From Rhodopseudomonas sp. BR0M22 (GTDB lineage Bacteria; Pseudomonadota; Alphaproteobacteria; Rhizobiales; Xanthobacteraceae): 64,000 nucleotides of DNA. Made by a program: the position numbers and the translations under genes. The DNA is taken from contig NZ_QUMK01000015.1 of the NCBI RefSeq assembly GCF_010907035.1, positions 1 to 64,000 of the forward strand, given 5' to 3'. The notes beneath the pieces were generated by a model. It did not search any database. It was not told the origin of the DNA and was given only the letters and a program-made list of their open reading frames with translations. Below, piece by piece: positions 1 through 64,000 of the stretch. How positions within the stretch are numbered: position 1 is the stretch's first letter; every line of letters starts with the position of its first letter.

Positions 1-786
1 GTCCCCGCCCGCCCGTTCCATCTGCGCCAGATCGCGCACGACGATCACCGGCCCGGCTCTGTGTTCGATCCAGCCGCGCACCCGAATTCGTTGTCCTGTC
101 AGAGACTTGAGTGCGGGCCCGGCGGCCTCGTTCGCCCCCGCGATACGCCTTGAAATAGTCACCGCGAAGCCACGAGTCCAGCGACCGGAAAAGTTCAGAT
201 ACACCGTCGAACCGACCTCCCGCACCGACACCACCCGGCCCTCGACCACGGTGAACCGCCCTGTCCGAGCCACCATATCGCCCGAATTTGCGGCGTTTTT
301 TATGACGTTCTCCTGCACCCAAATACCCGAGGCAGCGCCCCGCGCCGCCGCTTCGGCCGCCAGCAGGTCCTTCCGGCAATCCGTCGGCGCGCGATCAATG
401 CCGACCAGCGCACGGCCTTCGGCCAACAACCGGCGCTGCACGAGTTCGCCACCGGCCTGCATCGCCACAAAAGCCCGCTGCCGTCCGTAGCGGTCCGGCA
501 CGTCGTCGGCGCCGTGCAACACGACCCCGCGCCCGAGCGTCAGCGCCGTGAGCAACGCCACTGCGGCCTCCGGTTGCTCGCCGGCCAGTTCGATTCCGGC
601 GAGCCGGACTTCGGCGCCGTCGGAAAGCCGCAGCGTTCGCGCATCGATCACCGAAGCCACCACGCCCTCGCCCAGCACCGGCAGTTCGGCACAGCCGGCA
701 ACAGCGGCGCCGTCGAGCTGCACCAGCACCATCGCTCCGCCGCAGATCGATGTCAGCCACCGAGTCCTGGTTCGCCGGAAAGTCAT
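1..786 (-). CDS. Secreted thermonuclease-like (SNase-fold) protein, 3' end outside window
   Basis: Partial gene: 262 codons run open to the left window edge with no stop. The N-terminus has several arginines, a hydrophobic stretch at about residues 11-30 and a VAGC sequence at 29-32, so it is probably exported and could be a lipoprotein. Residues 36-150 resemble the staphylococcal-nuclease fold: VRLAGIE around R61 and DRYGR at 98-102 match the regions holding two of the catalytic arginines. Residues from about 185 look like a second OB-fold-type segment. The start is the ATG at 784-786, which leaves the signal sequence intact. Nuclease activity is inferred from the family; the acidic catalytic residues are not clearly conserved, so it may be a non-catalytic member. 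Confidence 0.75.
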   Translation of the reverse strand, partial: MTFRRTRTRWLTSICGGAMVLVQLDGAAVAGCAELPVLGEGVVASVIDARTLRLSDGAEVRLAGIELAGEQPEAAVALLTALTLGRGVVLHGADDVPDRYGRQRAFVAMQAGGELVQRRLLAEGRALVGIDRAPTDCRKDLLAAEAAARGAASGIWVQENVIKNAANSGDMVARTGRFTVVEGRVVSVREVGSTVYLNFSGRWTRGFAVTISRRIAGANEAAGPALKSLTGQRIRVRGWIEHRAGPVIVVRDLAQMERAGGD

Positions 787-1167
787 CGAGCCCGCCGTGC
801 CGATTCGGATCACCGCCACTCGGCAAGATTAGCTGTCGGATTGATTGTGGCGAAGTGAAATGCACCTCGACTCTCGCCATAAAGTTCGGAGCCGTATTCG
901 GGGACTCGCGCGCGATGCGCGGCACGCAACGCGTGACGCACTTTGACCTCGCGCTGATTGCAGACAGGCAGGGATTGCACTTCACCAACTAAGCGTCGGC
1001 CGATTTCACCGAGCAACGTGCCGCTCCACGCTACGACGCGACACAGCAGTCCATTCCATCACTCGGAAAAACCGCATTGCTTGCCGCACGACAAGCGATG
1101 CGGCATGATCGCGCGCAATCAAAAATGGCGTCGTGATCACAATCGGCGCTCGTCAGGGGAGAACGTC
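787..1167. other. Intergenic region between divergent genes, no gene seen
   Basis: This 381-base stretch separates the divergent nuclease-like gene from the binding-protein gene. Reading frames here are short and overlap only as antisense or run-in frames of the neighbours. A small GCCGC/GCGGC inverted repeat lies near 1080-1103. It presumably holds both promoters, but I could not assign a convincing -35/-10 pair. Confidence 0.5.
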
Positions 1168-2373
1168 TTGAAGCCATTCCGCACCGCTCTACTCGCATGT
1201 CTGTCGATCGCAGCAATCACGGCCGCGAACGCGCAGACGCAGCCGCCGCTGAAGCTCGGCGCGATCCTCGATATGTCGGGCCTCTATGCCGACATCACCG
1301 GGACGGGCAGCGAGACTGCGGCCAAGATGGCCGCGGAAGACTTCGGCGGCACGGTGCTCGGCCGCAAGATCGAGATCATCGCCGCCGACCATCTGAACAA
1401 GGCCGACAACGCCGCCAACATCGCGCGCGACATGCTCGACAATCAGGGTGTCGAAGCCATCATCGACGTCGCCGCCTCGGCAACGGCCCTTGCCGCCGGC
1501 GAGATCGCCAAGGCCCGCAACAAGATCATCATGTTCTCCGGCCCGGGCTCGATCCGGCTCAGCAACGAAGCCTGCGGCCCCTACACGGTGCACTACGTGT
1601 TCGACACCTTCGCGCAGGCCAACACCACCGGCCTTGCCGCGGTGAAGCAGGGACTCGACACCTGGTTCTTCCTGTCGGCCGACTACGCGTTCGGCCAGGA
1701 CCTCGAGCGCGATACCACCAACGTCATCAAGGCGTCGGGCGGCAAGGTGCTGGGCAGCGTCAAGCATCCGCTCAACACCTCCGACTTCTCCTCATTCCTG
1801 CTGCAGGCGCAAAGCTCGAAGGCCAAGGTGATCGGCCTTGCCAATGCCGGCGGCGACACGATCACTGCGATCAAGCAGGGCGCCGAATTCGGCATCACCA
1901 AAGGCGGACAGAAGATCTCGCCGCTGCTCGCCTTCATCTCCGACATCGACAGCGTCGGGCTGGAGACCGCACAGGGTCTGATCCTGGCGGAAGCGTTCTA
2001 TTGGGACCTCAACGACGAGACCCGCGCGTTCTCCAAGCGTTTCATGGAGCGCACCAAGCGGATGCCGACCTCGGCGCAGGCGGGCCTGTACTCCGAAACG
2101 ATGCACTACCTGCAGGCCGTCAAGGCCGCGGGCACGACTGACGCAGCTGCGGTGACCAAGAAGATGAAGGAGACGCCGATCAACGACTTCTTCGCCAAGA
2201 ACGGCAAGATCCGTGAGGATGGCCGGATGGTGCACGACATGTACCTGTTCGAGGTCAAGAAGCCGTCGGAATCGAAAGGCCGCTGGGACTACTACAAGCT
2301 GCTCGCGACCGTCCCCGGCGATCAGGCATTCCAGCCGCTGTCGGAATCACGCTGCCCGCTGGTGAAGAAGTAA
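1168..2373 (+). CDS. ABC transporter substrate-binding protein, branched-chain amino acid (LivK) type
   Basis: Encodes 401 residues from a TTG start at 1168, chosen because AGGGGAGA lies just upstream and because the protein then begins with a typical Sec signal peptide (KPFRTALLACLSIAAITAANA) cut before QTQPP. The mature part is a type I periplasmic binding fold: LKLGAILDMSGLYADITGTG is the usual first strand and ligand loop. Such proteins bind branched-chain amino acids, amides or aromatic acids and feed LivHMGF-type importers. No permease or ATPase gene lies next to it, so it either works with a distant transporter or is an orphan receptor. The neighbouring acyl-CoA genes suggest, but do not show, an organic acid ligand. 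Confidence 0.88.
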   Translation: MKPFRTALLACLSIAAITAANAQTQPPLKLGAILDMSGLYADITGTGSETAAKMAAEDFGGTVLGRKIEIIAADHLNKADNAANIARDMLDNQGVEAIIDVAASATALAAGEIAKARNKIIMFSGPGSIRLSNEACGPYTVHYVFDTFAQANTTGLAAVKQGLDTWFFLSADYAFGQDLERDTTNVIKASGGKVLGSVKHPLNTSDFSSFLLQAQSSKAKVIGLANAGGDTITAIKQGAEFGITKGGQKISPLLAFISDIDSVGLETAQGLILAEAFYWDLNDETRAFSKRFMERTKRMPTSAQAGLYSETMHYLQAVKAAGTTDAAAVTKKMKETPINDFFAKNGKIREDGRMVHDMYLFEVKKPSESKGRWDYYKLLATVPGDQAFQPLSESRCPLVKK

Positions 2374-2384
2374 CCCGATCAACA

Positions 2385-2468
2385 CCGTCATTGCGAGGAG
2401 CGCAGCGACGAAGCAATCCGGCTCAGTGCACGGCGCTGGATTGCTTCGCCTTCGGCTCGCAATGACGG
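2385..2468. repeat. Imperfect palindromic intergenic repeat, family A
   Basis: The element begins CCGTCATTGCGAG and ends with the exact complement CTCGCAATGACGG, and has a second nested inverted pair GAAGCAATCC/GGATTGCTTC. It sits between a stop codon and the next gene, so transcripts through it would form a long hairpin that may act as a terminator or mRNA stabiliser. Elements of this look are common in Bradyrhizobium and Rhodopseudomonas genomes. Confidence 0.85.
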
Positions 2469-2550
2469 GGAATCCGTGAGACGGCGCTGGCGCGTCTTCT
2501 CACTGTCAGGGCCGTACTCGAAGCCACACAAATAACAACAAGGATCCGCC

Positions 2551-3339
2551 ATGACCGACATCGTCCTGCAAGATCTCGACCGCGGCCTGCTCACCATCAC
2601 GATGAACCGTCCCGATCGGCGCAACGCGCTCAATCAGGACATGATCCGCGGCTTGGTCGAGGCGGCGCATCGCGCCAAGGACGATCCGGAGGTCCGCGCG
2701 GTGCTGCTGAAGGGCGCCGGTGGCACGTTCTGCGTCGGCGGTGACGTCAAGTCGATGGCGGCAGCGGGTGCTCCGCCGCCGCTCGAACAGAAGGTGGCAA
2801 ACCTCCGCCGTGGCATGGAAGTATCCCGTCTGCTGCATCAGATGCCCAAGCCGGTGGTGGCGCAGATCGACGGCGCGGCGGCAGGCGCAGGCCTGTCGAT
2901 GGCGCTCGCCTGCGATCTGCGGGTGGCGGGCGCCTCGGCCAAGATCACAACCGCCTTCGCCAAGGTCGGTCTCTCCGGCGATTTCGGCGGCACATATTTC
3001 CTGACGCACCTGATCGGCGCCGCCAAAGCCCGCGAGCTGTATCTGACCTCGCCGGTGCTGACCGCCGAGCAGGCGCAGGCGCTCGGCATCGTCAGCCGGG
3101 TGGTGCCGGACGCCGAGGTCGAATCCGCCACGCGTGAACTGGCGCTGTCGCTGGCGCAAGGCCCGACCGTGACGCTCGGCTACATCAAGACCAACATCAA
3201 CAACGCCGAGAGCCTGTCGCTCGAAGCCTGCTTCGACGCCGAAGCGCTGCATCACTCGCGCTGCGCCGAGACCGCCGACCACAAGGAAGCCGCCGCCGCC
3301 TTCGTCGAGAAGCGCGCACCGTCGTTCAAAGGGCGCTGA
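2551..3339 (+). CDS. Enoyl-CoA hydratase/isomerase (crotonase) family, PaaG-like
   Basis: A 262-residue crotonase. The oxyanion-hole segments are TFCVGGD (59-65) and AAGAGLSMA (110-119). The two glutamates that catalyse water addition in true enoyl-CoA hydratases are replaced (serine in the AGAGLS loop, alanine in AFAKVGL). Instead an aspartate, D144 in LSGDFGGT, sits where PaaG, the ring-epoxide/double-bond isomerase of phenylacetate breakdown, has its catalytic aspartate. An isomerase role on an unsaturated acyl-CoA is therefore more likely than hydration. The gene is followed after two bases by a glyoxalase-fold gene, so the two are almost certainly co-transcribed and may act in the same pathway. 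Substrate unknown. Confidence 0.88.
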   Translation: MTDIVLQDLDRGLLTITMNRPDRRNALNQDMIRGLVEAAHRAKDDPEVRAVLLKGAGGTFCVGGDVKSMAAAGAPPPLEQKVANLRRGMEVSRLLHQMPKPVVAQIDGAAAGAGLSMALACDLRVAGASAKITTAFAKVGLSGDFGGTYFLTHLIGAAKARELYLTSPVLTAEQAQALGIVSRVVPDAEVESATRELALSLAQGPTVTLGYIKTNINNAESLSLEACFDAEALHHSRCAETADHKEAAAAFVEKRAPSFKGR

Positions 3340-3341
3340 CG

Positions 3342-4106
3342 ATGGCGCCGTTCCTCCGCCTGCGCCAGATCTGCCTCGTTACTGAGCCGATCGAACCCGC
3401 CGCGTCGCGTCTCGCCGCGATCCTCGGGCTGACCATCTGCTACCGCGATCCGCATGTCGGCAAATACGGCCTGGAGAACGTGCTGCTGCCGGTCGACGCA
3501 ACGCTCTTGGAAATCGTCGCGCCGACCCAAGCGGGCACCGCGGCCGGCCGCTTCCTGGAGAAGACCCAAGGCCGCGGCGGCTACATGGCGATCTTCTGTT
3601 GCGACGATCCCGATGCCCGCGGCCGTCACGCCGCGAGCCTCGGCGTCCGCACCGCCAATGTGATCGACCACGCGCCGTATCATGGCGTGCAGCTCCATCC
3701 GCGCGACTGCCGCGCCGCCTTCATCGAGCTGAACCACACCGAAGGCAGTGACAACATTCGCGGGCCCTACCCGCCGGCGGGTCCGGATTGGGCCAAGGCG
3801 ATCCGCACCGACACCACGCAGGCGCTGACCGCAGTCGAAATGCAGAGCCCCGATCCGGCCGATCTCGCCGCGCATTGGGGCCGCATTCTCGAACTGCCGG
3901 TGGAAACGGATGCAAGTGGCATCGCCGAACTGCGCCTGCCGAACGCCACGTTCCGGTTCGTGCAGGGCGCCAGCGAAGCAATGACGGCGCTGACATTCAA
4001 GGTGGCGGATGCGCAGAAGGTTCGCGCAGCTGCACAGGCGCAGGGCGTGAGCTGCACTGCCGACGGCTTCAGCCTCGCAGGCGTCGAGTTCAGGCTGACG
4101 AACTAA
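3342..4106 (+). CDS. VOC/glyoxalase-like domain protein
   Basis: 254 residues, starting two bases after the crotonase stop. The N-terminal half (RLRQICLVTEPIEPAASRLA ... LGLTICYRD) is a vicinal-oxygen-chelate module and the C-terminal half repeats the fold (AVEMQSPDPADLAAHWGRIL ... FRFVQG). The HHV-type metal-binding pattern of glyoxalase I is not obvious, so it belongs to the broad glyoxalase-like class whose members include epimerases, dioxygenases and binding proteins. Tight coupling to a PaaG-like isomerase suggests a step on an acyl-CoA or related acid. Exact reaction cannot be read from sequence. Confidence 0.8.
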   Translation: MAPFLRLRQICLVTEPIEPAASRLAAILGLTICYRDPHVGKYGLENVLLPVDATLLEIVAPTQAGTAAGRFLEKTQGRGGYMAIFCCDDPDARGRHAASLGVRTANVIDHAPYHGVQLHPRDCRAAFIELNHTEGSDNIRGPYPPAGPDWAKAIRTDTTQALTAVEMQSPDPADLAAHWGRILELPVETDASGIAELRLPNATFRFVQGASEAMTALTFKVADAQKVRAAAQAQGVSCTADGFSLAGVEFRLTN

Positions 4107-4118
4107 CAACCTGCATGG

Positions 4119-4231
4119 CCTCATCCTGAGGAGCCCGGCTAAGCCGGGCGTCTCGAAGGATGGCTGCGAGTCACGCCGTGCACCACAACCTCATGGTTCG
4201 AGACGGCGCTACGCGCCTCCTCACCATGAGG
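4119..4231. repeat. Two-module palindromic repeat, family B, copy 1
   Basis: The element runs from CCTCATCCTGAGGAGCCCGG to CCTCACCATGAGG and contains two hairpin modules joined by a variable spacer. Its reverse complement matches the element at 44604-44709 over both modules, while the spacer differs. It lies between convergent genes (glyoxalase-like and crotonase). Confidence 0.85.
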
Positions 4232-4256
4232 GCCGATGACTTGGAGAAACAACTTC

Positions 4257-4295
4257 GAGATTCCGGGTTCGCGCTCCGCGCGCCCCGGAATGACG
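4257..4295. repeat. Palindromic repeat, family C, single module
   Basis: A 39-base element with ATTCCGGG and its complement-like CCCCGGAAT arms around a GC-rich centre. The same module, with a slightly different centre, occurs at 27391-27429 as the right half of a larger repeat. It sits downstream of the minus-strand crotonase gene and could contribute to its transcription termination. Confidence 0.75.
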
Positions 4296-4321
4296 ACGTG
4301 GGGCCGACGAGTAGTTTTGCC

Positions 4322-5128
4322 CTACCGTCCCTTGAAATGCGCGACGCGGCGTTCTTCGGTGGCTTTGACGCCTTCCTTGAAGTCTTCGGTGGCGCGCAGG
4401 CGGGTTTGTTCGGCGAGTTCGTGCTTGGTCGCCTGCATCACCCGGTCGGCGAGGTTCGCGCGCATCGTGGCGCGGGTCGACAGCAGGCCGAGCGGCGAGC
4501 ATTCAGCGATTTCGCGGGCGAGCTTCAGCGCGCCGCTGCGGACCTCGTTGATCGGCACCAGCACGTTGGCAAGGCCCATCTGCACCGCTTCTTCGCCGGT
4601 GACGCGGCGCGAGGTGTAGAACATCAGCTCGGCGTTGTTCTTGCCGATCAATTCCGGCAGCGTCACGGTGAGGCCGAAGCCGGGATGAAAACCGAGCTTG
4701 GTGAAGTTGGCGGAGAACCGTGCCTCGGCGCAGGTGACGCGGAAGTCGGCCGACACCGCAAGACCCAGTCCGCCGCCGATCGCAGCGCCGTGAACCGCCG
4801 CGATGATCGGCTTCTTGGCGCGGAAGATCCGCACCGCCTCGTAATACAGATGACCGATCTCGCCGAGGCTGTCGGCCGGATCGCCCTTCGCCGCCGCCGG
4901 GTCGACCTCCTGCCGCGCCGGATCGCCGAAATTGGCGCCGGCGCAGAACGCCTTGCCCTGCGCCGCCAGCACGGTGGCGCGCACTTGCGGATCGGCGTCG
5001 ATCTCGTCCAGCGCGTTGGCGATCTGCCGGATCAGCGAGATGTCGAAGAAGTTCAGCGGCGGCCGCTGGATTTCGATGGTGGCGACGTGGCCGGTCTTTT
5101 CGACCGCGATATCGGTGTAGCTGCTCAT
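4322..5128 (-). CDS. Enoyl-CoA hydratase/isomerase (crotonase) family
   Basis: 268 residues; start ATG preceded by GAGGA. Crotonase landmarks are the oxyanion segments AFCAGANF (60-67) and AAIGGGLGLAV (115-125). Neither catalytic glutamate of classical hydratases is present: the GGGLGLA loop has no E after the glycines and the next motif reads ANFTKLGFHPGFG, where hydratases have a PE pair. It may therefore be an isomerase, hydrolase or ring-cleaving member. It is the last gene of a minus-strand operon behind two acyl-CoA dehydrogenases (32-base gap), which places it directly after alpha-beta desaturation of an acyl-CoA thioester. Confidence 0.87.
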   Translation of the reverse strand: MSSYTDIAVEKTGHVATIEIQRPPLNFFDISLIRQIANALDEIDADPQVRATVLAAQGKAFCAGANFGDPARQEVDPAAAKGDPADSLGEIGHLYYEAVRIFRAKKPIIAAVHGAAIGGGLGLAVSADFRVTCAEARFSANFTKLGFHPGFGLTVTLPELIGKNNAELMFYTSRRVTGEEAVQMGLANVLVPINEVRSGALKLAREIAECSPLGLLSTRATMRANLADRVMQATKHELAEQTRLRATEDFKEGVKATEERRVAHFKGR

Positions 5129-5160
5129 GATTGTCCTCGATCGTTCGATGCGCGCCGGCG

Positions 5161-6321
5161 TCAGCGTAGGCCGAGCCCGCGGGCGATGATGCCGCGCAGC
5201 ACCTCGGTGGTGCCACCCTGGATGGTGAGCTTCGGCGCCAGCTTGGTGGCGAACGCCGTCAGCTCGTCGAGCGTGGCATGGTTCGATGCTTCACCGTCGA
5301 CGAAGGCGGCGAGTTCACGCACCCGGTGCGGCAATTGCTGCTCCCAGATCGTACCGATGTCTTTGACGATCGAGGCCTCCACAACCGGCTCCTTGCCGGC
5401 CTGCAGCATGCCGGCGACCGACACCGACATCCGCCGCATGGTGTGCAGTTGCGCCACCAGCCGGCCGATGCCCTCGGCGCCGCGGGTGTCCGGATCGGGA
5501 CCGAGCGCGCGCACCAGTTCGGTGAGCACGTAGTAGGTCTCGAGGAAGCGTTCCGGCCCCGACCGCTCGTAGGCGAGTTCGGACGTCGCCTGTTTCCAGG
5601 CGCCGTCGACCTCGCCGAGCAGATGATCGTCCGGCACGAACACGTCGGTGAACACCACCTCGTTGAATTCGTACTGACCGGTGATCTGCGCGATCGGGTT
5701 CACCTTGATGCCGGGCGACTTCATGTCGACCAGGAACTGGGTCAGGCCGTGGCGGCGATTTTCCTTGGTCGGCGGCGAGGTGCGGAAGATCGCGATCATG
5801 TAGTCGGCGATGTGCGCCGAGGTGGTCCAGATCTTCGAGCCGTTGATCAGATAGCCGCCGTCGGTCTTGGTCGCCTTGGTCTTGGCGGCGAACAGGTCGG
5901 AGCCGGAATTCGGCTCGCTCATGCCGATCGCGAAGCATAGTTCGCCACGGCAGATCCGCGGCAGGATGTCCATCTTGATGTGCTCGGGCGCGTATTTCAG
6001 CAGCACCGGGCCGCTCTGGCGATCGGCGACGAAGAACCGCCGGGTCGGCGCATTGGCGATGCGCATTTCCTCGGTGACGACGTAGCGCTCCAGAAAGGTG
6101 CGCTCGTGGCCGCCGTATTGCTTCGGCCAGGTCATGCCGAGCCAGCCGCGTTCCCCGACGCGGCGGGAGAATTCAGGCGCGTCGGAATCTTCGCGCTGCG
6201 GCTTGTGTGGATCGAAGGTGCCGGCGGCGATTTCTTCGGCGAGGAAGGCGCGGACTTCCTTGCGCAGCTCTTCGCAGACGGGCGGCAGGCGGATCGGATC
6301 GAAACGGAGGGCGGCGGTCAT
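5161..6321 (-). CDS. Acyl-CoA dehydrogenase, larger subunit type
   Basis: 386 residues, full length for the family. Landmarks: MSEPNSGSD (FAD/substrate loop), WTTSAHIADYM, and the C-terminal QGGTTEVLRGIIARGLG that binds FAD of the partner subunit. The segment LAYERSGPERFL in the C-terminal half carries the glutamate expected to act as catalytic base in this subgroup. FAD-dependent alpha,beta-dehydrogenation of an acyl-CoA, passing electrons to ETF, is the likely reaction. It lies 26 bases behind a second, shorter and divergent dehydrogenase gene, an arrangement typical of heteromeric enzymes that oxidise bulky acyl-CoAs such as steroid or terpenoid side chains; the partnership here is inferred. 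Confidence 0.9.
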   Translation of the reverse strand: MTAALRFDPIRLPPVCEELRKEVRAFLAEEIAAGTFDPHKPQREDSDAPEFSRRVGERGWLGMTWPKQYGGHERTFLERYVVTEEMRIANAPTRRFFVADRQSGPVLLKYAPEHIKMDILPRICRGELCFAIGMSEPNSGSDLFAAKTKATKTDGGYLINGSKIWTTSAHIADYMIAIFRTSPPTKENRRHGLTQFLVDMKSPGIKVNPIAQITGQYEFNEVVFTDVFVPDDHLLGEVDGAWKQATSELAYERSGPERFLETYYVLTELVRALGPDPDTRGAEGIGRLVAQLHTMRRMSVSVAGMLQAGKEPVVEASIVKDIGTIWEQQLPHRVRELAAFVDGEASNHATLDELTAFATKLAPKLTIQGGTTEVLRGIIARGLGLR

Positions 6322-6347
6322 CGCATAATCTCGCTACGTTGAGGCGG

Positions 6348-7412
6348 TCAGCGCGAAGCGACCAGCGGCCACAAATCATCGGCACCACGCTTGGCCACCA
6401 TGCGGCCGAGCTCGACCGCCCAATGGCTCTCGTTGCCGAAATCGTCGCGCCAGGCGAGCGCGCGCAAGCTGAAGCGATGCAGGATGTGCTCACGGGTGAA
6501 GCCGATCGCGCCGTGCACCTGATGGGCGATCGCCGCGCCCTTCTCGGCCGCTTCGGCGCAGCGGATCTTGGCCGCGGCGGCTTCGAGAAACAACGCCTCA
6601 TCGAAGCCGTCAGCGCTACTGATCGCGTCGGCCGCGGAGGTCGCGGCCGCGAGTGCAGCCGAGGTTTCGCCGGCGAGCTTTGCCAGATTGTGCTGCACCG
6701 CCTGGAATTTGCCGATCTTCTTTTCGAACGCGACGCGCTCGTTGGCATAAGTCACGCTGCGGTCGAGCAGCGTTTCCAGTGCGCCGGCGATTTGCAGGCT
6801 GCGCGCGACGACGCCCATCAGCAGCAAAGAGGTCTGATTCAGCCCATCAGGCGCGGGCGCCGTGGCGATCGGCGCGACCTTGTCCAGAGTAACGACGTCC
6901 GACGCATCACCGCCGACGCCGAGACCTTTGTCGATCCGGCAGGCCGATGCCGGCACCAGCGCGATCGTTGCGCCGGCAGCGCTTTGCGCCAGCACGGCGA
7001 TGTGCTGCGCGCCTTGCGCGAACGGCACGCTGCGCGCGCGACCCGACAACTTGCCGTCCGCATCCAGCGCAATGCGATCTTTCGGATGAGCCGGCGCGAT
7101 CGTCATCGCGCCTTCGGGCGCCGCGATCTTGCCCTGGGCGAGCAGCCAGCCGGCCAGCATGGTTTCGGCGAGCGGCACCGCGAGGCCGGCGCGGCCGGCG
7201 GCGTTGAGGACGCCGAAGCCTTCGGCAACGCTGGCGCCCGAGCCACCGAACTCCTCCGGCACCCAGGACAGCAGCAGCCCGGACTCGCTCAGCGCCTGCC
7301 ACAGCGGCGCCTTCCAGGTCTCGGCTTTGTCGGCATTGATGGTTTGCGCATCGGCGAGGTCGGCGAAGATCTTCTCCGCAGTCTCGACGACGATGTTGTC
7401 AGTCTCCGTCAC
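6348..7412 (-). CDS. Acyl-CoA dehydrogenase, smaller partner subunit type
   Basis: 354 residues from a GTG at 7410-7412; the frame extends further upstream but that portion is low-complexity and unlike the family, whereas VTETDNIVVETAEKIFADL is a normal start. Family marks are LLLSWVPEEFGGSG and, in the C-terminal domain, YANERVAFEKKIGKFQAVQH and HQVHGAIGFTREH. The central beta domain is degenerate: the usual substrate loop (T/SEP.aGSD) is missing, replaced by APAHPKDRIALDADG. Together with the adjacent full-sized paralogue this suggests it is the non-catalytic or FAD-completing half of a heterotetramer. First gene of the operon dehydrogenase-dehydrogenase-crotonase. Confidence 0.87.
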   Translation of the reverse strand: MTETDNIVVETAEKIFADLADAQTINADKAETWKAPLWQALSESGLLLSWVPEEFGGSGASVAEGFGVLNAAGRAGLAVPLAETMLAGWLLAQGKIAAPEGAMTIAPAHPKDRIALDADGKLSGRARSVPFAQGAQHIAVLAQSAAGATIALVPASACRIDKGLGVGGDASDVVTLDKVAPIATAPAPDGLNQTSLLLMGVVARSLQIAGALETLLDRSVTYANERVAFEKKIGKFQAVQHNLAKLAGETSAALAAATSAADAISSADGFDEALFLEAAAAKIRCAEAAEKGAAIAHQVHGAIGFTREHILHRFSLRALAWRDDFGNESHWAVELGRMVAKRGADDLWPLVASR

Positions 7413-7673
7413 GGCGTTTCCCGGTTGCGCACTCAGCACCCGGCGGATCGCCAAGCATGCGTGCTGGTCTTGTTGTTGCGCGGCATGATGATGAAAAGCC
7501 GATACGAAGACAAGCGCGGCCGGCACGGGGCGGACTGCGCAGCGGACATGGTCGAAACCGAGGAACGCGACAGACTTATTCCGCATCATGGGTTTTGCCG
7601 GCTTGCCCTCGATGTCGCAGCCGATATGGTGGCGGCCACGCGGCGAAGCCGGTTCGATGCAGAGGGAGTGAAG

Positions 7674-8456
7674 ATGTCGGAAGCACTGAACGTAATCGTC
7701 ACCGGGTCGGCTTCAGGGCTCGGCGCCGCCACCGCCAAGATCCTGGCGAAGGACGGCGCACGGTTGGTCATCAACTACGCATCGAGCAAAGACGACGCCG
7801 AAAAGACCGCCGAAGAGTGCCGCAAGCTCGGCGCCGCCGAGGTGATCGTGGCGCAGGGCGACGTCTCCAAGGACGACGACTGCAAACGGATCGTCGAGGC
7901 CGCGGCGCGTTGGGGCAAGCTCCACGCCCTGGTGAACAATGCCGGCACCACCAAGCATGTCGCGCATCATCTGCTCGATCAATTGTCGGCCGACGACTTC
8001 CAGCGCATCTACGCGATCAACACCATCGGCCCGTACCAGATGGTCCGCGCCGCGCGTGAACTCCTCGTCGCCGGCGCCAAGGCGGCCGGCCGCGCTTCGG
8101 CCGTAGTCAACGTCTCGTCGGTCGCCGGGATCAGCGGCATCGGCTCGTCGATCGCCTATGCGGCCAGCAAGGGGGCGCTGAACACCATGACGCTGTCGCT
8201 CTCGCGCGCGCTCGCGCCGAACATCCGCGTCAACGCGATCTGCCCCGGCTACATCGACACGCCGTGGTTCACCAAGGGCCGCGGCGCGGAGGAGGCCAAG
8301 CAGGTACGCGACATGGTGGTATCGCGGGTGCCGCTGAAGATCGCCTCCAGCGCCGAAGACATCGCCGAACTGGCGTGTTTCCTGGCGACGCCGAGATCGA
8401 GCAGCATGACCGGCGAGCTGGTCCGGATGGACGCCGGCATGCATCTGGCGGGCTGA
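7674..8456 (+). CDS. Short-chain dehydrogenase/reductase (SDR)
   Basis: 260 residues. Start ATG is preceded by AGGGAG. The NAD(P) motif is TGSASGLG (10-17), NNAG follows at 88-91, and the catalytic set is S149, Y162, K166 (YAASK). Similar to 3-oxoacyl-[ACP]/3-hydroxyacyl-CoA reductases and glucose-dehydrogenase-like SDRs; an NYASSKDD segment after the second strand favours NADP over NAD weakly. It is divergent from the acyl-CoA dehydrogenase operon with about 260 bases between starts, so a 3-hydroxyacyl-CoA oxidation step in the same pathway is plausible but unproven. Confidence 0.9.
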   Translation: MSEALNVIVTGSASGLGAATAKILAKDGARLVINYASSKDDAEKTAEECRKLGAAEVIVAQGDVSKDDDCKRIVEAAARWGKLHALVNNAGTTKHVAHHLLDQLSADDFQRIYAINTIGPYQMVRAARELLVAGAKAAGRASAVVNVSSVAGISGIGSSIAYAASKGALNTMTLSLSRALAPNIRVNAICPGYIDTPWFTKGRGAEEAKQVRDMVVSRVPLKIASSAEDIAELACFLATPRSSSMTGELVRMDAGMHLAG

Positions 8457-8480
8457 TCCTGCTGCGACTTGAAAATGACA

Positions 8481-8508
8481 GCGGCGGCCCGGAACACCGG
8501 GCCGCCGC
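8481..8508. terminator. GC-rich hairpin between convergent genes
   Basis: A perfect 12-bp stem (GCGGCGGCCCGG / CCGGGCCGCCGC) with an AACA loop, 24 bases after the SDR stop and 17 bases beyond the end of the convergent membrane-protein gene. There is no T-run on the plus side; on the minus strand the hairpin is followed by CATTTTC. Probably a bidirectional transcription barrier. Confidence 0.6.
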
Positions 8509-8525
8509 CATGTCGTCTGCGATCG

Positions 8526-8810
8526 TTACGGATAGCGATTACCAGGATCGGATATCACCCGCCGCGCCACCAGCCTGTTCCAGATGAACAGCACCGCCAC
8601 CGCTCCGATCGTCGCAGTGATGAATCCGGCGCCCTGATTGGGACCATAGTGGCCGATCATCTGTCCGACTGCCGTGGCGAGAAACGCGCCGGCGATGCCG
8701 AGGACCGTGGTGAGAATGAAGCCCTGGGGATTGTTGGGCCCCGGCGACAACACCCGCGCGATGATTCCGGCAACGAAGCCGACCAGCAGAATCCAGAGTA
8801 AGCCGCCCAT
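8526..8810 (-). CDS. GlsB/YeaQ/YmgE-type small membrane stress protein
   Basis: 94 residues, almost entirely hydrophobic with three membrane segments (about 4-20, 30-50, 60-82). The pattern GLLWILLVGFVAGIIARVL and a glycine-rich second helix identify the transglycosylase-associated/GlsB-like family. Members are induced by envelope or general stress; the biochemical role is not established. Convergent with the SDR and followed on the same strand's upstream side by the YidB-like gene. Ribosome site AAAGGA lies before the ATG. Confidence 0.88.
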   Translation of the reverse strand: MGGLLWILLVGFVAGIIARVLSPGPNNPQGFILTTVLGIAGAFLATAVGQMIGHYGPNQGAGFITATIGAVAVLFIWNRLVARRVISDPGNRYP

Positions 8811-8879
8811 ACCCAGTGTCCTTTCTCGAGGTCGTTCCGACCGCTCAATCTCAAGGAACTACAACTCGGCTGTCTCCGA

Positions 8880-9443
8880 TCAGATCCAGCGCGAAGCCTC
8901 ATCGTCGGTCGGCAGCCGGCCATCGGGCGTGAGCTGGTCGACGACGTCGGGCAGGTAACGGCTCAGGCCGTCGAGCAATTCGTCGCGGGACATCCCGGTC
9001 TGGTGTGTCATTAGATCGATCTGATCGGCGCCGAGCGCATTGGCCAGATCGTTCGGGCCGATCTGCTGATTTGGGCCATGGCCGACCCAGGAATTGGCCG
9101 CGTCACCGAGCCCGTTGTGCTGAAACTGCCGCAGCAGATCGCCGAGACCGCCCGACAGCACGCTGCCGGCAGCGCCACCCAGAACCAAGCCGCCGAGGCC
9201 ACCTTTGAGAAGGTCGCCCCAGCCGCCGCCGGCATTCGACGGCACCGGTGGCGGCGTCGGCATCGGGCGCGGCTGATTGGCCGGCGCCTGCTGCTGGCCG
9301 CCGGTCATGTGCTTGTAGGCCTTCCACGCCAGCAGCGCGAGAATCGCCATGGTGAACTTGGACATGCCGCCGCTTTTGTCCTGCGGATCGGCCGGGCCGC
9401 GCGGGCCGTTCTGCATGCCGTTGAGGATGTCGAGCAAACCCAT
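8880..9443 (-). CDS. YidB-family (DUF937) protein
   Basis: 187 residues from the second of two adjacent ATGs (9441-9443), chosen because GGGAGG then has a normal spacing. The N-terminus (GLLDILNGM) matches the YidB family; a hydrophobic segment (FTMAILALLAWKAY) lies at about 29-43, followed by a proline-rich linker, glycine-rich repeats and a C-terminal helical part (QQIGPNDLANALGADQIDLM ... LSRYLPDVVDQLTPDG) that is the conserved YidB signature. Function unknown; neighbours a GlsB-like stress membrane protein, with which it may share stress induction. Confidence 0.85.
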   Translation of the reverse strand: MGLLDILNGMQNGPRGPADPQDKSGGMSKFTMAILALLAWKAYKHMTGGQQQAPANQPRPMPTPPPVPSNAGGGWGDLLKGGLGGLVLGGAAGSVLSGGLGDLLRQFQHNGLGDAANSWVGHGPNQQIGPNDLANALGADQIDLMTHQTGMSRDELLDGLSRYLPDVVDQLTPDGRLPTDDEASRWI

Positions 9444-9917
9444 CATGGCCTCCCATTTGATCGTCCGATCAATCTGCCAGCCGCGACATGAACCGGCGGC
9501 AACAACCCCTCGGCAACGCAGACCGCGCCGCTTCGTTCACCGCCGGCAACACATAGGAGCAGGCCGAGGCCGCAACAAGGAGCGGACAATCCGGCCCGGA
9601 CTAATCGGATGTGTGACGCGGCTGTGACGGGAGTAGCAGCAAGCGCCCGGCGCCGGCGCGGCGAACTGCCGACTGATTGTAACCACCGACGCCCGCCCCG
9701 TTCACGACCGTCCCCCTCCGCGAAGACGGAGGGCCACAGAATCCCAGAGCGACGATGGCGTTTCGCAGGCGCACTCGGCTGGGTCGCGGTCGAGCCGGGC
9801 GATGGCCCACGGGAGGGGCCGGCACCGCCGGTCGCCCACCGCCCATTCCGGGGGTGGCGATTCGCCGGTCGCTCTGTTATGTGAACTGCCAGCGCCCGCG
9901 GCTCGCCGCGGCCGGCC
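9444..9917. other. Intergenic region before tRNA-Arg, no gene seen
   Basis: About 470 bases. Frames on both strands give only arginine/proline-rich low-complexity peptides with no ribosome site, so I call no gene. A 7-bp hairpin CCCTCCG/CGGAGGG sits at 9714-9733. The tRNA promoter must lie near its right end. Confidence 0.5.
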
Positions 9918-9994
<77 letters not shown>

Positions 9995-10025
9995 ACTCCG
10001 CCCTTGCGGTCGATGCAAGGCCGCT

Positions 10026-10055
10026 GGCCGGGACAACGCCCGGCCGACTTTTTTT
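10026..10055 (+). terminator. Rho-independent terminator of tRNA-Arg
   Basis: Stem GGCCGGG/CCCGGCC with a six-base loop, then GAC and seven T residues, 31 bases after the tRNA CCA end. It also separates the tRNA from the convergent oxidoreductase gene. Confidence 0.85.
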
Positions 10056-10075
10056 GTGCAGCCGAGCCGCTCAGC

Positions 10076-11077
10076 TCAAACCCGCACCATCCGCTTGCCG
10101 CGGTTCTCGCCGGCCAGCAGGCCGATCAGCGCGGCGGGGGTGTTTTCCAGGCCGTCGATGACGTCCTCCTGGACCTTGAGCTTACCGCTCGCGACCCATT
10201 CCTGCATCTTGGCGACCGCTTCGTCGCGCTGATCCATGTAGTCCATCACGATGAAGCCCTGCATGATCAGCCGCTTTACCACGATCAGTCCGGGGATGCC
10301 GCGCGGGCCGGTGGCCGAGGGGGTACGGTCGTATTGCGAGACCGCGCCGCAGCAGGCGATCCGGCCCTTCAGGTTCATCTGCGGCAGGCAGGCTTCGAGA
10401 ATGTCGCCGCCGACATTGTCGAAATACACGTCGATGCCGTTCGGCGCGGCGGCCCGCAGCGCCTTGAACAGCGCGCCGTCCTTGTAGTCGACCGCCGCAT
10501 CGAAGCCGAGTTCGTTGACCAGCCAGTCGCACTTCTGTTTGCCGCCGGCGATGCCGACGACGCGACAGCCTTTGATCTTCGCAATTTGGCCGACGATCGA
10601 GCCGACAGAACCGGCCGCGGCCGACACCACCACCGTCTCACCGGCGCGCGGCTTACCGATGTCGAGCAGCCCGAAGTAAGCGGTCAGGCCGGCGATGCCG
10701 TAGACGCTGAGCAGATGCGTCATCGGCTCGACCTTCGGCAGCTTGGCGAGATGCTTGGCGGGCAGCGCCGCATAGTCCTGCCAGCCGGTATCGGCAAACA
10801 CCAGATCGCCCGGCGCCAGGCCAGGCGCCTTCGAACTCACCACCTCGGCGACGCTGCCGCCCGGCATCACGCTGTCGGTTTCGACCGCGGCCCGATAGGT
10901 CGCGCCCTGCATCCAGGCGCGGTTGGCGGCATCGAGTGAGATGTAGCGGACCTTGACCAGCGCCTCGCCGTCCTTCGGTTCCGGCATCGGCGATTCCGCC
11001 AGACGGAAATGCTCCAGGCCGAGTTTCTCCTTCGGCTTCTCGATCAGCAGGATCTGGCGGTTGATGGTCGCGGTCAT
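10076..11077 (-). CDS. NADP-dependent MDR-family oxidoreductase (alkenal/curcumin reductase type)
   Basis: 333 residues; the ATG at 11075-11077 is preceded by GAAGGAAA and gives the usual N-terminus (TATINRQILLIEKP). Zinc-less medium-chain dehydrogenase: GSVGSIVGQIAKIKGCRVVGIAGG is the dinucleotide-binding loop and AAAGSVG the family mark; DVYFDNVGGDILEACL is typical of the prostaglandin reductase/YncB group. Such enzymes reduce the C=C bond of enones and 2-alkenals with NADPH, usually for detoxification. Single gene, with tRNA terminator downstream and an ATP-grasp gene upstream on the same strand (90-base gap). Confidence 0.9.
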   Translation of the reverse strand: MTATINRQILLIEKPKEKLGLEHFRLAESPMPEPKDGEALVKVRYISLDAANRAWMQGATYRAAVETDSVMPGGSVAEVVSSKAPGLAPGDLVFADTGWQDYAALPAKHLAKLPKVEPMTHLLSVYGIAGLTAYFGLLDIGKPRAGETVVVSAAAGSVGSIVGQIAKIKGCRVVGIAGGKQKCDWLVNELGFDAAVDYKDGALFKALRAAAPNGIDVYFDNVGGDILEACLPQMNLKGRIACCGAVSQYDRTPSATGPRGIPGLIVVKRLIMQGFIVMDYMDQRDEAVAKMQEWVASGKLKVQEDVIDGLENTPAALIGLLAGENRGKRMVRV

Positions 11078-11167
11078 GAGTTTCCTTCGTGTCTGATGAA
11101 CATGCGGATGCGGCGCGATCTTAGTTGATCCGCAGCGAAAGGAAATCGGCGCCATCCGGACTGCGCG

Positions 11168-12118
11168 TCAGGCCGGTAGCGCCTGCATCACGCGATCGAG
11201 CGCGCGGGTGTAGACCTGCTCGGCAATGCCCGGAAACCGGCGACTGAGCGATTCGATCATGACGCCGGAGTTGATCTCGAGCACCTGCGGGCCATGAACG
11301 GTCCAGACCACATCGACGGCGCCGAAGCTGAGTCCGATCGCGCGGGCCGCCTCCGCGGCGAGCGTCACGCAGGCGTCGCGCAGCGCCCCATCGTCGATCA
11401 GTTCGGGCACCGCACCGAATTCAAGATTGTGCCGCCAATCGAGCGGAACCTGCTGGCCAGCCGGCACGATTGCATCGAGCGCAACGTGTCCCGCCGGCAG
11501 GTTCGACAGCACGGCGCCGAGCCGGTCTGCCGGCACCGCATCGAGCAGAAGCTGCAGGAGGCTGCGCACGCCATCGCCGGTGATCGCCGGCCGCTTCTTT
11601 TCGTAGACAACAAGGGGCGCCCGATCGAGCAGGATGACACGGACTTCGCGGGCGATGTCGAAATACGGCGCGATCGCCAGATTCTGGTTAGCGGCCAAGA
11701 TGGCGGTCGCGGCGCGCTCGAGCTCGAGCTCGGTGGCTGCTTTGAAGACCAGATGTCCGCAGGTGCCTTCGTTCGGCTTCAGCACGAGACCTGCAGGATT
11801 GGCACGCAGCATCTCCAGCATCGCCGACCAGTGGCCGCCGCTCGGTACGTATTTGAAGTGCTCGTGATTCATGAACAGCCGGTGCGGCACGCAGGCCATG
11901 CCGGCCGCGGCGAGGATATCGGCGGTCGCCGCCTTGTCGTTGGCGAGGCGGTGGGTGACCGAGCTGTTCAGCCCGAAATCATACCCATAGATAAAATGCC
12001 GGGCGTCACCCTTGCTCAGCACGATCAACCAGCCGTCGAGCCCGAGCGTGACGCCGACGCCGCGCGCGCCGCAATAGTCTTTGACGATCCGGACGATCAC
12101 GCGGTCGGCATATTGCAT
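11168..12118 (-). CDS. ATP-grasp domain protein (RimK/cyanophycin-synthetase-like ligase)
   Basis: 316 residues from the ATG at 12116-12118; the frame is open further upstream, so a longer start cannot be excluded. Central features fit ATP-grasp: NPAGLVLKPNEGTCGHLVFK (lysine and glycine-rich ATP loop), REVRVILLDRAPLVVYEKKRP (adenine/acyl-phosphate side) and near the C-terminus GLSFGAVDVVW and VLEINSGVM, where E and N are the Mg-binding pair. It should ligate a carboxylate to an amine or thiol; substrates are unknown. The N-terminal 60 residues (RGVGVTLGLDGWLIVL) look like the pre-ATP-grasp fold. It is divergent from an FMN-binding glutamate-synthase-like gene. Confidence 0.82.
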   Translation of the reverse strand: MQYADRVIVRIVKDYCGARGVGVTLGLDGWLIVLSKGDARHFIYGYDFGLNSSVTHRLANDKAATADILAAAGMACVPHRLFMNHEHFKYVPSGGHWSAMLEMLRANPAGLVLKPNEGTCGHLVFKAATELELERAATAILAANQNLAIAPYFDIAREVRVILLDRAPLVVYEKKRPAITGDGVRSLLQLLLDAVPADRLGAVLSNLPAGHVALDAIVPAGQQVPLDWRHNLEFGAVPELIDDGALRDACVTLAAEAARAIGLSFGAVDVVWTVHGPQVLEINSGVMIESLSRRFPGIAEQVYTRALDRVMQALPA

Positions 12119-12408
12119 CGGGACTCTCGTCAACAGGCAGTGACCGGCGCGGTCATCCTCGGCCGGCGGGCGCGGTGGGATCGCTTTGCGACGGCGAAAT
12201 GTCAAGCCGAACCCGGCCGCGAAGTCTGGTCCGGGCTGCATCACGGAATTGCGACGACGCCGTGACCAAGCCGATCGAGGAAGCCACCGAGGTTATCGGG
12301 GCCGGGTGGCCGTGCTATACAGCGCCACGATCAGCGCCCTCGGCCGCACCAGGCTTCCCACCGCGGCGGCTGATCGAATGTCCATCCTGCCGCTTCCGCG
12401 GGGACTCC

Positions 12409-14040
12409 ATGGCAACGCTGCTGCTTCCTCTCTCGCCGCGCTACATCGCACTCACCGTCTGCGTCGTACTTACAGCACTCCTCGCCACGCTCGCGGCATT
12501 CGATGCACACACGCCGCTGTTCGGCGTGGTGCTGGTGCCGCTGCTGGTGTTCGGCGCGCTGACCCTGCTCGGCATCCACGACCTGCTGCAGAGCAGCCAC
12601 GCGGTGCTGCGCAACTATCCGATCTCGGCGCATCTGCGCTTCCTGCTCGAAGAGATCCGCCCGGAGATGCGGCAGTACTTCTTCGAGAGCGAAAAGGACG
12701 GCAAGCCGTTCAGCCGCGACACCCGCGCGCTGATCTATCAGCGCGCCAAGATGGAACTCGACAAACGTCCGTTCGGCACCCAGAAGGACGTCTATGACGA
12801 CGGCTACGAGTGGATGCACCATTCGGTCGCGCCGCGGCCGCACGCCGAGGAGGCGTTCCGGATCACGATCGGCGGACCGGATTGCGCCAAGCCGTATTCG
12901 GCCTCGGTGTTCAACATCTCGGCGATGAGCTACGGCGCGCTGAGTCCGAACGCGATCCGCGCCCTCAATGCCGGCGCCAGAAAGGGCGGCTTCGCGCACG
13001 ACACCGGTGAAGGCGGCGTCAGCCCGTATCACCGGGAGCACGGCGGCGATCTGATCTGGGAAATCGGATCCGGTTACTTCGGCTGCCGCACCCGCGACGG
13101 CCGGTTCGATCCCGAGGCGTTCGCCCGCGTCGCCTCCGACGACCAGATCAAAATGGTGGAGCTGAAGGTCAGCCAGGGCGCCAAGCCGGGCCATGGCGGC
13201 GTGCTGCCGATGGCGAAGATCTCCGAAGAAATCGCGCAGATCCGCGGCGTCGGCATGGACGAGGATTGCGTCTCGCCGCCCTATCACAAGGCGTTCTCGA
13301 CGCCGATCGAGATGATGCGGTTCATCGCCGAGATGCGGCGCCTCGCTGGCGGCAAGCCGGCCGGCTTCAAGCTCTGCATCGGCCACCCGTGGGAATTCCT
13401 GGCGATCTGCAAGGCGATGCTCGCCACCGGGATCTATCCGGACTTCATCGTGGTCGACGGCAAGGAGGGCGGCACCGGCGCTGCGCCGCTCGAATTCATG
13501 GACCACCTCGGCATGCCGATGCGCGACGGCGTCAGCTTCGTGCACAACGCGCTGATCGGGATCGGGGCACGGGACCGCATCAAGCTCGGCGCATCCGGCA
13601 AGATCGCGACCGGCTTCGACGTCGCCCGCGCCATGGCGCTCGGCGCCGACTGGTGCAACTCGGCCCGCGGCTTCATGTTCGCGCTCGGCTGCATCCAGTC
13701 GCTGAGCTGCCACACCGACCGCTGCCCGACCGGCGTGACCACGCAGGAGCCGACCCGCTACCGTGCGCTGGCGGTGCCGCACAAGCTGGAGCGGGTTTAC
13801 AACTATCACCGCGCGACGCTGCAGGCGCTGGCCGAACTGGTGGCGGCCGCCGGCCTCGATCATCCGCGCGACATCCGCCCGTATCACTTCTCGCAGCGCA
13901 CCTCGTCGTCCGACGTGTTGTCGCTGGCGCAGCTCTACCCGGAGCTGCAGCCGGGCGAGCTGCTGAAAGGCACGGATGATTCCCGCTTCAAGCAAGCCTG
14001 GGCGATGGCCCGCGCCGAGAGTTTTGCGCCGTTAGTTTGA
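12409..14040 (+). CDS. Membrane-anchored FMN-binding glutamate synthase family protein
   Basis: 543 residues. Start ATG at 12409 gives two N-terminal membrane helices (about 7-25 and 32-52), then a soluble domain equivalent to the FMN/synthase domain of GltB. Landmarks: SAMSYGALSPNAIRALN, GEGGVSPYH, VSQGAKPGHGGVLP, GKEGGTGAAPLEFMDHLGMP and the 3Fe-4S cysteine pattern C-x5-CH-x3-CPTGV near 430. The glutaminase domain of true glutamate synthase is absent, so it needs another ammonia or amine source. Proteins like it occur in many bacteria with unknown substrate. The membrane anchor and divergent ATP-grasp gene are the clues to context. Confidence 0.88.
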   Translation: MATLLLPLSPRYIALTVCVVLTALLATLAAFDAHTPLFGVVLVPLLVFGALTLLGIHDLLQSSHAVLRNYPISAHLRFLLEEIRPEMRQYFFESEKDGKPFSRDTRALIYQRAKMELDKRPFGTQKDVYDDGYEWMHHSVAPRPHAEEAFRITIGGPDCAKPYSASVFNISAMSYGALSPNAIRALNAGARKGGFAHDTGEGGVSPYHREHGGDLIWEIGSGYFGCRTRDGRFDPEAFARVASDDQIKMVELKVSQGAKPGHGGVLPMAKISEEIAQIRGVGMDEDCVSPPYHKAFSTPIEMMRFIAEMRRLAGGKPAGFKLCIGHPWEFLAICKAMLATGIYPDFIVVDGKEGGTGAAPLEFMDHLGMPMRDGVSFVHNALIGIGARDRIKLGASGKIATGFDVARAMALGADWCNSARGFMFALGCIQSLSCHTDRCPTGVTTQEPTRYRALAVPHKLERVYNYHRATLQALAELVAAAGLDHPRDIRPYHFSQRTSSSDVLSLAQLYPELQPGELLKGTDDSRFKQAWAMARAESFAPLV

Positions 14041-14094
14041 GCGGCGCGAATCGCTCGGTTGCTCTACTCGCTCTCGAGTGCGGCCGGGGATGCG

Positions 14095-16161
14095 TCAGAA
14101 CTCCCCGTGCACCCGGCCCGAAAACACCGACACCGGGCCGCGGTCGGCGTTGTAGGCGGGGTTGGCGATCAGCTGATAGTCGGCGGTCGCGGTCCACGAC
14201 GAGTTGAGCGCCAGCGCATAGTAGCTTTCGAACACCCGCTCGCGGCGATAGTTCAGCGCGCCGTCGCCAATCAGCGGGCCGAGCCCGCCTGCGGCGAGGA
14301 AATCGCGGTGATCGCGCGACAACCCGTTGAGCGCGCCGGCGATGCCGATCACGTCGTCCGGGCGGCCCCAGCGCTGGCCGCGGATCGACACGCCGCCCGA
14401 CAGGCTGCTGTCGATATCGGTGAACGCCATGATCTCGTTCTTGCCGTCGTTCCAGCTCCAGCGGCCGAACACGCCAATGTCGTCGGTGACCGCCTGCTCC
14501 AGGTTGAGCGCGTAGCCGTACTTGATCCGGCCGCGGCGGGTCTGGGTGATGTCGAGGTTCAGCGACGGATCGTTCAGCGTCTCGCGATAGCTGCCCGAAT
14601 AGGTGCTGTTGATGAAGCCCAGCGTGCGCAGCTTGCCGGGAAGGCCGAACAGCGAATAGCGGGTCTCGAGCTCGGCGACGTATTCGCCGCGCTTGAGCAG
14701 CTTCATGTCGTAATTGTTGGAATTGGATTCGGCGTCGACCAGGAAGTAACCGGCGCGGATCGCCCATTGTTTCTGGTTGAGTTCGGCGGTGGCGCCGTAG
14801 CCGAGGCCGAGCTTGTCGGCGGCGTAGTCGAACGCGCCCGAGGCCCAGATCGACCAGTTCATGAAATCGCGGCGGGGATCATGCGCGTAGGAGTTGCCGT
14901 CGAACACGTCGATGACGCTGAAGCGGCCGACCTGCAGCGTCAGCCGCGAGATATCGGCCTTGCCGGAGAGCTGCGAGCCGCTCGACGCGAGCTGCTCCTG
15001 CTCGCCGCCGAGCCCGAAGGTCTGGCGCAGATAGAACCGCGACGGGCTGAAATGCGGATAGGCGAAGCCCGATTTCTGCGCTTCGCCGTTCGGAAAGCCG
15101 CCGGCGCCGACCGTGTCGCTGAGCCCGTAGCCCTGCAGGAACTCCGGGTTGAAATAGAACTCGCCGCCGTCCCACAGCCGGACATTGACGAACAGGCTGG
15201 TGCTCCAGGTGTTTTTGAACTGCGCGCCGGGAAACAGGCTGTTGGTGCCGCTGTAGGGCGCCCGGAACGACGGATAGCCCTGCCCGATGAACGTGGTCTG
15301 GCCGTGGATCTCCCAGCGATCGGACTCCGGATCGGCGACGGCCGCCAGCGGCGTCGAGCCAGCGCCGGTGCCGGCACCGAACCAGTCGATCTTGCGGTTC
15401 ACGCCGACCCGGACGGTCTGCAGATTCAGCGACGTCGCGTAATTCGCTCCGGTCGGCAGGGCGACGGTGGCGTTCTGATACTGGCTGTAGAGATATTCGA
15501 TCTTGGCGCTCCAGTTCGGCGTGAAGCCGTATTCGATGCCGGCGCCCGCCGCCCAGCCGATCCGCGCGTTCATCACGCGGCCGACGTCGGGGTCGGTCAG
15601 ATAGCGCTCGTGCTCGAAGGCGAGGCCGCCGGTGACGTAACCGAGCCATCGGCCGGCGATGACGCCGAACCGGGCACGGACCGTGCCGTAATAGTCGAGA
15701 TGCTGCAGCGTATCGGCGGTGCCGTTGTCGAACTCCGACAGCACCGCGTTCTGCGGCAGATAGCTCGGAAACGAGATGTCGGCTTCGACGCCGAGCAGCA
15801 GGTTCGATCCGGTGACGAAATTATAGCCCGCCTGCGCGCCCGCGGTGACGCCTCCGGCGCCGTTGCTGTTCTGCGCGGTCGAGGTCGCATCCTGCAGCGT
15901 CGCGCCGGCGTGGCCGCGGACGTATCCCGCATGGGCACCGACATAGAACCCGCTCCAATCGTGAGCCGGGTCCGGCCGCTGCTTGCCGATGCCGCCCGCG
16001 GCTGCGGCCTGCGGCAGCAGCAGCGCGCCGGCCGCCACGCCGGCGATGAGCGCCGTAGCGGAGCGACGCCGGGAGACACGAACGTAAGGCGTGCCGCTCT
16101 CACGCGACACCAAGCAGGAGCGAACCGAAGTCGGGCGGGTGGGGCGTCGTCGAACAGTCAT
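14095..16161 (-). CDS. Outer-membrane fusion: Omp25/RopB-like barrel plus OprB-type carbohydrate porin
   Basis: 688 residues from the ATG at 16159-16161 (AGGTGA upstream). A long arginine-rich lead precedes the signal segment (ATALIAGVAAGALLLPQAAAA, 35-55). Residues 68-260 are a small rhizobial-type outer-membrane barrel (WSGFYVGAHAGY, LLLGVEADIS, WLGYVTGGLAFE, SAKIEYLYSQY). Residues 280-688 resemble the OprB carbohydrate-selective porin (WEIHGQTTFIGQGYPSFRAPY, FNPEFLQGYGLSDTVG, QLTLQVGRFSVIDVFD-like segments) and the chain ends in F, the usual C-terminal outer-membrane signal. Probable role: passive uptake of sugars or other small solutes with an added barrel. A missing stop between two separate genes is not the explanation, since the junction is clean and in frame. 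Confidence 0.85.
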   Translation of the reverse strand: MTVRRRPTRPTSVRSCLVSRESGTPYVRVSRRRSATALIAGVAAGALLLPQAAAAGGIGKQRPDPAHDWSGFYVGAHAGYVRGHAGATLQDATSTAQNSNGAGGVTAGAQAGYNFVTGSNLLLGVEADISFPSYLPQNAVLSEFDNGTADTLQHLDYYGTVRARFGVIAGRWLGYVTGGLAFEHERYLTDPDVGRVMNARIGWAAGAGIEYGFTPNWSAKIEYLYSQYQNATVALPTGANYATSLNLQTVRVGVNRKIDWFGAGTGAGSTPLAAVADPESDRWEIHGQTTFIGQGYPSFRAPYSGTNSLFPGAQFKNTWSTSLFVNVRLWDGGEFYFNPEFLQGYGLSDTVGAGGFPNGEAQKSGFAYPHFSPSRFYLRQTFGLGGEQEQLASSGSQLSGKADISRLTLQVGRFSVIDVFDGNSYAHDPRRDFMNWSIWASGAFDYAADKLGLGYGATAELNQKQWAIRAGYFLVDAESNSNNYDMKLLKRGEYVAELETRYSLFGLPGKLRTLGFINSTYSGSYRETLNDPSLNLDITQTRRGRIKYGYALNLEQAVTDDIGVFGRWSWNDGKNEIMAFTDIDSSLSGGVSIRGQRWGRPDDVIGIAGALNGLSRDHRDFLAAGGLGPLIGDGALNYRRERVFESYYALALNSSWTATADYQLIANPAYNADRGPVSVFSGRVHGEF

Positions 16162-16532
16162 CAAGCTCACCTGGAACGCGTGCGATTGCGCGACGTTTCG
16201 TCGCGCCCGATCACCCGAAGGCATCCGACGAGCGTTCGCAAGCTGACGAAAGTCGGAAGCGTTGTCAGCACCTTGGGGCCCGTGACCCGCAAAAGCGCCC
16301 TCCAGCGCACACAACTCGACACGCGCCCCCCGCGACAGCGCCAGTCTGGAATTCCTCCAAGTCCAGAGCTCGCGGTAATTCACTGCCGTCCCGCCAGGTG
16401 CGCCGCCAAAGGCAGGCGCCTGACGGCAAAAAGCCGAGCGGTATCAGAGACGGACGGGCCACCTGGAGACAGGAGGTGAAGCACGCTCGCCCCGGTTTCG
16501 GGACGGCAGCGATACGGCTGGAGGAGTACCGC
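16162..16532. other. Intergenic region upstream of the porin, no gene seen
   Basis: 371 bases between the creatininase-family stop and the porin start, both on the minus strand. Open frames extend into it from the porin frame but without family similarity. It should contain the porin promoter; I could not assign one with confidence. Confidence 0.45.
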
Positions 16533-17345
16533 TCAAGCCGAAGGCGTGGTCGCCAGCGCGGCGAGATCGAAACGGTGGACGTCGTCCAGCAGCTCGCAGA
16601 ATGCGCCCGCGCCGTAATCGAGCAACAGCCGCCCCTTCTCGGCGGTCGCCGCGGAGGCGTCGCCGATGGCTCCGCTCGGATGCAGGTCCTCGGCGGCCCA
16701 GGCGAACGGCGCCGGACGCTGTGCCGACAGCCGGCGGTAGGTCTGCTCCATCGCCACGCTGGCAGGCTGAAAGTCGGCGATCCTATCGACCCGGACCAGT
16801 TCCGGCACATGCGCCAGCATGATCGAGGTCTCGGTCGCACCGCCATGGATGCCGTGGCGCAACTCATCGGCGGCGAACAGACCGTCGGGCAAACCGAACC
16901 GCGCCCAACCGGTGGTCACCACCAGCATCCGGTGCCGGGCGCGCAGCTCCTGCGCCACCAGGCCCATCGCGGCGCTGTTGCCGCCGTGACTTGTCACCAT
17001 CACCAGCTTGCGCACCCCCGCCCGTGCGACGCTGTCACCGATCTCGGTCCACAGCTTCAGCGCGCTCTCGGTCGACAGCGTCAGCGTGCCCGGAAACGAC
17101 AGATGCTCGGTCGACAGGCCGATTGCCTGCACCGGCAGGAAGGTGGCGGGGATGTCGGCCGGCAACCGCTCTCGCACCCGCGCCAAATAGGCTTCCGCAA
17201 TGGTGACGTCGGTCGACAGCGGCAGATGCGGCCCGTGCTGCTCTGTCGCGGCGAGCGGCAACACCGCGATCCAGCGCGACGGATCAGCGCCGGCGATCTC
17301 CGGCCAGTAAATCGCGCTCCAGTCGCGAGGCGGCAGCTTGGTCAT
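16533..17345 (-). CDS. Creatininase-family amidohydrolase
   Basis: 270 residues. Metal-binding landmarks of the family are present: PLAATEQHGPHLPLSTD (E, H and D ligands), SHGGNSAAMG and GGATETSIML. The family hydrolyses cyclic amides such as creatinine and N-formyl or pyrimidine-like intermediates in riboflavin/mycofactocin-type pathways; the substrate here is not evident. It is divergent from the NMT1-type ABC importer (130 bases between starts), so a nitrogenous heterocycle imported by that system is a reasonable guess. Confidence 0.87.
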   Translation of the reverse strand: MTKLPPRDWSAIYWPEIAGADPSRWIAVLPLAATEQHGPHLPLSTDVTIAEAYLARVRERLPADIPATFLPVQAIGLSTEHLSFPGTLTLSTESALKLWTEIGDSVARAGVRKLVMVTSHGGNSAAMGLVAQELRARHRMLVVTTGWARFGLPDGLFAADELRHGIHGGATETSIMLAHVPELVRVDRIADFQPASVAMEQTYRRLSAQRPAPFAWAAEDLHPSGAIGDASAATAEKGRLLLDYGAGAFCELLDDVHRFDLAALATTPSA

Positions 17346-17474
17346 CGGCGAAATGCGGGGTGACGGAGAAGTGGTTCAAATGCCGGCATTGTTTCGCTAT
17401 CAATCCTGAAACGCTCGAATCCGCGCCGCCCTGATGCCGCCATCATGGGCCAAAATGAACGACGGAGTCCAACC

Positions 17475-18611
17475 ATGAGCCCCGCTTTCCTGCTGCGAGC
17501 GTTAACCGGGGTGCTGCTGGCCGTCGCACTGGCGTCCCCCGTCCACGCCTCCGGCCATGGGGCGGAAAAGCCCGCAGCCGAAAAGCCGCCGGAACCGCCG
17601 CCGCGCCCGCCGATGCCCAAGAAGCCGCCGCCGCCGAAGGTGCAGCCGGTGCGCAAGGTGCCGGAAGGCGGGCTCGACAAGGTCTCGTTCGGCACCAACT
17701 GGGTGGCCGAAGCCGAACACGGTGGCTTCTTTCAGGCGGTCGCCGACGGCACCTACAAGGCCTACGGCCTCGATGTCAGCATCGTGCCGGGCGGTCCGAA
17801 CGTCAACAATCGTGCACTGCTGATCGCCGGCAAGCTCGACTTCTTCATGACGGCCAACACGCTGCAATCGTTCGACGCGGTGGCCAACAATGTGCCGGTG
17901 GTGGCGATCGCCGCGATCTTCCAGAAAGACCCGCAGGTGTTCCTGTCGCACCCGGAGTCGAAGGTCGAGACGTTGGACGATTTGAAGCCGCTGACGCTGT
18001 TCGTCTCAAAGGAAGGCATCGCCAGCTACTTCCAGTGGCTGAAGTCCGAATACGGCTTCAGCGAAGCCAAGGTGAAGCCCTACACCTTCAACCCGCAGCC
18101 GTTCATCATCGATCGCCGCAGCGCGATGCAGGGCTACGTCACCTCCGAACCATTCACCGTCGAGCAGGCCGCCAAGTTCAAGCCGAACGTCCTGCTGCTG
18201 GCCGATTACGGGCTCAACGGCTACTCGACGCTGATCGAAACCCGCCGCGATATGATCGACAAGAACCCCGAGATGATCCAGCGCTTCGTCGATGCCTCGA
18301 TCGTCGGCTGGTATCACTATTTGTACGGCGACAATTCCGCCGGCAATGCGATGATCAAGAAGCTCAATCCGGAAATGACCGACGCCATGCTGGCGTATTC
18401 GGTCGACAAGATGAAGCAATACGGCATCGTGGATTCCGGCGACGCCACCAAGAACGGTATCGGCGCGATGAACGACGACCGCTATGCTTCGTTCTTCGAC
18501 AAGATGGCGCGCGCCGGCGTGGTGCAACGCGGGCTGGATTTCCGCAAATCCTACACGCTGCAGTTCATCAACAAGGGCGTCGGCGTCGACCTGCGTCCGA
18601 CGCAGCAATAG
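17475..18611 (+). CDS. ABC transporter substrate-binding protein, NMT1/THI5-like
   Basis: 378 residues; start ATG after ACGGAG. A signal peptide (about 1-25, ending VHASGHG) is followed by an unusual proline/lysine-rich linker at 30-64 and then the binding fold (VSFGTNWVAEAEHGGFFQAV, VNNRALLIAGKLDFFM, PEMIQRFVDASIVGW). The NMT1/THI5 group binds pyrimidine precursors, taurine, nitrate-like or aromatic sulfonate ligands. First gene of an operon with its ATPase (8-base gap), permease and a hydroxyacid dehydrogenase. Confidence 0.9.
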   Translation: MSPAFLLRALTGVLLAVALASPVHASGHGAEKPAAEKPPEPPPRPPMPKKPPPPKVQPVRKVPEGGLDKVSFGTNWVAEAEHGGFFQAVADGTYKAYGLDVSIVPGGPNVNNRALLIAGKLDFFMTANTLQSFDAVANNVPVVAIAAIFQKDPQVFLSHPESKVETLDDLKPLTLFVSKEGIASYFQWLKSEYGFSEAKVKPYTFNPQPFIIDRRSAMQGYVTSEPFTVEQAAKFKPNVLLLADYGLNGYSTLIETRRDMIDKNPEMIQRFVDASIVGWYHYLYGDNSAGNAMIKKLNPEMTDAMLAYSVDKMKQYGIVDSGDATKNGIGAMNDDRYASFFDKMARAGVVQRGLDFRKSYTLQFINKGVGVDLRPTQQ

Positions 18612-18619
18612 CCGGCCAC

Positions 18620-19450
18620 ATGGCCACGTCGCCGCGACCGTCCGCTGCGGATGCCGACGCCACCGGGCCGGCGATCGAACTGCGCGGCGTCACCAAGACC
18701 TACCGCACCGGCACGCTGGCGCTCGGCCCGGTCGATCTCGACATCGACCGCGGCGAGTTCGTGTCGCTGCTCGGCCCATCCGGATGCGGCAAGTCGACAG
18801 CGCTGCGGATGATCGCCGGACTCGCAGCCCCCTCTTCGGGGCGGATCGAGGTCGGCACCGCATCGCCGCGGGGCCGCGGCGAACATCCGATCAGCTTCGT
18901 GTTTCAGGAGCCGACGCTGATGCCGTGGGCGAGCATCCGCCACAACGTCGCGTTGCCGCTGAAGCTGGCACATGTCGCCAGCGCCGAAATCGCCCGCCGG
19001 GTCGACGACGTGCTGGCGCGGGTCGACCTGTCCGAATTCGCCGAGGCGTTTCCGCGCGAACTGTCCGGCGGGATGAAGATGCGGACCTCGCTGGCGCGTG
19101 CGCTGGTGACGCGGCCGGACATTCTGCTGATGGACGAACCGTTCGCCGCGCTCGACGAAATCACACGCTTCCGCATCAACGACGATCTGCTGGAGCTGTG
19201 GCGCGAGCTGCAGATGACCGTGGTGTTCGTCACCCATTCGGTGTTCGAGTCGGTGTATCTGTCGCAGCGCGTGGTGGTGATGACGCCGCGCCCAGGACGG
19301 ATCGCGGCCACCTTCGATATCGACGCGCCGAAGGAGCGAGGCGAGGAGTTCCGGCTCTCGGCCGATTATGCGGCGCAGTGCCGGGAGGTTTCACGGGCGC
19401 TGGCGTCGGCCAGCGAAGGCGCCCTCTCCACCCGCGAGGCACAAGCATGA
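18620..19450 (+). CDS. ABC transporter ATP-binding protein (SsuB/TauB/ThiZ type)
   Basis: 276 residues. Walker A GPSGCGKST (52-60), Q-loop FVFQEPTLMPW, signature LSGGM (148-152) and Walker B ILLMDEP (168-174) are intact; the switch histidine is in FVTHSV. Typical of importers for taurine, alkanesulfonates, nitrate or pyrimidine precursors. The start is the ATG 8 bases after the binding-protein stop, and the stop overlaps the permease start (ATGA), so translation is coupled. Confidence 0.93.
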   Translation: MATSPRPSAADADATGPAIELRGVTKTYRTGTLALGPVDLDIDRGEFVSLLGPSGCGKSTALRMIAGLAAPSSGRIEVGTASPRGRGEHPISFVFQEPTLMPWASIRHNVALPLKLAHVASAEIARRVDDVLARVDLSEFAEAFPRELSGGMKMRTSLARALVTRPDILLMDEPFAALDEITRFRINDDLLELWRELQMTVVFVTHSVFESVYLSQRVVVMTPRPGRIAATFDIDAPKERGEEFRLSADYAAQCREVSRALASASEGALSTREAQA

Positions 19451-20271
19451 GCGCCCTGCCTGCCTCGCGTGACGACGCGTCACCTCTGAGCGCCCGCGCC
19501 GGGCTGCGTGTCGCGCTCCCGATCGTCGTCCTGATCGCCGCGATCGTCGCGTGGGATCTGGTGGTGCGGCTCAATCAGATCCCGCCTTATGTGCTGCCGG
19601 GACCGCTCCTGGTCGCTTCGACGCTGATCCAGGACTGGCCGGTGCTGTTCGGCTCGCTGCTGACAACGCTATGGACCACGCTGGAAGGCTTCGTCGCCGC
19701 CGCGGTCGGCGGCATCGCGCTGGCGCTGCTGTTCAACCAGTCGCGGCTGCTCGAATACTCGCTGTTTCCCTATGCGGTGGTGCTGCAGGTGACGCCGGTG
19801 ATCGCGATCGCGCCGCTGCTGCTGATCTACCTGCCGCAGGAAACCGCGGTGATCGTCTGCGCCTGGATCGTCGCGTTCTTTCCGGTGCTGTCCAACACCA
19901 CGCTCGGCCTCAACTCGGTCGACCGCAATCTTACCGGGCTGTTCCGGCTGTACGGCGCCTCGCGCTGGCAGACGCTGCTGCGGCTGAAGTTGCCGGCGGC
20001 GCTGCCTTACATCCTCGGTGGCCTGCGCATCGCCGGCGGATTGTCGCTGATCGGCGCCGTGGTGGCCGAGATCGCGGCGGGCTCGGCCGGCGCCGGCTCC
20101 GGGCTCGCGTACCGGATTGCCGAATCCGGATACCGGCTCAACATTCCGCGGATGTTCGCCGCATTGCTGTTGCTATCGACGGCGGGCATTGTGATCTATC
20201 TGCTGCTGGCGCTGCTGTCGCATCTGCTGCTGCGGCGCTGGCACGAAAGCGCGTTGGGAAAGGATAATTGA
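19447..20271 (+). CDS. ABC transporter permease (SsuC/TauC type)
   Basis: 274 residues with about six membrane helices (first at 20-40). The cytoplasmic EAA-like loop is GLFRLYGASRWQTLLRLKLPAALPYILGGLRIA, which docks on the ATPase. It forms a homodimer with two ATPase copies and the NMT1-type binding protein. Its TGA shares a base with the ATG of the following dehydrogenase, showing that the dehydrogenase belongs to the same transcription unit. Confidence 0.92.
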   Translation: MSALPASRDDASPLSARAGLRVALPIVVLIAAIVAWDLVVRLNQIPPYVLPGPLLVASTLIQDWPVLFGSLLTTLWTTLEGFVAAAVGGIALALLFNQSRLLEYSLFPYAVVLQVTPVIAIAPLLLIYLPQETAVIVCAWIVAFFPVLSNTTLGLNSVDRNLTGLFRLYGASRWQTLLRLKLPAALPYILGGLRIAGGLSLIGAVVAEIAAGSAGAGSGLAYRIAESGYRLNIPRMFAALLLLSTAGIVIYLLLALLSHLLLRRWHESALGKDN

Positions 20272-21257
20272 TGCCGGGGGAAACGGGCGCGTCCGAGCTG
20301 ATCGATCTGTTGATCTATGGCCCGCGCAAACAGGTGATCGATGACGGCTTTCCGGACGGCTATGCGCTGCACCGATGCGAGCGCGCGAACGACCTGGAAA
20401 GCCTGAGCGACGACGTCCGTGGCCGCATCCGCGGCATCGCCGTCACCGGCCTGGTGCCGACCGGCGCCGCCATGCTGGAGCGCTTTCCGAAACTCGAGAT
20501 CGTATCGAGCTTCGGCGTCGGCTACGACCATGTCGACGCCGCCTGGGCGGCCCAGCACGGCGTGATCGTCACCAACACCCCCGACGTTCTCACCGAGGAA
20601 GTCGCCGATACTGCGCTGGGGCTGCTGATCGCCACCTTGCGCGAGTTCATCCGCGCCGACAAATACGTCCGTGACGGCCTATGGCAAACGCAGGATTATC
20701 CGCTCAGCACCGGGTCGCTGCGGGACCGCAAGGTCGGCATGGTCGGGATGGGGCGGATCGGCCAGGCGATCGCCCGCCGGCTCGACGCCTCGCTGGTGCC
20801 GGTGGTGTATCACTCGCGCAATCCGGCGCCCGGCGTCGCCTACCAGCACTATCCGAACCTGATCGAGATGGCCAAGGAGGTCGACACCCTGGTGGTGATC
20901 ACGCCGGGCGGCCCCACCACTGCCAAGCTGATCAACGCCGAGGTGCTCGATGCGCTGGGGCCGCGCGGCGTGGTGATCAACGTCGCACGCGGCTCGGTGA
21001 TCGACGAAGCCGCACTGATCGCCGCACTGAAATCCGGCAGGACCCTCGCCGCCGGCCTCGACGTATTTGCGACCGAACCGAACGTTCCGGAAGAGCTGCG
21101 AACGATGGCGAATGTCGTCCTGCTGCCGCATATCGGCTCGGCCTCGGTGGTGACGCGCAACGCCATGAATCAGCTCGTCGTCGATAATCTGAAGGCTTGG
21201 TTCTCAGGCCGGCCGCCGCTGACGCCGGTGGCCGAAACACCGGTGAAAGGCCGCTGA
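20271..21257 (+). CDS. D-2-hydroxyacid dehydrogenase (glyoxylate/hydroxypyruvate reductase type)
   Basis: 328 residues from the ATG at 20271, which overlaps the permease stop and follows GGAAAGGA. NAD(P)-binding loop GMGRIGQAIARRL; catalytic arginine in VINVARGSVIDE, glutamate in DVFATEPNVPEEL and histidine in LLPHIGSAS complete the R-E-H triad. Members reduce glyoxylate, hydroxypyruvate or other 2-oxoacids. Being the fourth gene of the importer operon, it may act on a product of the imported compound, or the association may be regulatory only. Confidence 0.9.
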   Translation: MPGETGASELIDLLIYGPRKQVIDDGFPDGYALHRCERANDLESLSDDVRGRIRGIAVTGLVPTGAAMLERFPKLEIVSSFGVGYDHVDAAWAAQHGVIVTNTPDVLTEEVADTALGLLIATLREFIRADKYVRDGLWQTQDYPLSTGSLRDRKVGMVGMGRIGQAIARRLDASLVPVVYHSRNPAPGVAYQHYPNLIEMAKEVDTLVVITPGGPTTAKLINAEVLDALGPRGVVINVARGSVIDEAALIAALKSGRTLAAGLDVFATEPNVPEELRTMANVVLLPHIGSASVVTRNAMNQLVVDNLKAWFSGRPPLTPVAETPVKGR

Positions 21258-21259
21258 CC

Positions 21260-21943
21260 ATGTGGCGCGCGTTCGGCATAGCGATCCTGGCGGCGCTGCT
21301 GGCGACCGCCGCGGCAGCACAGGACGCAGCCACGATGAAGAAGGACATGGTCGGCCAGTGGGAGCTGTCGACCACCGAACGCAGCAAGACCTGCGTCGTC
21401 ACGCTGTCGTCCGAGCCGGCGCCCCAGGGGCTGAAACTGACGCTGGAGCCCGACTGCGCCAATTCCCTGCCCTTCACCAAGGCGATCGCAGCCTGGGACG
21501 TCAAAGGGCTCGACATCCTGAGGTTCGAGACCGCCGAAGGCGGCTTGGTGATCGACTTCACCGAGGTCGAAAGCGGCATCTTCGAAGGCCACCGCGACGG
21601 CGAAGGAATCTACATCCTGCAGAATCTGGTGGCGGCCCGGTCGCTCGCCAAATCGATGGAGCAGATGATCGGCGACTGGACCATGGTGCGCGGCAACGGT
21701 CGCCAGGTCTGCGGACTGACCTTGACCAATACCGAAGCCGGCCCCGATAACTTCCAGGCATTCCTGAAACCGCGCTGCGACCCGCAGGTGGTCAGTTTCG
21801 GACCGACGATGTGGCGGCTCGAACACGGCGCGATGCTGTTGGTCGCGCCGAACGGAGCTACCTGGCGGTTCGAGGCGGACGACAATGCGCAATGGCGCAG
21901 GGTGCCCGACAGCACCGACCCGCTGATCATGCTGCGGCAGTGA
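21260..21943 (+). CDS. Exported protein with two Inh (AprI-type) domains
   Basis: 227 residues, starting 3 bases after the dehydrogenase stop with GAAAGG upstream. Signal peptide 1-20 (WRAFGIAILAALLATAAAA). Two tandem copies of one beta-barrel-like module follow: MVGQWEL...C45...C66 and MIGDWTM...C151...C173, each with G-x-W, a cysteine pair and a late G-x-x-x-x-F. The module resembles the AprI/Inh inhibitors of serralysin-type metalloproteases, which are periplasmic. No protease gene is near, so protease inhibition is uncertain; the repeat of the domain is the unusual point. Confidence 0.78.
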   Translation: MWRAFGIAILAALLATAAAAQDAATMKKDMVGQWELSTTERSKTCVVTLSSEPAPQGLKLTLEPDCANSLPFTKAIAAWDVKGLDILRFETAEGGLVIDFTEVESGIFEGHRDGEGIYILQNLVAARSLAKSMEQMIGDWTMVRGNGRQVCGLTLTNTEAGPDNFQAFLKPRCDPQVVSFGPTMWRLEHGAMLLVAPNGATWRFEADDNAQWRRVPDSTDPLIMLRQ

Positions 21944-21994
21944 TCTCTTCGGATGCTGGCGATGCTTTCAGTGCGTAACAATCCCCGCTGACTG

Positions 21995-22016
21995 CCGGCG
22001 GCGGTCACGCCGCCGG
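21995..22016. terminator. Hairpin between convergent Inh-domain and gabD genes
   Basis: Perfect 9-bp stem CCGGCGGCG/CGCCGCCGG with GTCA loop, between two convergent genes. There is no clear T-run on either side, so it is a likely but not classical terminator. Confidence 0.55.
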
Positions 22017-22041
22017 AGCCGTCCGCATCAACCGGTGCGCC

Positions 22042-23535
22042 TCAGATCCCTGCCATCATCACGTATTTGATCTCGACATATTCTTCGATGCCGTGATGCG
22101 AGCCTTCGCGGCCGAGGCCGGATTCCTTGACGCCGCCGAACGGGGCGACTTCGGTGGTGATCAGGCCGGTGTTGACGCCGACCATGCCCGACTCCAGCGC
22201 CTCGGCAACGCGCCAGACGCGGCCCAAATCGCGGGCGTAGAAATAGCTGGCGAGGCCGAACGGCGAGGCGTTAGCGAGCTTGATGACTGCGGCCTCGTCC
22301 TTGAAGCGGAACACCGGCGCCAGCGGGCCGAAGGTTTCTTCATGCGCCACCAGGGCGTCGGGCCTGACATCCGCCAGCACGGTCGGCTCGAAGAAGGTGC
22401 CGCCGAGCGCGTGGCGCTTGCCGCCGGTGATCACCTTGGCGCCGTTCGCCAGCGCGTCCGCAATGTGCCGCTCGGTCTTCTCGACGGCGGCGTCGTTGAT
22501 CAGCGGCCCTTGGGTCACGCCCTGCTCGGTGCCGTTGCCGACCTTCATCGCCTTGACCTTGGCGGCGAGCTTCTCGACGAAGGCGTCATAGACGCCGTCC
22601 TGCACGTAGAGCCGATTGGCGCAGACGCAGGTCTGGCCCATGTTGCGATATTTCGACACCATCGCGCCGTCGACCGCGGCGTCGATATCGGCATCGTCGA
22701 ACACGATGAACGGCGCATTACCGCCGAGTTCGAGACCGAGCTTCTTCACCCCGGCGGCGGACTGCTTGTAGAGAATCTTGCCGACCTCGGTGGACCCGGT
22801 GAAGCCGACGAACCGCACCGCCGGATGCTCGCAGAACACTTTGCCGATCGGCGGCGCATCGCCGGTGACGATGTTGAACACGCCCTTCGGGATGCCGGCC
22901 TTCTCGGCCAGCGCCGCCAGCGCCAGCGCCGAGAACGGCGTCTCTTCGGCCGGCTTCAGCACCACGGTGCAGCCGGCCGCAAGTGCCGGCGAGACCTTGC
23001 GGGTGATCATCGAGTTCGGAAAATTCCACGGCGTGATCGCGGCGCAGACGCCGATCGGCTGCTTGATGGCGATCAGGCGGGCGTCGGGGCGCTGGGTCGG
23101 AATGGTTTCGCCATAGACCCGCCGCGCCTCCTCGGCGAAGAACTCGATATAGGCGGCGCCGATATCGACCTCGCCGAGCGCTTCCGTGAGCGGCTTGCCC
23201 TGTTCGCTGGTGAGAATCAGCGCCAGATCCTCGCGATTGGCGATGATCAGTTCGAACCATTTGCGTAGGATATTGGAGCGCTGCTTGGCGGTGAGTTTGG
23301 CCCAGGCCGGAAACGCGCGTTCGGCGGCTTCCACCGCGGCAGTTGCTTCGGCAGCGCCGAGGCTCGGGATAAGGCCGATTTCGCCGCCCGTCGCCGGATT
23401 GGTGACGGCAATCGACCCGCTGCCGGTCCAGGCGCCGTCGATGTAGCACTGCTCACGCAGCAAGGAGGGGTCGTTCAGACGATCGCGCAGCGCTGCGGAT
23501 TGAGCGGCAGTACGGGCGGCGGCGGTAGGGGACAT
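22042..23535 (-). CDS. gabD: Succinate-semialdehyde dehydrogenase, NAD(P)-dependent
   Basis: 497 residues, full length. Aldehyde dehydrogenase landmarks: ITPWNFPNSM, FVGFTGSTEVG, catalytic base E269 in LGLELGG and nucleophile C303 in GQTCVC, with C305 two residues on, the cysteine pair seen in succinate-semialdehyde dehydrogenases. Oxidises succinic semialdehyde to succinate in 4-aminobutyrate breakdown; related glutarate-semialdehyde activity is possible. No gabT aminotransferase is adjacent. Confidence 0.92.
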   Translation of the reverse strand: MSPTAAARTAAQSAALRDRLNDPSLLREQCYIDGAWTGSGSIAVTNPATGGEIGLIPSLGAAEATAAVEAAERAFPAWAKLTAKQRSNILRKWFELIIANREDLALILTSEQGKPLTEALGEVDIGAAYIEFFAEEARRVYGETIPTQRPDARLIAIKQPIGVCAAITPWNFPNSMITRKVSPALAAGCTVVLKPAEETPFSALALAALAEKAGIPKGVFNIVTGDAPPIGKVFCEHPAVRFVGFTGSTEVGKILYKQSAAGVKKLGLELGGNAPFIVFDDADIDAAVDGAMVSKYRNMGQTCVCANRLYVQDGVYDAFVEKLAAKVKAMKVGNGTEQGVTQGPLINDAAVEKTERHIADALANGAKVITGGKRHALGGTFFEPTVLADVRPDALVAHEETFGPLAPVFRFKDEAAVIKLANASPFGLASYFYARDLGRVWRVAEALESGMVGVNTGLITTEVAPFGGVKESGLGREGSHHGIEEYVEIKYVMMAGI

Positions 23536-23664
23536 CGAAGACTCCGGCGTGGCTGGTGGATCGCAGGCGGGACCACGATGGGCCCCTGTCGCCGGTCAAT
23601 ATAGGAGGAGATCGCTCCGAGCACAGGGCCGGCGCCATCATGCGCCTCCCTCTGCAACAGCATC

Positions 23665-23684
23665 GCACCTGCGAACGCAGGTGC
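23665..23684. terminator. Perfect 9-bp palindrome between small ORF and gabD
   Basis: GCACCTGCG and CGCAGGTGC separated by AA, 12 bases downstream of the stop of the small minus-strand gene and 130 bases before gabD. It could terminate the small gene's transcript or bind a dimeric regulator of gabD; no T-run favours the second slightly. Confidence 0.4.
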
Positions 23685-23696
23685 CCCACAACGAAT

Positions 23697-24026
23697 TCAG
23701 GCAGCGCCGGCGATCCAGGTGCTGCGCAGATTGATCATGCGTTCGGCGGCGGTGCGGGCATGAGCCCGGGACGTGGTGGCGCAAACGCGATATTCCAGCT
23801 CGGGGAACGGCTGCACCCCGCGCCGACCGAACCAGGACCCGATTCGGCCCGATTTGGCCGAAAGCTGCGCCAGCGCGACCGCGAGATTGTCGACCGCCTC
23901 GAATCCGTACAGCGCGCCGGTCTGCGCGTATCGCACTTCATAGATCCCCGGACTGATCGGCGCCTCGATATTGCCGCCGCGGCCGGGCTGCGGATAGCGC
24001 TTCCAGTCACTCCAGGTCGGGATCAT
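23697..24026 (-). CDS. Small conserved-looking protein with degenerate GIY-YIG-like pattern
   Basis: 109 residues; ATG at 24024-24026 with GGAG upstream. The sequence has PGIYEVRYAQTGALYGFEAV in the middle and TSRAHARTAAERMI near the end. The GIY, the YGF about ten residues later and a late glutamate are spaced as in GIY-YIG nuclease domains, but the second motif is altered and the catalytic arginine is not evident, so this may be a non-nuclease relative or a chance likeness. Codon usage and GC at third positions look like those of real neighbours. It is upstream of gabD on the same strand (161 bases) and divergent from the hydrolase gene. Confidence 0.65.
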   Translation of the reverse strand: MIPTWSDWKRYPQPGRGGNIEAPISPGIYEVRYAQTGALYGFEAVDNLAVALAQLSAKSGRIGSWFGRRGVQPFPELEYRVCATTSRAHARTAAERMINLRSTWIAGAA

Positions 24027-24266
24027 CTCGGTGCTCCAGGCGAGGGCGTCGCAACTTTGAGTTGGACGTTGGCTGCCGCCGCGAGGTTCAACACTGCGGC
24101 GACTTTGTGAACGCCACGCCACCCCGTTCGTTCCCGGCACGAAATCGTCGTCGCTCGCAAATGCGAGACTTTGTCGCTCGACCTCGTTATCGCTTGCGGA
24201 GCGGAACCGCTCGGTGAAAAATCCGGCCGCTTTTAGAAACTGCCAGCCAAACAAGGGAGGACGAAC

Positions 24267-25454
24267 ATGCAGAGCAGCAACCAGATCGATCAAAGCTTGC
24301 GACAGATGAGCGAGCGCGGGGATATCCCCGGCGTGGTGGCGATCGCCGGCAATTCGAAGGAGGTCCTGTATCAGGGCGCGTTCGGCAAGCGCGATCTGTC
24401 GAAACCCGAGCAGATGACCACCGACAGCGTGTTCTGGATCGCGTCGATGACCAAGGCGATCACGGCTGCTGCAGCAATGCAGCTCGTCGAGCAAGGCAAG
24501 CTGTCGCTTGACGAACCGATCGGCAAGGTGCTGCCCGATCTCGCCGAACCGCTGGTGCTCGACGGATTCGACGCCGACGGTACGCCGAAGACCCGGCCGG
24601 CCAAATCTCCGATCACGCTGCGGCAATTGCTCACCCACACCGCCGGCTTCTGCTACGACATGTGGAACGCCGACATGGTGAAGTACATGGAGCGGCACGG
24701 CATCCCCGGCATCATCGGCTGCCAGGAAGCCGCGCTGAAGACGCCGCTTGCGTCCGATCCGGGCACGCGCTGGGAGTACGGCATCAACATCGACTTCGCC
24801 GGCAAGGCGGTCGAAGCGGCCAGCGGCATGAAGTTGGACGCGTATTTGCGCGATCATCTGTTCGCGCCGCTCGGCATGACCGACATCGGCTTCAAGATCA
24901 AAGATGAACAACGGAAGCGGCTGGTCGCGGTGCATGCCCGCGGCGAGGATGGCTCGCTGTCGCCGATCCCGTTCGAGGTCGCGCAGGAACCGGAATTCCA
25001 CATGGGTGGCGGCGGCCTCTACGGCACCGCGGCGGACTATCTGAAGTTCACCCAGATGATCCTCAACAAGGGCCGCGGCAACGGCAACCAGGTGCTGAAG
25101 CCCGAGACCGTGGCGATGATGGGCCAGAACCACATCGGTGATCTCAACGTCACCAAGTTGAATTCGGCGATCGCCTTCGCCACCAACGACGTCGACCTCT
25201 ATCCCGGCATGACCAAGAAGTGGGGCCTCAGCTTCCTGATCAACACCGAGACGACCCCGGAAGGCCGCAGCCCCAATAGTCTCGCCTGGGCCGGCCTCGC
25301 CAACACCTATTTCTGGATTGATCCGGCCCGCGATGTCAGCGGCGTGATCCTGATGCAGGTGCTGCCGTTCGCCGATGCCAAGTGCCTGGAGGCGTTCGCA
25401 GCCTTCGAGCAAGGCGTCTATGCCGGCCTCGGCGCCGACCAGCAGGCGGCCTAA
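24267..25454 (+). CDS. Serine hydrolase, beta-lactamase/class C fold
   Basis: 395 residues, start ATG after GGGAGG. Active-site SxxK is SMTK in FWIASMTKAIT; the YxN-type tyrosine is in WEYGIN; the third motif is HMGGGGLYGTAADY. The family covers esterases, 6-aminohexanoate-dimer hydrolases and D-aminopeptidases. No signal peptide is seen, so it is probably cytoplasmic and more likely an esterase than a cell-wall enzyme. Single gene followed by a GC-rich hairpin. Confidence 0.9.
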   Translation: MQSSNQIDQSLRQMSERGDIPGVVAIAGNSKEVLYQGAFGKRDLSKPEQMTTDSVFWIASMTKAITAAAAMQLVEQGKLSLDEPIGKVLPDLAEPLVLDGFDADGTPKTRPAKSPITLRQLLTHTAGFCYDMWNADMVKYMERHGIPGIIGCQEAALKTPLASDPGTRWEYGINIDFAGKAVEAASGMKLDAYLRDHLFAPLGMTDIGFKIKDEQRKRLVAVHARGEDGSLSPIPFEVAQEPEFHMGGGGLYGTAADYLKFTQMILNKGRGNGNQVLKPETVAMMGQNHIGDLNVTKLNSAIAFATNDVDLYPGMTKKWGLSFLINTETTPEGRSPNSLAWAGLANTYFWIDPARDVSGVILMQVLPFADAKCLEAFAAFEQGVYAGLGADQQAA

Positions 25455-25463
25455 CAGGCTCTC

Positions 25464-25501
25464 GCGCCGCCGGCGGGGTCGCAATGCCTCGCCGGCGGCG
25501 C
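25464..25501 (+). terminator. Hairpin after serine hydrolase
   Basis: Perfect 12-bp stem GCGCCGCCGGCG/CGCCGGCGGCGC with a 14-base loop, starting 9 bases after the stop codon. No T-run follows. Confidence 0.55.
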
Positions 25502-25585
25502 TATGCTTCGTGAAAGAGGCGAAAAGCCCGCACGATGGCGACCCGACACTTAGAATGTCCGGGCGATAAGGCGAGGACCAAGGAC

Positions 25586-27280
<1,695 letters not shown>

Positions 27281-27310
27281 GCTGTCGTTGCAAGTAACAA
27301 CAAGGACGAC

Positions 27311-27429
27311 GTCATTCCGGGATGCGCGCGACAGCGCGCAGACCCGGAATCCCGACATGTTCTACAAGACGCCGATGCGACAAGCAGGAGATTCCGGGTT
27401 CGCGAACTGCGTTCGCGCCCCGGAATGAC
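27311..27429. repeat. Double-module palindromic repeat, family C
   Basis: Begins GTCATTCCGGG and ends CCCCGGAATGAC, with two hairpin modules and a spacer. The right module repeats the element at 4257-4295. It fills the space between the convergent acyl-CoA synthetase and kinase genes and could terminate both transcripts. Confidence 0.85.
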
Positions 27430-27441
27430 TCGGGGAGACGC

Positions 27442-28443
27442 TTAGACCGCCAGCCCGTGCTGCTGCGCCAGTTCCTTCAGCGACACCTGCGGGCGGGCGC
27501 CAATGTGCTGGATCACTTCGGCTGCCGCCAGCGCGCCGAGGCGGCCGGCATTTTCGTAGCCGAGATTGCGGACCAGGCCGAACAGGAAGCCGGCCGCGAA
27601 CAGGTCCCCGGCGCCGGTGGTGTCGACCAGCTGATCGATCGAGGTCGCCGGCACCAAGGTCACGCCATCCTTATCGACCACCGCGCAGCCCTTTTCGCTG
27701 CGAGTGACGACGCCGAGCGCGACGTCCTGGGCCAGCAGCGTCAGCGCCGCATCGAAATCCGAGGTCTGGTACAGCGAGTGCAGCTCGGCCTCGTTGGCGA
27801 AGATCAGGTCGACGGTCTTGGAGCGCATCAGCTCGAGGAATTCACCGCGGTAGCGGTCGACGCAGAACGCATCCGACAGCGTCAGCGCCACCTTGCGGCC
27901 GGCGCCGTGCGCGATCTTGGAGGCCTTCAGGAACGCTTCCTTGGCCTGCGGCGGATCCCACAGATAGCCTTCGAGATAGGTGATGGCCGAGGCGGCGATC
28001 TTGGCCTCGTCGATATCGGCCGGCGACAAATCCTGCGCGGCGCCGAGATACGTGTTCATGGTGCGCTGGCCGTCCGGCGTCACCAGGATGTAGGAACAGC
28101 CGGTCGCCGGGCCGTCCGTCGCCGGCTTGGTGTCGAAGGTAACGCCCGCGGCGCGGATGTCGTGGGTGTAGAGCTTGCCGATCTGGTCGTCCTTGACCTT
28201 GCCGAGATAGGCCGTGCGGGCGCCGAACGAGGCCAGCCCGACGATGGTGTTGGCAGCCGAGCCGCCGGACATTTCGGTGGCCTGGCCCATGTCGGCATAG
28301 ATCGCCGCGGCGCGGGCTTCGTCGATCAGCGCCATGCCGCCCTTGGCCATGCCGTGCTTGACCAGGAAGTCCTCTTCGGTGCGGACCAGCACGTCGAAGA
28401 TCGCATTGCCGATGGCGAGAACGTCGTATTGGGCTGAGGTCAT
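27442..28443 (-). CDS. PfkB-family carbohydrate/adenosine kinase
   Basis: 333 residues. N-terminal strand YDVLAIGNAIFDVLV and the glycine pair GGSAANTIVGLASFG bind the sugar; the C-terminal signature is DTTGAGDLFAAGFLFG with the catalytic aspartate in GAGD. In related bacteria the closest annotated relatives are called adenosine kinase, phosphorylating adenosine to AMP; fructokinase or ribokinase-type activity cannot be ruled out from sequence alone. Single gene, convergent with the acyl-CoA synthetase. Confidence 0.9.
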   Translation of the reverse strand: MTSAQYDVLAIGNAIFDVLVRTEEDFLVKHGMAKGGMALIDEARAAAIYADMGQATEMSGGSAANTIVGLASFGARTAYLGKVKDDQIGKLYTHDIRAAGVTFDTKPATDGPATGCSYILVTPDGQRTMNTYLGAAQDLSPADIDEAKIAASAITYLEGYLWDPPQAKEAFLKASKIAHGAGRKVALTLSDAFCVDRYRGEFLELMRSKTVDLIFANEAELHSLYQTSDFDAALTLLAQDVALGVVTRSEKGCAVVDKDGVTLVPATSIDQLVDTTGAGDLFAAGFLFGLVRNLGYENAGRLGALAAAEVIQHIGARPQVSLKELAQQHGLAV

Positions 28444-28699
28444 CGATATCCGATCCGTTGCGGGAGGTAGACGCGAAGCCGCGTCGTGCGGCTTTGAGGC
28501 GCGGCGCGGTCCGGCCTAAAAGGGCGGGCCGGCCTATCATGCCCAGGTCGGCTGCGGCAAGGGGCCCGGACGGCCGAAAAGCTCCGACGAGCCGGCGGCG
28601 CAGCATCGGCCGCCCCCCACTCCGGGGGGAGTTCGGTTGCCGATTACCAGCTGCATTGCTACGATGCAGCCTCTGGCCATTTTGGTAGCGGCGCCACCC

Positions 28700-29569
28700 A
28701 TGAGCCTCGACCGTTGCACGCACGAGTGCATCCATGACGACGGCATCAACAGCTGGACCATGGCCAGCATCTCGGCCCCTTCGGATATCGCCGATCTCAT
28801 CCAAGGTTACTGCGATTATCGGGAACACACCGGCGGGTTCACCACACGCCGCGAACTACCGCACGCGGAAGGCGTGTTCATCGTCAATCTCGGCGATCCG
28901 ATCTCGATTACCGGAGGTGACGGCGCCGTGCTGTCGCTGAAGGCCGGCGAGGCCTTCGTCGCGGGCGCACATCTGCGGCCGGCGCTGTCGCATTCATCCG
29001 GTGCACAGGCCGGCGTTCACATCTACCTGCCGCTGGCCACGCTGCGCCGATTGCTCGGAACGCCGATGCACGAGCTGGCCGATCGCGTCGTCGGGCTTGA
29101 TGCGCTGCTCGGCCGATCGGCCACCGACTTGTGTTGCTCGTTGCAGGACGCCGCCGGGCGTGACGATCGCGTGCGGCGGCTCGACCAGGCTCTGCGCCGG
29201 CGCCTGAGGGAGACCGATGCACTGAGCGCTCAGCAGCAACATGCGCTGAGGCTGCTGCGCGTGCGGCCAGACCTCGATATCTCGGCGATCTCCAAGCAGA
29301 TCGGCTGGAGCCGGAAACATCTGGCCTCGCGCGTCCGCGACGCTGTCGGCGTCGGGCCGCGTTCGTTTCGCAGGCTGTTGCGTTTCCAGACGCTCACCCG
29401 CTTGATCGGACGAGATGCCGCGCGTCCGGATTGGGCGCAACTGGCGGTGGAGGCCGGCTATTACGACCAGCCCCACATGATCAATGAGTTCGTCGAATTC
29501 AGCGGGCTGACTCCGACCGCTTATCTGGCCCGCTCATTGCCCAATGGCGGCGGCCTTATCGAGGCCTGA
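28700..29569 (+). CDS. AraC-family transcriptional regulator
   Basis: 289 residues from ATG 28700; two in-frame upstream starts (28637, 28664) exist and none has a clear ribosome site, so the start is uncertain. The N-terminal part is a cupin-like sensor (HTGGFTTRRELP ... VFIVNLGDPISI). The C-terminal double HTH reads LRVRPDLDISAISKQIGWSRKHLASRVRDAVGVGPRSFRRLLRFQ and WAQLAVEAGYYDQPHMINEFVEFSGLTPTAY, complete. Next comes a VOC protein on the same strand; it may regulate that gene or itself. Confidence 0.87.
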   Translation: MSLDRCTHECIHDDGINSWTMASISAPSDIADLIQGYCDYREHTGGFTTRRELPHAEGVFIVNLGDPISITGGDGAVLSLKAGEAFVAGAHLRPALSHSSGAQAGVHIYLPLATLRRLLGTPMHELADRVVGLDALLGRSATDLCCSLQDAAGRDDRVRRLDQALRRRLRETDALSAQQQHALRLLRVRPDLDISAISKQIGWSRKHLASRVRDAVGVGPRSFRRLLRFQTLTRLIGRDAARPDWAQLAVEAGYYDQPHMINEFVEFSGLTPTAYLARSLPNGGGLIEA

Positions 29570-29638
29570 GGTACGTTTCGTCCAATCCCCTACCGAGGTT
29601 GCGGTCTATCCGGCGTCGGACATTACGGAGGACATCCG

Positions 29639-30058
29639 ATGCGACACGAGATCATTCCCAATCTGCGCTACGCCGATGCACCCCGCGCGATCGAGTTTCT
29701 CTGCACCGCATTCGGCTTCGTGCGTCATGCCGTGTACCTCAGCGAGACTGATCCCGGGATCGTGCAGCACGCCCAGCTGGTCTGGGCCGATCGCATGGTG
29801 ATGATTTCGTCGGCGGTCGATTCGCCCCATGTGCAGGCCGCGCGGATGAAGACCGCCGCCGAGGCGGGCGGCCCGACCATGGGTCTGTATCTGATCGTCG
29901 CCGACGTCGACGCCCATGCCGAACGGGCCCGCGCCGCAGGCGCACAGATTATCCGCGAACCAAGGGACGAAGACTACGGCGGCCGTGGCTATTCGGCCAA
30001 AGATCCGGAAGGCAACGTCTGGAGCTTCGGCAGCTATGATCCTTGGGCTGATCATTGA
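29639..30058 (+). CDS. VOC/glyoxalase-fold protein, PhnB-like
   Basis: 139 residues with GGAGGA before the ATG. The single VOC module starts IIPNLRYADAPRAIEFLCTAFGF and ends GRGYSAKDPEGNVWSFGSY, the usual pattern in PhnB/glyoxalase-bleomycin-resistance relatives. Likely a small dimeric enzyme or binding protein; the substrate is unknown. Lies 69 bases after the AraC regulator and 4 bases before the next gene, so the three probably form one unit. Confidence 0.86.
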   Translation: MRHEIIPNLRYADAPRAIEFLCTAFGFVRHAVYLSETDPGIVQHAQLVWADRMVMISSAVDSPHVQAARMKTAAEAGGPTMGLYLIVADVDAHAERARAAGAQIIREPRDEDYGGRGYSAKDPEGNVWSFGSYDPWADH

Positions 30059-30062
30059 GCCG

Positions 30063-30401
30063 ATGGAACGCGCGCCCAAAATGTCCACCAGCCACGACCT
30101 TCGCCGCATCGCGCTGTCGCTCCAAGGGACGATCGAGGCACCGCATTTCGATCGCATCGCCTTCAAGGCCCGGCGCATCTATGTGACGCTCGCCAGCGAC
30201 GGCCGGACGGCGAACTTCAAGTTCACGCCGGAGCAGCAGGAATTCAAATGCCTGACACACCCCGCGGCGTTCTCACCGGTGCCGAACGGCTGGGGCAAGC
30301 GCGGGGCAACGACCGCAATCCTGGCGGAGCTCAGCCTCACCGAGCTGGAAGATGCCCTCCGCCTCGCTTGGACTGCCGCCGCGGCAAAGCCGTCCCGCTA
30401 G
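30063..30401 (+). CDS. MmcQ/YjbR-family protein
   Basis: 112 residues from ATG 30063 (another ATG six codons later is also possible). The core IEAPHFDRIAFKARRIYVTLASDG ... ANFKFTPEQQEF ... LTHPAAFSPVPNGWGKRGAT matches the YjbR fold, a small DNA-binding-like domain of unclear function. Starts 4 bases after the VOC stop. Confidence 0.82.
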   Translation: MERAPKMSTSHDLRRIALSLQGTIEAPHFDRIAFKARRIYVTLASDGRTANFKFTPEQQEFKCLTHPAAFSPVPNGWGKRGATTAILAELSLTELEDALRLAWTAAAAKPSR

Positions 30402-30421
30402 GCTTCGCACCAATGTTTACC

Positions 30422-30461
30422 AAGCCGCATGAAAGCCCGTTGTCCCAAGCTGATGCGGCTT
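30422..30461. promoter_or_regulatory. 9-bp inverted repeat upstream of murJ
   Basis: AAGCCGCAT and ATGCGGCTT are exact complements 22 bases apart, between the YjbR stop and murJ. A TATAAG hexamer follows at 30471-30476, six bases before the murJ ATG. The repeat could be a terminator for the upstream unit or an operator. Confidence 0.45.
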
Positions 30462-30481
30462 TCGTCGCGCTATAAGGGCCC

Positions 30482-32038
30482 ATGCTTCGCCCGCTGCTCA
30501 CCGTTTCTGCCGGAACGCTGTCGTCACGCTTGTTGGGATTTGTTCGCGATGCCCTGGTCGCGGCGCTGCTCGGCGCCGGGGTGGTGGCGGATGCTTTCCT
30601 GCTGGCGTTTCAGCTCGTCAACGTGACACGGCGGCTATTGACCGAAGGTGCGCTCAACGCCGCGCTGGTGCCGGCCTGGCTGAAAGTGCGCGAACACAAC
30701 GGCCCCGTGGCGGCGGCCGCGTTCGCCGGGCGGCTGCTCGGCAGCATCGCGCTGGCGACGCTGCTGCTGGCGATCCTGCTCGGCGTGTTCATGCCGCTGC
30801 TGATCGCGGTGCTGGCGCCGGGTTTCGTCGGCCAGCCGGCGCTGCTGATGGCGACCCGTGACGCCCGGCTGATGCTGCCCTATCTGGCGTTCGCCGGCCC
30901 GGTCGCGGTGATGATGGGGTTGTTCAACGCGCAGGGCAAAGTCGGCCTCACCGCATTCTCGCCGCTACTCTTCAACGTCTCGCTGATCGTCGTCACCGCG
31001 GCGCTGCTGGTCGGCCACGATGATCCCACCACCGCGGCATTGATCCTGTCCGGCACCGTCGGCGTGGCCGGACTGCTGCAGCTCTCGATCCTGGCGGTGA
31101 ACGGGCGCGGCGAGCGGCTGGCGACGCCGCTGCGCGCCGGCTTCGACGCCGCGATGCGGACGTTCTTCGCCAAGGCGATCCCCGGCATGATCGCCAATTC
31201 CGGGCCGCAGCTCCTGATCGTCACCGGCGCGATCATCGCCTCGGCGCAGCCGGCGGCAGTGTCATGGCTGTATTTCGCCAACCGGCTGATCGAGCTGCCG
31301 CTCGGCATCGTCGGCGTGGCGATGGGCGCGGTGCTGGTGCCGGAACTGGCGCGCGCGGTGCGGGGAGGCGACGACGCCGCGCTGTCGGAAGCCGCTTCCC
31401 GCGGGCTGGAACTGGCGATCGGTGTGGCGCTGCCCGCGACTTTCGGACTGATCGTGCTGGCCGAGCCGATCGTGCGGCTGCTGTTCGAACACGGCGCGTT
31501 CAGCGCCGCGGACTCGGCCGCGACCGCGCAGGCGCTGGCGGTACTGGCCGTCGGCCTGCCCGCCCAGGTGCTGGCCAAGAACTGGTCGGCCGCGTTCTTC
31601 GCCCGCGAAGACACCCACACGCCGCTCGTGGCGACCCTGATCTCGGTCGCGGTCGCGCTTGCAGCAGCCGTTCTGCTCGGACGGCTGTTTGGGGCTGCGG
31701 GCGTTGCGGCTGCGATCAGCCTCGGTGCCTGGAGCAACGCAGCTCTGCTGCTGGCGCGCGGCGTGCAGCGCTTCGGCGTCACGATCAATGCGCCGGCGCG
31801 GAGCCGTCTGGTGCTGATCGTGATCGCGGCCTGCGCGATGGGCGGCCTGCTGTGGCTGGCGGTCGGCCTGCTGCACCCGCTGACGGCGGCAGACTCGACT
31901 TTGGCCCAAGCCGCGGCGATCGGCGGCCTGATCGCAGGGGGGCTGATCGTCTACGCGGCGGCCTTGATCCTGTTCGGCGTGGTCCGGCCGAATGCGGCGC
32001 TCCGCGCGCTGCGGCGACCGCGCGGCTTGCGCGGCTAG
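30482..32038 (+). CDS. murJ: Lipid II flippase MurJ
   Basis: 518 residues, polytopic with about 14 membrane segments; the N-terminus MLRPLLTVSAGTLSSRLLGFVRDALVA is characteristic, as are AFLLAFQLVNVTRRLLTEGALNAALVP and LFEHGAFSAADSAATAQALAVLAVGLPAQVLAKNW. It flips undecaprenyl-PP-linked peptidoglycan precursor across the inner membrane and is normally essential. Followed after 51 bases by trpS. The start ATG lies only six bases after a TATAAG motif, so the transcript could be leaderless or nearly so. Confidence 0.95.
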   Translation: MLRPLLTVSAGTLSSRLLGFVRDALVAALLGAGVVADAFLLAFQLVNVTRRLLTEGALNAALVPAWLKVREHNGPVAAAAFAGRLLGSIALATLLLAILLGVFMPLLIAVLAPGFVGQPALLMATRDARLMLPYLAFAGPVAVMMGLFNAQGKVGLTAFSPLLFNVSLIVVTAALLVGHDDPTTAALILSGTVGVAGLLQLSILAVNGRGERLATPLRAGFDAAMRTFFAKAIPGMIANSGPQLLIVTGAIIASAQPAAVSWLYFANRLIELPLGIVGVAMGAVLVPELARAVRGGDDAALSEAASRGLELAIGVALPATFGLIVLAEPIVRLLFEHGAFSAADSAATAQALAVLAVGLPAQVLAKNWSAAFFAREDTHTPLVATLISVAVALAAAVLLGRLFGAAGVAAAISLGAWSNAALLLARGVQRFGVTINAPARSRLVLIVIAACAMGGLLWLAVGLLHPLTAADSTLAQAAAIGGLIAGGLIVYAAALILFGVVRPNAALRALRRPRGLRG

Positions 32039-32089
32039 CAGAGCTGTGCCACTTCACGGCGCCTCATCCGCACGCTCCAGGACCTGATC

Positions 32090-33139
32090 ATGACCATTCA
32101 GCGGGTATTCTCCGGCATCCAGCCGACCGGCAATCTGCATCTCGGCAATTACCTCGGCGCGATCGTGAATTTCGTGAAGATGCAAGAGACGCACAATTGC
32201 ATCTATTGCGTCGTCGATTTGCACGCGATCACGGTCCCGGTGACGGTGTGGGGCGGGCCGGACGAGCTGCGCAAGAACATCCGCGAAGTGACGGCGGCGT
32301 TCATCGCGGCCGGCATCGACCCGAAGAAGCAGATCATCTTCAACCAGAGCCAGGTGGCGGAACACTCCGAACTGGCCTGGGTGCTGAACTGCATCGCGCG
32401 GCTCGGCTGGCTGAACCGCATGACCCAGTTCAAGGAGAAGGCCGGCAAGGATCGCGAGAACGTCTCGGTCGGGCTGTACGACTATCCGGTGCTGATGGCG
32501 GCCGACATTCTGGTGTATCGCGCCACCCATGTTCCGGTCGGCGAGGATCAGAAGCAGCATGTCGAGCTGACCCGCGACATCGCCCAGAAGTTCAATAACG
32601 ACTTCTCCGATTCGATCGCCAAGCAGGGCTTCAACGACGGTTACTTCCCGCTGCCCGAGCCGGTGATCACGGGGCCCGCGACCCGCGTGATGAGCCTGCG
32701 CGACGGCACCAAGAAGATGTCGAAGTCGGACCCGTCCGATTACTCGCGCATCAACCTGACCGACGATGCCGACGCGATCGCGCAAAAGATCAAGAAGGCC
32801 AAGACCGATCCGGAGCCGCTGCCGAGCGAAGAAAAGGGCCTGGAGACTCGCCCTGAAGCCGACAATCTGGTCGGCATCTACGCGGCGCTCTCCGGCAAGC
32901 CGAAAGCCGACGTGCTGACCGAGTTTGGCGGCGCGCAGTTCTCCTCGTTCAAGTCGAGCCTGGTCGATCTCGCCGTCGCCAAGCTGTCGCCGATCTCCGG
33001 CGAAATGAAGCGGCTTTCTGCCGACCACGCTTATGTCGACTCGGTGCTGGCCGACGGCAGCGACCGCGCCCGTGCGATCGCGGCCGAAACCATGGTGGCC
33101 GTGAAGGACATCATGGGCATGGTGCGCAAGAAGGGCTGA
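32090..33139 (+). CDS. trpS: Tryptophan--tRNA ligase
   Basis: 349 residues, class I aminoacyl-tRNA synthetase. The HIGH-type motif is [10 protein letters not shown] near residue 12 and the KMSKS-type loop is [10 protein letters not shown] in the second half; [15 protein letters not shown] is the tryptophan-pocket region. Charges tRNA-Trp. Downstream lies a palindromic repeat and then a stress protein gene. Confidence 0.97.
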
Positions 33140-33153
33140 GGCTTCGCACGCTC

Positions 33154-33282
33154 CCGTCATGGCCGGGTCGAGCCGGCCATCCATCTTCTTCAAAGGACTC
33201 TTGCAAGATTGGATGGATGCGCGGGCCTTCGCCGCGCCGAAGGGCTTCGGCCCCGCAGGCGGGTCAAGCCCGCGCATGACGG
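33154..33282. repeat. Palindromic repeat, family D, copy 1
   Basis: Begins CCGTCATGGCCGGG and ends GCGCATGACGG, with several internal hairpins (GGCCGGGTCGAGCCGGCC among them). A related element is at 52127-52242. Located just after the trpS stop, likely acting as its terminator. Confidence 0.8.
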
Positions 33283-33374
33283 CTTTGTCTGTGGCGGCAC
33301 CTTGTCCTTCCCGCTGTCGCCATGGCAGCATCGCCTCGTTGCGCGGGCGCGCGCTTGGGAACTCCGGGGACACC

Positions 33375-33869
33375 ATGAGCAGCCAGCGACGGAGCTATGA
33401 ATCCGGCCACAAGCCGAAATGTCTGGTGATCGTCGACGACACCGCCGAATGGGATCGTGCGGTGTATTACGGCAGCCGCTGGGCGGTGCGGGTCGGCGGC
33501 AGCGTCGTGATGCTGCGGGTAATCGAGATTCCCGACAAGAACCAGCAATGGCTCGGGGTCGCCGAGGTGATGCGTGCCGAAGCGATCGAAACCGCCGAGC
33601 TCGCGCTCGATCGCGCCTCGGGCCGCGCCAACGGCGTCGCCGGGATCACGCCGGAGCGGGTGATCCGCGAGGGCGACACCATCGCGCAGGTGCGCAAGGT
33701 GATCGAACAGGACGTCGACATCGTCATGCTGGTGCTGGCGGCGGACGACGGACCAGATGGTCCCGGCCCCATCGTCACCTCGATGGTGCGCCATCTCGGC
33801 ACTTTCCCCGTGCCGGTGATGATCGTCGCATCGAGCCTGACCGACGACGACATCGACGCACTGGCCTGA
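33375..33869 (+). CDS. Universal stress protein (UspA) family
   Basis: 164 residues; start ATG after GGGGA. Single Usp module: KCLVIVDDTAEWDRAVYYGSRWAVRVGGSVVMLRVIE and C-terminal GPIVTSMVRHLGTFPVPVMIVASSL. The ATP-binding G-x2-G-x9-G-S/T pattern is only partly kept (PDGPGPIVTS), so nucleotide binding is uncertain. Monocistronic by spacing. Confidence 0.88.
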   Translation: MSSQRRSYESGHKPKCLVIVDDTAEWDRAVYYGSRWAVRVGGSVVMLRVIEIPDKNQQWLGVAEVMRAEAIETAELALDRASGRANGVAGITPERVIREGDTIAQVRKVIEQDVDIVMLVLAADDGPDGPGPIVTSMVRHLGTFPVPVMIVASSLTDDDIDALA

Positions 33870-34014
33870 CGCCTCGATCTTCGAAAATGTGAGCCTGATC
33901 AGGCACTTTCTGCAACCTCGGGGAGAGCCCGCGGGTTGACCGTGCTTTCCCGAGCGCTATTTGCTAGGAGAGACCCACGCACCGGCCTTGAACCGGCGAC
34001 GACGGAGACATTCG

Positions 34015-34581
34015 ATGTTCATTCAGACCGAACCGACCCCCAATCCGGCCACGTTGAAGTTCATTCCCGGCCGGAGCGTGCTCGACAGCGGAACGCTGGA
34101 ATTCACCGATGCGACCCAGGCGGCGCGTTCGCCGCTCGCGGCGCGGCTGTTCGACATCGACGGCGTCAGCGGCGTGTTCTACGGCACCGACTTCGTGACC
34201 GTCACCAAGGACAAGGGCGAGTGGCAACACCTCAAGCCCGCGATCCTCGGCGCCATCATGGAGCACTTCATGTCGGGCGCACCGATCCTGGCCGACGGCC
34301 AGTCGGACGGTGAGGATGGCGACGACGACGAGTTCTACGCCGATGATGATGCCGAGACGGTGGAGATCATCAAGGATCTGATCGAAACGCGGGTTCGTCC
34401 GGCCGTCGCCAACGATGGCGGCGACATCACCTTCCGCGGCTTCAAGGACGGCATCGTCTATCTCAATATGCGCGGCGCCTGCGCCGGCTGCCCGTCTTCG
34501 ACCGCGACCTTGCAGCACGGCATCCAGAATCTGCTCAAGCACTTCGTGCCCGAAGTGGTCGAGGTTCGCCCAGTGACCTGA
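34015..34581 (+). CDS. NifU-family Fe-S scaffold (Nfu type)
   Basis: 188 residues; ATG at 34015 after GACGGAG. N-terminal Nfu_N domain (FIQTEPTPNPATLKFIPGR ... FDIDGVSGVFYGTDFVTVTK), an acidic linker at about 97-113 (GEDGDDDEFYADDDAE) and the C-terminal NifU-like domain with the Fe-S ligand pair C156/C159 (ACAGCPSS). Carries 4Fe-4S clusters to apoproteins such as aconitase or respiratory subunits. A hairpin with 8-bp arms follows at 34619. Confidence 0.93.
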   Translation: MFIQTEPTPNPATLKFIPGRSVLDSGTLEFTDATQAARSPLAARLFDIDGVSGVFYGTDFVTVTKDKGEWQHLKPAILGAIMEHFMSGAPILADGQSDGEDGDDDEFYADDDAETVEIIKDLIETRVRPAVANDGGDITFRGFKDGIVYLNMRGACAGCPSSTATLQHGIQNLLKHFVPEVVEVRPVT

Positions 34582-34618
34582 CCGGCGACTGCTGCAGCAA
34601 CAGGCAAGCACGCCAAAC

Positions 34619-34643
34619 AGGCATGGTGCAGCGCGCCATGCCT
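34619..34643 (+). terminator. Hairpin after Nfu-type gene
   Basis: AGGCATGG and CCATGCCT are perfect complements around a 9-base loop, 37 bases after the stop. It is not followed by a T-run, so efficiency is uncertain. Confidence 0.5.
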
Positions 34644-34714
34644 CACCTCCTAATAATTGTCGATCGATCCGGCAGGACATGACGCAACTGTCGCATTGCT
34701 GATATGTTAGCCGG

Positions 34715-35410
34715 ATGCTGATCCTCGCCATCGACACCGCTCTCGACGCCTGCGCAGCCGCGGTGCTGGACACCGAAGCCAATCGTCTGCTCGCCGGCGA
34801 ATCGCAGGCGATGAAGCGCGGCCATGCCGAGGCGCTGATGCCGCTGCTCGGACGGGTGATGGACGCGTCAGGAATCGGCTTCCTCGATATCGACCGCATC
34901 GCAGTGACCACCGGACCTGGTAGTTTCACGGGGCTCAGGGTCGGCCTGTCGGCCGCGCGCGGCATTGCGCTCGCCGCTGCCAAGCCGGTCGTCGGACTGA
35001 CGACGCTGTCGGCTTTCGCGGCGCCGCTGGTGAGCGAAACCGACGACACCCCGATCCTGTCGGTGATCGATGCCCGTCACGACCACGTCTATTATCAACT
35101 CGTTGCCGGCAACGGCACGATGATCCTGACGCCGCGCGTGGCGCCGATCGCCGAAGCGCTGGAAGCCGCGCGTTACGGCGCGCCGCGTCTGGTCGGCAAT
35201 GCGGCGGAGCTCCTGGCAGATCGGTGGCCGGCGCTGACCCCGCCGCCGTTCGCGGTCGATCAGCGCCCCGCTCCCGATATCGGCTGGCTCGCCTGGCTCG
35301 GCGCCGCCGCAACGCCGGAATCCGCACCCGCCAAGCCGTTCTATCTGCGTCCGCCCGACGCCACCCCCAAGATTGATCCGATCGCTCAATCGGCGCAGCC
35401 CGCCGCATGA
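34715..35410 (+). CDS. tsaB: tRNA threonylcarbamoyladenosine biosynthesis protein TsaB
   Basis: 231 residues, ASKHA fold: LILAIDTALDACAAAVLD at the N-terminus, KRGHAEALMPLLGRVM and ITTGPGSFTGLRVGLSAARGIALA-like segment (TTGPGSFTGLRVGLSAARG). Works with TsaD and TsaE to make t6A37 in ANN-decoding tRNAs. The next gene, rimI, starts 22 bases after the stop, the usual pairing. A TATGTT hexamer ends six bases before the start codon, suggesting a leaderless transcript. Confidence 0.94.
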   Translation: MLILAIDTALDACAAAVLDTEANRLLAGESQAMKRGHAEALMPLLGRVMDASGIGFLDIDRIAVTTGPGSFTGLRVGLSAARGIALAAAKPVVGLTTLSAFAAPLVSETDDTPILSVIDARHDHVYYQLVAGNGTMILTPRVAPIAEALEAARYGAPRLVGNAAELLADRWPALTPPPFAVDQRPAPDIGWLAWLGAAATPESAPAKPFYLRPPDATPKIDPIAQSAQPAA

Positions 35411-35432
35411 CGCGCCGCGAAGTGAGCCATCG

Positions 35433-35918
35433 ATGATGACTTGGCTGGCTGAGTTCTGGGGTTACGCCGATGCAGTGGTCGAGACGGCGACGCTGCGCGA
35501 CGCGCCGAAGCTTGCCGAGCTGCACTCCGCGTCGTTTCACCGCGGCTGGGACGAGCAAGAATTCGCCGACCTTTTGAGCGAGCGCAATACGCTGGTGCAC
35601 CGCCTGCGGGTCGGGCGGCGCATCATCGGCTTCGTCGCCTCACGAATCGGTGCCGACGAAGCAGAGATCCTGTCGATCGCCATCGCCGCGTCATATCGCG
35701 GTCGCGGTCTGTCGCGCGAAATGCTGCTCACTCACCTCGGCCACCTGGCCGGCCGCGGCGTCGCCACGGTGTTTCTCGAGGTGGAGGAGAACAATCAGCC
35801 GGCGCGGCGACTCTACGATCGTACCGGCTTTCAGGTGGTCGGACGCCGCGAGCGCTATTACCGGCAGCCCAACGGCGAGCAATTGAACGCATTGATAATG
35901 CGTCGCGACTTGTCCTGA
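35433..35918 (+). CDS. rimI: Ribosomal-protein-alanine N-acetyltransferase RimI
   Basis: 161 residues, GNAT fold. Acetyl-CoA loop is SYRGRGLSREML (Q/RxxGxG/A form) and the C-terminal part ENNQPARRLYDRTGFQVVGRRERYY is typical of RimI. It acetylates the N-terminal alanine of protein S18 in E. coli. Two adjacent ATGs (35433, 35436) are possible starts. Between tsaB and fur, all on one strand. Confidence 0.92.
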   Translation: MMTWLAEFWGYADAVVETATLRDAPKLAELHSASFHRGWDEQEFADLLSERNTLVHRLRVGRRIIGFVASRIGADEAEILSIAIAASYRGRGLSREMLLTHLGHLAGRGVATVFLEVEENNQPARRLYDRTGFQVVGRRERYYRQPNGEQLNALIMRRDLS

Positions 35919-35947
35919 CCGCTGCGCGGTGGCAGAACACTCCGTAA

Positions 35948-35957
35948 GATAATCATT
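35948..35957. promoter_or_regulatory. Candidate Fur-type box upstream of fur
   Basis: GATAATCATT at 24 bases upstream of the fur start matches ten consecutive bases of the classical Fur consensus half (GATAATCATTATC). The left part of a full 19-bp box is not conserved, so the site is weak. Alphaproteobacterial Fur/Mur proteins often use other sites. Confidence 0.35.
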
Positions 35958-35980
35958 CACCATCAGATGCGTTGACGCCG

Positions 35981-36412
35981 ATGTCCGAACCCAAGGCAAC
36001 CGAAATCGAAGCGCGCTGTGCCGCCACCGGCATGCGCATGACGGAGCAGCGCCGCGTCATCGCACGCGTCCTCGCGGAGTCGCAGGATCATCCCGACGTC
36101 GAGGAACTCTACACCCGCTGCGTCGCGATCGACGACAAGATCTCGATCTCCACGGTGTACCGAACGGTGAAGCTGTTCGAGGATGCCGGCATCATCGAAC
36201 GTCACGATTTTCGTGAAGGACGTGCGCGCTACGAACAGATGCGCGACAGCCATCACGACCATCTGATCAACCTGCGCGACGGCAAGGTGATCGAGTTCAC
36301 CAACGAAGAAATCGAGAAGCTGCAGGCCGAGATCGCGCGCAAACTCGGCTACAAGCTGGTCGATCACCGGCTCGAACTGTATTGCGTACCGCTCGAAGAC
36401 GACAAATCCTGA
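35981..36412 (+). CDS. fur: Fur-family metal-responsive regulator (Fur/Mur)
   Basis: 143 residues from ATG 35981. Winged-helix part MRMTEQRRVIARVLAES ... ISISTVYRTVKLFEDAGII; metal-site segment HHDH at 91-94 (DSHHDHLINL). The CxxC structural zinc motif is absent, as in many alphaproteobacterial Fur/Mur proteins, which respond to manganese or iron. It is the third gene after tsaB-rimI but has a 62-base gap and a possible Fur-like box, suggesting its own promoter. Confidence 0.9.
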   Translation: MSEPKATEIEARCAATGMRMTEQRRVIARVLAESQDHPDVEELYTRCVAIDDKISISTVYRTVKLFEDAGIIERHDFREGRARYEQMRDSHHDHLINLRDGKVIEFTNEEIEKLQAEIARKLGYKLVDHRLELYCVPLEDDKS

Positions 36413-36497
36413 GCCCCGCAACGCATTTCCCGAGGTGCCGATCCGCCGCGAGCTGCGCAGCTCGCGGCGTTGTTAGTTTAGATTGCAGGTCTCGCGC

Positions 36498-37157
36498 GTG
36501 ACTTTCGACCTCGTCATCTTCGACTGCGACGGCGTGCTGGTCGACAGCGAGGTGATTTCCTGCCGGGTCCACGCCGAGACGCTGACGCGCTACGGCTATC
36601 CGATCACCACCGAACAGGTCGCGGCCCGGTTTCTCGGCCGTTCGGGACGCGAGGCGCGCCGCGAGATCGAGGCCGAGATCGGCCGCCGCTTCGCCGACGA
36701 TCTCGAAGCGCATCTGCTCGACGAACTGCTGCGTGCCTTCACACAGACGCTGCAGCCGATCCCCTATGTGACCGCGGCGCTCGACGCTCTGACATTGCCG
36801 TTCTGCGTCGCATCGAGCGGCACCTTGGATCGGATTCGGGTGGCACTGACCCAGGCGGGCCTGCATGCCCGGTTCGCGCCGCATCTGTTCTCGGCGGAGC
36901 AGGTGGCGCACGGCAAGCCGGCGCCGGATCTGTTTCTGTACGCAGCAGCACAAATGAGAGCCGCCCCGGAGCGCTGTGTGGTGGTCGAGGACAGCGTGCC
37001 GGGCGTATTGGGCGCGAAAGTAGCCGGAATGACCGTGCTGGGCTTCAGCGGCGGCAGCCATTGCACCGCCGCCACGGCCGCGGCGCTGGTCTCCGCAGGA
37101 GCCGATCGCAGCTTTGCCGATATGCGCCAACTTACTAAAATCATTGAGGAAATTTAA
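36498..37157 (+). CDS. HAD-superfamily hydrolase (phosphoglycolate phosphatase/beta-PGM-like)
   Basis: 219 residues from GTG 36498; a TTG at 36483 would add five residues. Motif I is FDCDGVLVDSE with both aspartates; motif II serine in VASSGT; lysine in HGKPAPDLFLYAA; motif IV in VVVEDSVPGVLGAKVAGM. A phosphatase or phosphomutase on a small metabolite; the cap domain is the alpha-helical type. Located between fur and miaB without a clear functional tie. Confidence 0.88.
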   Translation: MTFDLVIFDCDGVLVDSEVISCRVHAETLTRYGYPITTEQVAARFLGRSGREARREIEAEIGRRFADDLEAHLLDELLRAFTQTLQPIPYVTAALDALTLPFCVASSGTLDRIRVALTQAGLHARFAPHLFSAEQVAHGKPAPDLFLYAAAQMRAAPERCVVVEDSVPGVLGAKVAGMTVLGFSGGSHCTAATAAALVSAGADRSFADMRQLTKIIEEI

Positions 37158-37231
37158 CCACCCTGGACGCCGGTGACGGCAAATCGGCGTTCGCGGCTGG
37201 ATTTCGCCCGGTTTCGGCTATAAGTGACGGC

Positions 37232-37257
37232 AACGCGCTGGAAAACGCGCGTTTTTT
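37232..37257 (+). terminator. Intrinsic terminator upstream of miaB
   Basis: AACGCGC and GCGCGTT pair perfectly around an 8-base loop and are followed by T residues (37252-37257). It ends 20 bases before the miaB start. A TATAAG hexamer at 37219-37224 just precedes it, so a transcript from that hexamer would meet the terminator almost at once; otherwise it ends the HAD gene transcript. Confidence 0.75.
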
Positions 37258-37277
37258 GTTCCGGGCCCCCACACGCA

Positions 37278-38669
37278 ATGTCTCCGCCGCGCAAGCTGCA
37301 CATCAAGTCATACGGCTGTCAGATGAATGTCTACGATGCACAGCGCATGGTGGACGCATTGGCACCGGAAGGCTTCGTCGAGACCGCGAACGTGGATGAC
37401 GCCGATCTGGTGATCCTCAACACCTGCCACATCCGCGAGAAGGCATCCGAAAAGGTCTATTCCGAACTCGGCCGGCTGCGGGTCGCGCGCGACGAGGCCG
37501 CCAGCCATGGCCGGCGGATGCAGATCGCGGTCGCAGGATGCGTGGCGCAGGCCGAAGGCGAGGAAATCATCCGCCGCGCACCGGTGGTCGATGTCGTGGT
37601 CGGACCGCAGAGCTATCACAACCTGCCGCAACTGCTGGCGCGGGCGGACCGCGACGGCCGCGCGCTGGAAACCGAGTTCCCGATCGACGACAAATTCGGC
37701 GTGCTGCCGCAGCCGGCGCCGGATGCGATCCGCGCCCGCGGGATCTCCGCCTTCGTGACCGTGCAGGAAGGCTGCGACAAGTTCTGCACCTTCTGCGTCG
37801 TGCCCTATACCCGCGGCGCCGAGATGTCGCGCCCGGTGGCGGCGATCATCGAGGACGTCAGGCGGCTTGCCGACCACGGGGTCCGCGAGGTCACGCTGAT
37901 CGGACAGAACGTCAATGCCTATCACGGCGACGGACCGGACGGCCGCGTCTGGCCGCTCGGCCGCCTCATGCGGCGCCTCGCCGAGATCCCCGGCATCGTT
38001 CGGCTGCGCTATTCGACCAGCCACCCCAACGACGTCGACGACGATCTGCTCGCGGCGCATCGCGACCTGCCGGCGGTGATGCCGTTCGTCCATTTGCCGG
38101 TGCAATCGGGCTCGGACCGGATCCTGGCGGCGATGAACCGCAAGCATACCGCCGACGATTATCGCCGGGTGATCGACGGGTTCCGAAGCGCCGCGGACGG
38201 AATCGCGTTCTCGTCGGACTTCATCGTCGGTTTCCCGGGTGAAACCGAACGCGATTTTTCCGCGACTCTCGCGCTTGTCGCACAAATCGGCTACGCTGGG
38301 GCGTATTCGTTCAAATACTCCCCGCGGCCCGGCACGCCCGCGGCGGACATGCCGGAGATGGTGCCTGCAGCGGTCATGGACGAGCGGTTGGAGCAGCTCC
38401 AGCAATTGATCGACCAGCAGCAATCGGCCTTCAACAAGGCTGCGATCGGCCGAACCGTCGAGGTTCTGTTCGAGCGCGCCGGCCGCAAGCAGGGCCAGAT
38501 CGTCGGCCGCACCGCTTATCTGCAGCCGGCCCATGTGATGGCGCCGGACAGCATCATCGGACAGGTACTCCCCGTCCGCGTCGACAGCCTCGAACGCTAC
38601 AGCCTGCTCGGCGAACTCGTATCGGCAACTGCCCGGCCGGCCGATGCGATGGCCCCCACTGGAGCCTGA
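37278..38669 (+). CDS. miaB: tRNA-2-methylthio-N6-dimethylallyladenosine synthase MiaB
   Basis: 463 residues. The UPF0004 domain has C14, C50 and C88 for one 4Fe-4S cluster; the radical-SAM cluster ligands are C166, C170, C173 (CDKFCTFC). TRAM domain at the C-terminus ([27 protein letters not shown]). Adds the methylthio group to i6A37 of tRNAs reading U-starting codons. Followed by phoH after 6 bases, start of the conserved miaB-phoH-ybeY-corC-lnt operon. Confidence 0.96.
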
Positions 38670-38675
38670 GCCCCC

Positions 38676-39734
38676 TTGGTCAAAAGCGCACCGGAATCGT
38701 CTTCGTTCGTTTCCCGCCGCAAACCAGATCGCGACAGTTTGAACCCGCCCGAAACCCAGGTCGTCATCGATTTCGACGACAACCGCGCCGCCTCCTCCCT
38801 GGTCGGCCCCTACGGTCAGAACCTCGCTCAGATCGAGCGCAGGCTCAACGTGGTGGTGGACTCACGCGGCAACAACATCACCATCGGCGGCTCGCGGGAG
38901 GGCTGCGACGCGGCCAGGCGCGTGCTCGAAACGCTCTATGCGCAGGCGATGTCGGGGCACGATCTGGTCCAGGGCGACGTCGAAGGCGCAATCCGCGCCG
39001 TGATCGCGCAAGGTTCGTTGTTCGAGTTCGACACCAAGCAGCCGTCCGCGGCCGCGTTCGAAGCGATCAATCTGCGCAAGCGGCCGGTCCGCGCGCGCAC
39101 TGCGGCGCAGGATTCCTACATCCGTGCACTGAAGCGGCACGAGCTGGTGTTCGGCGTCGGCCCGGCCGGCACCGGCAAGACCTGGCTGGCGGTGGCGCAT
39201 GCGGCGCAACTGTTCGAGCGCAAGGAAGTCGATCGTATCATCCTGTCGCGGCCGGCGGTCGAAGCCGGCGAACGGCTCGGCTTCCTGCCCGGCGACCTGC
39301 GCGAAAAGGTCGACCCTTATTTGCGGCCGATCTACGACGCGCTGTACGACCTGATGGATGCGCGGATCGTCGAACGCGCGCTGCAATCCGGCGAGATCGA
39401 GATCGCGCCGCTGGCGTTCATGCGCGGTCGCACGCTGACCAACGCGGCGATTATTCTCGACGAAGCGCAGAACACCACGTCGATGCAGATGAAAATGTTT
39501 CTCACGCGCCTCGGTGAGAACAGCCGGATGATTATCACCGGCGACCCCAGTCAGGTCGATCTGCCGAACGGCCAAACCTCAGGCCTGTCCGAAGCGGTGC
39601 GGCTACTGTCCGGCGTCGAGGGGATCGCACAGGTGCAGTTCAGAGCCGAGGACGTGATCCGCCACGAATTAGTGGCGCGGATCGTCGCCGCCTATGAAGG
39701 ATCGCCGCCGTCCCCGGCGAATGGTAAGTCGTAA
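38676..39734 (+). CDS. phoH: PhoH-like ATPase
   Basis: 352 residues from TTG 38676 (no ATG or GTG fits; a GGAG lies about 13 bases upstream). N-terminal KH-like part (LVGPYGQNLAQIERRLNVVVDSRGN) then the P-loop with Walker A GPAGTGKT (162-169) and Walker B IILDEAQNTT. PhoH proteins are linked to RNA processing together with YbeY. The stop TAA shares its last base with the following ATG. Confidence 0.93.
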   Translation: MVKSAPESSSFVSRRKPDRDSLNPPETQVVIDFDDNRAASSLVGPYGQNLAQIERRLNVVVDSRGNNITIGGSREGCDAARRVLETLYAQAMSGHDLVQGDVEGAIRAVIAQGSLFEFDTKQPSAAAFEAINLRKRPVRARTAAQDSYIRALKRHELVFGVGPAGTGKTWLAVAHAAQLFERKEVDRIILSRPAVEAGERLGFLPGDLREKVDPYLRPIYDALYDLMDARIVERALQSGEIEIAPLAFMRGRTLTNAAIILDEAQNTTSMQMKMFLTRLGENSRMIITGDPSQVDLPNGQTSGLSEAVRLLSGVEGIAQVQFRAEDVIRHELVARIVAAYEGSPPSPANGKS

Positions 39735-40306
39735 TGTCGCAGCCGCGCCCTGAGTACCGACCCGATTGCGGCGGGACGCTTTCGGATATTAGCTTTGCAC
39801 CAATGACCCATTCCAATCACCCTGTTACCGAAGTCGTCATCGAAGCCGATTGCTGGCAGGCCGAAGCCGCCGCCGAAGCGATCGTGCTACGCGCCATCGA
39901 GATGGCCGCCGAAGTCATCGATGCAGACACCGGCGCCGCCGAACTGGCAGTGATGCTCACCGACGACGATCACATCCAGAAGCTCAACGCCTCGTTCCGC
40001 GGCAAGGACAAGCCGACCAACGTGCTGTCGTTTCCGGCCGCACAGCCGGACGTGCAGGGCGATGGTGCGCCGCGCATGCTCGGCGACATCGCGATCGCGT
40101 ATCAGACCGTCCGCCGTGAGGCCGACGACGAGGACAAACCGTTCGATCACCACCTCAGTCACCTCGCCGTGCATGGTTTTCTGCACCTCGTCGGCTACGA
40201 TCACGAAACCGACCAGGAAGCCGACGAGATGGAAGATGCCGAACGCCTTATTCTTGCCCGGCTCGGAATTCCCGATCCCTATGCCGGCCAGGATCGGGTG
40301 AACTGA
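39734..40306 (+). CDS. ybeY: Endoribonuclease YbeY
   Basis: 190 residues if started at ATG 39734, which overlaps the phoH stop; a later ATG at 39803 would give 167 residues and a start closer to the usual family length, so the true start is open. The zinc site is H147, H151 and H157 in HGFLHLVGYDH (numbering from 39734). YbeY matures 16S rRNA and takes part in ribosome quality control. Two bases separate it from the corC-like gene. Confidence 0.93.
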   Translation: MSQPRPEYRPDCGGTLSDISFAPMTHSNHPVTEVVIEADCWQAEAAAEAIVLRAIEMAAEVIDADTGAAELAVMLTDDDHIQKLNASFRGKDKPTNVLSFPAAQPDVQGDGAPRMLGDIAIAYQTVRREADDEDKPFDHHLSHLAVHGFLHLVGYDHETDQEADEMEDAERLILARLGIPDPYAGQDRVN

Positions 40307-40307
40307 C

Positions 40308-41429
40308 ATGCCCGACGGCGACAGAGCTCTCACGACGTCGCAGGCTGCGCAGGAGGAGCCTCCGCCCGGCCAGTTACCGGCGGTGGTTCATCAAGGCGAA
40401 GTCCTGCAGCCGAACGGCGGCAATTGGCTGATCCGCGCGATCCGTTCGCTGTTCGGTTGGAAACCCGGCTCGGTCCGCGACGATCTGCAGGTGGTGCTCG
40501 ACACCAGCTCGCCGGACGACGCCGGCTTCTCGACGCTCGAGCGCACGATGCTGCGCAACATCCTCGGGCTGCACGATCGCCGGATCGCCGACGTCATGGT
40601 CCACCGCGCCGACATCGTGGCGATCAAGCAGGACATTCAGCTCGGTGAACTGCTCAGCCTGTTTCAGGACGCGGCGCATTCCCGGCTCGTGGTCTACAAC
40701 GAAACGCTCGACGATCCGGTCGGGATCGTTCACATCCGCGACCTCGTGGCGTTCATGACCGCCAAGGCCAAGGTGCCGCCGGCGACCGTCGCCAAGCGCA
40801 AGAAGGCTTTGCCCGCCGGGCTCGACCTGCGCGCCATCGACCTGAAGATGCCGCTGACCGAAACCGGCATCATCCGCAAGCTGCTGTACGTGCCGCCGTC
40901 GATGCGTGCGATCGACCTGCTGGCGCAGATGCAGGCGGCCCGCATCCATCTGGCGCTGGTGGTCGACGAATACGGCGGAACCGACGGACTGGTGTCGATC
41001 GAAGACATCGTCGAACAGATCGTCGGCGAAATCGACGACGAACACGACTCGACCGAGCCGCCCTCGATCGTGCGTCAACCCGATGGCTCGTTCATCGCTG
41101 ATGCCCGAGCCAGTCTGGAAGACGTCCGCGCCATGATCGGCGATCAGTTCGTCACCGGCGAAGCGGGCGAAGACGTCGAAACGCTCGGCGGTTACCTCGT
41201 CAATCACGTCGGCCGGCTGCCGGTGCGCGGCGAAGTGATCGCCGGCCCCGACAATTTCGAGTTCGAAGTACTGGACGCCGATCCCCGACGGGTGAAGCGG
41301 CTCCGGATCGGCCCGCGCAAGGAACGACCGGCCGCGCGTGCGCGCGACGGCCGGCGCCGCGAAGCCTCGACCGACGGCACCACCCCCGCCTCGCTTCCTC
41401 CGACCGGCGACGGGACCGGTTCGCCGTGA
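40308..41429 (+). CDS. CorC/HlyC-type CBS-domain protein (hemolysin family)
   Basis: 373 residues, soluble form without the N-terminal DUF21 membrane domain. Two CBS domains from about 80 to 230 (DVMVHRADIVAIKQDIQLGEL ... LYVPPSMRAIDLLAQMQAARIHLALVVDEYGGTDGLVSIEDIVEQIVGEI) and a C-terminal CorC_HlyC domain (ETLGGYLVNHVGRLPVRGEVI). Implicated in Mg/Co efflux and envelope integrity. Overlaps lnt by four bases (GTGA), a normal pairing. Confidence 0.93.
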   Translation: MPDGDRALTTSQAAQEEPPPGQLPAVVHQGEVLQPNGGNWLIRAIRSLFGWKPGSVRDDLQVVLDTSSPDDAGFSTLERTMLRNILGLHDRRIADVMVHRADIVAIKQDIQLGELLSLFQDAAHSRLVVYNETLDDPVGIVHIRDLVAFMTAKAKVPPATVAKRKKALPAGLDLRAIDLKMPLTETGIIRKLLYVPPSMRAIDLLAQMQAARIHLALVVDEYGGTDGLVSIEDIVEQIVGEIDDEHDSTEPPSIVRQPDGSFIADARASLEDVRAMIGDQFVTGEAGEDVETLGGYLVNHVGRLPVRGEVIAGPDNFEFEVLDADPRRVKRLRIGPRKERPAARARDGRRREASTDGTTPASLPPTGDGTGSP

Positions 41430-43033
41430 CGCAGCGTGGTGTGCTGAGCCGGATCGCCTCGGGCATCATCCTGGCGTGGGGTTGGAAGCGTGCCTTGATC
41501 GCGTTTCTCGCCGGCGCAGCGTCCTCGCTGGCGATGGCCCCATTCAATGCGTGGCCGGTTCTCTTCATCACCTTCCCGGTCGTGGTCTGGCTGATCGACG
41601 GCTCTGCGGCCGGCAAGCGGCGCGGCGTGCCGGCTGCCGCAATGGCCGGCTGGTGGTTCGGCTTCGGTTACTTCGTCCCCGGGCTGTATTGGATCGGCTA
41701 CGCGTTCTTAGTCGACGCCGACACCTTCGCGTGGCTGCTGCCGTTCGCGATCTGCGGACTGCCGGCCTATCTGGCACTTTTCACTGCGCTCGGTTTCGCG
41801 CTCGCACGACTGCTGTGGCGGCCCGACAGCCTGCGCATCCTGTCGCTCGCCGTCGGCTTGACGATCAGCGAGTGGCTACGGGGGCATCTGCTCACAGGCT
41901 TCCCCTGGAACGCATTCGGCTACGCGCTGACCGAACCGCTGGCGCTGGCGCAGAGCATCTCGCTGATCGGGATCTGGGGCCTGACACTGCTGACCGTGGC
42001 GATCTCCGCCTCGCCTGCCGTGCTGATCGACGATGGCTCTGCAAAGCGCCGCTGGACGGCGCCGGCCATCGCGCTCGGCGTGCTGGCCGCAATGGCCGTG
42101 TATGGCGGCATCCGGCTCGACCTGTCGCCGACCCGGCTCGTCGACAATGTCCGGCTGCGGATCATGCAGCCCGACCTGCCGCAGGACGCGCGCTTCAATT
42201 ATTCCGCCAAAGCCGAGGTGATGCAGAAATATCTGTCGTTGTCGGACCGTTCGACAGGACCGAAATCGACAGGCGTGCGCGACGTGTCGCTGCTGATCTG
42301 GCCGGAGTCGGCGTTTCCGTTCTTTCTGTCGCGGGAACCGGACGCGATGGCGCAGATCGCCGATCTGCTGCCGAAGGGCACCGTGCTGCTGACCGGCGCG
42401 GTCCGCCCACCCGAGTTACCGCCGGGGCGCAGGATTACCCGCGCGTACAATTCGATCTACGCGATCGATCACGACGGCAGCATCTTGTCAGTCTACGACA
42501 AGCTGCATCTGGTCCCATTCGGCGAGTTTCTGCCGTACCAGAATCTGATGGAGCGGATCGGCTTCGTCCAACTCACCAAGGTGCAGGGCGGATTTTTATC
42601 CGGTGTCACGCGTCATAACCTCGAGCTGCCCAACGCTCCTCCGGCGCTGCCGCTGATCTGTTACGAAGCGATCTTTCCCGACGAGATCAAGATCGACGGC
42701 GCCCGTCCGGGCTGGATCCTGAATCTCACAAACGACGGCTGGTTCGGGATTTCCAGCGGCCCGTACCAGCATCTGCAGCAGGCGCGGATGCGCGCGATCG
42801 AGCAGGGCCTGCCACTCGTTCGCGCAGCGAACACAGGCGTTTCTGCGGTGATCGATCCGGTCGGGCGGATCGTCGCCAAGCTCGGACTCGGCGTCGAAGG
42901 GGTGCTGGATTCCGGGCTGCCGGCCCCGGTGTCACCGACCGTCTATGCGCGGGTCGGCGAACTTCCTGCGGCCGTACTGGTTGCGTTAGTGATGATGCTT
43001 GTACTATTACGAAAGCGCCCGTCGGGTTCGTGA
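41426..43033 (+). CDS. lnt: Apolipoprotein N-acyltransferase
   Basis: 535 residues from GTG 41426. Several N-terminal membrane helices (about 20-200) precede the nitrilase-like domain. The catalytic triad is E294 (WPESAFPF), K359 (YDKLHLVPFGEFLPYQ) and C412 (ICYEAIFPDEI). Transfers the third acyl chain to the N-terminal cysteine of lipoproteins in the inner membrane. Last gene of the miaB-phoH-ybeY-corC-lnt unit; two inverted repeats follow before the XRE gene. Confidence 0.95.
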   Translation: MTQRGVLSRIASGIILAWGWKRALIAFLAGAASSLAMAPFNAWPVLFITFPVVVWLIDGSAAGKRRGVPAAAMAGWWFGFGYFVPGLYWIGYAFLVDADTFAWLLPFAICGLPAYLALFTALGFALARLLWRPDSLRILSLAVGLTISEWLRGHLLTGFPWNAFGYALTEPLALAQSISLIGIWGLTLLTVAISASPAVLIDDGSAKRRWTAPAIALGVLAAMAVYGGIRLDLSPTRLVDNVRLRIMQPDLPQDARFNYSAKAEVMQKYLSLSDRSTGPKSTGVRDVSLLIWPESAFPFFLSREPDAMAQIADLLPKGTVLLTGAVRPPELPPGRRITRAYNSIYAIDHDGSILSVYDKLHLVPFGEFLPYQNLMERIGFVQLTKVQGGFLSGVTRHNLELPNAPPALPLICYEAIFPDEIKIDGARPGWILNLTNDGWFGISSGPYQHLQQARMRAIEQGLPLVRAANTGVSAVIDPVGRIVAKLGLGVEGVLDSGLPAPVSPTVYARVGELPAAVLVALVMMLVLLRKRPSGS

Positions 43034-43107
43034 TAATACGCGCTCGATGACGCAACCAGAGATTAAGTTCGAGGAAATTCGCACTTGTGTAGCCCGCGAG
43101 TTTTGCT

Positions 43108-43220
43108 CGGCGTAAATTAACGCCGAATCCCCATCGGATTCCAAAGACATTTGACGACTCCAATATTTGAGGCGTATTCCAACCCGCATACGCTAACTGT
43201 TGGCGTGTGCACTGTGCCTG
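43108..43220. promoter_or_regulatory. Cluster of inverted repeats and candidate promoter upstream of XRE gene
   Basis: Three inverted repeats lie in this stretch: TCGGCGT/ACGCCGA around a six-base AT-rich centre (43108-43127), GAATCC/GGATTC (43124-43140) and GCATACGC/GCGTGTGC (8 bp, one wobble pair, 43188-43212). TTGACG at 43151 with TATTCC 18 bases on is a weak promoter. Sites could be terminator for lnt or operators for the XRE protein. Confidence 0.45.
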
Positions 43221-43233
43221 AGGAGTAAGTGAG

Positions 43234-43653
43234 ATGTCGACTAAAGCGCCCAATCCTGTTGACAAATACGTCGGCAGCCGTGTGCGCATGCGACGCATCA
43301 TGCTGGGCATGAGTCAGGAAAAGCTCGGCGAAGCGCTGGGTCTGACGTTTCAGCAAGTGCAGAAATACGAGAAGGGGACCAACCGCGTCGGCGCCAGCCG
43401 TATTCAGCAGATCGCTGAAGTCCTGCAGGTCCCGGTGTCCTTCTTGTTCGAAGGCGGCCCGAGCGGCGGCCTCGCCAACGGCAACGGCTTCAGTGAGGCG
43501 CCGTCGCCTTCATACGTATCGGACTTCCTCGCGACTTCCGAAGGTCTGGCGCTCACCCGCGCATTCACCAAGATCACCGATGCCAAGCTTCGTCGCAGCA
43601 TCGTCGATCTCGTTGAACGGATCGCCGCGCGCGAAGCGGACGAGACGAACTGA
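43234..43653 (+). CDS. XRE-family helix-turn-helix regulator
   Basis: 139 residues with GGAG before ATG 43234. HTH_3 domain at about 14-70: VGSRVRMRRIMLGMSQEKLGEALGLTFQQVQKYEKGTNRVGASRIQQIAEVLQVPVSFLFEG. The C-terminal part (LTRAFTKITDAKLRRSIVDLVERIA) is a short helical dimer segment. This small regulator is conserved in Rhizobiales between lnt and metK; here metK is not present after it. Followed by a strong terminator. Confidence 0.93.
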   Translation: MSTKAPNPVDKYVGSRVRMRRIMLGMSQEKLGEALGLTFQQVQKYEKGTNRVGASRIQQIAEVLQVPVSFLFEGGPSGGLANGNGFSEAPSPSYVSDFLATSEGLALTRAFTKITDAKLRRSIVDLVERIAAREADETN

Positions 43654-43673
43654 TCGATCGACCTGCAGTAGCG

Positions 43674-43710
43674 CCGGCCTCCGCTTTGAGATAAGCGGGG
43701 CCGGTTTTTC
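43674..43710 (+). terminator. Rho-independent terminator after XRE gene
   Basis: A 12-bp GC-rich stem with one bulged T (CCGGCC-T-CCGCTT with AAGCGGGGCCGG) followed by five T residues. Clear intrinsic terminator, placed 20 bases after the XRE stop. Confidence 0.88.
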
Positions 43711-43778
43711 GTTGTCGGTCGAACGACGGCGGCCCTTCATTCGGGCGGCCATCGAAGAAGTGCGAGTGCGGCTGCCTG

Positions 43779-44546
43779 ATGTTCAATATTGATCACCCAA
43801 ACTCGGCGCCCGATACTGACGATCACCCCGGCGATCACATCGACGATCACGACGGCGACATCGTCATGCACGGCCAAGGATCTTTCTTCGGCCGCCGCAA
43901 GGGCCACAAGCTGCGCGCCCATCAGGCCGACCTGATCGAGAATCTGCTGCCGCATCTGTCGCTGCGGATCGATGAACCCGCGCCCGAGCCGCTCACCGCT
44001 CTGTTCGAGCCGCCGGTCGAGCATGTCCGCCTCGAGATCGGATTCGGCGGCGGCGAGCATCTGATCGCCGAAGCCCTTGCCCATCCGGATACGGGGTTCA
44101 TCGGCGCCGAGCCTTATGTCAACGGCATGGCCAAGATCCTGGCGCGGATCGAGGCCGACAACATCCGCAACATCCGCCTGTTCGCCGGCGACGCCTCCGA
44201 GCTGCTGGCCTGGGTGCCGGCCGGCTCGCTGGCACGGGTCGATCTGATCCATCCGGACCCGTGGCCGAAGCGGCGTCACTGGAAGCGCCGCTTCGTACAG
44301 GACGCCACCGTCACGGCGATGGCGCGAGCGCTGGTGCCGCACGGCGAATTCCGCTTCGTCAGCGACATCGACGGCTACAACGCCTGGACGCTGGCGCATC
44401 TGCTGCGCGCGCCGAATTTCGACTGGCTCGCCGAGCGTGCCGACGATTGGCGCAAGCCGTGGCCGAACTACACGATGACGCGCTATGGCCGCAAAGCCGA
44501 GCGCGAAGGCCGGCGCGCCAACTATCTGCGCTTTGAACGTCTCTAG
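43779..44546 (+). CDS. trmB: tRNA (guanine-N7-)-methyltransferase
   Basis: 255 residues. SAM-binding loop LEIGFGGGEHLIAEAL, then FIGAEPYVNGMAKILARI, the family signature DLIHPDPWPKRRHWKRRF and the C-terminal RYGRKAEREGRRANYLRFER. Methylates G46 of tRNAs. The first 30 residues are rich in His and Asp (DHPNSAPDTDDHPGDHIDDHDG), unlike the rest; a later start at ATG 43866 would remove most of it. Separated from XRE by a terminator, so it has its own promoter. Confidence 0.94.
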   Translation: MFNIDHPNSAPDTDDHPGDHIDDHDGDIVMHGQGSFFGRRKGHKLRAHQADLIENLLPHLSLRIDEPAPEPLTALFEPPVEHVRLEIGFGGGEHLIAEALAHPDTGFIGAEPYVNGMAKILARIEADNIRNIRLFAGDASELLAWVPAGSLARVDLIHPDPWPKRRHWKRRFVQDATVTAMARALVPHGEFRFVSDIDGYNAWTLAHLLRAPNFDWLAERADDWRKPWPNYTMTRYGRKAEREGRRANYLRFERL

Positions 44547-44603
44547 AGCAGTTCTATCTTTCATAGAGTCAGAGCTGATCCACGCCGCCTGCCACACGCA
44601 CAA

Positions 44604-44709
44604 CCTCATGGTGAGGAGGCGCGTAGCGCCGTCTCGAACCATGTGACGCAGGGAATGCGTTGCCCCATCCTTCGAGACGCCCGGCTTCGCCAGGCTCCTC
44701 AGGATGAGG
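44604..44709. repeat. Two-module palindromic repeat, family B, copy 2 (inverted)
   Basis: Reads CCTCATGGTGAGGAGGCGCG at the left and GGCTCCTCAGGATGAGG at the right, the reverse complement of the element at 4119-4231 in both modules with a different central spacer. Lies between the convergent trmB and DUF2336 genes. Confidence 0.85.
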
Positions 44710-44794
44710 ACTCAGTGCCTTCGGAAAGGTCGGATCGTTCAATCAAACGATGAACCGCTCTAATTTCTCAGCCGGCGATTAGTTGGCGAACGGA

Positions 44795-45880
44795 TCAGGC
44801 GTCGGCCTGCCGCATCCGCCAGAAGCCGAGTACGCGCTGCGCCGTCGATGACGTCAGCCGCTCGAAATTGTGCTGCGCTTCTTCGACGTCGGGGCACGCC
44901 ACCGATCGATCCGGTCCGAGCCGCAGCCTGATCAGCGCCCGGACTGTCGCCCATCCGAACCCGAGCGCCTTGCCGAGGATCAGCACGGGATCGTGCCGTT
45001 CGCCGGACATCATCTGGTCGAGAGTCGAGATCCGCGTCCCGGTCATCGCCGACAGGGCCGCGACCGTCTCCTCGTATTGATGCGCTTGGGCGAAGCCCAG
45101 TACGGTGGCCTCGTTGAGTTCGCCCTTGTTGTGCAGGCCGACGACCGAGCGTTGCGCGGCGTCGAAATCACGACGCACATTCGGCTGTCGGGACTCGCCG
45201 GCCAGCTCGCGCATCGCGCGGTTGATGGCGATCCGGGCGCTCGGCCGGGCGCTTTCGAACAGGCGCCGGCGCACCAGATCGGTCGAACACGCCAGCAGAT
45301 CCTTCAGCCTCGGCGGCGAAAGATCATCTCGCGTACCGACCGCGATCGCCAGCACCCCGTCCTCCGCGGCGCGGCGGATCAGGCCGTTGAATCCCGTTGC
45401 GGAGAATTCTGCGCCGGCATTGCCGGCGACCTTCCGCACCACGTCGCGGTCGCCGCGGCGCACGATCACGTCGGTCACCGGCGGCGAAATGCTGGAACGT
45501 TCGGAGATTGCCAGAAGGTGCGTCTGGCCACGCTGCTTGGCCAGTTCGACCAGGGTGGGATCGTCCAGCATGACCGATCGCCGCAGCAGCGGCCCGGCGA
45601 TGCCGATATCTTCGTCGTACACGAGCTGCCGAACCAACTGCGGCGGCGCATTCACGACTTCCGAAAACCGTCGTGCCAGCTCGCTGCGGACCTCGACGTC
45701 GATCTCCGGAACCAGCGTCAGCAGAATTCCGTCGAACAGCGCGACATGATCCGGCTGAAAGCTCTCGACATCCCGAATGTACAGGTCCGCGATCCGGCGC
45801 ACCGCATCGGCACGCCGAACAGGATCACCCTGCCTGACGATGTCGTCGAGTTCGGGAAGGAGAGAGTTGGGAGCAGACAT
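44795..45880 (-). CDS. DUF2336 domain protein
   Basis: 361 residues from ATG 45878-45880. All-helical HEAT-like sequence with repeated units (PLLRRSVMLDDPTLVELAKQRGQTHLLAISERSSISPPVTDVIVRRGD; FNGLIRRAAEDGVLAIAVGTRDDLSPPRLKDLLA). DUF2336 proteins are alphaproteobacterial; they resemble Caulobacter proteins of unknown function tied to cell-cycle or signalling genes. No catalytic motif is visible. Divergent from the rimP operon; 340 bases lie between starts. Confidence 0.87.
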   Translation of the reverse strand: MSAPNSLLPELDDIVRQGDPVRRADAVRRIADLYIRDVESFQPDHVALFDGILLTLVPEIDVEVRSELARRFSEVVNAPPQLVRQLVYDEDIGIAGPLLRRSVMLDDPTLVELAKQRGQTHLLAISERSSISPPVTDVIVRRGDRDVVRKVAGNAGAEFSATGFNGLIRRAAEDGVLAIAVGTRDDLSPPRLKDLLACSTDLVRRRLFESARPSARIAINRAMRELAGESRQPNVRRDFDAAQRSVVGLHNKGELNEATVLGFAQAHQYEETVAALSAMTGTRISTLDQMMSGERHDPVLILGKALGFGWATVRALIRLRLGPDRSVACPDVEEAQHNFERLTSSTAQRVLGFWRMRQADA

Positions 45881-46017
45881 CCATCGTTCTCGCGGGCGGC
45901 CCGCACCTGTACGGCCGGAACCTAGAGGCCTGGCGTGAACGAAGGGTTGAACCGCCTTGTCGCATTTGTTCCGGTCGTGTGTGCCAGCCATGCGCCGGAG
46001 CGCTTCCCTGACGGCTC

Positions 46018-46046
46018 TTGTCGCTGGAGCGGAAAAGCGCTATATC
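46018..46046 (+). promoter_or_regulatory. Candidate sigma-70 promoter of the rimP-nusA operon
   Basis: TTGTCG at 46018-46023 and TATATC at 46041-46046 are separated by exactly 17 bases, giving an expected transcription start near 46053. This is the best hand-found promoter in the window and lies 60 bases before an intrinsic terminator and about 170 before rimP. Confidence 0.6.
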
Positions 46047-46061
46047 GGCGTGACTTCGAAA

Positions 46062-46112
46062 TTCTCATACGATCCGTATCGAGAGTGGGCCCTCCGGGAC
46101 CCGCTCTTTTTT
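46062..46112 (+). promoter_or_regulatory. Leader attenuator/terminator upstream of rimP-nusA
   Basis: A small hairpin ATACG-ATC-CGTAT (46066-46078), flanked by CTC/GAG extensions, precedes a strong intrinsic terminator: GAGTGGG with CCCGCTC plus an inner CC/GG pair (46083-46106), then six T residues (46107-46112). The GAG shared by both hairpins allows mutually exclusive folds. It sits between the promoter and rimP, so readthrough must be controlled for the whole essential operon to be expressed. Confidence 0.7.
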
Positions 46113-46219
46113 ATTACCTGGATCGTAGGACATGGACCGGCGCGCTTTCGGAAGCGCAGCCTCATTCACCTGCTTGATACCGCTTACCGCCGAGACACCA
46201 TAACGCTTTGACCCAGGAC

Positions 46220-46999
46220 ATGACCGAGCCGACCCCTGCCATTCCGGAAACCGACGACTTGGCCGAACCGCGCCTGGTAATCGAACCGGGCGTCGCGGCG
46301 CGGTTCGGGGCGGTCGCCGAGCCCGTTTTGCTGGCAATGGGATACCGCCTGGTCCGGATCAAGGTGTCGGGTGAAGCCGGCTGTACGGTGCAGATCATGG
46401 CCGAGCGGCCGGACGGCACCATGCTGATCGACGACTGCGAAGCGGTCTCGCGGGCGCTGTCGCCGGTGCTCGACGTCGCCGACCCGATCGACCGCGCCTA
46501 TCGGCTGGAGATTTCGTCGCCTGGTATCGACCGGCCGTTGGTCCGTCGTTCGGATTTTGCCCGTTATGCCGGGCACTTGGTCAAGATCGAGATGGCGGTG
46601 CCGCACCAGGGCCGGAAGCGGTTCCGCGGCCTGCTGGACGGCGTCGACGGCGATGCCGTGCGGATTCAGCGGGAGGAGGCCCCGAAGGGCGAAGACCCGT
46701 TGGTGATGTTGCCGATGCACGATATCGGCGATGCCCGGCTGGTGCTGACCGACGAGCTGATCGCCGAGTCGATGCGCCGCGGCAAACAGGCCGAACGCGA
46801 CCTCAAGCAGAGCCTCGGGCTGGCCCCGGAACCGCCGCCGCACGCCAAGCGCAGCGATCCGACCAAGAGCCAGGCTCCGAAGCGCGGCGCCAAGGCCGCC
46901 AAAGCGGCCGCCAAGCCGACACCGCAGAACACCAAGAAACACCGCCTTGCCGCCGAACGGGCGCGGCGTGGCGAGATCGACACCTCTGAGGGAGACTGA
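46220..46999 (+). CDS. rimP: Ribosome maturation factor RimP
   Basis: 259 residues from ATG 46220; a TTG at 46208 is an alternative. N-terminal domain [29 protein letters not shown] and the family mark [45 protein letters not shown]-terminal lysine/alanine-rich tail (about 205-259) extends beyond the usual length, as in related species. Needed for 30S assembly; first gene of the rimP-nusA-infB operon, 2 bases before nusA. Confidence 0.94.
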
Positions 47000-47001
47000 C
47001 C

Positions 47002-48615
47002 ATGGCCGTCAGCGCCAATAGGCTGGAACTGCTGCAGATCGCCGATGCGGTGGCTCGCGAGAAAACCATCGACCGCGGCATCGTGATCGCCGCGATGGAA
47101 GACGCGATCGCCAAGGCGGCGCGTGCCCGCTACGGCTCGGAGACCGACGTCCACGCCGAAATCGACCCCAAGAAGGGCGAGCTGCGGCTGTCGCGCCACA
47201 TGCTGGTGGTCGAGCAGGTCGAAAACCCCGCCAACCAGATCTCGCTGAAGGACGCGCAGCGCGCCAATCCCGGGGCGCAGATCGGCGACACCATCGCCGA
47301 CACCCTGCCGCCGTTGGAGTACGGCCGCATCGCCGCCCAGTCGGCCAAGCAGGTGATCGTGCAGAAGGTCCGCGAGGCCGAGCGCGACCGCCAATACGCC
47401 GAGTTCAAGGACCGCATCGGCGAAATCGTCAACGGCGTCGTCAAGCGCGTCGAATACGGCAGCGTGATCGTCGATCTCGGCCGCGGCGAAGCCATTATCC
47501 GCCGCGACGAGATGCTGCCGCGTGAGTCGTTTCGTAACGGCGACCGGGTTCGTGCCTATGTGTTCGACGTCCGCCGCGAAACCCGCGGTCCGCAGATCTT
47601 CCTGTCGCGCACCCATCCGCAGTTCATGGCGAAATTGTTCGCCCAGGAAGTGCCGGAGATCTACGACGGCATCGTCGAGATCAAGGCGGTCGCCCGCGAT
47701 CCGGGCTCGCGCGCCAAGATCGGCGTCGTGTCGCGCGACTCGTCGGTCGACCCGGTCGGCGCCTGCGTCGGTATGCGCGGCTCGCGCGTCCAGGCGGTGG
47801 TGAACGAGCTGCAGGGCGAAAAGATCGACATCATCCCGTGGTCGCCGGACATTGCCACTTTCGTGGTCAACGCACTGGCGCCGGCCGAGGTCTCCAAGGT
47901 CGTGATCGACGAAGATCGCGAGCGGATCGAGGTTGTGGTTCCGGACACCAATAACCAATTGTCTCTTGCGATCGGCCGTCGCGGCCAGAACGTGCGGCTC
48001 GCCTCGCAGCTCACCGGCTGGGACATCGACATCCTGACCGAGAGCGAAGAATCCGAGCGCCGCCAGGCCGATTTCGAGAAGACCACCCGAGCCTTCATGG
48101 ACGCGCTGAACGTCGACGAAGTCGTCGGTCAGCTGCTCGCCTCCGAAGGCTTCACCTCGGTCGAAGAACTCGCGCTGGTCGACTCCCGGGAACTCGCTTC
48201 GATCGAGGGCTTCGACGAAGAAACCGCCGGCGAACTGCAGGCCCGTGCGCAGGAATATCTCGATCGGGTCGAATCGGAGATCGAGGCGCGGCGCCTGGAG
48301 CTCGGCGTCGAAGACGCCCTCAAGGACGTCCCCGGCGTCACCTCGAAGATGCTGGTCAAGTTCGGCGAGAACGACGTCAAGACCGTCGAGGATCTGGCCG
48401 GCTGCGCCACCGACGATCTGGTCGGCTGGACCGAGCGCAAAGACGGGGCCGAGCCGGTAAAGTATCCGGGCATTCTCGACGGACTGGAAATGTCGCGCGA
48501 GGACGCCGAACACCTGATCATGCAGGCCCGCGTCAAGGCCGGCTGGATCGACGAGTCGGAGCTGGCCTCCGACGACGAAACTGCGGACGAAGCGTCCGAA
48601 GCCGAAGCGGAGTGA
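47002..48615 (+). CDS. nusA: Transcription termination/antitermination protein NusA
   Basis: 537 residues. N-terminal RNAP-binding domain ([28 protein letters not shown]), S1 domain near 130-200 ([32 protein letters not shown]), two KH domains ([47 protein letters not shown]) and C-terminal acidic helix-hairpin-helix repeats. Modulates pausing, termination and rRNA antitermination. Its own operon carries a leader terminator, which makes feedback by NusA plausible. Confidence 0.97.
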
Positions 48616-48675
48616 GCACCGATGGCTCGCGACCCGCATCCGCGCAGCACGTGAAATGAAAGGTCAGCCGCACCT

Positions 48676-49455
48676 ATGCTTGCTGCCGTACCCGGCGCAG
48701 ATCTCGACGACGGACCGCGGGCCAAGACGCCCGCGACCGAGCGGATGTGCGCGGTCACGCGGCAGGTGCGGCCGATCGGCGAACTGATCCGGTTCGTGCT
48801 CGGCCCGACCGGTGAGGTGGTGGCCGATCTGAAACGCAAGCTGCCCGGCCGGGGCCTGTGGGTCACGGCGTCGCGGGAGATGGTGACGCAGGCGGTTCGC
48901 CGCCGCGTCTTCGCCAAAGGTTTCAAGCGCGACGTCAAGGCGCCGGCGGATCTCGCCGACGCGATCGAACGCCTGTTGGCGCGGTCGGCGCAGGACGCGC
49001 TGGCGATTGCCGCCAAGGCCGGCCAGGTCGTCTGCGGCTTCGGCAAGGTCGAAACCGCGCTGAAGAGCCGCGAAGCGGTCGCGGTGATTCACGCCACCGA
49101 CGGCGCCGCCGATGGAATCCGCAAGCTGGACGCGCTTTGTCGGCAAATCGACGAAGAGGCGGCCGGGGGTCGCAAATTTCCTCGGATTGCTGCGCTCAGC
49201 TCTGCAGAATTGGATTTGGCATTAGGGCGGTCAAATGTGATACATGCTGCGCTGCTTGCGGGCACGGCCGGACAAACATTCCTGTCGCGCTGCCAGATCC
49301 TGGTCCGATACCGGCTGGCGGGCGATGGCAATGCCGATGCGGCCACGGCAGGAACGCCGATCGACACGCCGAAAGACGCTGCTGACCTAGACGCCGCTGA
49401 CGAAGTCCGTGCGAACGCGCACAACGTTGAGAGATTGGGACTACTGAATGGTTGA
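48676..49455 (+). CDS. YlxR (DUF448) RNA-binding protein fused to an L7Ae-like domain
   Basis: 259 residues. The N-terminal YlxR part has [44 protein letters not shown]; the C-terminal L7Ae-like region is around 95-185 ([47 protein letters not shown]). Standard partner of nusA and infB. Its last eight bases overlap the infB start. Confidence 0.92.
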
Positions 49456-52087
49456 TACGAAAACTCCTGGCGACAAGACTCTGACGATGCCGACCAAGAC
49501 CTTGACGCTGAAGCCGCGCGTCGAGCAGGGCGTCGTGCGCCAGAGCTTCAGCCACGGCCGTAGCAAGCAGGTGGTGGTCGAAAAGCGCGGCAAGCGTCGC
49601 GTTGGCGGCGACGAGCCGGCCGCACCGGCGGCTCCCGAGGTCGCGAAGAAGCCCGCGCCTCCCGCGCCGAGCCGGCAGCAGCAGTCGCGCCCAGCGCCGC
49701 AGCAGTCGCGCAGCGGTATGGTTCTACGCACCTTGACCGAGGACGAGCGCACCGCCCGCGCCACCGCGCTGGCCGACGCCCGCGTGCGCGAGGTCGAGGA
49801 GCGCAAGCAGGCCGAGATCGAGGCTCAGCGCCGCGCCGAGCAGGAGAAGATCGAGAAGGCCGAGCGCGAAGCCGCCGAAGCCCGCCGCAAGGCCGAGGAA
49901 GAGCGTCACCGCCTGGAAGACGAAGCCAAGCTCAAGGCCGAGACCGAGGCCAAGAAGCGGTTTGGCGACGCCGAGCCGGCCAAGAAGCCGGCCCAGACCA
50001 CCACTGCGGCGCCCGCGCGGCCTGCGACGACGACCACCGCGCGCACGGCGACGACGACGCCCGGCCGCCCGCCGGCCGTCGCAGCCGAGGCTGGCGACGA
50101 CGATGAGGCGCCGCGGATGATCCGCCGTCCGGGCGGCCCCGCCCGTCCGGCGCCGGCACCGAAGCAGCCGGCCGCCAAGCCGGGCGCGTCGAAGCAGCGC
50201 GGCCGTCTGACCGTCGTCACCGCGCTCAATGCCGACGACGTGCGCGAACGTTCGATCGCCTCGTTCCGTCGCCGCACCCAGCGGCTGAAGGGGCACGCTT
50301 CGAACGAGCCGAAAGAAAAGTTGGTGCGTGAAGTCGTTATTCCCGAAGTGATCGCCATCCAGGAACTCGCCAACCGCATGTCCGAACGTGCGGTCGACGT
50401 GATCCGCCTGCTGATGAAGCAGGGCGCGATGCACAAGATCACCGACGTCATCGACGCCGACACCGCCCAGCTGATCGCCGAAGAACTCGGCCACACCGTC
50501 AAGCGCGTCGCCGCGTCGGACGTGGAAGAGGGGCTGTTCGACGTCGTCGACGACACCACCGACACCGAACCGCGTTCGCCGGTGGTGACCGTGATGGGCC
50601 ACGTCGACCACGGCAAGACCTCGCTGCTCGACGCGCTGCGCCACGCCAACGTGGTGTCGGGCGAAGCCGGCGGTATCACCCAGCACATCGGCGCCTATCA
50701 GGTGACCTCGCCGGAGACCGGCACCAAGATCACCTTCATCGACACCCCCGGCCACGCCGCGTTCACCGCGATGCGTGCCCGCGGCGCCAAGGTCACCGAC
50801 ATCGTGGTGCTGGTGGTGGCCGCCGACGACGGCGTGATGCCGCAGACGATCGAGGCGATCAATCACGCCAAGGCCGCCGGTGTTCCGATCATCGTGGCGA
50901 TCAATAAGATCGACAAGCCCGACGCCAAGCCGGACCGCGTCCGCACCGACCTGCTGCAGCACAATGTGCAGGTCGAATCGATGGGCGGCGACGTGGTCGA
51001 CGTCGAGGTTTCGGCCAAGAACAAGGTCAATCTCGACAAGCTGCTCGAGATGATCGCGCTGCAGGCCGAAATCCTCGATCTCAAGACCAACACCACCCGC
51101 CCGGCCGAAGGCACCGTGATCGAAGCCAAGCTCGATCGCGGCCGCGGTCCGGTCGCCACCGTGCTGGTCCAGCGCGGCACCCTCAAGGTCGGCGACATCA
51201 TCGTGGCCGGCGCCGAGATGGGCCGCGTCCGCGCGCTGATTTCCGATCAGGGCGAGACCGTGCAGGAAGCCGGCCCGTCCGTGCCGGTCGAAGTGCTCGG
51301 CTTCAACGGTCCGCCGGAAGCCGGCGATCGCCTGGCGGTGGTCGAGAACGAAGCCCGTGCCCGCGAAATCACCGACTACCGCGCCCATCAGAAGCGCGAG
51401 AAGTCGGCGGCCACGGCGAGCGGCATGCGCGGCTCGCTCGAGCAGATGATGAGTCAGCTCAAGACCTCGGGCCGCAAGGACTTCCCGCTGATCGTGAAGG
51501 CGGACGTGCAGGGCTCGCTCGAAGCCATCCTCGGCTCGCTGGAGAAGCTCGGCACCGACGAAGTCGCGGCGCGTATTCTGCACGCCGGCGTCGGCGGCAT
51601 CAGCGAGAGCGACGTAACGCTGGCCGAAGGCTTCAACGCCGTCATCCTCGGCTTCTCGGTTCGTGCCAACAAGGAGGCGGCCGCGGCCGCCAAGCGCAAC
51701 GGCATCGAGATCCGCTACTACAACATCATCTACGATCTGGTAGACGACATTAAGAAGGCGATGAGCGGTCTGCTCGCGCCGACCCTGCGCGAGACCATGC
51801 TGGGCAATGCCGAAATCCTGGAGATCTTCAACATCTCCAAGGTCGGCAAGGTCGCCGGCTGCCGTGTCACCGACGGCAATGTCGAGCGCGGCGCCAATGT
51901 CCGCCTGATCCGCGACAACGTCGTGGTTCACGAAGGCAAGCTTTCGACCTTGAAGCGCTTCAAGGACGAAGTGAAGGAAGTCGTCGCCGGCCAGGAATGC
52001 GGCATGGCGTTCGAGAACTACACCGACATGCGGGCAGGCGATATCATCGAGTGCTACCGCGTCGAGACCATCCAGCGCTCGCTGTAA
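49448..52087 (+). CDS. infB: Translation initiation factor IF-2
   Basis: 879 residues. The N-terminal 290 residues are a charged, alanine/lysine/proline-rich linker with a coiled-coil-like stretch ([21 protein letters not shown]). G domain motifs: GHVDHGKT (384-391), DTPGH (432-436), NKID (486-489). C-terminal beta-barrels bind fMet-tRNA. Promotes 70S initiation complex formation. Confidence 0.97.
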
Positions 52088-52126
52088 GTCCGATTCTTAC
52101 AGCCGAGACGCTCGATTGAACTGAGA

Positions 52127-52242
52127 CGTCGTGGCCGGGCCAAAGCGCGAAGCATGTCTTCGCGACGAAGTCCCGGCCGTCCACGTCTTGCTTTGCCCCA
52201 TCGAAGACGTGCATGCCCGCGACTGGTCGCGGGCATGACGGC
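52127..52242. repeat. Palindromic repeat, family D, copy 2
   Basis: Begins CGTCGTGGCCGGGC and ends GGGCATGACGG. The right part contains a perfect 11-bp hairpin, CATGCCCGCGA/TCGCGGGCATG with CTGG loop. It separates infB from rbfA, an unusual place inside this operon; related to the element at 33154-33282. Confidence 0.8.
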
Positions 52243-52260
52243 GGTTTTTGAAAGAACGTC

Positions 52261-52674
52261 ATGTCTCGCGATCATCAGAAGAGTTCCCCGCCCGGCGGCT
52301 CGACCCGCTCGCTGCGCGTCGGCGAACTCATCCGCCACGCCGTGGCCGAGATCCTCACCCAGGGCGGCGTGCACGATCCCGTGCTCGAAAGCCACCTCGT
52401 CACCGTGCCGGAAGTCCGCATGTCGCCGGACCTCAAGCTCGCGACCATCTACGTGATGCCGCTCGGCGGCCGCGACGAGAAGCTGGTGCTCGACGCACTC
52501 GAGCACCACAAGCGCTTCCTGCGCGGCGAGATCGCCCACCGCGTCAATTTGAAATTTGCCCCCGAACTCCGCTTCCGCATCGACGAACGTTTCGCCGAGG
52601 CGGAGCGGATCGACAGACTGCTGCGCTCGCCGGCAGTCCAGAAAGACCTCGAACCGAATTCGGACCAGGATTGA
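52261..52674 (+). CDS. rbfA: 30S ribosome-binding factor RbfA
   Basis: 137 residues, KH-like fold: [55 protein letters not shown] and [27 protein letters not shown]. Helps 16S 5' end maturation and cold adaptation. Its TGA overlaps the truB ATG. Confidence 0.95.
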
Positions 52675-53774
52675 TGACCGTGACCACCCCCGACGCCCTG
52701 CTCGCCCCGCACGACGTGCAGCACGCCGGCGCCGACGAATCCGCCGCGCAGATCCGCAAACCGCGCGACAACAACGACCCGCGCAACGCCAATCGCGGCG
52801 GCGGCAACGGCAAACCGCGCCGCGACAAACGCGACGTCCATGGCTGGGTGGTGCTGGACAAGCCGATCGGCATGACCTCGACCCAGGCGGTCGCGGTGGT
52901 GAAGCGGCTGTTCTCGGCCAAGCGCGCCGGCCACGCCGGCACCCTCGACCCGCTCGCCTCGGGCGGCCTGCCGATCGCGATGGGCGAGGCGACCAAGACC
53001 GTGCCGTTCGTGATGGATGGCCGCAAGCGCTACCGATTCACCGTCGCCTGGGGCGAAGAGCGCGACACCGACGACACCGAGGGGCGCGCGATCGCGACCA
53101 GCTCGGACCGGCCCACGGCCGAAGCCGTGATGGCGCTGCTGCCGCGCTTTACCGGCGTGATCGAGCAGATTCCGCCGCAATATTCGGCCGTGAAGATCCA
53201 GGGCGAGCGCGCCTACGACCTCGCCCGCGACGGCGAAGTCGTGCCGCTGGCCCCGCGGCCGGTCGAGATTCACGAATTAACTCTGGTCGATCATGGAGAT
53301 AACGGCCAGTCCGTGTTCGAGGCGGAGTGCGGCAAGGGAACCTATGTGCGCGCCTTGGCGCGCGACATGGGCCGGCTGCTCGGCTGCTACGGCCATATCT
53401 GCGCGCTGCGCCGCACGCTGGTCGGGCCGTTCGACGAGGCCGACATGATTCCGCTGGAAGAATTGCAGGCTTTGTGCGATAGAGCCGCGTCCGGCGAGGG
53501 TAGCCTCGCCGACGCGCTACTGCCCGTTGAGACCGCGCTGGACGACATCCCGGCACTGGCCGTCACACGGGCGGATGCGGCAAGGCTCCATCGGGGCCAA
53601 GCCGTTTTGTTGCGCGGACGGGATGCGCCTCATTGTAGCGGCACAGTCTATGTCACGGTGGCAGGCCGGCTTCTGGCCCTCGCCGAAGTCGGCAATGGCG
53701 AGCTCATCCCCAAGCGCGTGTTCAACCTCACCGGGCTGACTGCCAGTCCGGCTGCTCGCAAGGAAAGTATCTGA
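52674..53774 (+). CDS. truB: tRNA pseudouridine(55) synthase TruB
   Basis: 366 residues with catalytic D92 in [13 protein letters not shown] and the motif [17 protein letters not shown]. The first 52 residues (rich in R, N, G and D, e.g. [23 protein letters not shown]) extend beyond the family core and may help tRNA binding. C-terminal PUA-like part. Followed by rpsO after 2 bases. Confidence 0.95.
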
Positions 53775-53776
53775 CG

Positions 53777-54046
53777 ATGTCGATTACCGCAGAACGCAAA
53801 GCGGAAGTCATCAAGGGCAACGCCACCAAGGCCGGCGATACCGGCTCGCCCGAGGTCCAGGTCGCGATCCTCTCGGAACGCATTGCCAACCTCACCGCGC
53901 ACTTCAAGACCCACACCAAGGACAATCACTCGCGCCGCGGGCTGTTGAAGCTGGTGTCGACGCGCCGTTCGCTTCTCGACTACGTCAAGAAGAAGGACGA
54001 GGCGCGCTACAAGGCGCTGCTCGAAAAGCACGGCATCCGTCGCTGA
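53777..54046 (+). CDS. rpsO: 30S ribosomal protein S15
   Basis: 89 residues, standard length, starting [35 protein letters not shown] and ending LLEKHGIRR. Primary 16S-binding protein; AAGGAA precedes the start. The pnp gene follows after a 337-base leader, the usual rpsO-pnp order. Confidence 0.98.
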
Positions 54047-54383
54047 TCTAAGCTGCGTCCGCCGGCTGCGGCATCGAAAGCGGATCGCCGCTTCCGCCGC
54101 CGCGCCGGCCGAACCACCACACGGGAGCGCTGAGTTCGCCCGTGTGTTTCGCTCAGCCGCATCCGGCGGCTGGGCTGTCAACGGGCCTGAAGCCCGCCCT
54201 GCGGGTCGGAGACCTCGAAGGTCTCGATCCCGCACCCGGGAGGACAGAGCGCCATTTTCCACCTCGAGACCATGGCAGGATCGCCGGACGCTGTGCACGT
54301 CGTCGCCAGCGTCCCGCCATCTTGGCATGGTCTTTTGGTATCTGGCGTTCGGTCGTCTCGGGATCCGATGAAAGAAGGATCCG
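54047..54383 (+). other. rpsO-pnp intercistronic region, structured leader
   Basis: 337 bases without a gene. Contains a GAGACCT/AGGTCTC hairpin (54210-54226) and a GGGCCTGAAGCCC element just before it. In other bacteria this leader is cut by RNase III and folds into the structure through which PNPase represses its own translation; similar use here is inferred from position only. Good ribosome site GAAGGAT precedes pnp. Confidence 0.5.
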
Positions 54384-56540
<2,157 letters not shown>

Positions 56541-56574
56541 TTCGGCTTCCTGACCAGCCAAATCGACCAGACGA

Positions 56575-56611
56575 CCAGGGGGCGGCCACGAGGCCGCCCC
56601 CTTTGGTTTTT
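56575..56611 (+). terminator. Rho-independent terminator after pnp
   Basis: CCA-GGGGGCGGCC and GGCCGCCCCC-TTTGG form a long stem with ACGA loop, followed by TTTTT. End of the rimP-pnp super-operon. Confidence 0.92.
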
Positions 56612-56826
56612 GCGCGAAGCCGCGCTGAAAGCCGTTTTGTCCGGTCTTCTGATCGGGATGGCGCCGATCGTGATGGGGCCGGAGTCGTTCGACGCAACCC
56701 TACCGCGTAATCACCCGAGGGTGCCCGCTAGCCAATTATTAAATCCGTCAGCGCAACCTCCAAGGGTAGTCCACGCCGCCGGCCCGGCTTCGTGGCGTCC
56801 CACTATTGCCCGGAGCCCAGCGCCAG

Positions 56827-58494
56827 ATGTTTTCGTTTTCGCGAAACGCAGACCAGGATCGTGCCTCGGCGGTACTCGCCGCCATCGATCGCTCTCAGGC
56901 CGTGATCGAGTTCGATACCGATGGAACCATCCGCCGCGCCAACGATAATTTCCTCGCCACCTTCGGCTATTCGCGCGCCGAGCTGATTGGGAAGCACCAT
57001 CGCATTCTGGTGGATGCGGCGGAGACCGACGGCCCCGCCTACCGGAAATTCTGGGAAGCGCTACGCGCCGGAGAGTATCAGAGCGGAGAATATCGACGCG
57101 TCGCCAAGGACGGCCGACACGTCTGGATCCAGGCGTCCTACAGCCCAATCCTCAATCGCCACGGCACCATGGTCGGTGTCGTCAAGTTCGCCAGCGATAT
57201 CACCGCGGCGAAAATGAAGAGCCTGGCCGACGCCGGCAGCCGCGCGGCTATCAGCCGCGCCCAAGCGGTGATCGAATTCGCCATGGATGGCACCATCCTC
57301 GATGCGAACGAGAACTTTCTCAAGACGATGGGCTACTCGCTCGACGAGATCAAAGGCAAGAACCACAGCATGTTCGTCGCGGCGGCTGAACGCGACGCCC
57401 CGGGCTATCGCGAGTTCTGGACCCGTCTCAATCGCGGTGATTACTTCGTCGGCGAGTTCAAGCGTATCGGCAAGGGCAGCAAGGAGGTCTGGATTCTCGC
57501 CAGCTACAATCCGATCCTGGACGAGAAGGGCACCCCGCTGAAGGTCGTCAAATTCGCCACCGACGTCACCGAACAGAAGCTGAAGAACGCCGATACCGCG
57601 GGCCAGATCGCCGCGATTCAGAAATCGCAGGCGGTGATCGAGTTCAAACCCGACGGCACCATCCTCGACGCCAACGACAATTTTCTAAAGACGATGGGCT
57701 ACGCGCTGTCCGAGATCAAAGGCCACCATCACAGCATGTTCATCGACGCGGCAGACCGAAACAGCCAGGACTATCGCGAGTTCTGGGCGGCGCTGGCGCG
57801 CGGCGAATACAAGACCGGCGAGTTCCGCCGCCTTGCGAAAGGCGGTCGCGAGGTCTGGATTCAGGCCTCCTACAATCCGATCCTCGATCTCGACGGCAAG
57901 ACCTACAAGGTCGTGAAGTATGCGGCCGACACCACCGCTCAGGTGCAGCGCCGCCTCGCCAACGAGGAGGTGCGAGGCCAGTTACTCCGCGTCGCCGATT
58001 CGACCGAGGAACTCACCGCCACCGTCAATATGATCGCCGAAGCGACCAATCAGACCCGCCACATCACCCAGGAGGCGGTCGGCAATGTGCGGAACGCGGA
58101 CAGCCAAGCGCAGCGTCTCGAAGATGCCGCGCACGCGATGAGCGGGATCGCCGAGATCATCGGCCACATCACCGGTCAGATCAATCTGCTGGCCCTCAAC
58201 GCGACGATCGAGTCCGCCCGCGCCGGCGAAGCAGGTCGCGGTTTTGCCGTCGTGGCGCAAGAAGTGAAGAGCCTCGCCACCCAGGCACGCCAGGCCACCG
58301 ATCAGATCGTCGGCCAGATCGACAATCTCAACGGCATTGCCGGCGACGTCGTCAATGCGCTCAGCGCGATCAAGGTCGGAATGGACAAGGTCAACGAGTT
58401 CGCCAGTTCGACGGCCTCCACTGCGGAAGAGCAGAGCGCCGCGACCCAGGAGATCGCCTCGAGCATGCAGCGCGCCACGGCGATGCTTCGATGA
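56827..58494 (+). CDS. Soluble methyl-accepting chemotaxis protein with three PAS domains (first of tandem pair)
   Basis: 555 residues, no membrane segment. Three PAS modules repeat every 122 residues (VIEF...DG segments at about 26, 148 and 270; each ends ...VVKFAxDVT or close). The C-terminal signalling hairpin tip is [31 protein letters not shown] at about 450-480. No C-terminal CheR/B-tethering pentapeptide. Its repeat pattern resembles BdlA/Aer-like cytoplasmic energy-taxis receptors, probably sensing redox or a bound cofactor, which cannot be identified from sequence. Weak ribosome site; start chosen to keep MFSFSRN as in the paralogue. Confidence 0.92.
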   Translation: MFSFSRNADQDRASAVLAAIDRSQAVIEFDTDGTIRRANDNFLATFGYSRAELIGKHHRILVDAAETDGPAYRKFWEALRAGEYQSGEYRRVAKDGRHVWIQASYSPILNRHGTMVGVVKFASDITAAKMKSLADAGSRAAISRAQAVIEFAMDGTILDANENFLKTMGYSLDEIKGKNHSMFVAAAERDAPGYREFWTRLNRGDYFVGEFKRIGKGSKEVWILASYNPILDEKGTPLKVVKFATDVTEQKLKNADTAGQIAAIQKSQAVIEFKPDGTILDANDNFLKTMGYALSEIKGHHHSMFIDAADRNSQDYREFWAALARGEYKTGEFRRLAKGGREVWIQASYNPILDLDGKTYKVVKYAADTTAQVQRRLANEEVRGQLLRVADSTEELTATVNMIAEATNQTRHITQEAVGNVRNADSQAQRLEDAAHAMSGIAEIIGHITGQINLLALNATIESARAGEAGRGFAVVAQEVKSLATQARQATDQIVGQIDNLNGIAGDVVNALSAIKVGMDKVNEFASSTASTAEEQSAATQEIASSMQRATAMLR

Positions 58495-58617
58495 AGGCAG
58501 AGCCATGCCGAGCGTCGCGACCACGGCGCTTGGGCGAGATCCGATGATCTCCGATCTTTCGAAGATGGTCGATCGAACCTGGAACTAATTCCACTTCCAC
58601 GCGCATCGCCGATAAGC

Positions 58618-58650
58618 CGGGCGAATCAGGGGTTGCAATCAATTCGCCCG
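58618..58650 (+). terminator. Inverted repeat between the two chemoreceptor genes
   Basis: CGGGCGAAT and ATTCGCCCG, perfect 9-bp arms with a 15-base loop, 120 bases after the first receptor. No T-run; possibly a terminator or operator. Confidence 0.45.
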
Positions 58651-58771
58651 TTGAGTGCAGGATGCATCTGAAGGACTAGTTAAAACTTAAGACAAACAGC
58701 ACCAGGATGAATCCCCCGATTCGTCCAGCGCCGCCTCACGATCACACGGGCAGGCGCAAGGAAGGTGCTCA

Positions 58772-60451
58772 GTGTTTTCATTCACCAGGTCTGGCCACGA
58801 TCGTGCAGAAGCCATGCTCGCGGCGCTCAATCGCTCCCAGGCCGTGATCGAGTTCGATCTCGATGGCAATGTGATCGACGCTAACGACAACTTCCTCACC
58901 GCGCTGGGATACTCGCTGGCCGAGATCAAGGGGAAGCACCACCGGATGTTCGTCGATCCGGCCGAACAGGACGGCGCTGCGTATCGCGATTTCTGGACGG
59001 CCCTGCGCGCCGGGAACTTCCAGGCCGGCGAATTCCTCCGGATCGGAAAAGGCGGCCGCGACGTCTGGATCCAGGCGTCCTACAATCCGATCCTCGATCA
59101 TCGCGGCAAGCCGACTGGCGTCGTGAAATTCGCCGCAGACGTGACCACCGCCAAGACGGTCTCACTCGAACACGCCGGCAAGCTCTCGGCGATCGACCGC
59201 TCCCAGGCGGTGATCGAATTTGCGATGGACGGAACGATCCTCACGGCGAACGACAACTTCCTCGCCGCGATGGGTTACGCGCTGGGCGAGATCAAGGGCA
59301 AGCATCACGGCATGTTCGTCGAGCCGTCGGTGCGCGACAGCAGCGATTATCGTGAGTTCTGGGCGCGGCTCAATCGCGGGGAGTACTTTCCGGGCGAGTT
59401 CAAGCGAATCGGCAAGGGCGGCAAGGAGGTTTGGATCCTCGCCTCCTACAATCCGATCCTCGACCATCGCGGCAAGCCGTTCAAAGTGGTGAAGTACGCG
59501 ACCGATGTCACCGCACAGAAGCTGACGAACGCCGACTTCTCCGGCCAGATCGATGCGATCCGCAAGTCGCAGGCCGTGATCGAATTCGGCATCGACGGCA
59601 CCGTGCTCGACGCCAACGACAATTTCCTGCATGCGCTCGGATATACGCTGGCCGAAATCAAGGGACGGCATCACAGCGTGTTCGTGTCGTCCGACGAACG
59701 CGAGGGAGCCGCTTATCGGGAGTTCTGGTCGGCGCTGCGCCGGGGCGAGTACCAGGCCGGCGAGTACAAACGGATCGGCAAGGGCGGCAAGGAGGTCTGG
59801 ATCCAAGCCTCCTACAACCCGATCCTCGACCTCAACGGGCGGCCGTTCAAGGTGGTGAAGTACGCCACCGACACCACCCGCCAGGTCCTCACCCGCATGG
59901 GCAACGAGCGCGTCCGCGGCATGATGGAGTCGGTCGCGGCGGGAGCCGAAGAGCTGAACGCATCGGTGCGGGAAATTTCCGAAGCGATGGTCAAGTCGCG
60001 GCAGACCGCACTGAACGCCGTCGGCGAAGTCGATGCCGCCGACGCTCAAGCCAATCAGCTCAACGACGCCGCGCAGGCGATGAGCGGCATCGTCGAACTG
60101 ATCAATCACATCACCGGCCAGATCAATCTGCTGGCGCTCAACGCCACCATCGAATCGGCGCGCGCCGGCGAAGCCGGCCGCGGCTTTGCGGTGGTTGCGG
60201 CCGAGGTGAAGAACCTCGCCACGCAGGCCAGACAGGCGACCGACCGGATCGGCGGCGAGATCGGCAATCTGACCAGCATCTCCGGCGACGTGGTCGGCGC
60301 GCTCGGCAAGATCAAGAATGCGATCCAGAGCGTCAACGAATACGTCAGTTCGACTGCGACAGCTGTCGAGGAGCAGAGCACGGTCACCAGCGAGATGTCG
60401 TCCAGCATGCAGCGCGCCGCGGCCGAAGCGGCCGTGATCGCGGCGGGGTGA
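58772..60451 (+). CDS. Soluble methyl-accepting chemotaxis protein with three PAS domains (second of tandem pair)
   Basis: 559 residues from GTG 58772, with AAGGAAGG just upstream. Layout as in its neighbour: PAS modules beginning about residues 25, 147 and 269, then the signalling domain with [28 protein letters not shown]. Paralogous to the preceding gene, evidently by tandem duplication followed by divergence. Ends 9 bases from the convergent oxyR stop. A role in oxygen or redox taxis is inferred from fold and neighbourhood. Confidence 0.92.
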
Positions 60452-60460
60452 AAGCGCCGG

Positions 60461-61402
60461 TCAGGCCACCTCTGCGGACGTCGTGGGGGCCGTCCCCCCG
60501 ACGCCCAGTTTCACCACCTCGCCGAACGCCGCGAAATCACCGCGGCGCGGAGACGTCTTGCGAAACACGAGGCCGACGCTGCGGCCCGGCTGTGGCCGGC
60601 GCAGCCGCAGGAACTTGACCCGCGAATCGCGACACTCGACCTCCGCGGCGATTTGCGGGATCAGCGTGATGCCGTAGCCCCCCGCGACCATCTGGATCAC
60701 CGTGGTGAGGCTGGAGGCGCCGAAGCTGGCGGTGCCCGCTCCGCCGATCTGGATGCCGCGATTGCGCGCGGTGGCGCAGAACGCCAGCGCCTGATCGCGC
60801 AGGCAGTGACCGTCCTCCAGCAGGATCAGCCGGGACTGGTCGATTTGCTCGACGCCGATCGGCGCCTGTTCGGAGCGCGGATCGTCGGCCGGCACCGCGA
60901 GCAGGAACGGATCGTCGAACAGCGGGATCGCGTCGAGATCGGAATGACCGGCCGGCAGCGCCAGCAGCGCCGCATCCAGGACGCCGCTGACCACGTCGGC
61001 GACGAGCTGCCGGGTCTGGCTTTCGCGCAGCTCCAGCCGCAGCTCGGGAAAGCGCTGCTGCAACAGCGGCAACACCTTCGGCAGCAGATAAGGCGCCAGC
61101 GACGGAATCACCCCGAGGCTGAGTCGGCCGGTGAGCGGATTGACTCGGTGGCGGGCGAAATCGACAAGGTCGCGGGTCGCCGCCAGCACCTCTTCGGCAC
61201 GGCGGGCGATCTCGCGGCCGATGTCGGTGAGGAACACCTCGCCCGGGCGGCGTTCCACGACTTTCACTCCGAGCGTGCGCTCCAGCTCGGCGATCTGCAT
61301 CGACAACGCCGGCTGGGTGACCGAGCAGGCGTCGGCGGCACGGCCGAAATGGCCGTGCCGGGCCAAGGCCGACAGATAGCGAAGCTGGCGCAGCGAGATC
61401 AT
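60461..61402 (-). CDS. oxyR: Hydrogen peroxide-sensing LysR regulator OxyR
   Basis: 313 residues from ATG 61400-61402. N-terminal LysR HTH (ISLRQLRYLSALARHGHFGRAADACSVTQPALSMQIAELE). The redox pair is present: C200 and C209 in GHCLRDQALAFC, the spacing of the E. coli C199/C208 disulfide. Divergent from katG; the start codon is embedded in a 12-bp palindrome, so autoregulation is likely. Confidence 0.95.
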   Translation of the reverse strand: MISLRQLRYLSALARHGHFGRAADACSVTQPALSMQIAELERTLGVKVVERRPGEVFLTDIGREIARRAEEVLAATRDLVDFARHRVNPLTGRLSLGVIPSLAPYLLPKVLPLLQQRFPELRLELRESQTRQLVADVVSGVLDAALLALPAGHSDLDAIPLFDDPFLLAVPADDPRSEQAPIGVEQIDQSRLILLEDGHCLRDQALAFCATARNRGIQIGGAGTASFGASSLTTVIQMVAGGYGITLIPQIAAEVECRDSRVKFLRLRRPQPGRSVGLVFRKTSPRRGDFAAFGEVVKLGVGGTAPTTSAEVA

Positions 61403-61466
61403 GGCGATCAGTTTATCTGATCGCCATGCAAAATCAATTCGACTGGACCTGATCGTAGAACTGATC
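61400..61466. promoter_or_regulatory. OxyR-type operator palindrome and CTGATC repeats between oxyR and katG
   Basis: CATGGCGATCAG and CTGATCGCCATG are exact complements around TTTAT (61400-61428); the inner TCAGTTTATCTGA fits the T-N11-A LysR box. Two further CTGATC units occur at 61449-61454 and 61461-61466, the second pair 12 bases apart, about one helical turn. This is a plausible tetrameric OxyR site. The left arm overlaps the oxyR start codon. Confidence 0.65.
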
Positions 61467-61509
61467 CAAAGTCCCCAAGCCGAGCCTGGAACACAACTTC
61501 TGGGAGTGA

Positions 61510-63885
<2,376 letters not shown>

Positions 63886-63911
63886 TCGCCGACACCGATG
63901 AGTTGAGACGA

Positions 63912-63948
63912 CCACAGGGCGGCCCTCGGGTCGCCCTGTGGCGTTTCT
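63912..63948 (+). terminator. Terminator after katG
   Basis: CCACAGGGCG and CGCCCTGTGG form a perfect 10-bp stem with a 10-base loop, followed by CGTTTCT. Located 27 bases after the katG stop; nothing codes beyond it to the window end. Confidence 0.75.
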
Positions 63949-64000
63949 AAAACGGGCCAAACAGCAACGCTTGATCGACGCGATCCGGAGCCTGTTTGTC

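Follow-up and report, generated by a model that had tools for sequence, protein, structure and literature searches.

A candidate transcription attenuator before rimP-nusA in Rhodopseudomonas, with a terminator stem that appears to accompany nusA in several bacterial phyla

We found that the leader of the rimP-nusA-ylxR-infB operon in Rhodopseudomonas sp. BR0M22 is likely a transcription attenuator with competing folds, in which a terminator hairpin (P2) and an upstream hairpin (P1) lay claim to the same bases. Judged by analogy and by gene association, feedback by NusA would be the likeliest mechanism, and we consider it probable, with some reserve, that the whole arrangement works as such an attenuator with NusA tipping the balance to P2. 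According to sections of a review (PMC12288461), neither E. coli nor B. subtilis can do without NusA, and its level must therefore be held.

Anatomy of the leader and its two folds

Features are given in coordinates of the window, i.e., the whole 64,000-nucleotide stretch of DNA that was analysed:

46018..46046, + strand: promoter, with −35 TTGTCG at 46018-46023, a 17-nt spacer and −10 TATATC at 46041-46046 (from the sequence)
46061..46086, + strand: P1, predicted competing (antiterminator-like) hairpin, AUUCUC/GAGAGU plus AUACG/CGUAU with a bulged C (predicted fold; covariation elsewhere)
46063..46067, + strand: UCUCA, an instance of the CUCA motif of the host's order (enrichment in leaders)
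46081..46108, + strand: P2, terminator hairpin GAGAGUGGG-CCC-UCC-GGG-A-CCCGCUCUU with a central U.G pair 46086/46103 (sequence, folding, conservation)
46107..46112, + strand: U-tract, six T (from the sequence)
46220..46999, + strand: rimP, the operon's first gene, ATG at 46220 (Pfam RimP_N and DUF150_C)
47002..48615, + strand: nusA (Pfam NusA_N, S1, KH_5)
48676..49455, + strand: ylxR-like gene (Pfam YlxR; the Ribosomal_L7Ae match is weak)
49448..52087, + strand: infB (Pfam IF-2, IF2_N, GTP_EFTU)

The promoter, which the original prediction had read as TTGTCG-N17-TATATC, holds up: its spacing is read directly from the sequence, the site has a promoter-like score of 11, and the −10 TATAT is kept in 16/16 members of the host genus. 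Promoter signal is also conserved upstream of the hairpin in relatives, with a best score of 10.31 compared to 7.72 in shuffled sequence (p = 7e-15; 83 representative leaders) when scored with a −10 consensus, TATATT, that was picked after the leaders had been seen. Transcription would be expected to start at about 46052-46053. The strong promoter-proximal hairpin followed by six T residues, likewise predicted, was confirmed as P2, with arms at 46081-46089/46100-46108, inner pairs at 46090-46092/46096-46098, a bulged A at 46099 and a fold energy of −18.8 kcal/mol (z = −3.74 against dinucleotide shuffles). As had been proposed, the next gene after it is rimP, whose Pfam-supported reading frame begins 107 nt after the last T of the U-tract, as read from the sequence. 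P2 is not the terminator of the gene upstream of the leader, since this DUF2336 neighbour (Pfam) is divergently oriented. In the 5.3-Mb genome, the only match to GAGTGGGN4-24CCCGCTC is at the leader, compared to 12 matches to the reversed pattern, and this uniqueness, together with the conservation of hairpin and promoter signal in relatives, places the hairpin above chance.

A generic promoter/terminator scan flagged neither this promoter nor P2; under its stated rules, the hexamers are too far from consensus, and the stem is interrupted by the bulged A. The scan returned a terminator-like site at 46302-46323 within the rimP coding sequence (0.6 expected), which is probably a chance occurrence. 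No Rfam family reached threshold in the leader; weak matches to sbrA, L20-leader and Hairpin, all below gathering scores, were taken as chance.

Until the 3' arm of P2 is made, the predicted minimum-free-energy fold of the leader is P1 (AUUCUCAUACG/CGUAUcGAGAGU), at −9.4 kcal/mol, an energy that is not unusual (z only −0.75). The idea that the short ATACG/CGTAT hairpin shares bases with the terminator failed for the 5-bp hairpin itself (46067-46071/46075-46079) but stood for its extension AUUCUC/GAGAGU (46061-46066/46081-46086). Because P1 and P2 both use 46081-46086, six bases of the P2 5' arm, the two mutually exclusive folds that had been suggested are indeed possible. Upon modeling, full P2 with the apical part of P1 came to −21.0 kcal/mol and full P1 with a trimmed P2 to −18.3 kcal/mol, i.e., the predicted full-P1 and full-P2 folds are exclusive and near in energy, with a gap of 2.7 kcal/mol; the whole 67-nt leader folds at −21.0 kcal/mol (z = −2.85).

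Pairing of the GAG with upstream sequence had a mean of 0.735 over 83 leaders compared to 0.632 in dinucleotide shuffles (p = 1.4e-4), a modest gain, as 13/83 leaders fell in the top tenth of their own shuffles (8.3 expected) and the GAG was more than 50% paired in 69 real leaders versus 70 shuffled means. Covariation was examined in two lineages selected by eye. In 11 family members (alignment A2; CUCA/UGAG plus apical helix), 92.1% of P1 cells are paired, with 3 pairs changed on both sides (equalled in 60/500 shuffles) and 5 double-change cells (equalled in 3/500), and in 12 leaders of one genus (alignment A3; UCGA/UCGA plus GGCUC/GAGCC), 98.1% of cells are paired, with 2 pairs changed on both sides (equalled in 2/500). 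The P1 sequence is unlike between the two lineages. Given the modest gain in GAG pairing and the origin of the covariation in two eye-chosen lineages, we regard the P1 competitor as probable rather than proven.

CTCA is present in 52/83 representative leaders of the host's order compared to 13.7 expected, and in 7/61 alphaproteobacterial leaders outside it compared to 7.3 expected; enriched inside and at expectation outside, the motif is thus special to the host's order. Part of its conservation is not due to pairing, since 22 leaders retain the A of CUCA opposite a base other than U. The CUCA-containing motif might resemble the NusA boxC-type KH site of M. tuberculosis rrn RNA. CTCA is enriched in the rimP leaders, but a conserved CTCA was absent by eye from 14 rrn leaders of the host genus, a set in which L266 has one CTCA and L261 contributes just 66 nt of leader, and we make no claim for such a site. 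Portions of the SuhB paper (PMC6614801) relate the opening of stem-loops at M. tuberculosis boxC to the binding of NusA. Two further observations concern short motifs: the rrn leaders L261-L274 carry GGTGGGACC, resembling the P2 5' arm, near the 16S start, and a doubled motif, CTCATGATCATCTCA, lies 5' of the hairpin in the rimP leaders L047, L057, L060, L061, L182, L225 and L245.

In the mechanism that we propose, RNA started at ~46053 would fold P1 (46061-46086) first, and, as the 3' arm emerges, P2 (46081-46108) could displace the base of P1; a full P2 adjoining the U-tract would then stop transcription near 46110-46112. With P1 holding GAGAGU, P2 would be six pairs shorter and off the U-tract, and the polymerase would continue into the operon. 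NusA promotes hairpin formation in the RNA exit channel, as stated in part of a review (PMC12288461), and by aiding such hairpins it would favour P2, so that abundant NusA would lower its own synthesis.

The original prediction offered an alternative of its own, a constitutive terminator with a second promoter at 46113-46219 driving rimP, and in E. coli, the leader region is known to hold several promoters (parts of PMC6511841). The comparison of intervals disfavours it: among 52 representatives with at least 60 nt between hairpin and rimP, this interval scored 6.87 compared to 7.03 in shuffles, with a score of at least 10 in 1 leader, whereas an equal length upstream of the hairpin scored 10.02 compared to 7.62, with at least 10 in 33 leaders, all for the one promoter type scored, such that other types would be missed. 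The best candidate 3' of the hairpin here, TTGATA-19-CATAAC, is poor as well, and we hold a second promoter to be highly improbable. As promoter signal is conserved upstream only, operon expression most likely must pass the terminator.

Conservation in the order and hairpins without a U-tract

RimP was found in 61/61 genomes (the host and 60 relatives), in 86/96 genomes of the class, and in 138/140 of the order. Loss of the hairpin in close relatives, which the original prediction had named as a point against it, was not seen, with P1 and P2 kept in 16/16 members of the host genus. A GUGG-type hairpin is present in 166 of 176 distinct rimP leaders of the host's order; the script located 165 of these and L172 was placed by hand, as were L048, L200 and L140. 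The remaining ten comprise L051 and L181, with C-G for U.G, L058, with a variant stem, L059 and L246-L249, with another short terminator, and L171 and L243, where none was recognised. L059 and L246-L249 belong to one small-genome family, in which the different short terminator, e.g., GGCTTTCTCGAAGGCC in L246, replaces the GUGGG hairpin.

In an alignment of 82 of the 83 representatives (A1; L055, with a long loop, was left out), the central pairs G-C, U.G, G-C, G-C are invariant, and the other eight P2 pairs all show changes on both sides (8/12 compared to 4.4 in shuffles, with 2/500 as high). P2 cells are paired at 91.6%, compared to 27.7-61.0% when the alignment was slid, and the 17 double-change cells are not above shuffles (17.4). 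The base opposite the U of GUGG is always G and never A (163 leaders plus L048 and L200). As the hairpin locator demanded GTGG, with a bonus for CCCGC, the invariance of the U is partly built in; its partner was free to be A. Among other alphaproteobacteria, a G-rich/C-rich hairpin with a U-tract was found in 61/79 leaders by a loose filter and a finder that favours such stems (79 of the 84 matches outside the host's order were taken; G104, G129, G132, G133 and G139 were left out). GUGG opens the arm in 45 of these 61 hairpins, and many have U-A for U.G.

Over the 9 nt that follow the arm, the T run is at least 4 in 147 of the 166 hairpins, 3 in 7 and at most 2 in 12, and from these last two groups we conclude that termination is not the whole function everywhere. 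Two genera, chosen by eye as U-less, were compared by ungapped identities. In the first (12 of 13 leaders; L283, wrongly cut, was left out), the two arms show 98% and 90% identity and the 20 nt downstream 51%; in the second (11 of 13; L143 and L293, with a different arm, were left out), the arms show 95% and 97% identity and the 20 nt downstream 42%. One leader of the U-less sets, L280, has four Ts several bases off the stem. Some other genera of the two families retain the U-tract, and 3/26 U-less leaders have some other terminator-like site within 300 nt before the RimP match. With arms conserved and downstream sequence diverged in both genera, conservation of the P2 stem appears to reflect something more than termination at a U-tract. 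A hairpin-pause consensus was considered for the U-poor leaders, 14 and 16 of 19 of which have T at positions +10 and +11 beyond the stem; we do not claim it, since both are present in only 1/11 leaders of the second genus.

The high identity of the arms next to diverged downstream sequence, along with the G that always faces the U of GUGG, would also fit a hairpin whose main role is to be recognised by the NusA-polymerase complex or to make it pause, with termination added in lineages that have a U-tract. We nevertheless think this unlikely, with 147/166 hairpins keeping a run of at least four Ts, a locator that required GTGG and rewarded CCCGC, a C-G pair at the wobble position in L051 and L181, and no pause consensus in the second genus. 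An attenuator with competing folds remains our preferred reading of the leader.

Association of the stem with nusA across phyla

A scan of the pattern GAGTGGGN4-20CCCGCTCTTTTT over a genome collection of 84,980 species gave at least 118 stretches. Among the matches listed, tblastn placed 99/118 in front of rimP, 12 at a distance of 10-31 nt from a downstream nusA, and 7 in other positions, i.e., 111/118 stand before rimP or directly before nusA; one of the 7, a Mesorhizobium locus of 332 bases (L320), looks like a cut rimP leader. In 80 listed loci, every rimP that was found has nusA behind it, apart from L384 and L386, where the locus stops early. Nine of the 12 nusA-first loci are among the 80 titled rows of the matches listed, all of them Verrucomicrobiota by title, and the hairpin precedes rimP and nusA in two clostridial rows and one Izimaplasma row. 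A control pattern with C-G occurred at 13 places in 11/299 genomes of the phylum, with rimP or nusA in the 3-kb locus at 0/13, a control that is only qualitative because the two scans differ in collection. By these sequence matches, the core stem precedes nusA in several bacterial phyla, and nusA appears as the shared gene.

Two side observations come from the same loci. In the nusA-first loci L331, L371 and L423, GTTTTCAC before the hairpin is complementary to GTGAAAAC after the U-tract, such that an outer helix could enclose the terminator. In L318 (Chryseobacterium), a near copy of GAGTGGGCTTTAGCCCGCTC with GAGCGGG comes ~100 nt after it, so that the hairpin is repeated in a locus where neither rimP nor nusA was matched.

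The gene association bears on what the attenuator might sense. RimP is named as the other candidate in passages by Naville and Gautheret (PMC2965389), and instead of NusA the leader might sense RimP, YlxR, IF2 or some further factor. We rate this as improbable: in 12 of the 118 matches listed, nusA begins at most 31 nt after the hairpin, with no room for rimP, and NusA gains as candidate sensor because the hairpin stands directly before nusA where rimP is not between. Gene order also weighs on the notion of a separate ~60-nt small RNA gene acting in trans, with P2 as its terminator. A promoter, a short structured RNA and a terminator are present, and terminated leader could accumulate, but the P1 sequence varies by lineage, the hairpin stays in front of rimP or nusA in different phyla among the matches listed, and the leader is free of Rfam families at threshold; such a gene strikes us as very improbable.

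A bolder version of the NusA attenuator can be put forward tentatively, as a possibility that we would not yet favour. Here, the fixed P2 core of G-C, U.G, G-C and G-C would be read by sequence by polymerase-bound NusA, would mark the nusA operon in several phyla and would work in U-less leaders, making the stem primarily a NusA sensor and secondarily a terminator, with CUCA and P1 as a tunable antiterminator of the host's order. Our data indicate that a single stem, in which the wobble pair does not change, accompanies nusA in several phyla, and, as natural leaders exist with and without a U-tract and with differing competing hairpins, what NusA recognises in its own leader becomes testable.

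Comparison with known systems

In B. subtilis, NusA autoregulation is reported, in work by Mondal et al. 2016, to need no antiterminator. It proceeds via NusA-stimulated termination in the leader, as summarised in part of a review (PMC12288461). The likeness to our case is a leader terminator of a nusA-holding operon with the same predicted logic; the NusA effect was measured there and is proposed here. In E. coli, NusA represses its own operon, as noted in passages of PMC2965389. The metY-rimP-nusA leader there holds a tRNA gene and two terminators, t1 and t2, before rimP (parts of PMC6511841), the last in the sequence being UGGGCUUUAGGCCC plus U7, whereas the leader here has one terminator with P1.

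The closest counterpart is the rimP-leader, which passages of Naville and Gautheret 2010 (PMC2965389) place 5' of rimP-nusA-infB, with a GGGc..gCCC stem (G-rich 5' arm, C-rich 3' arm) and a U-stretch, 4-130 nt from the gene. Our leader likewise lies in the 5' UTR of rimP-nusA-infB, within that range at its 107 nt from the ATG, and has the U-stretch (T6, 46107-46112); GGGc(...)gCCC is matched by GUGGGC...GGGACCCGC, although a bulged A sits between its g and the CCC. The same passages describe no visible antiterminator in the rimP-leader except in several gammaproteobacteria. Differences here are the P1 competitor with the CUCA motif, the U-less state of some relatives and the hairpin that also stands directly before nusA. 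A search with Rfam RF01770 (rimP), which resembles the leader in name and gene context, gave nothing above the 47-bit cut-off in the genome, with the best two hits, of 19.2 and 17 bits, on other contigs. Within the parts of the open-licence papers covered, we recognised no treatment of the rimP-nusA leader in alphaproteobacteria. Overall, the leader is a variant of the known rimP-leader attenuator, to which our analysis adds the order's P1 competitor with its CUCA motif, the fixed U.G core, nusA as the apparent shared gene, and two genera whose hairpins have no U-tract next to the stem.
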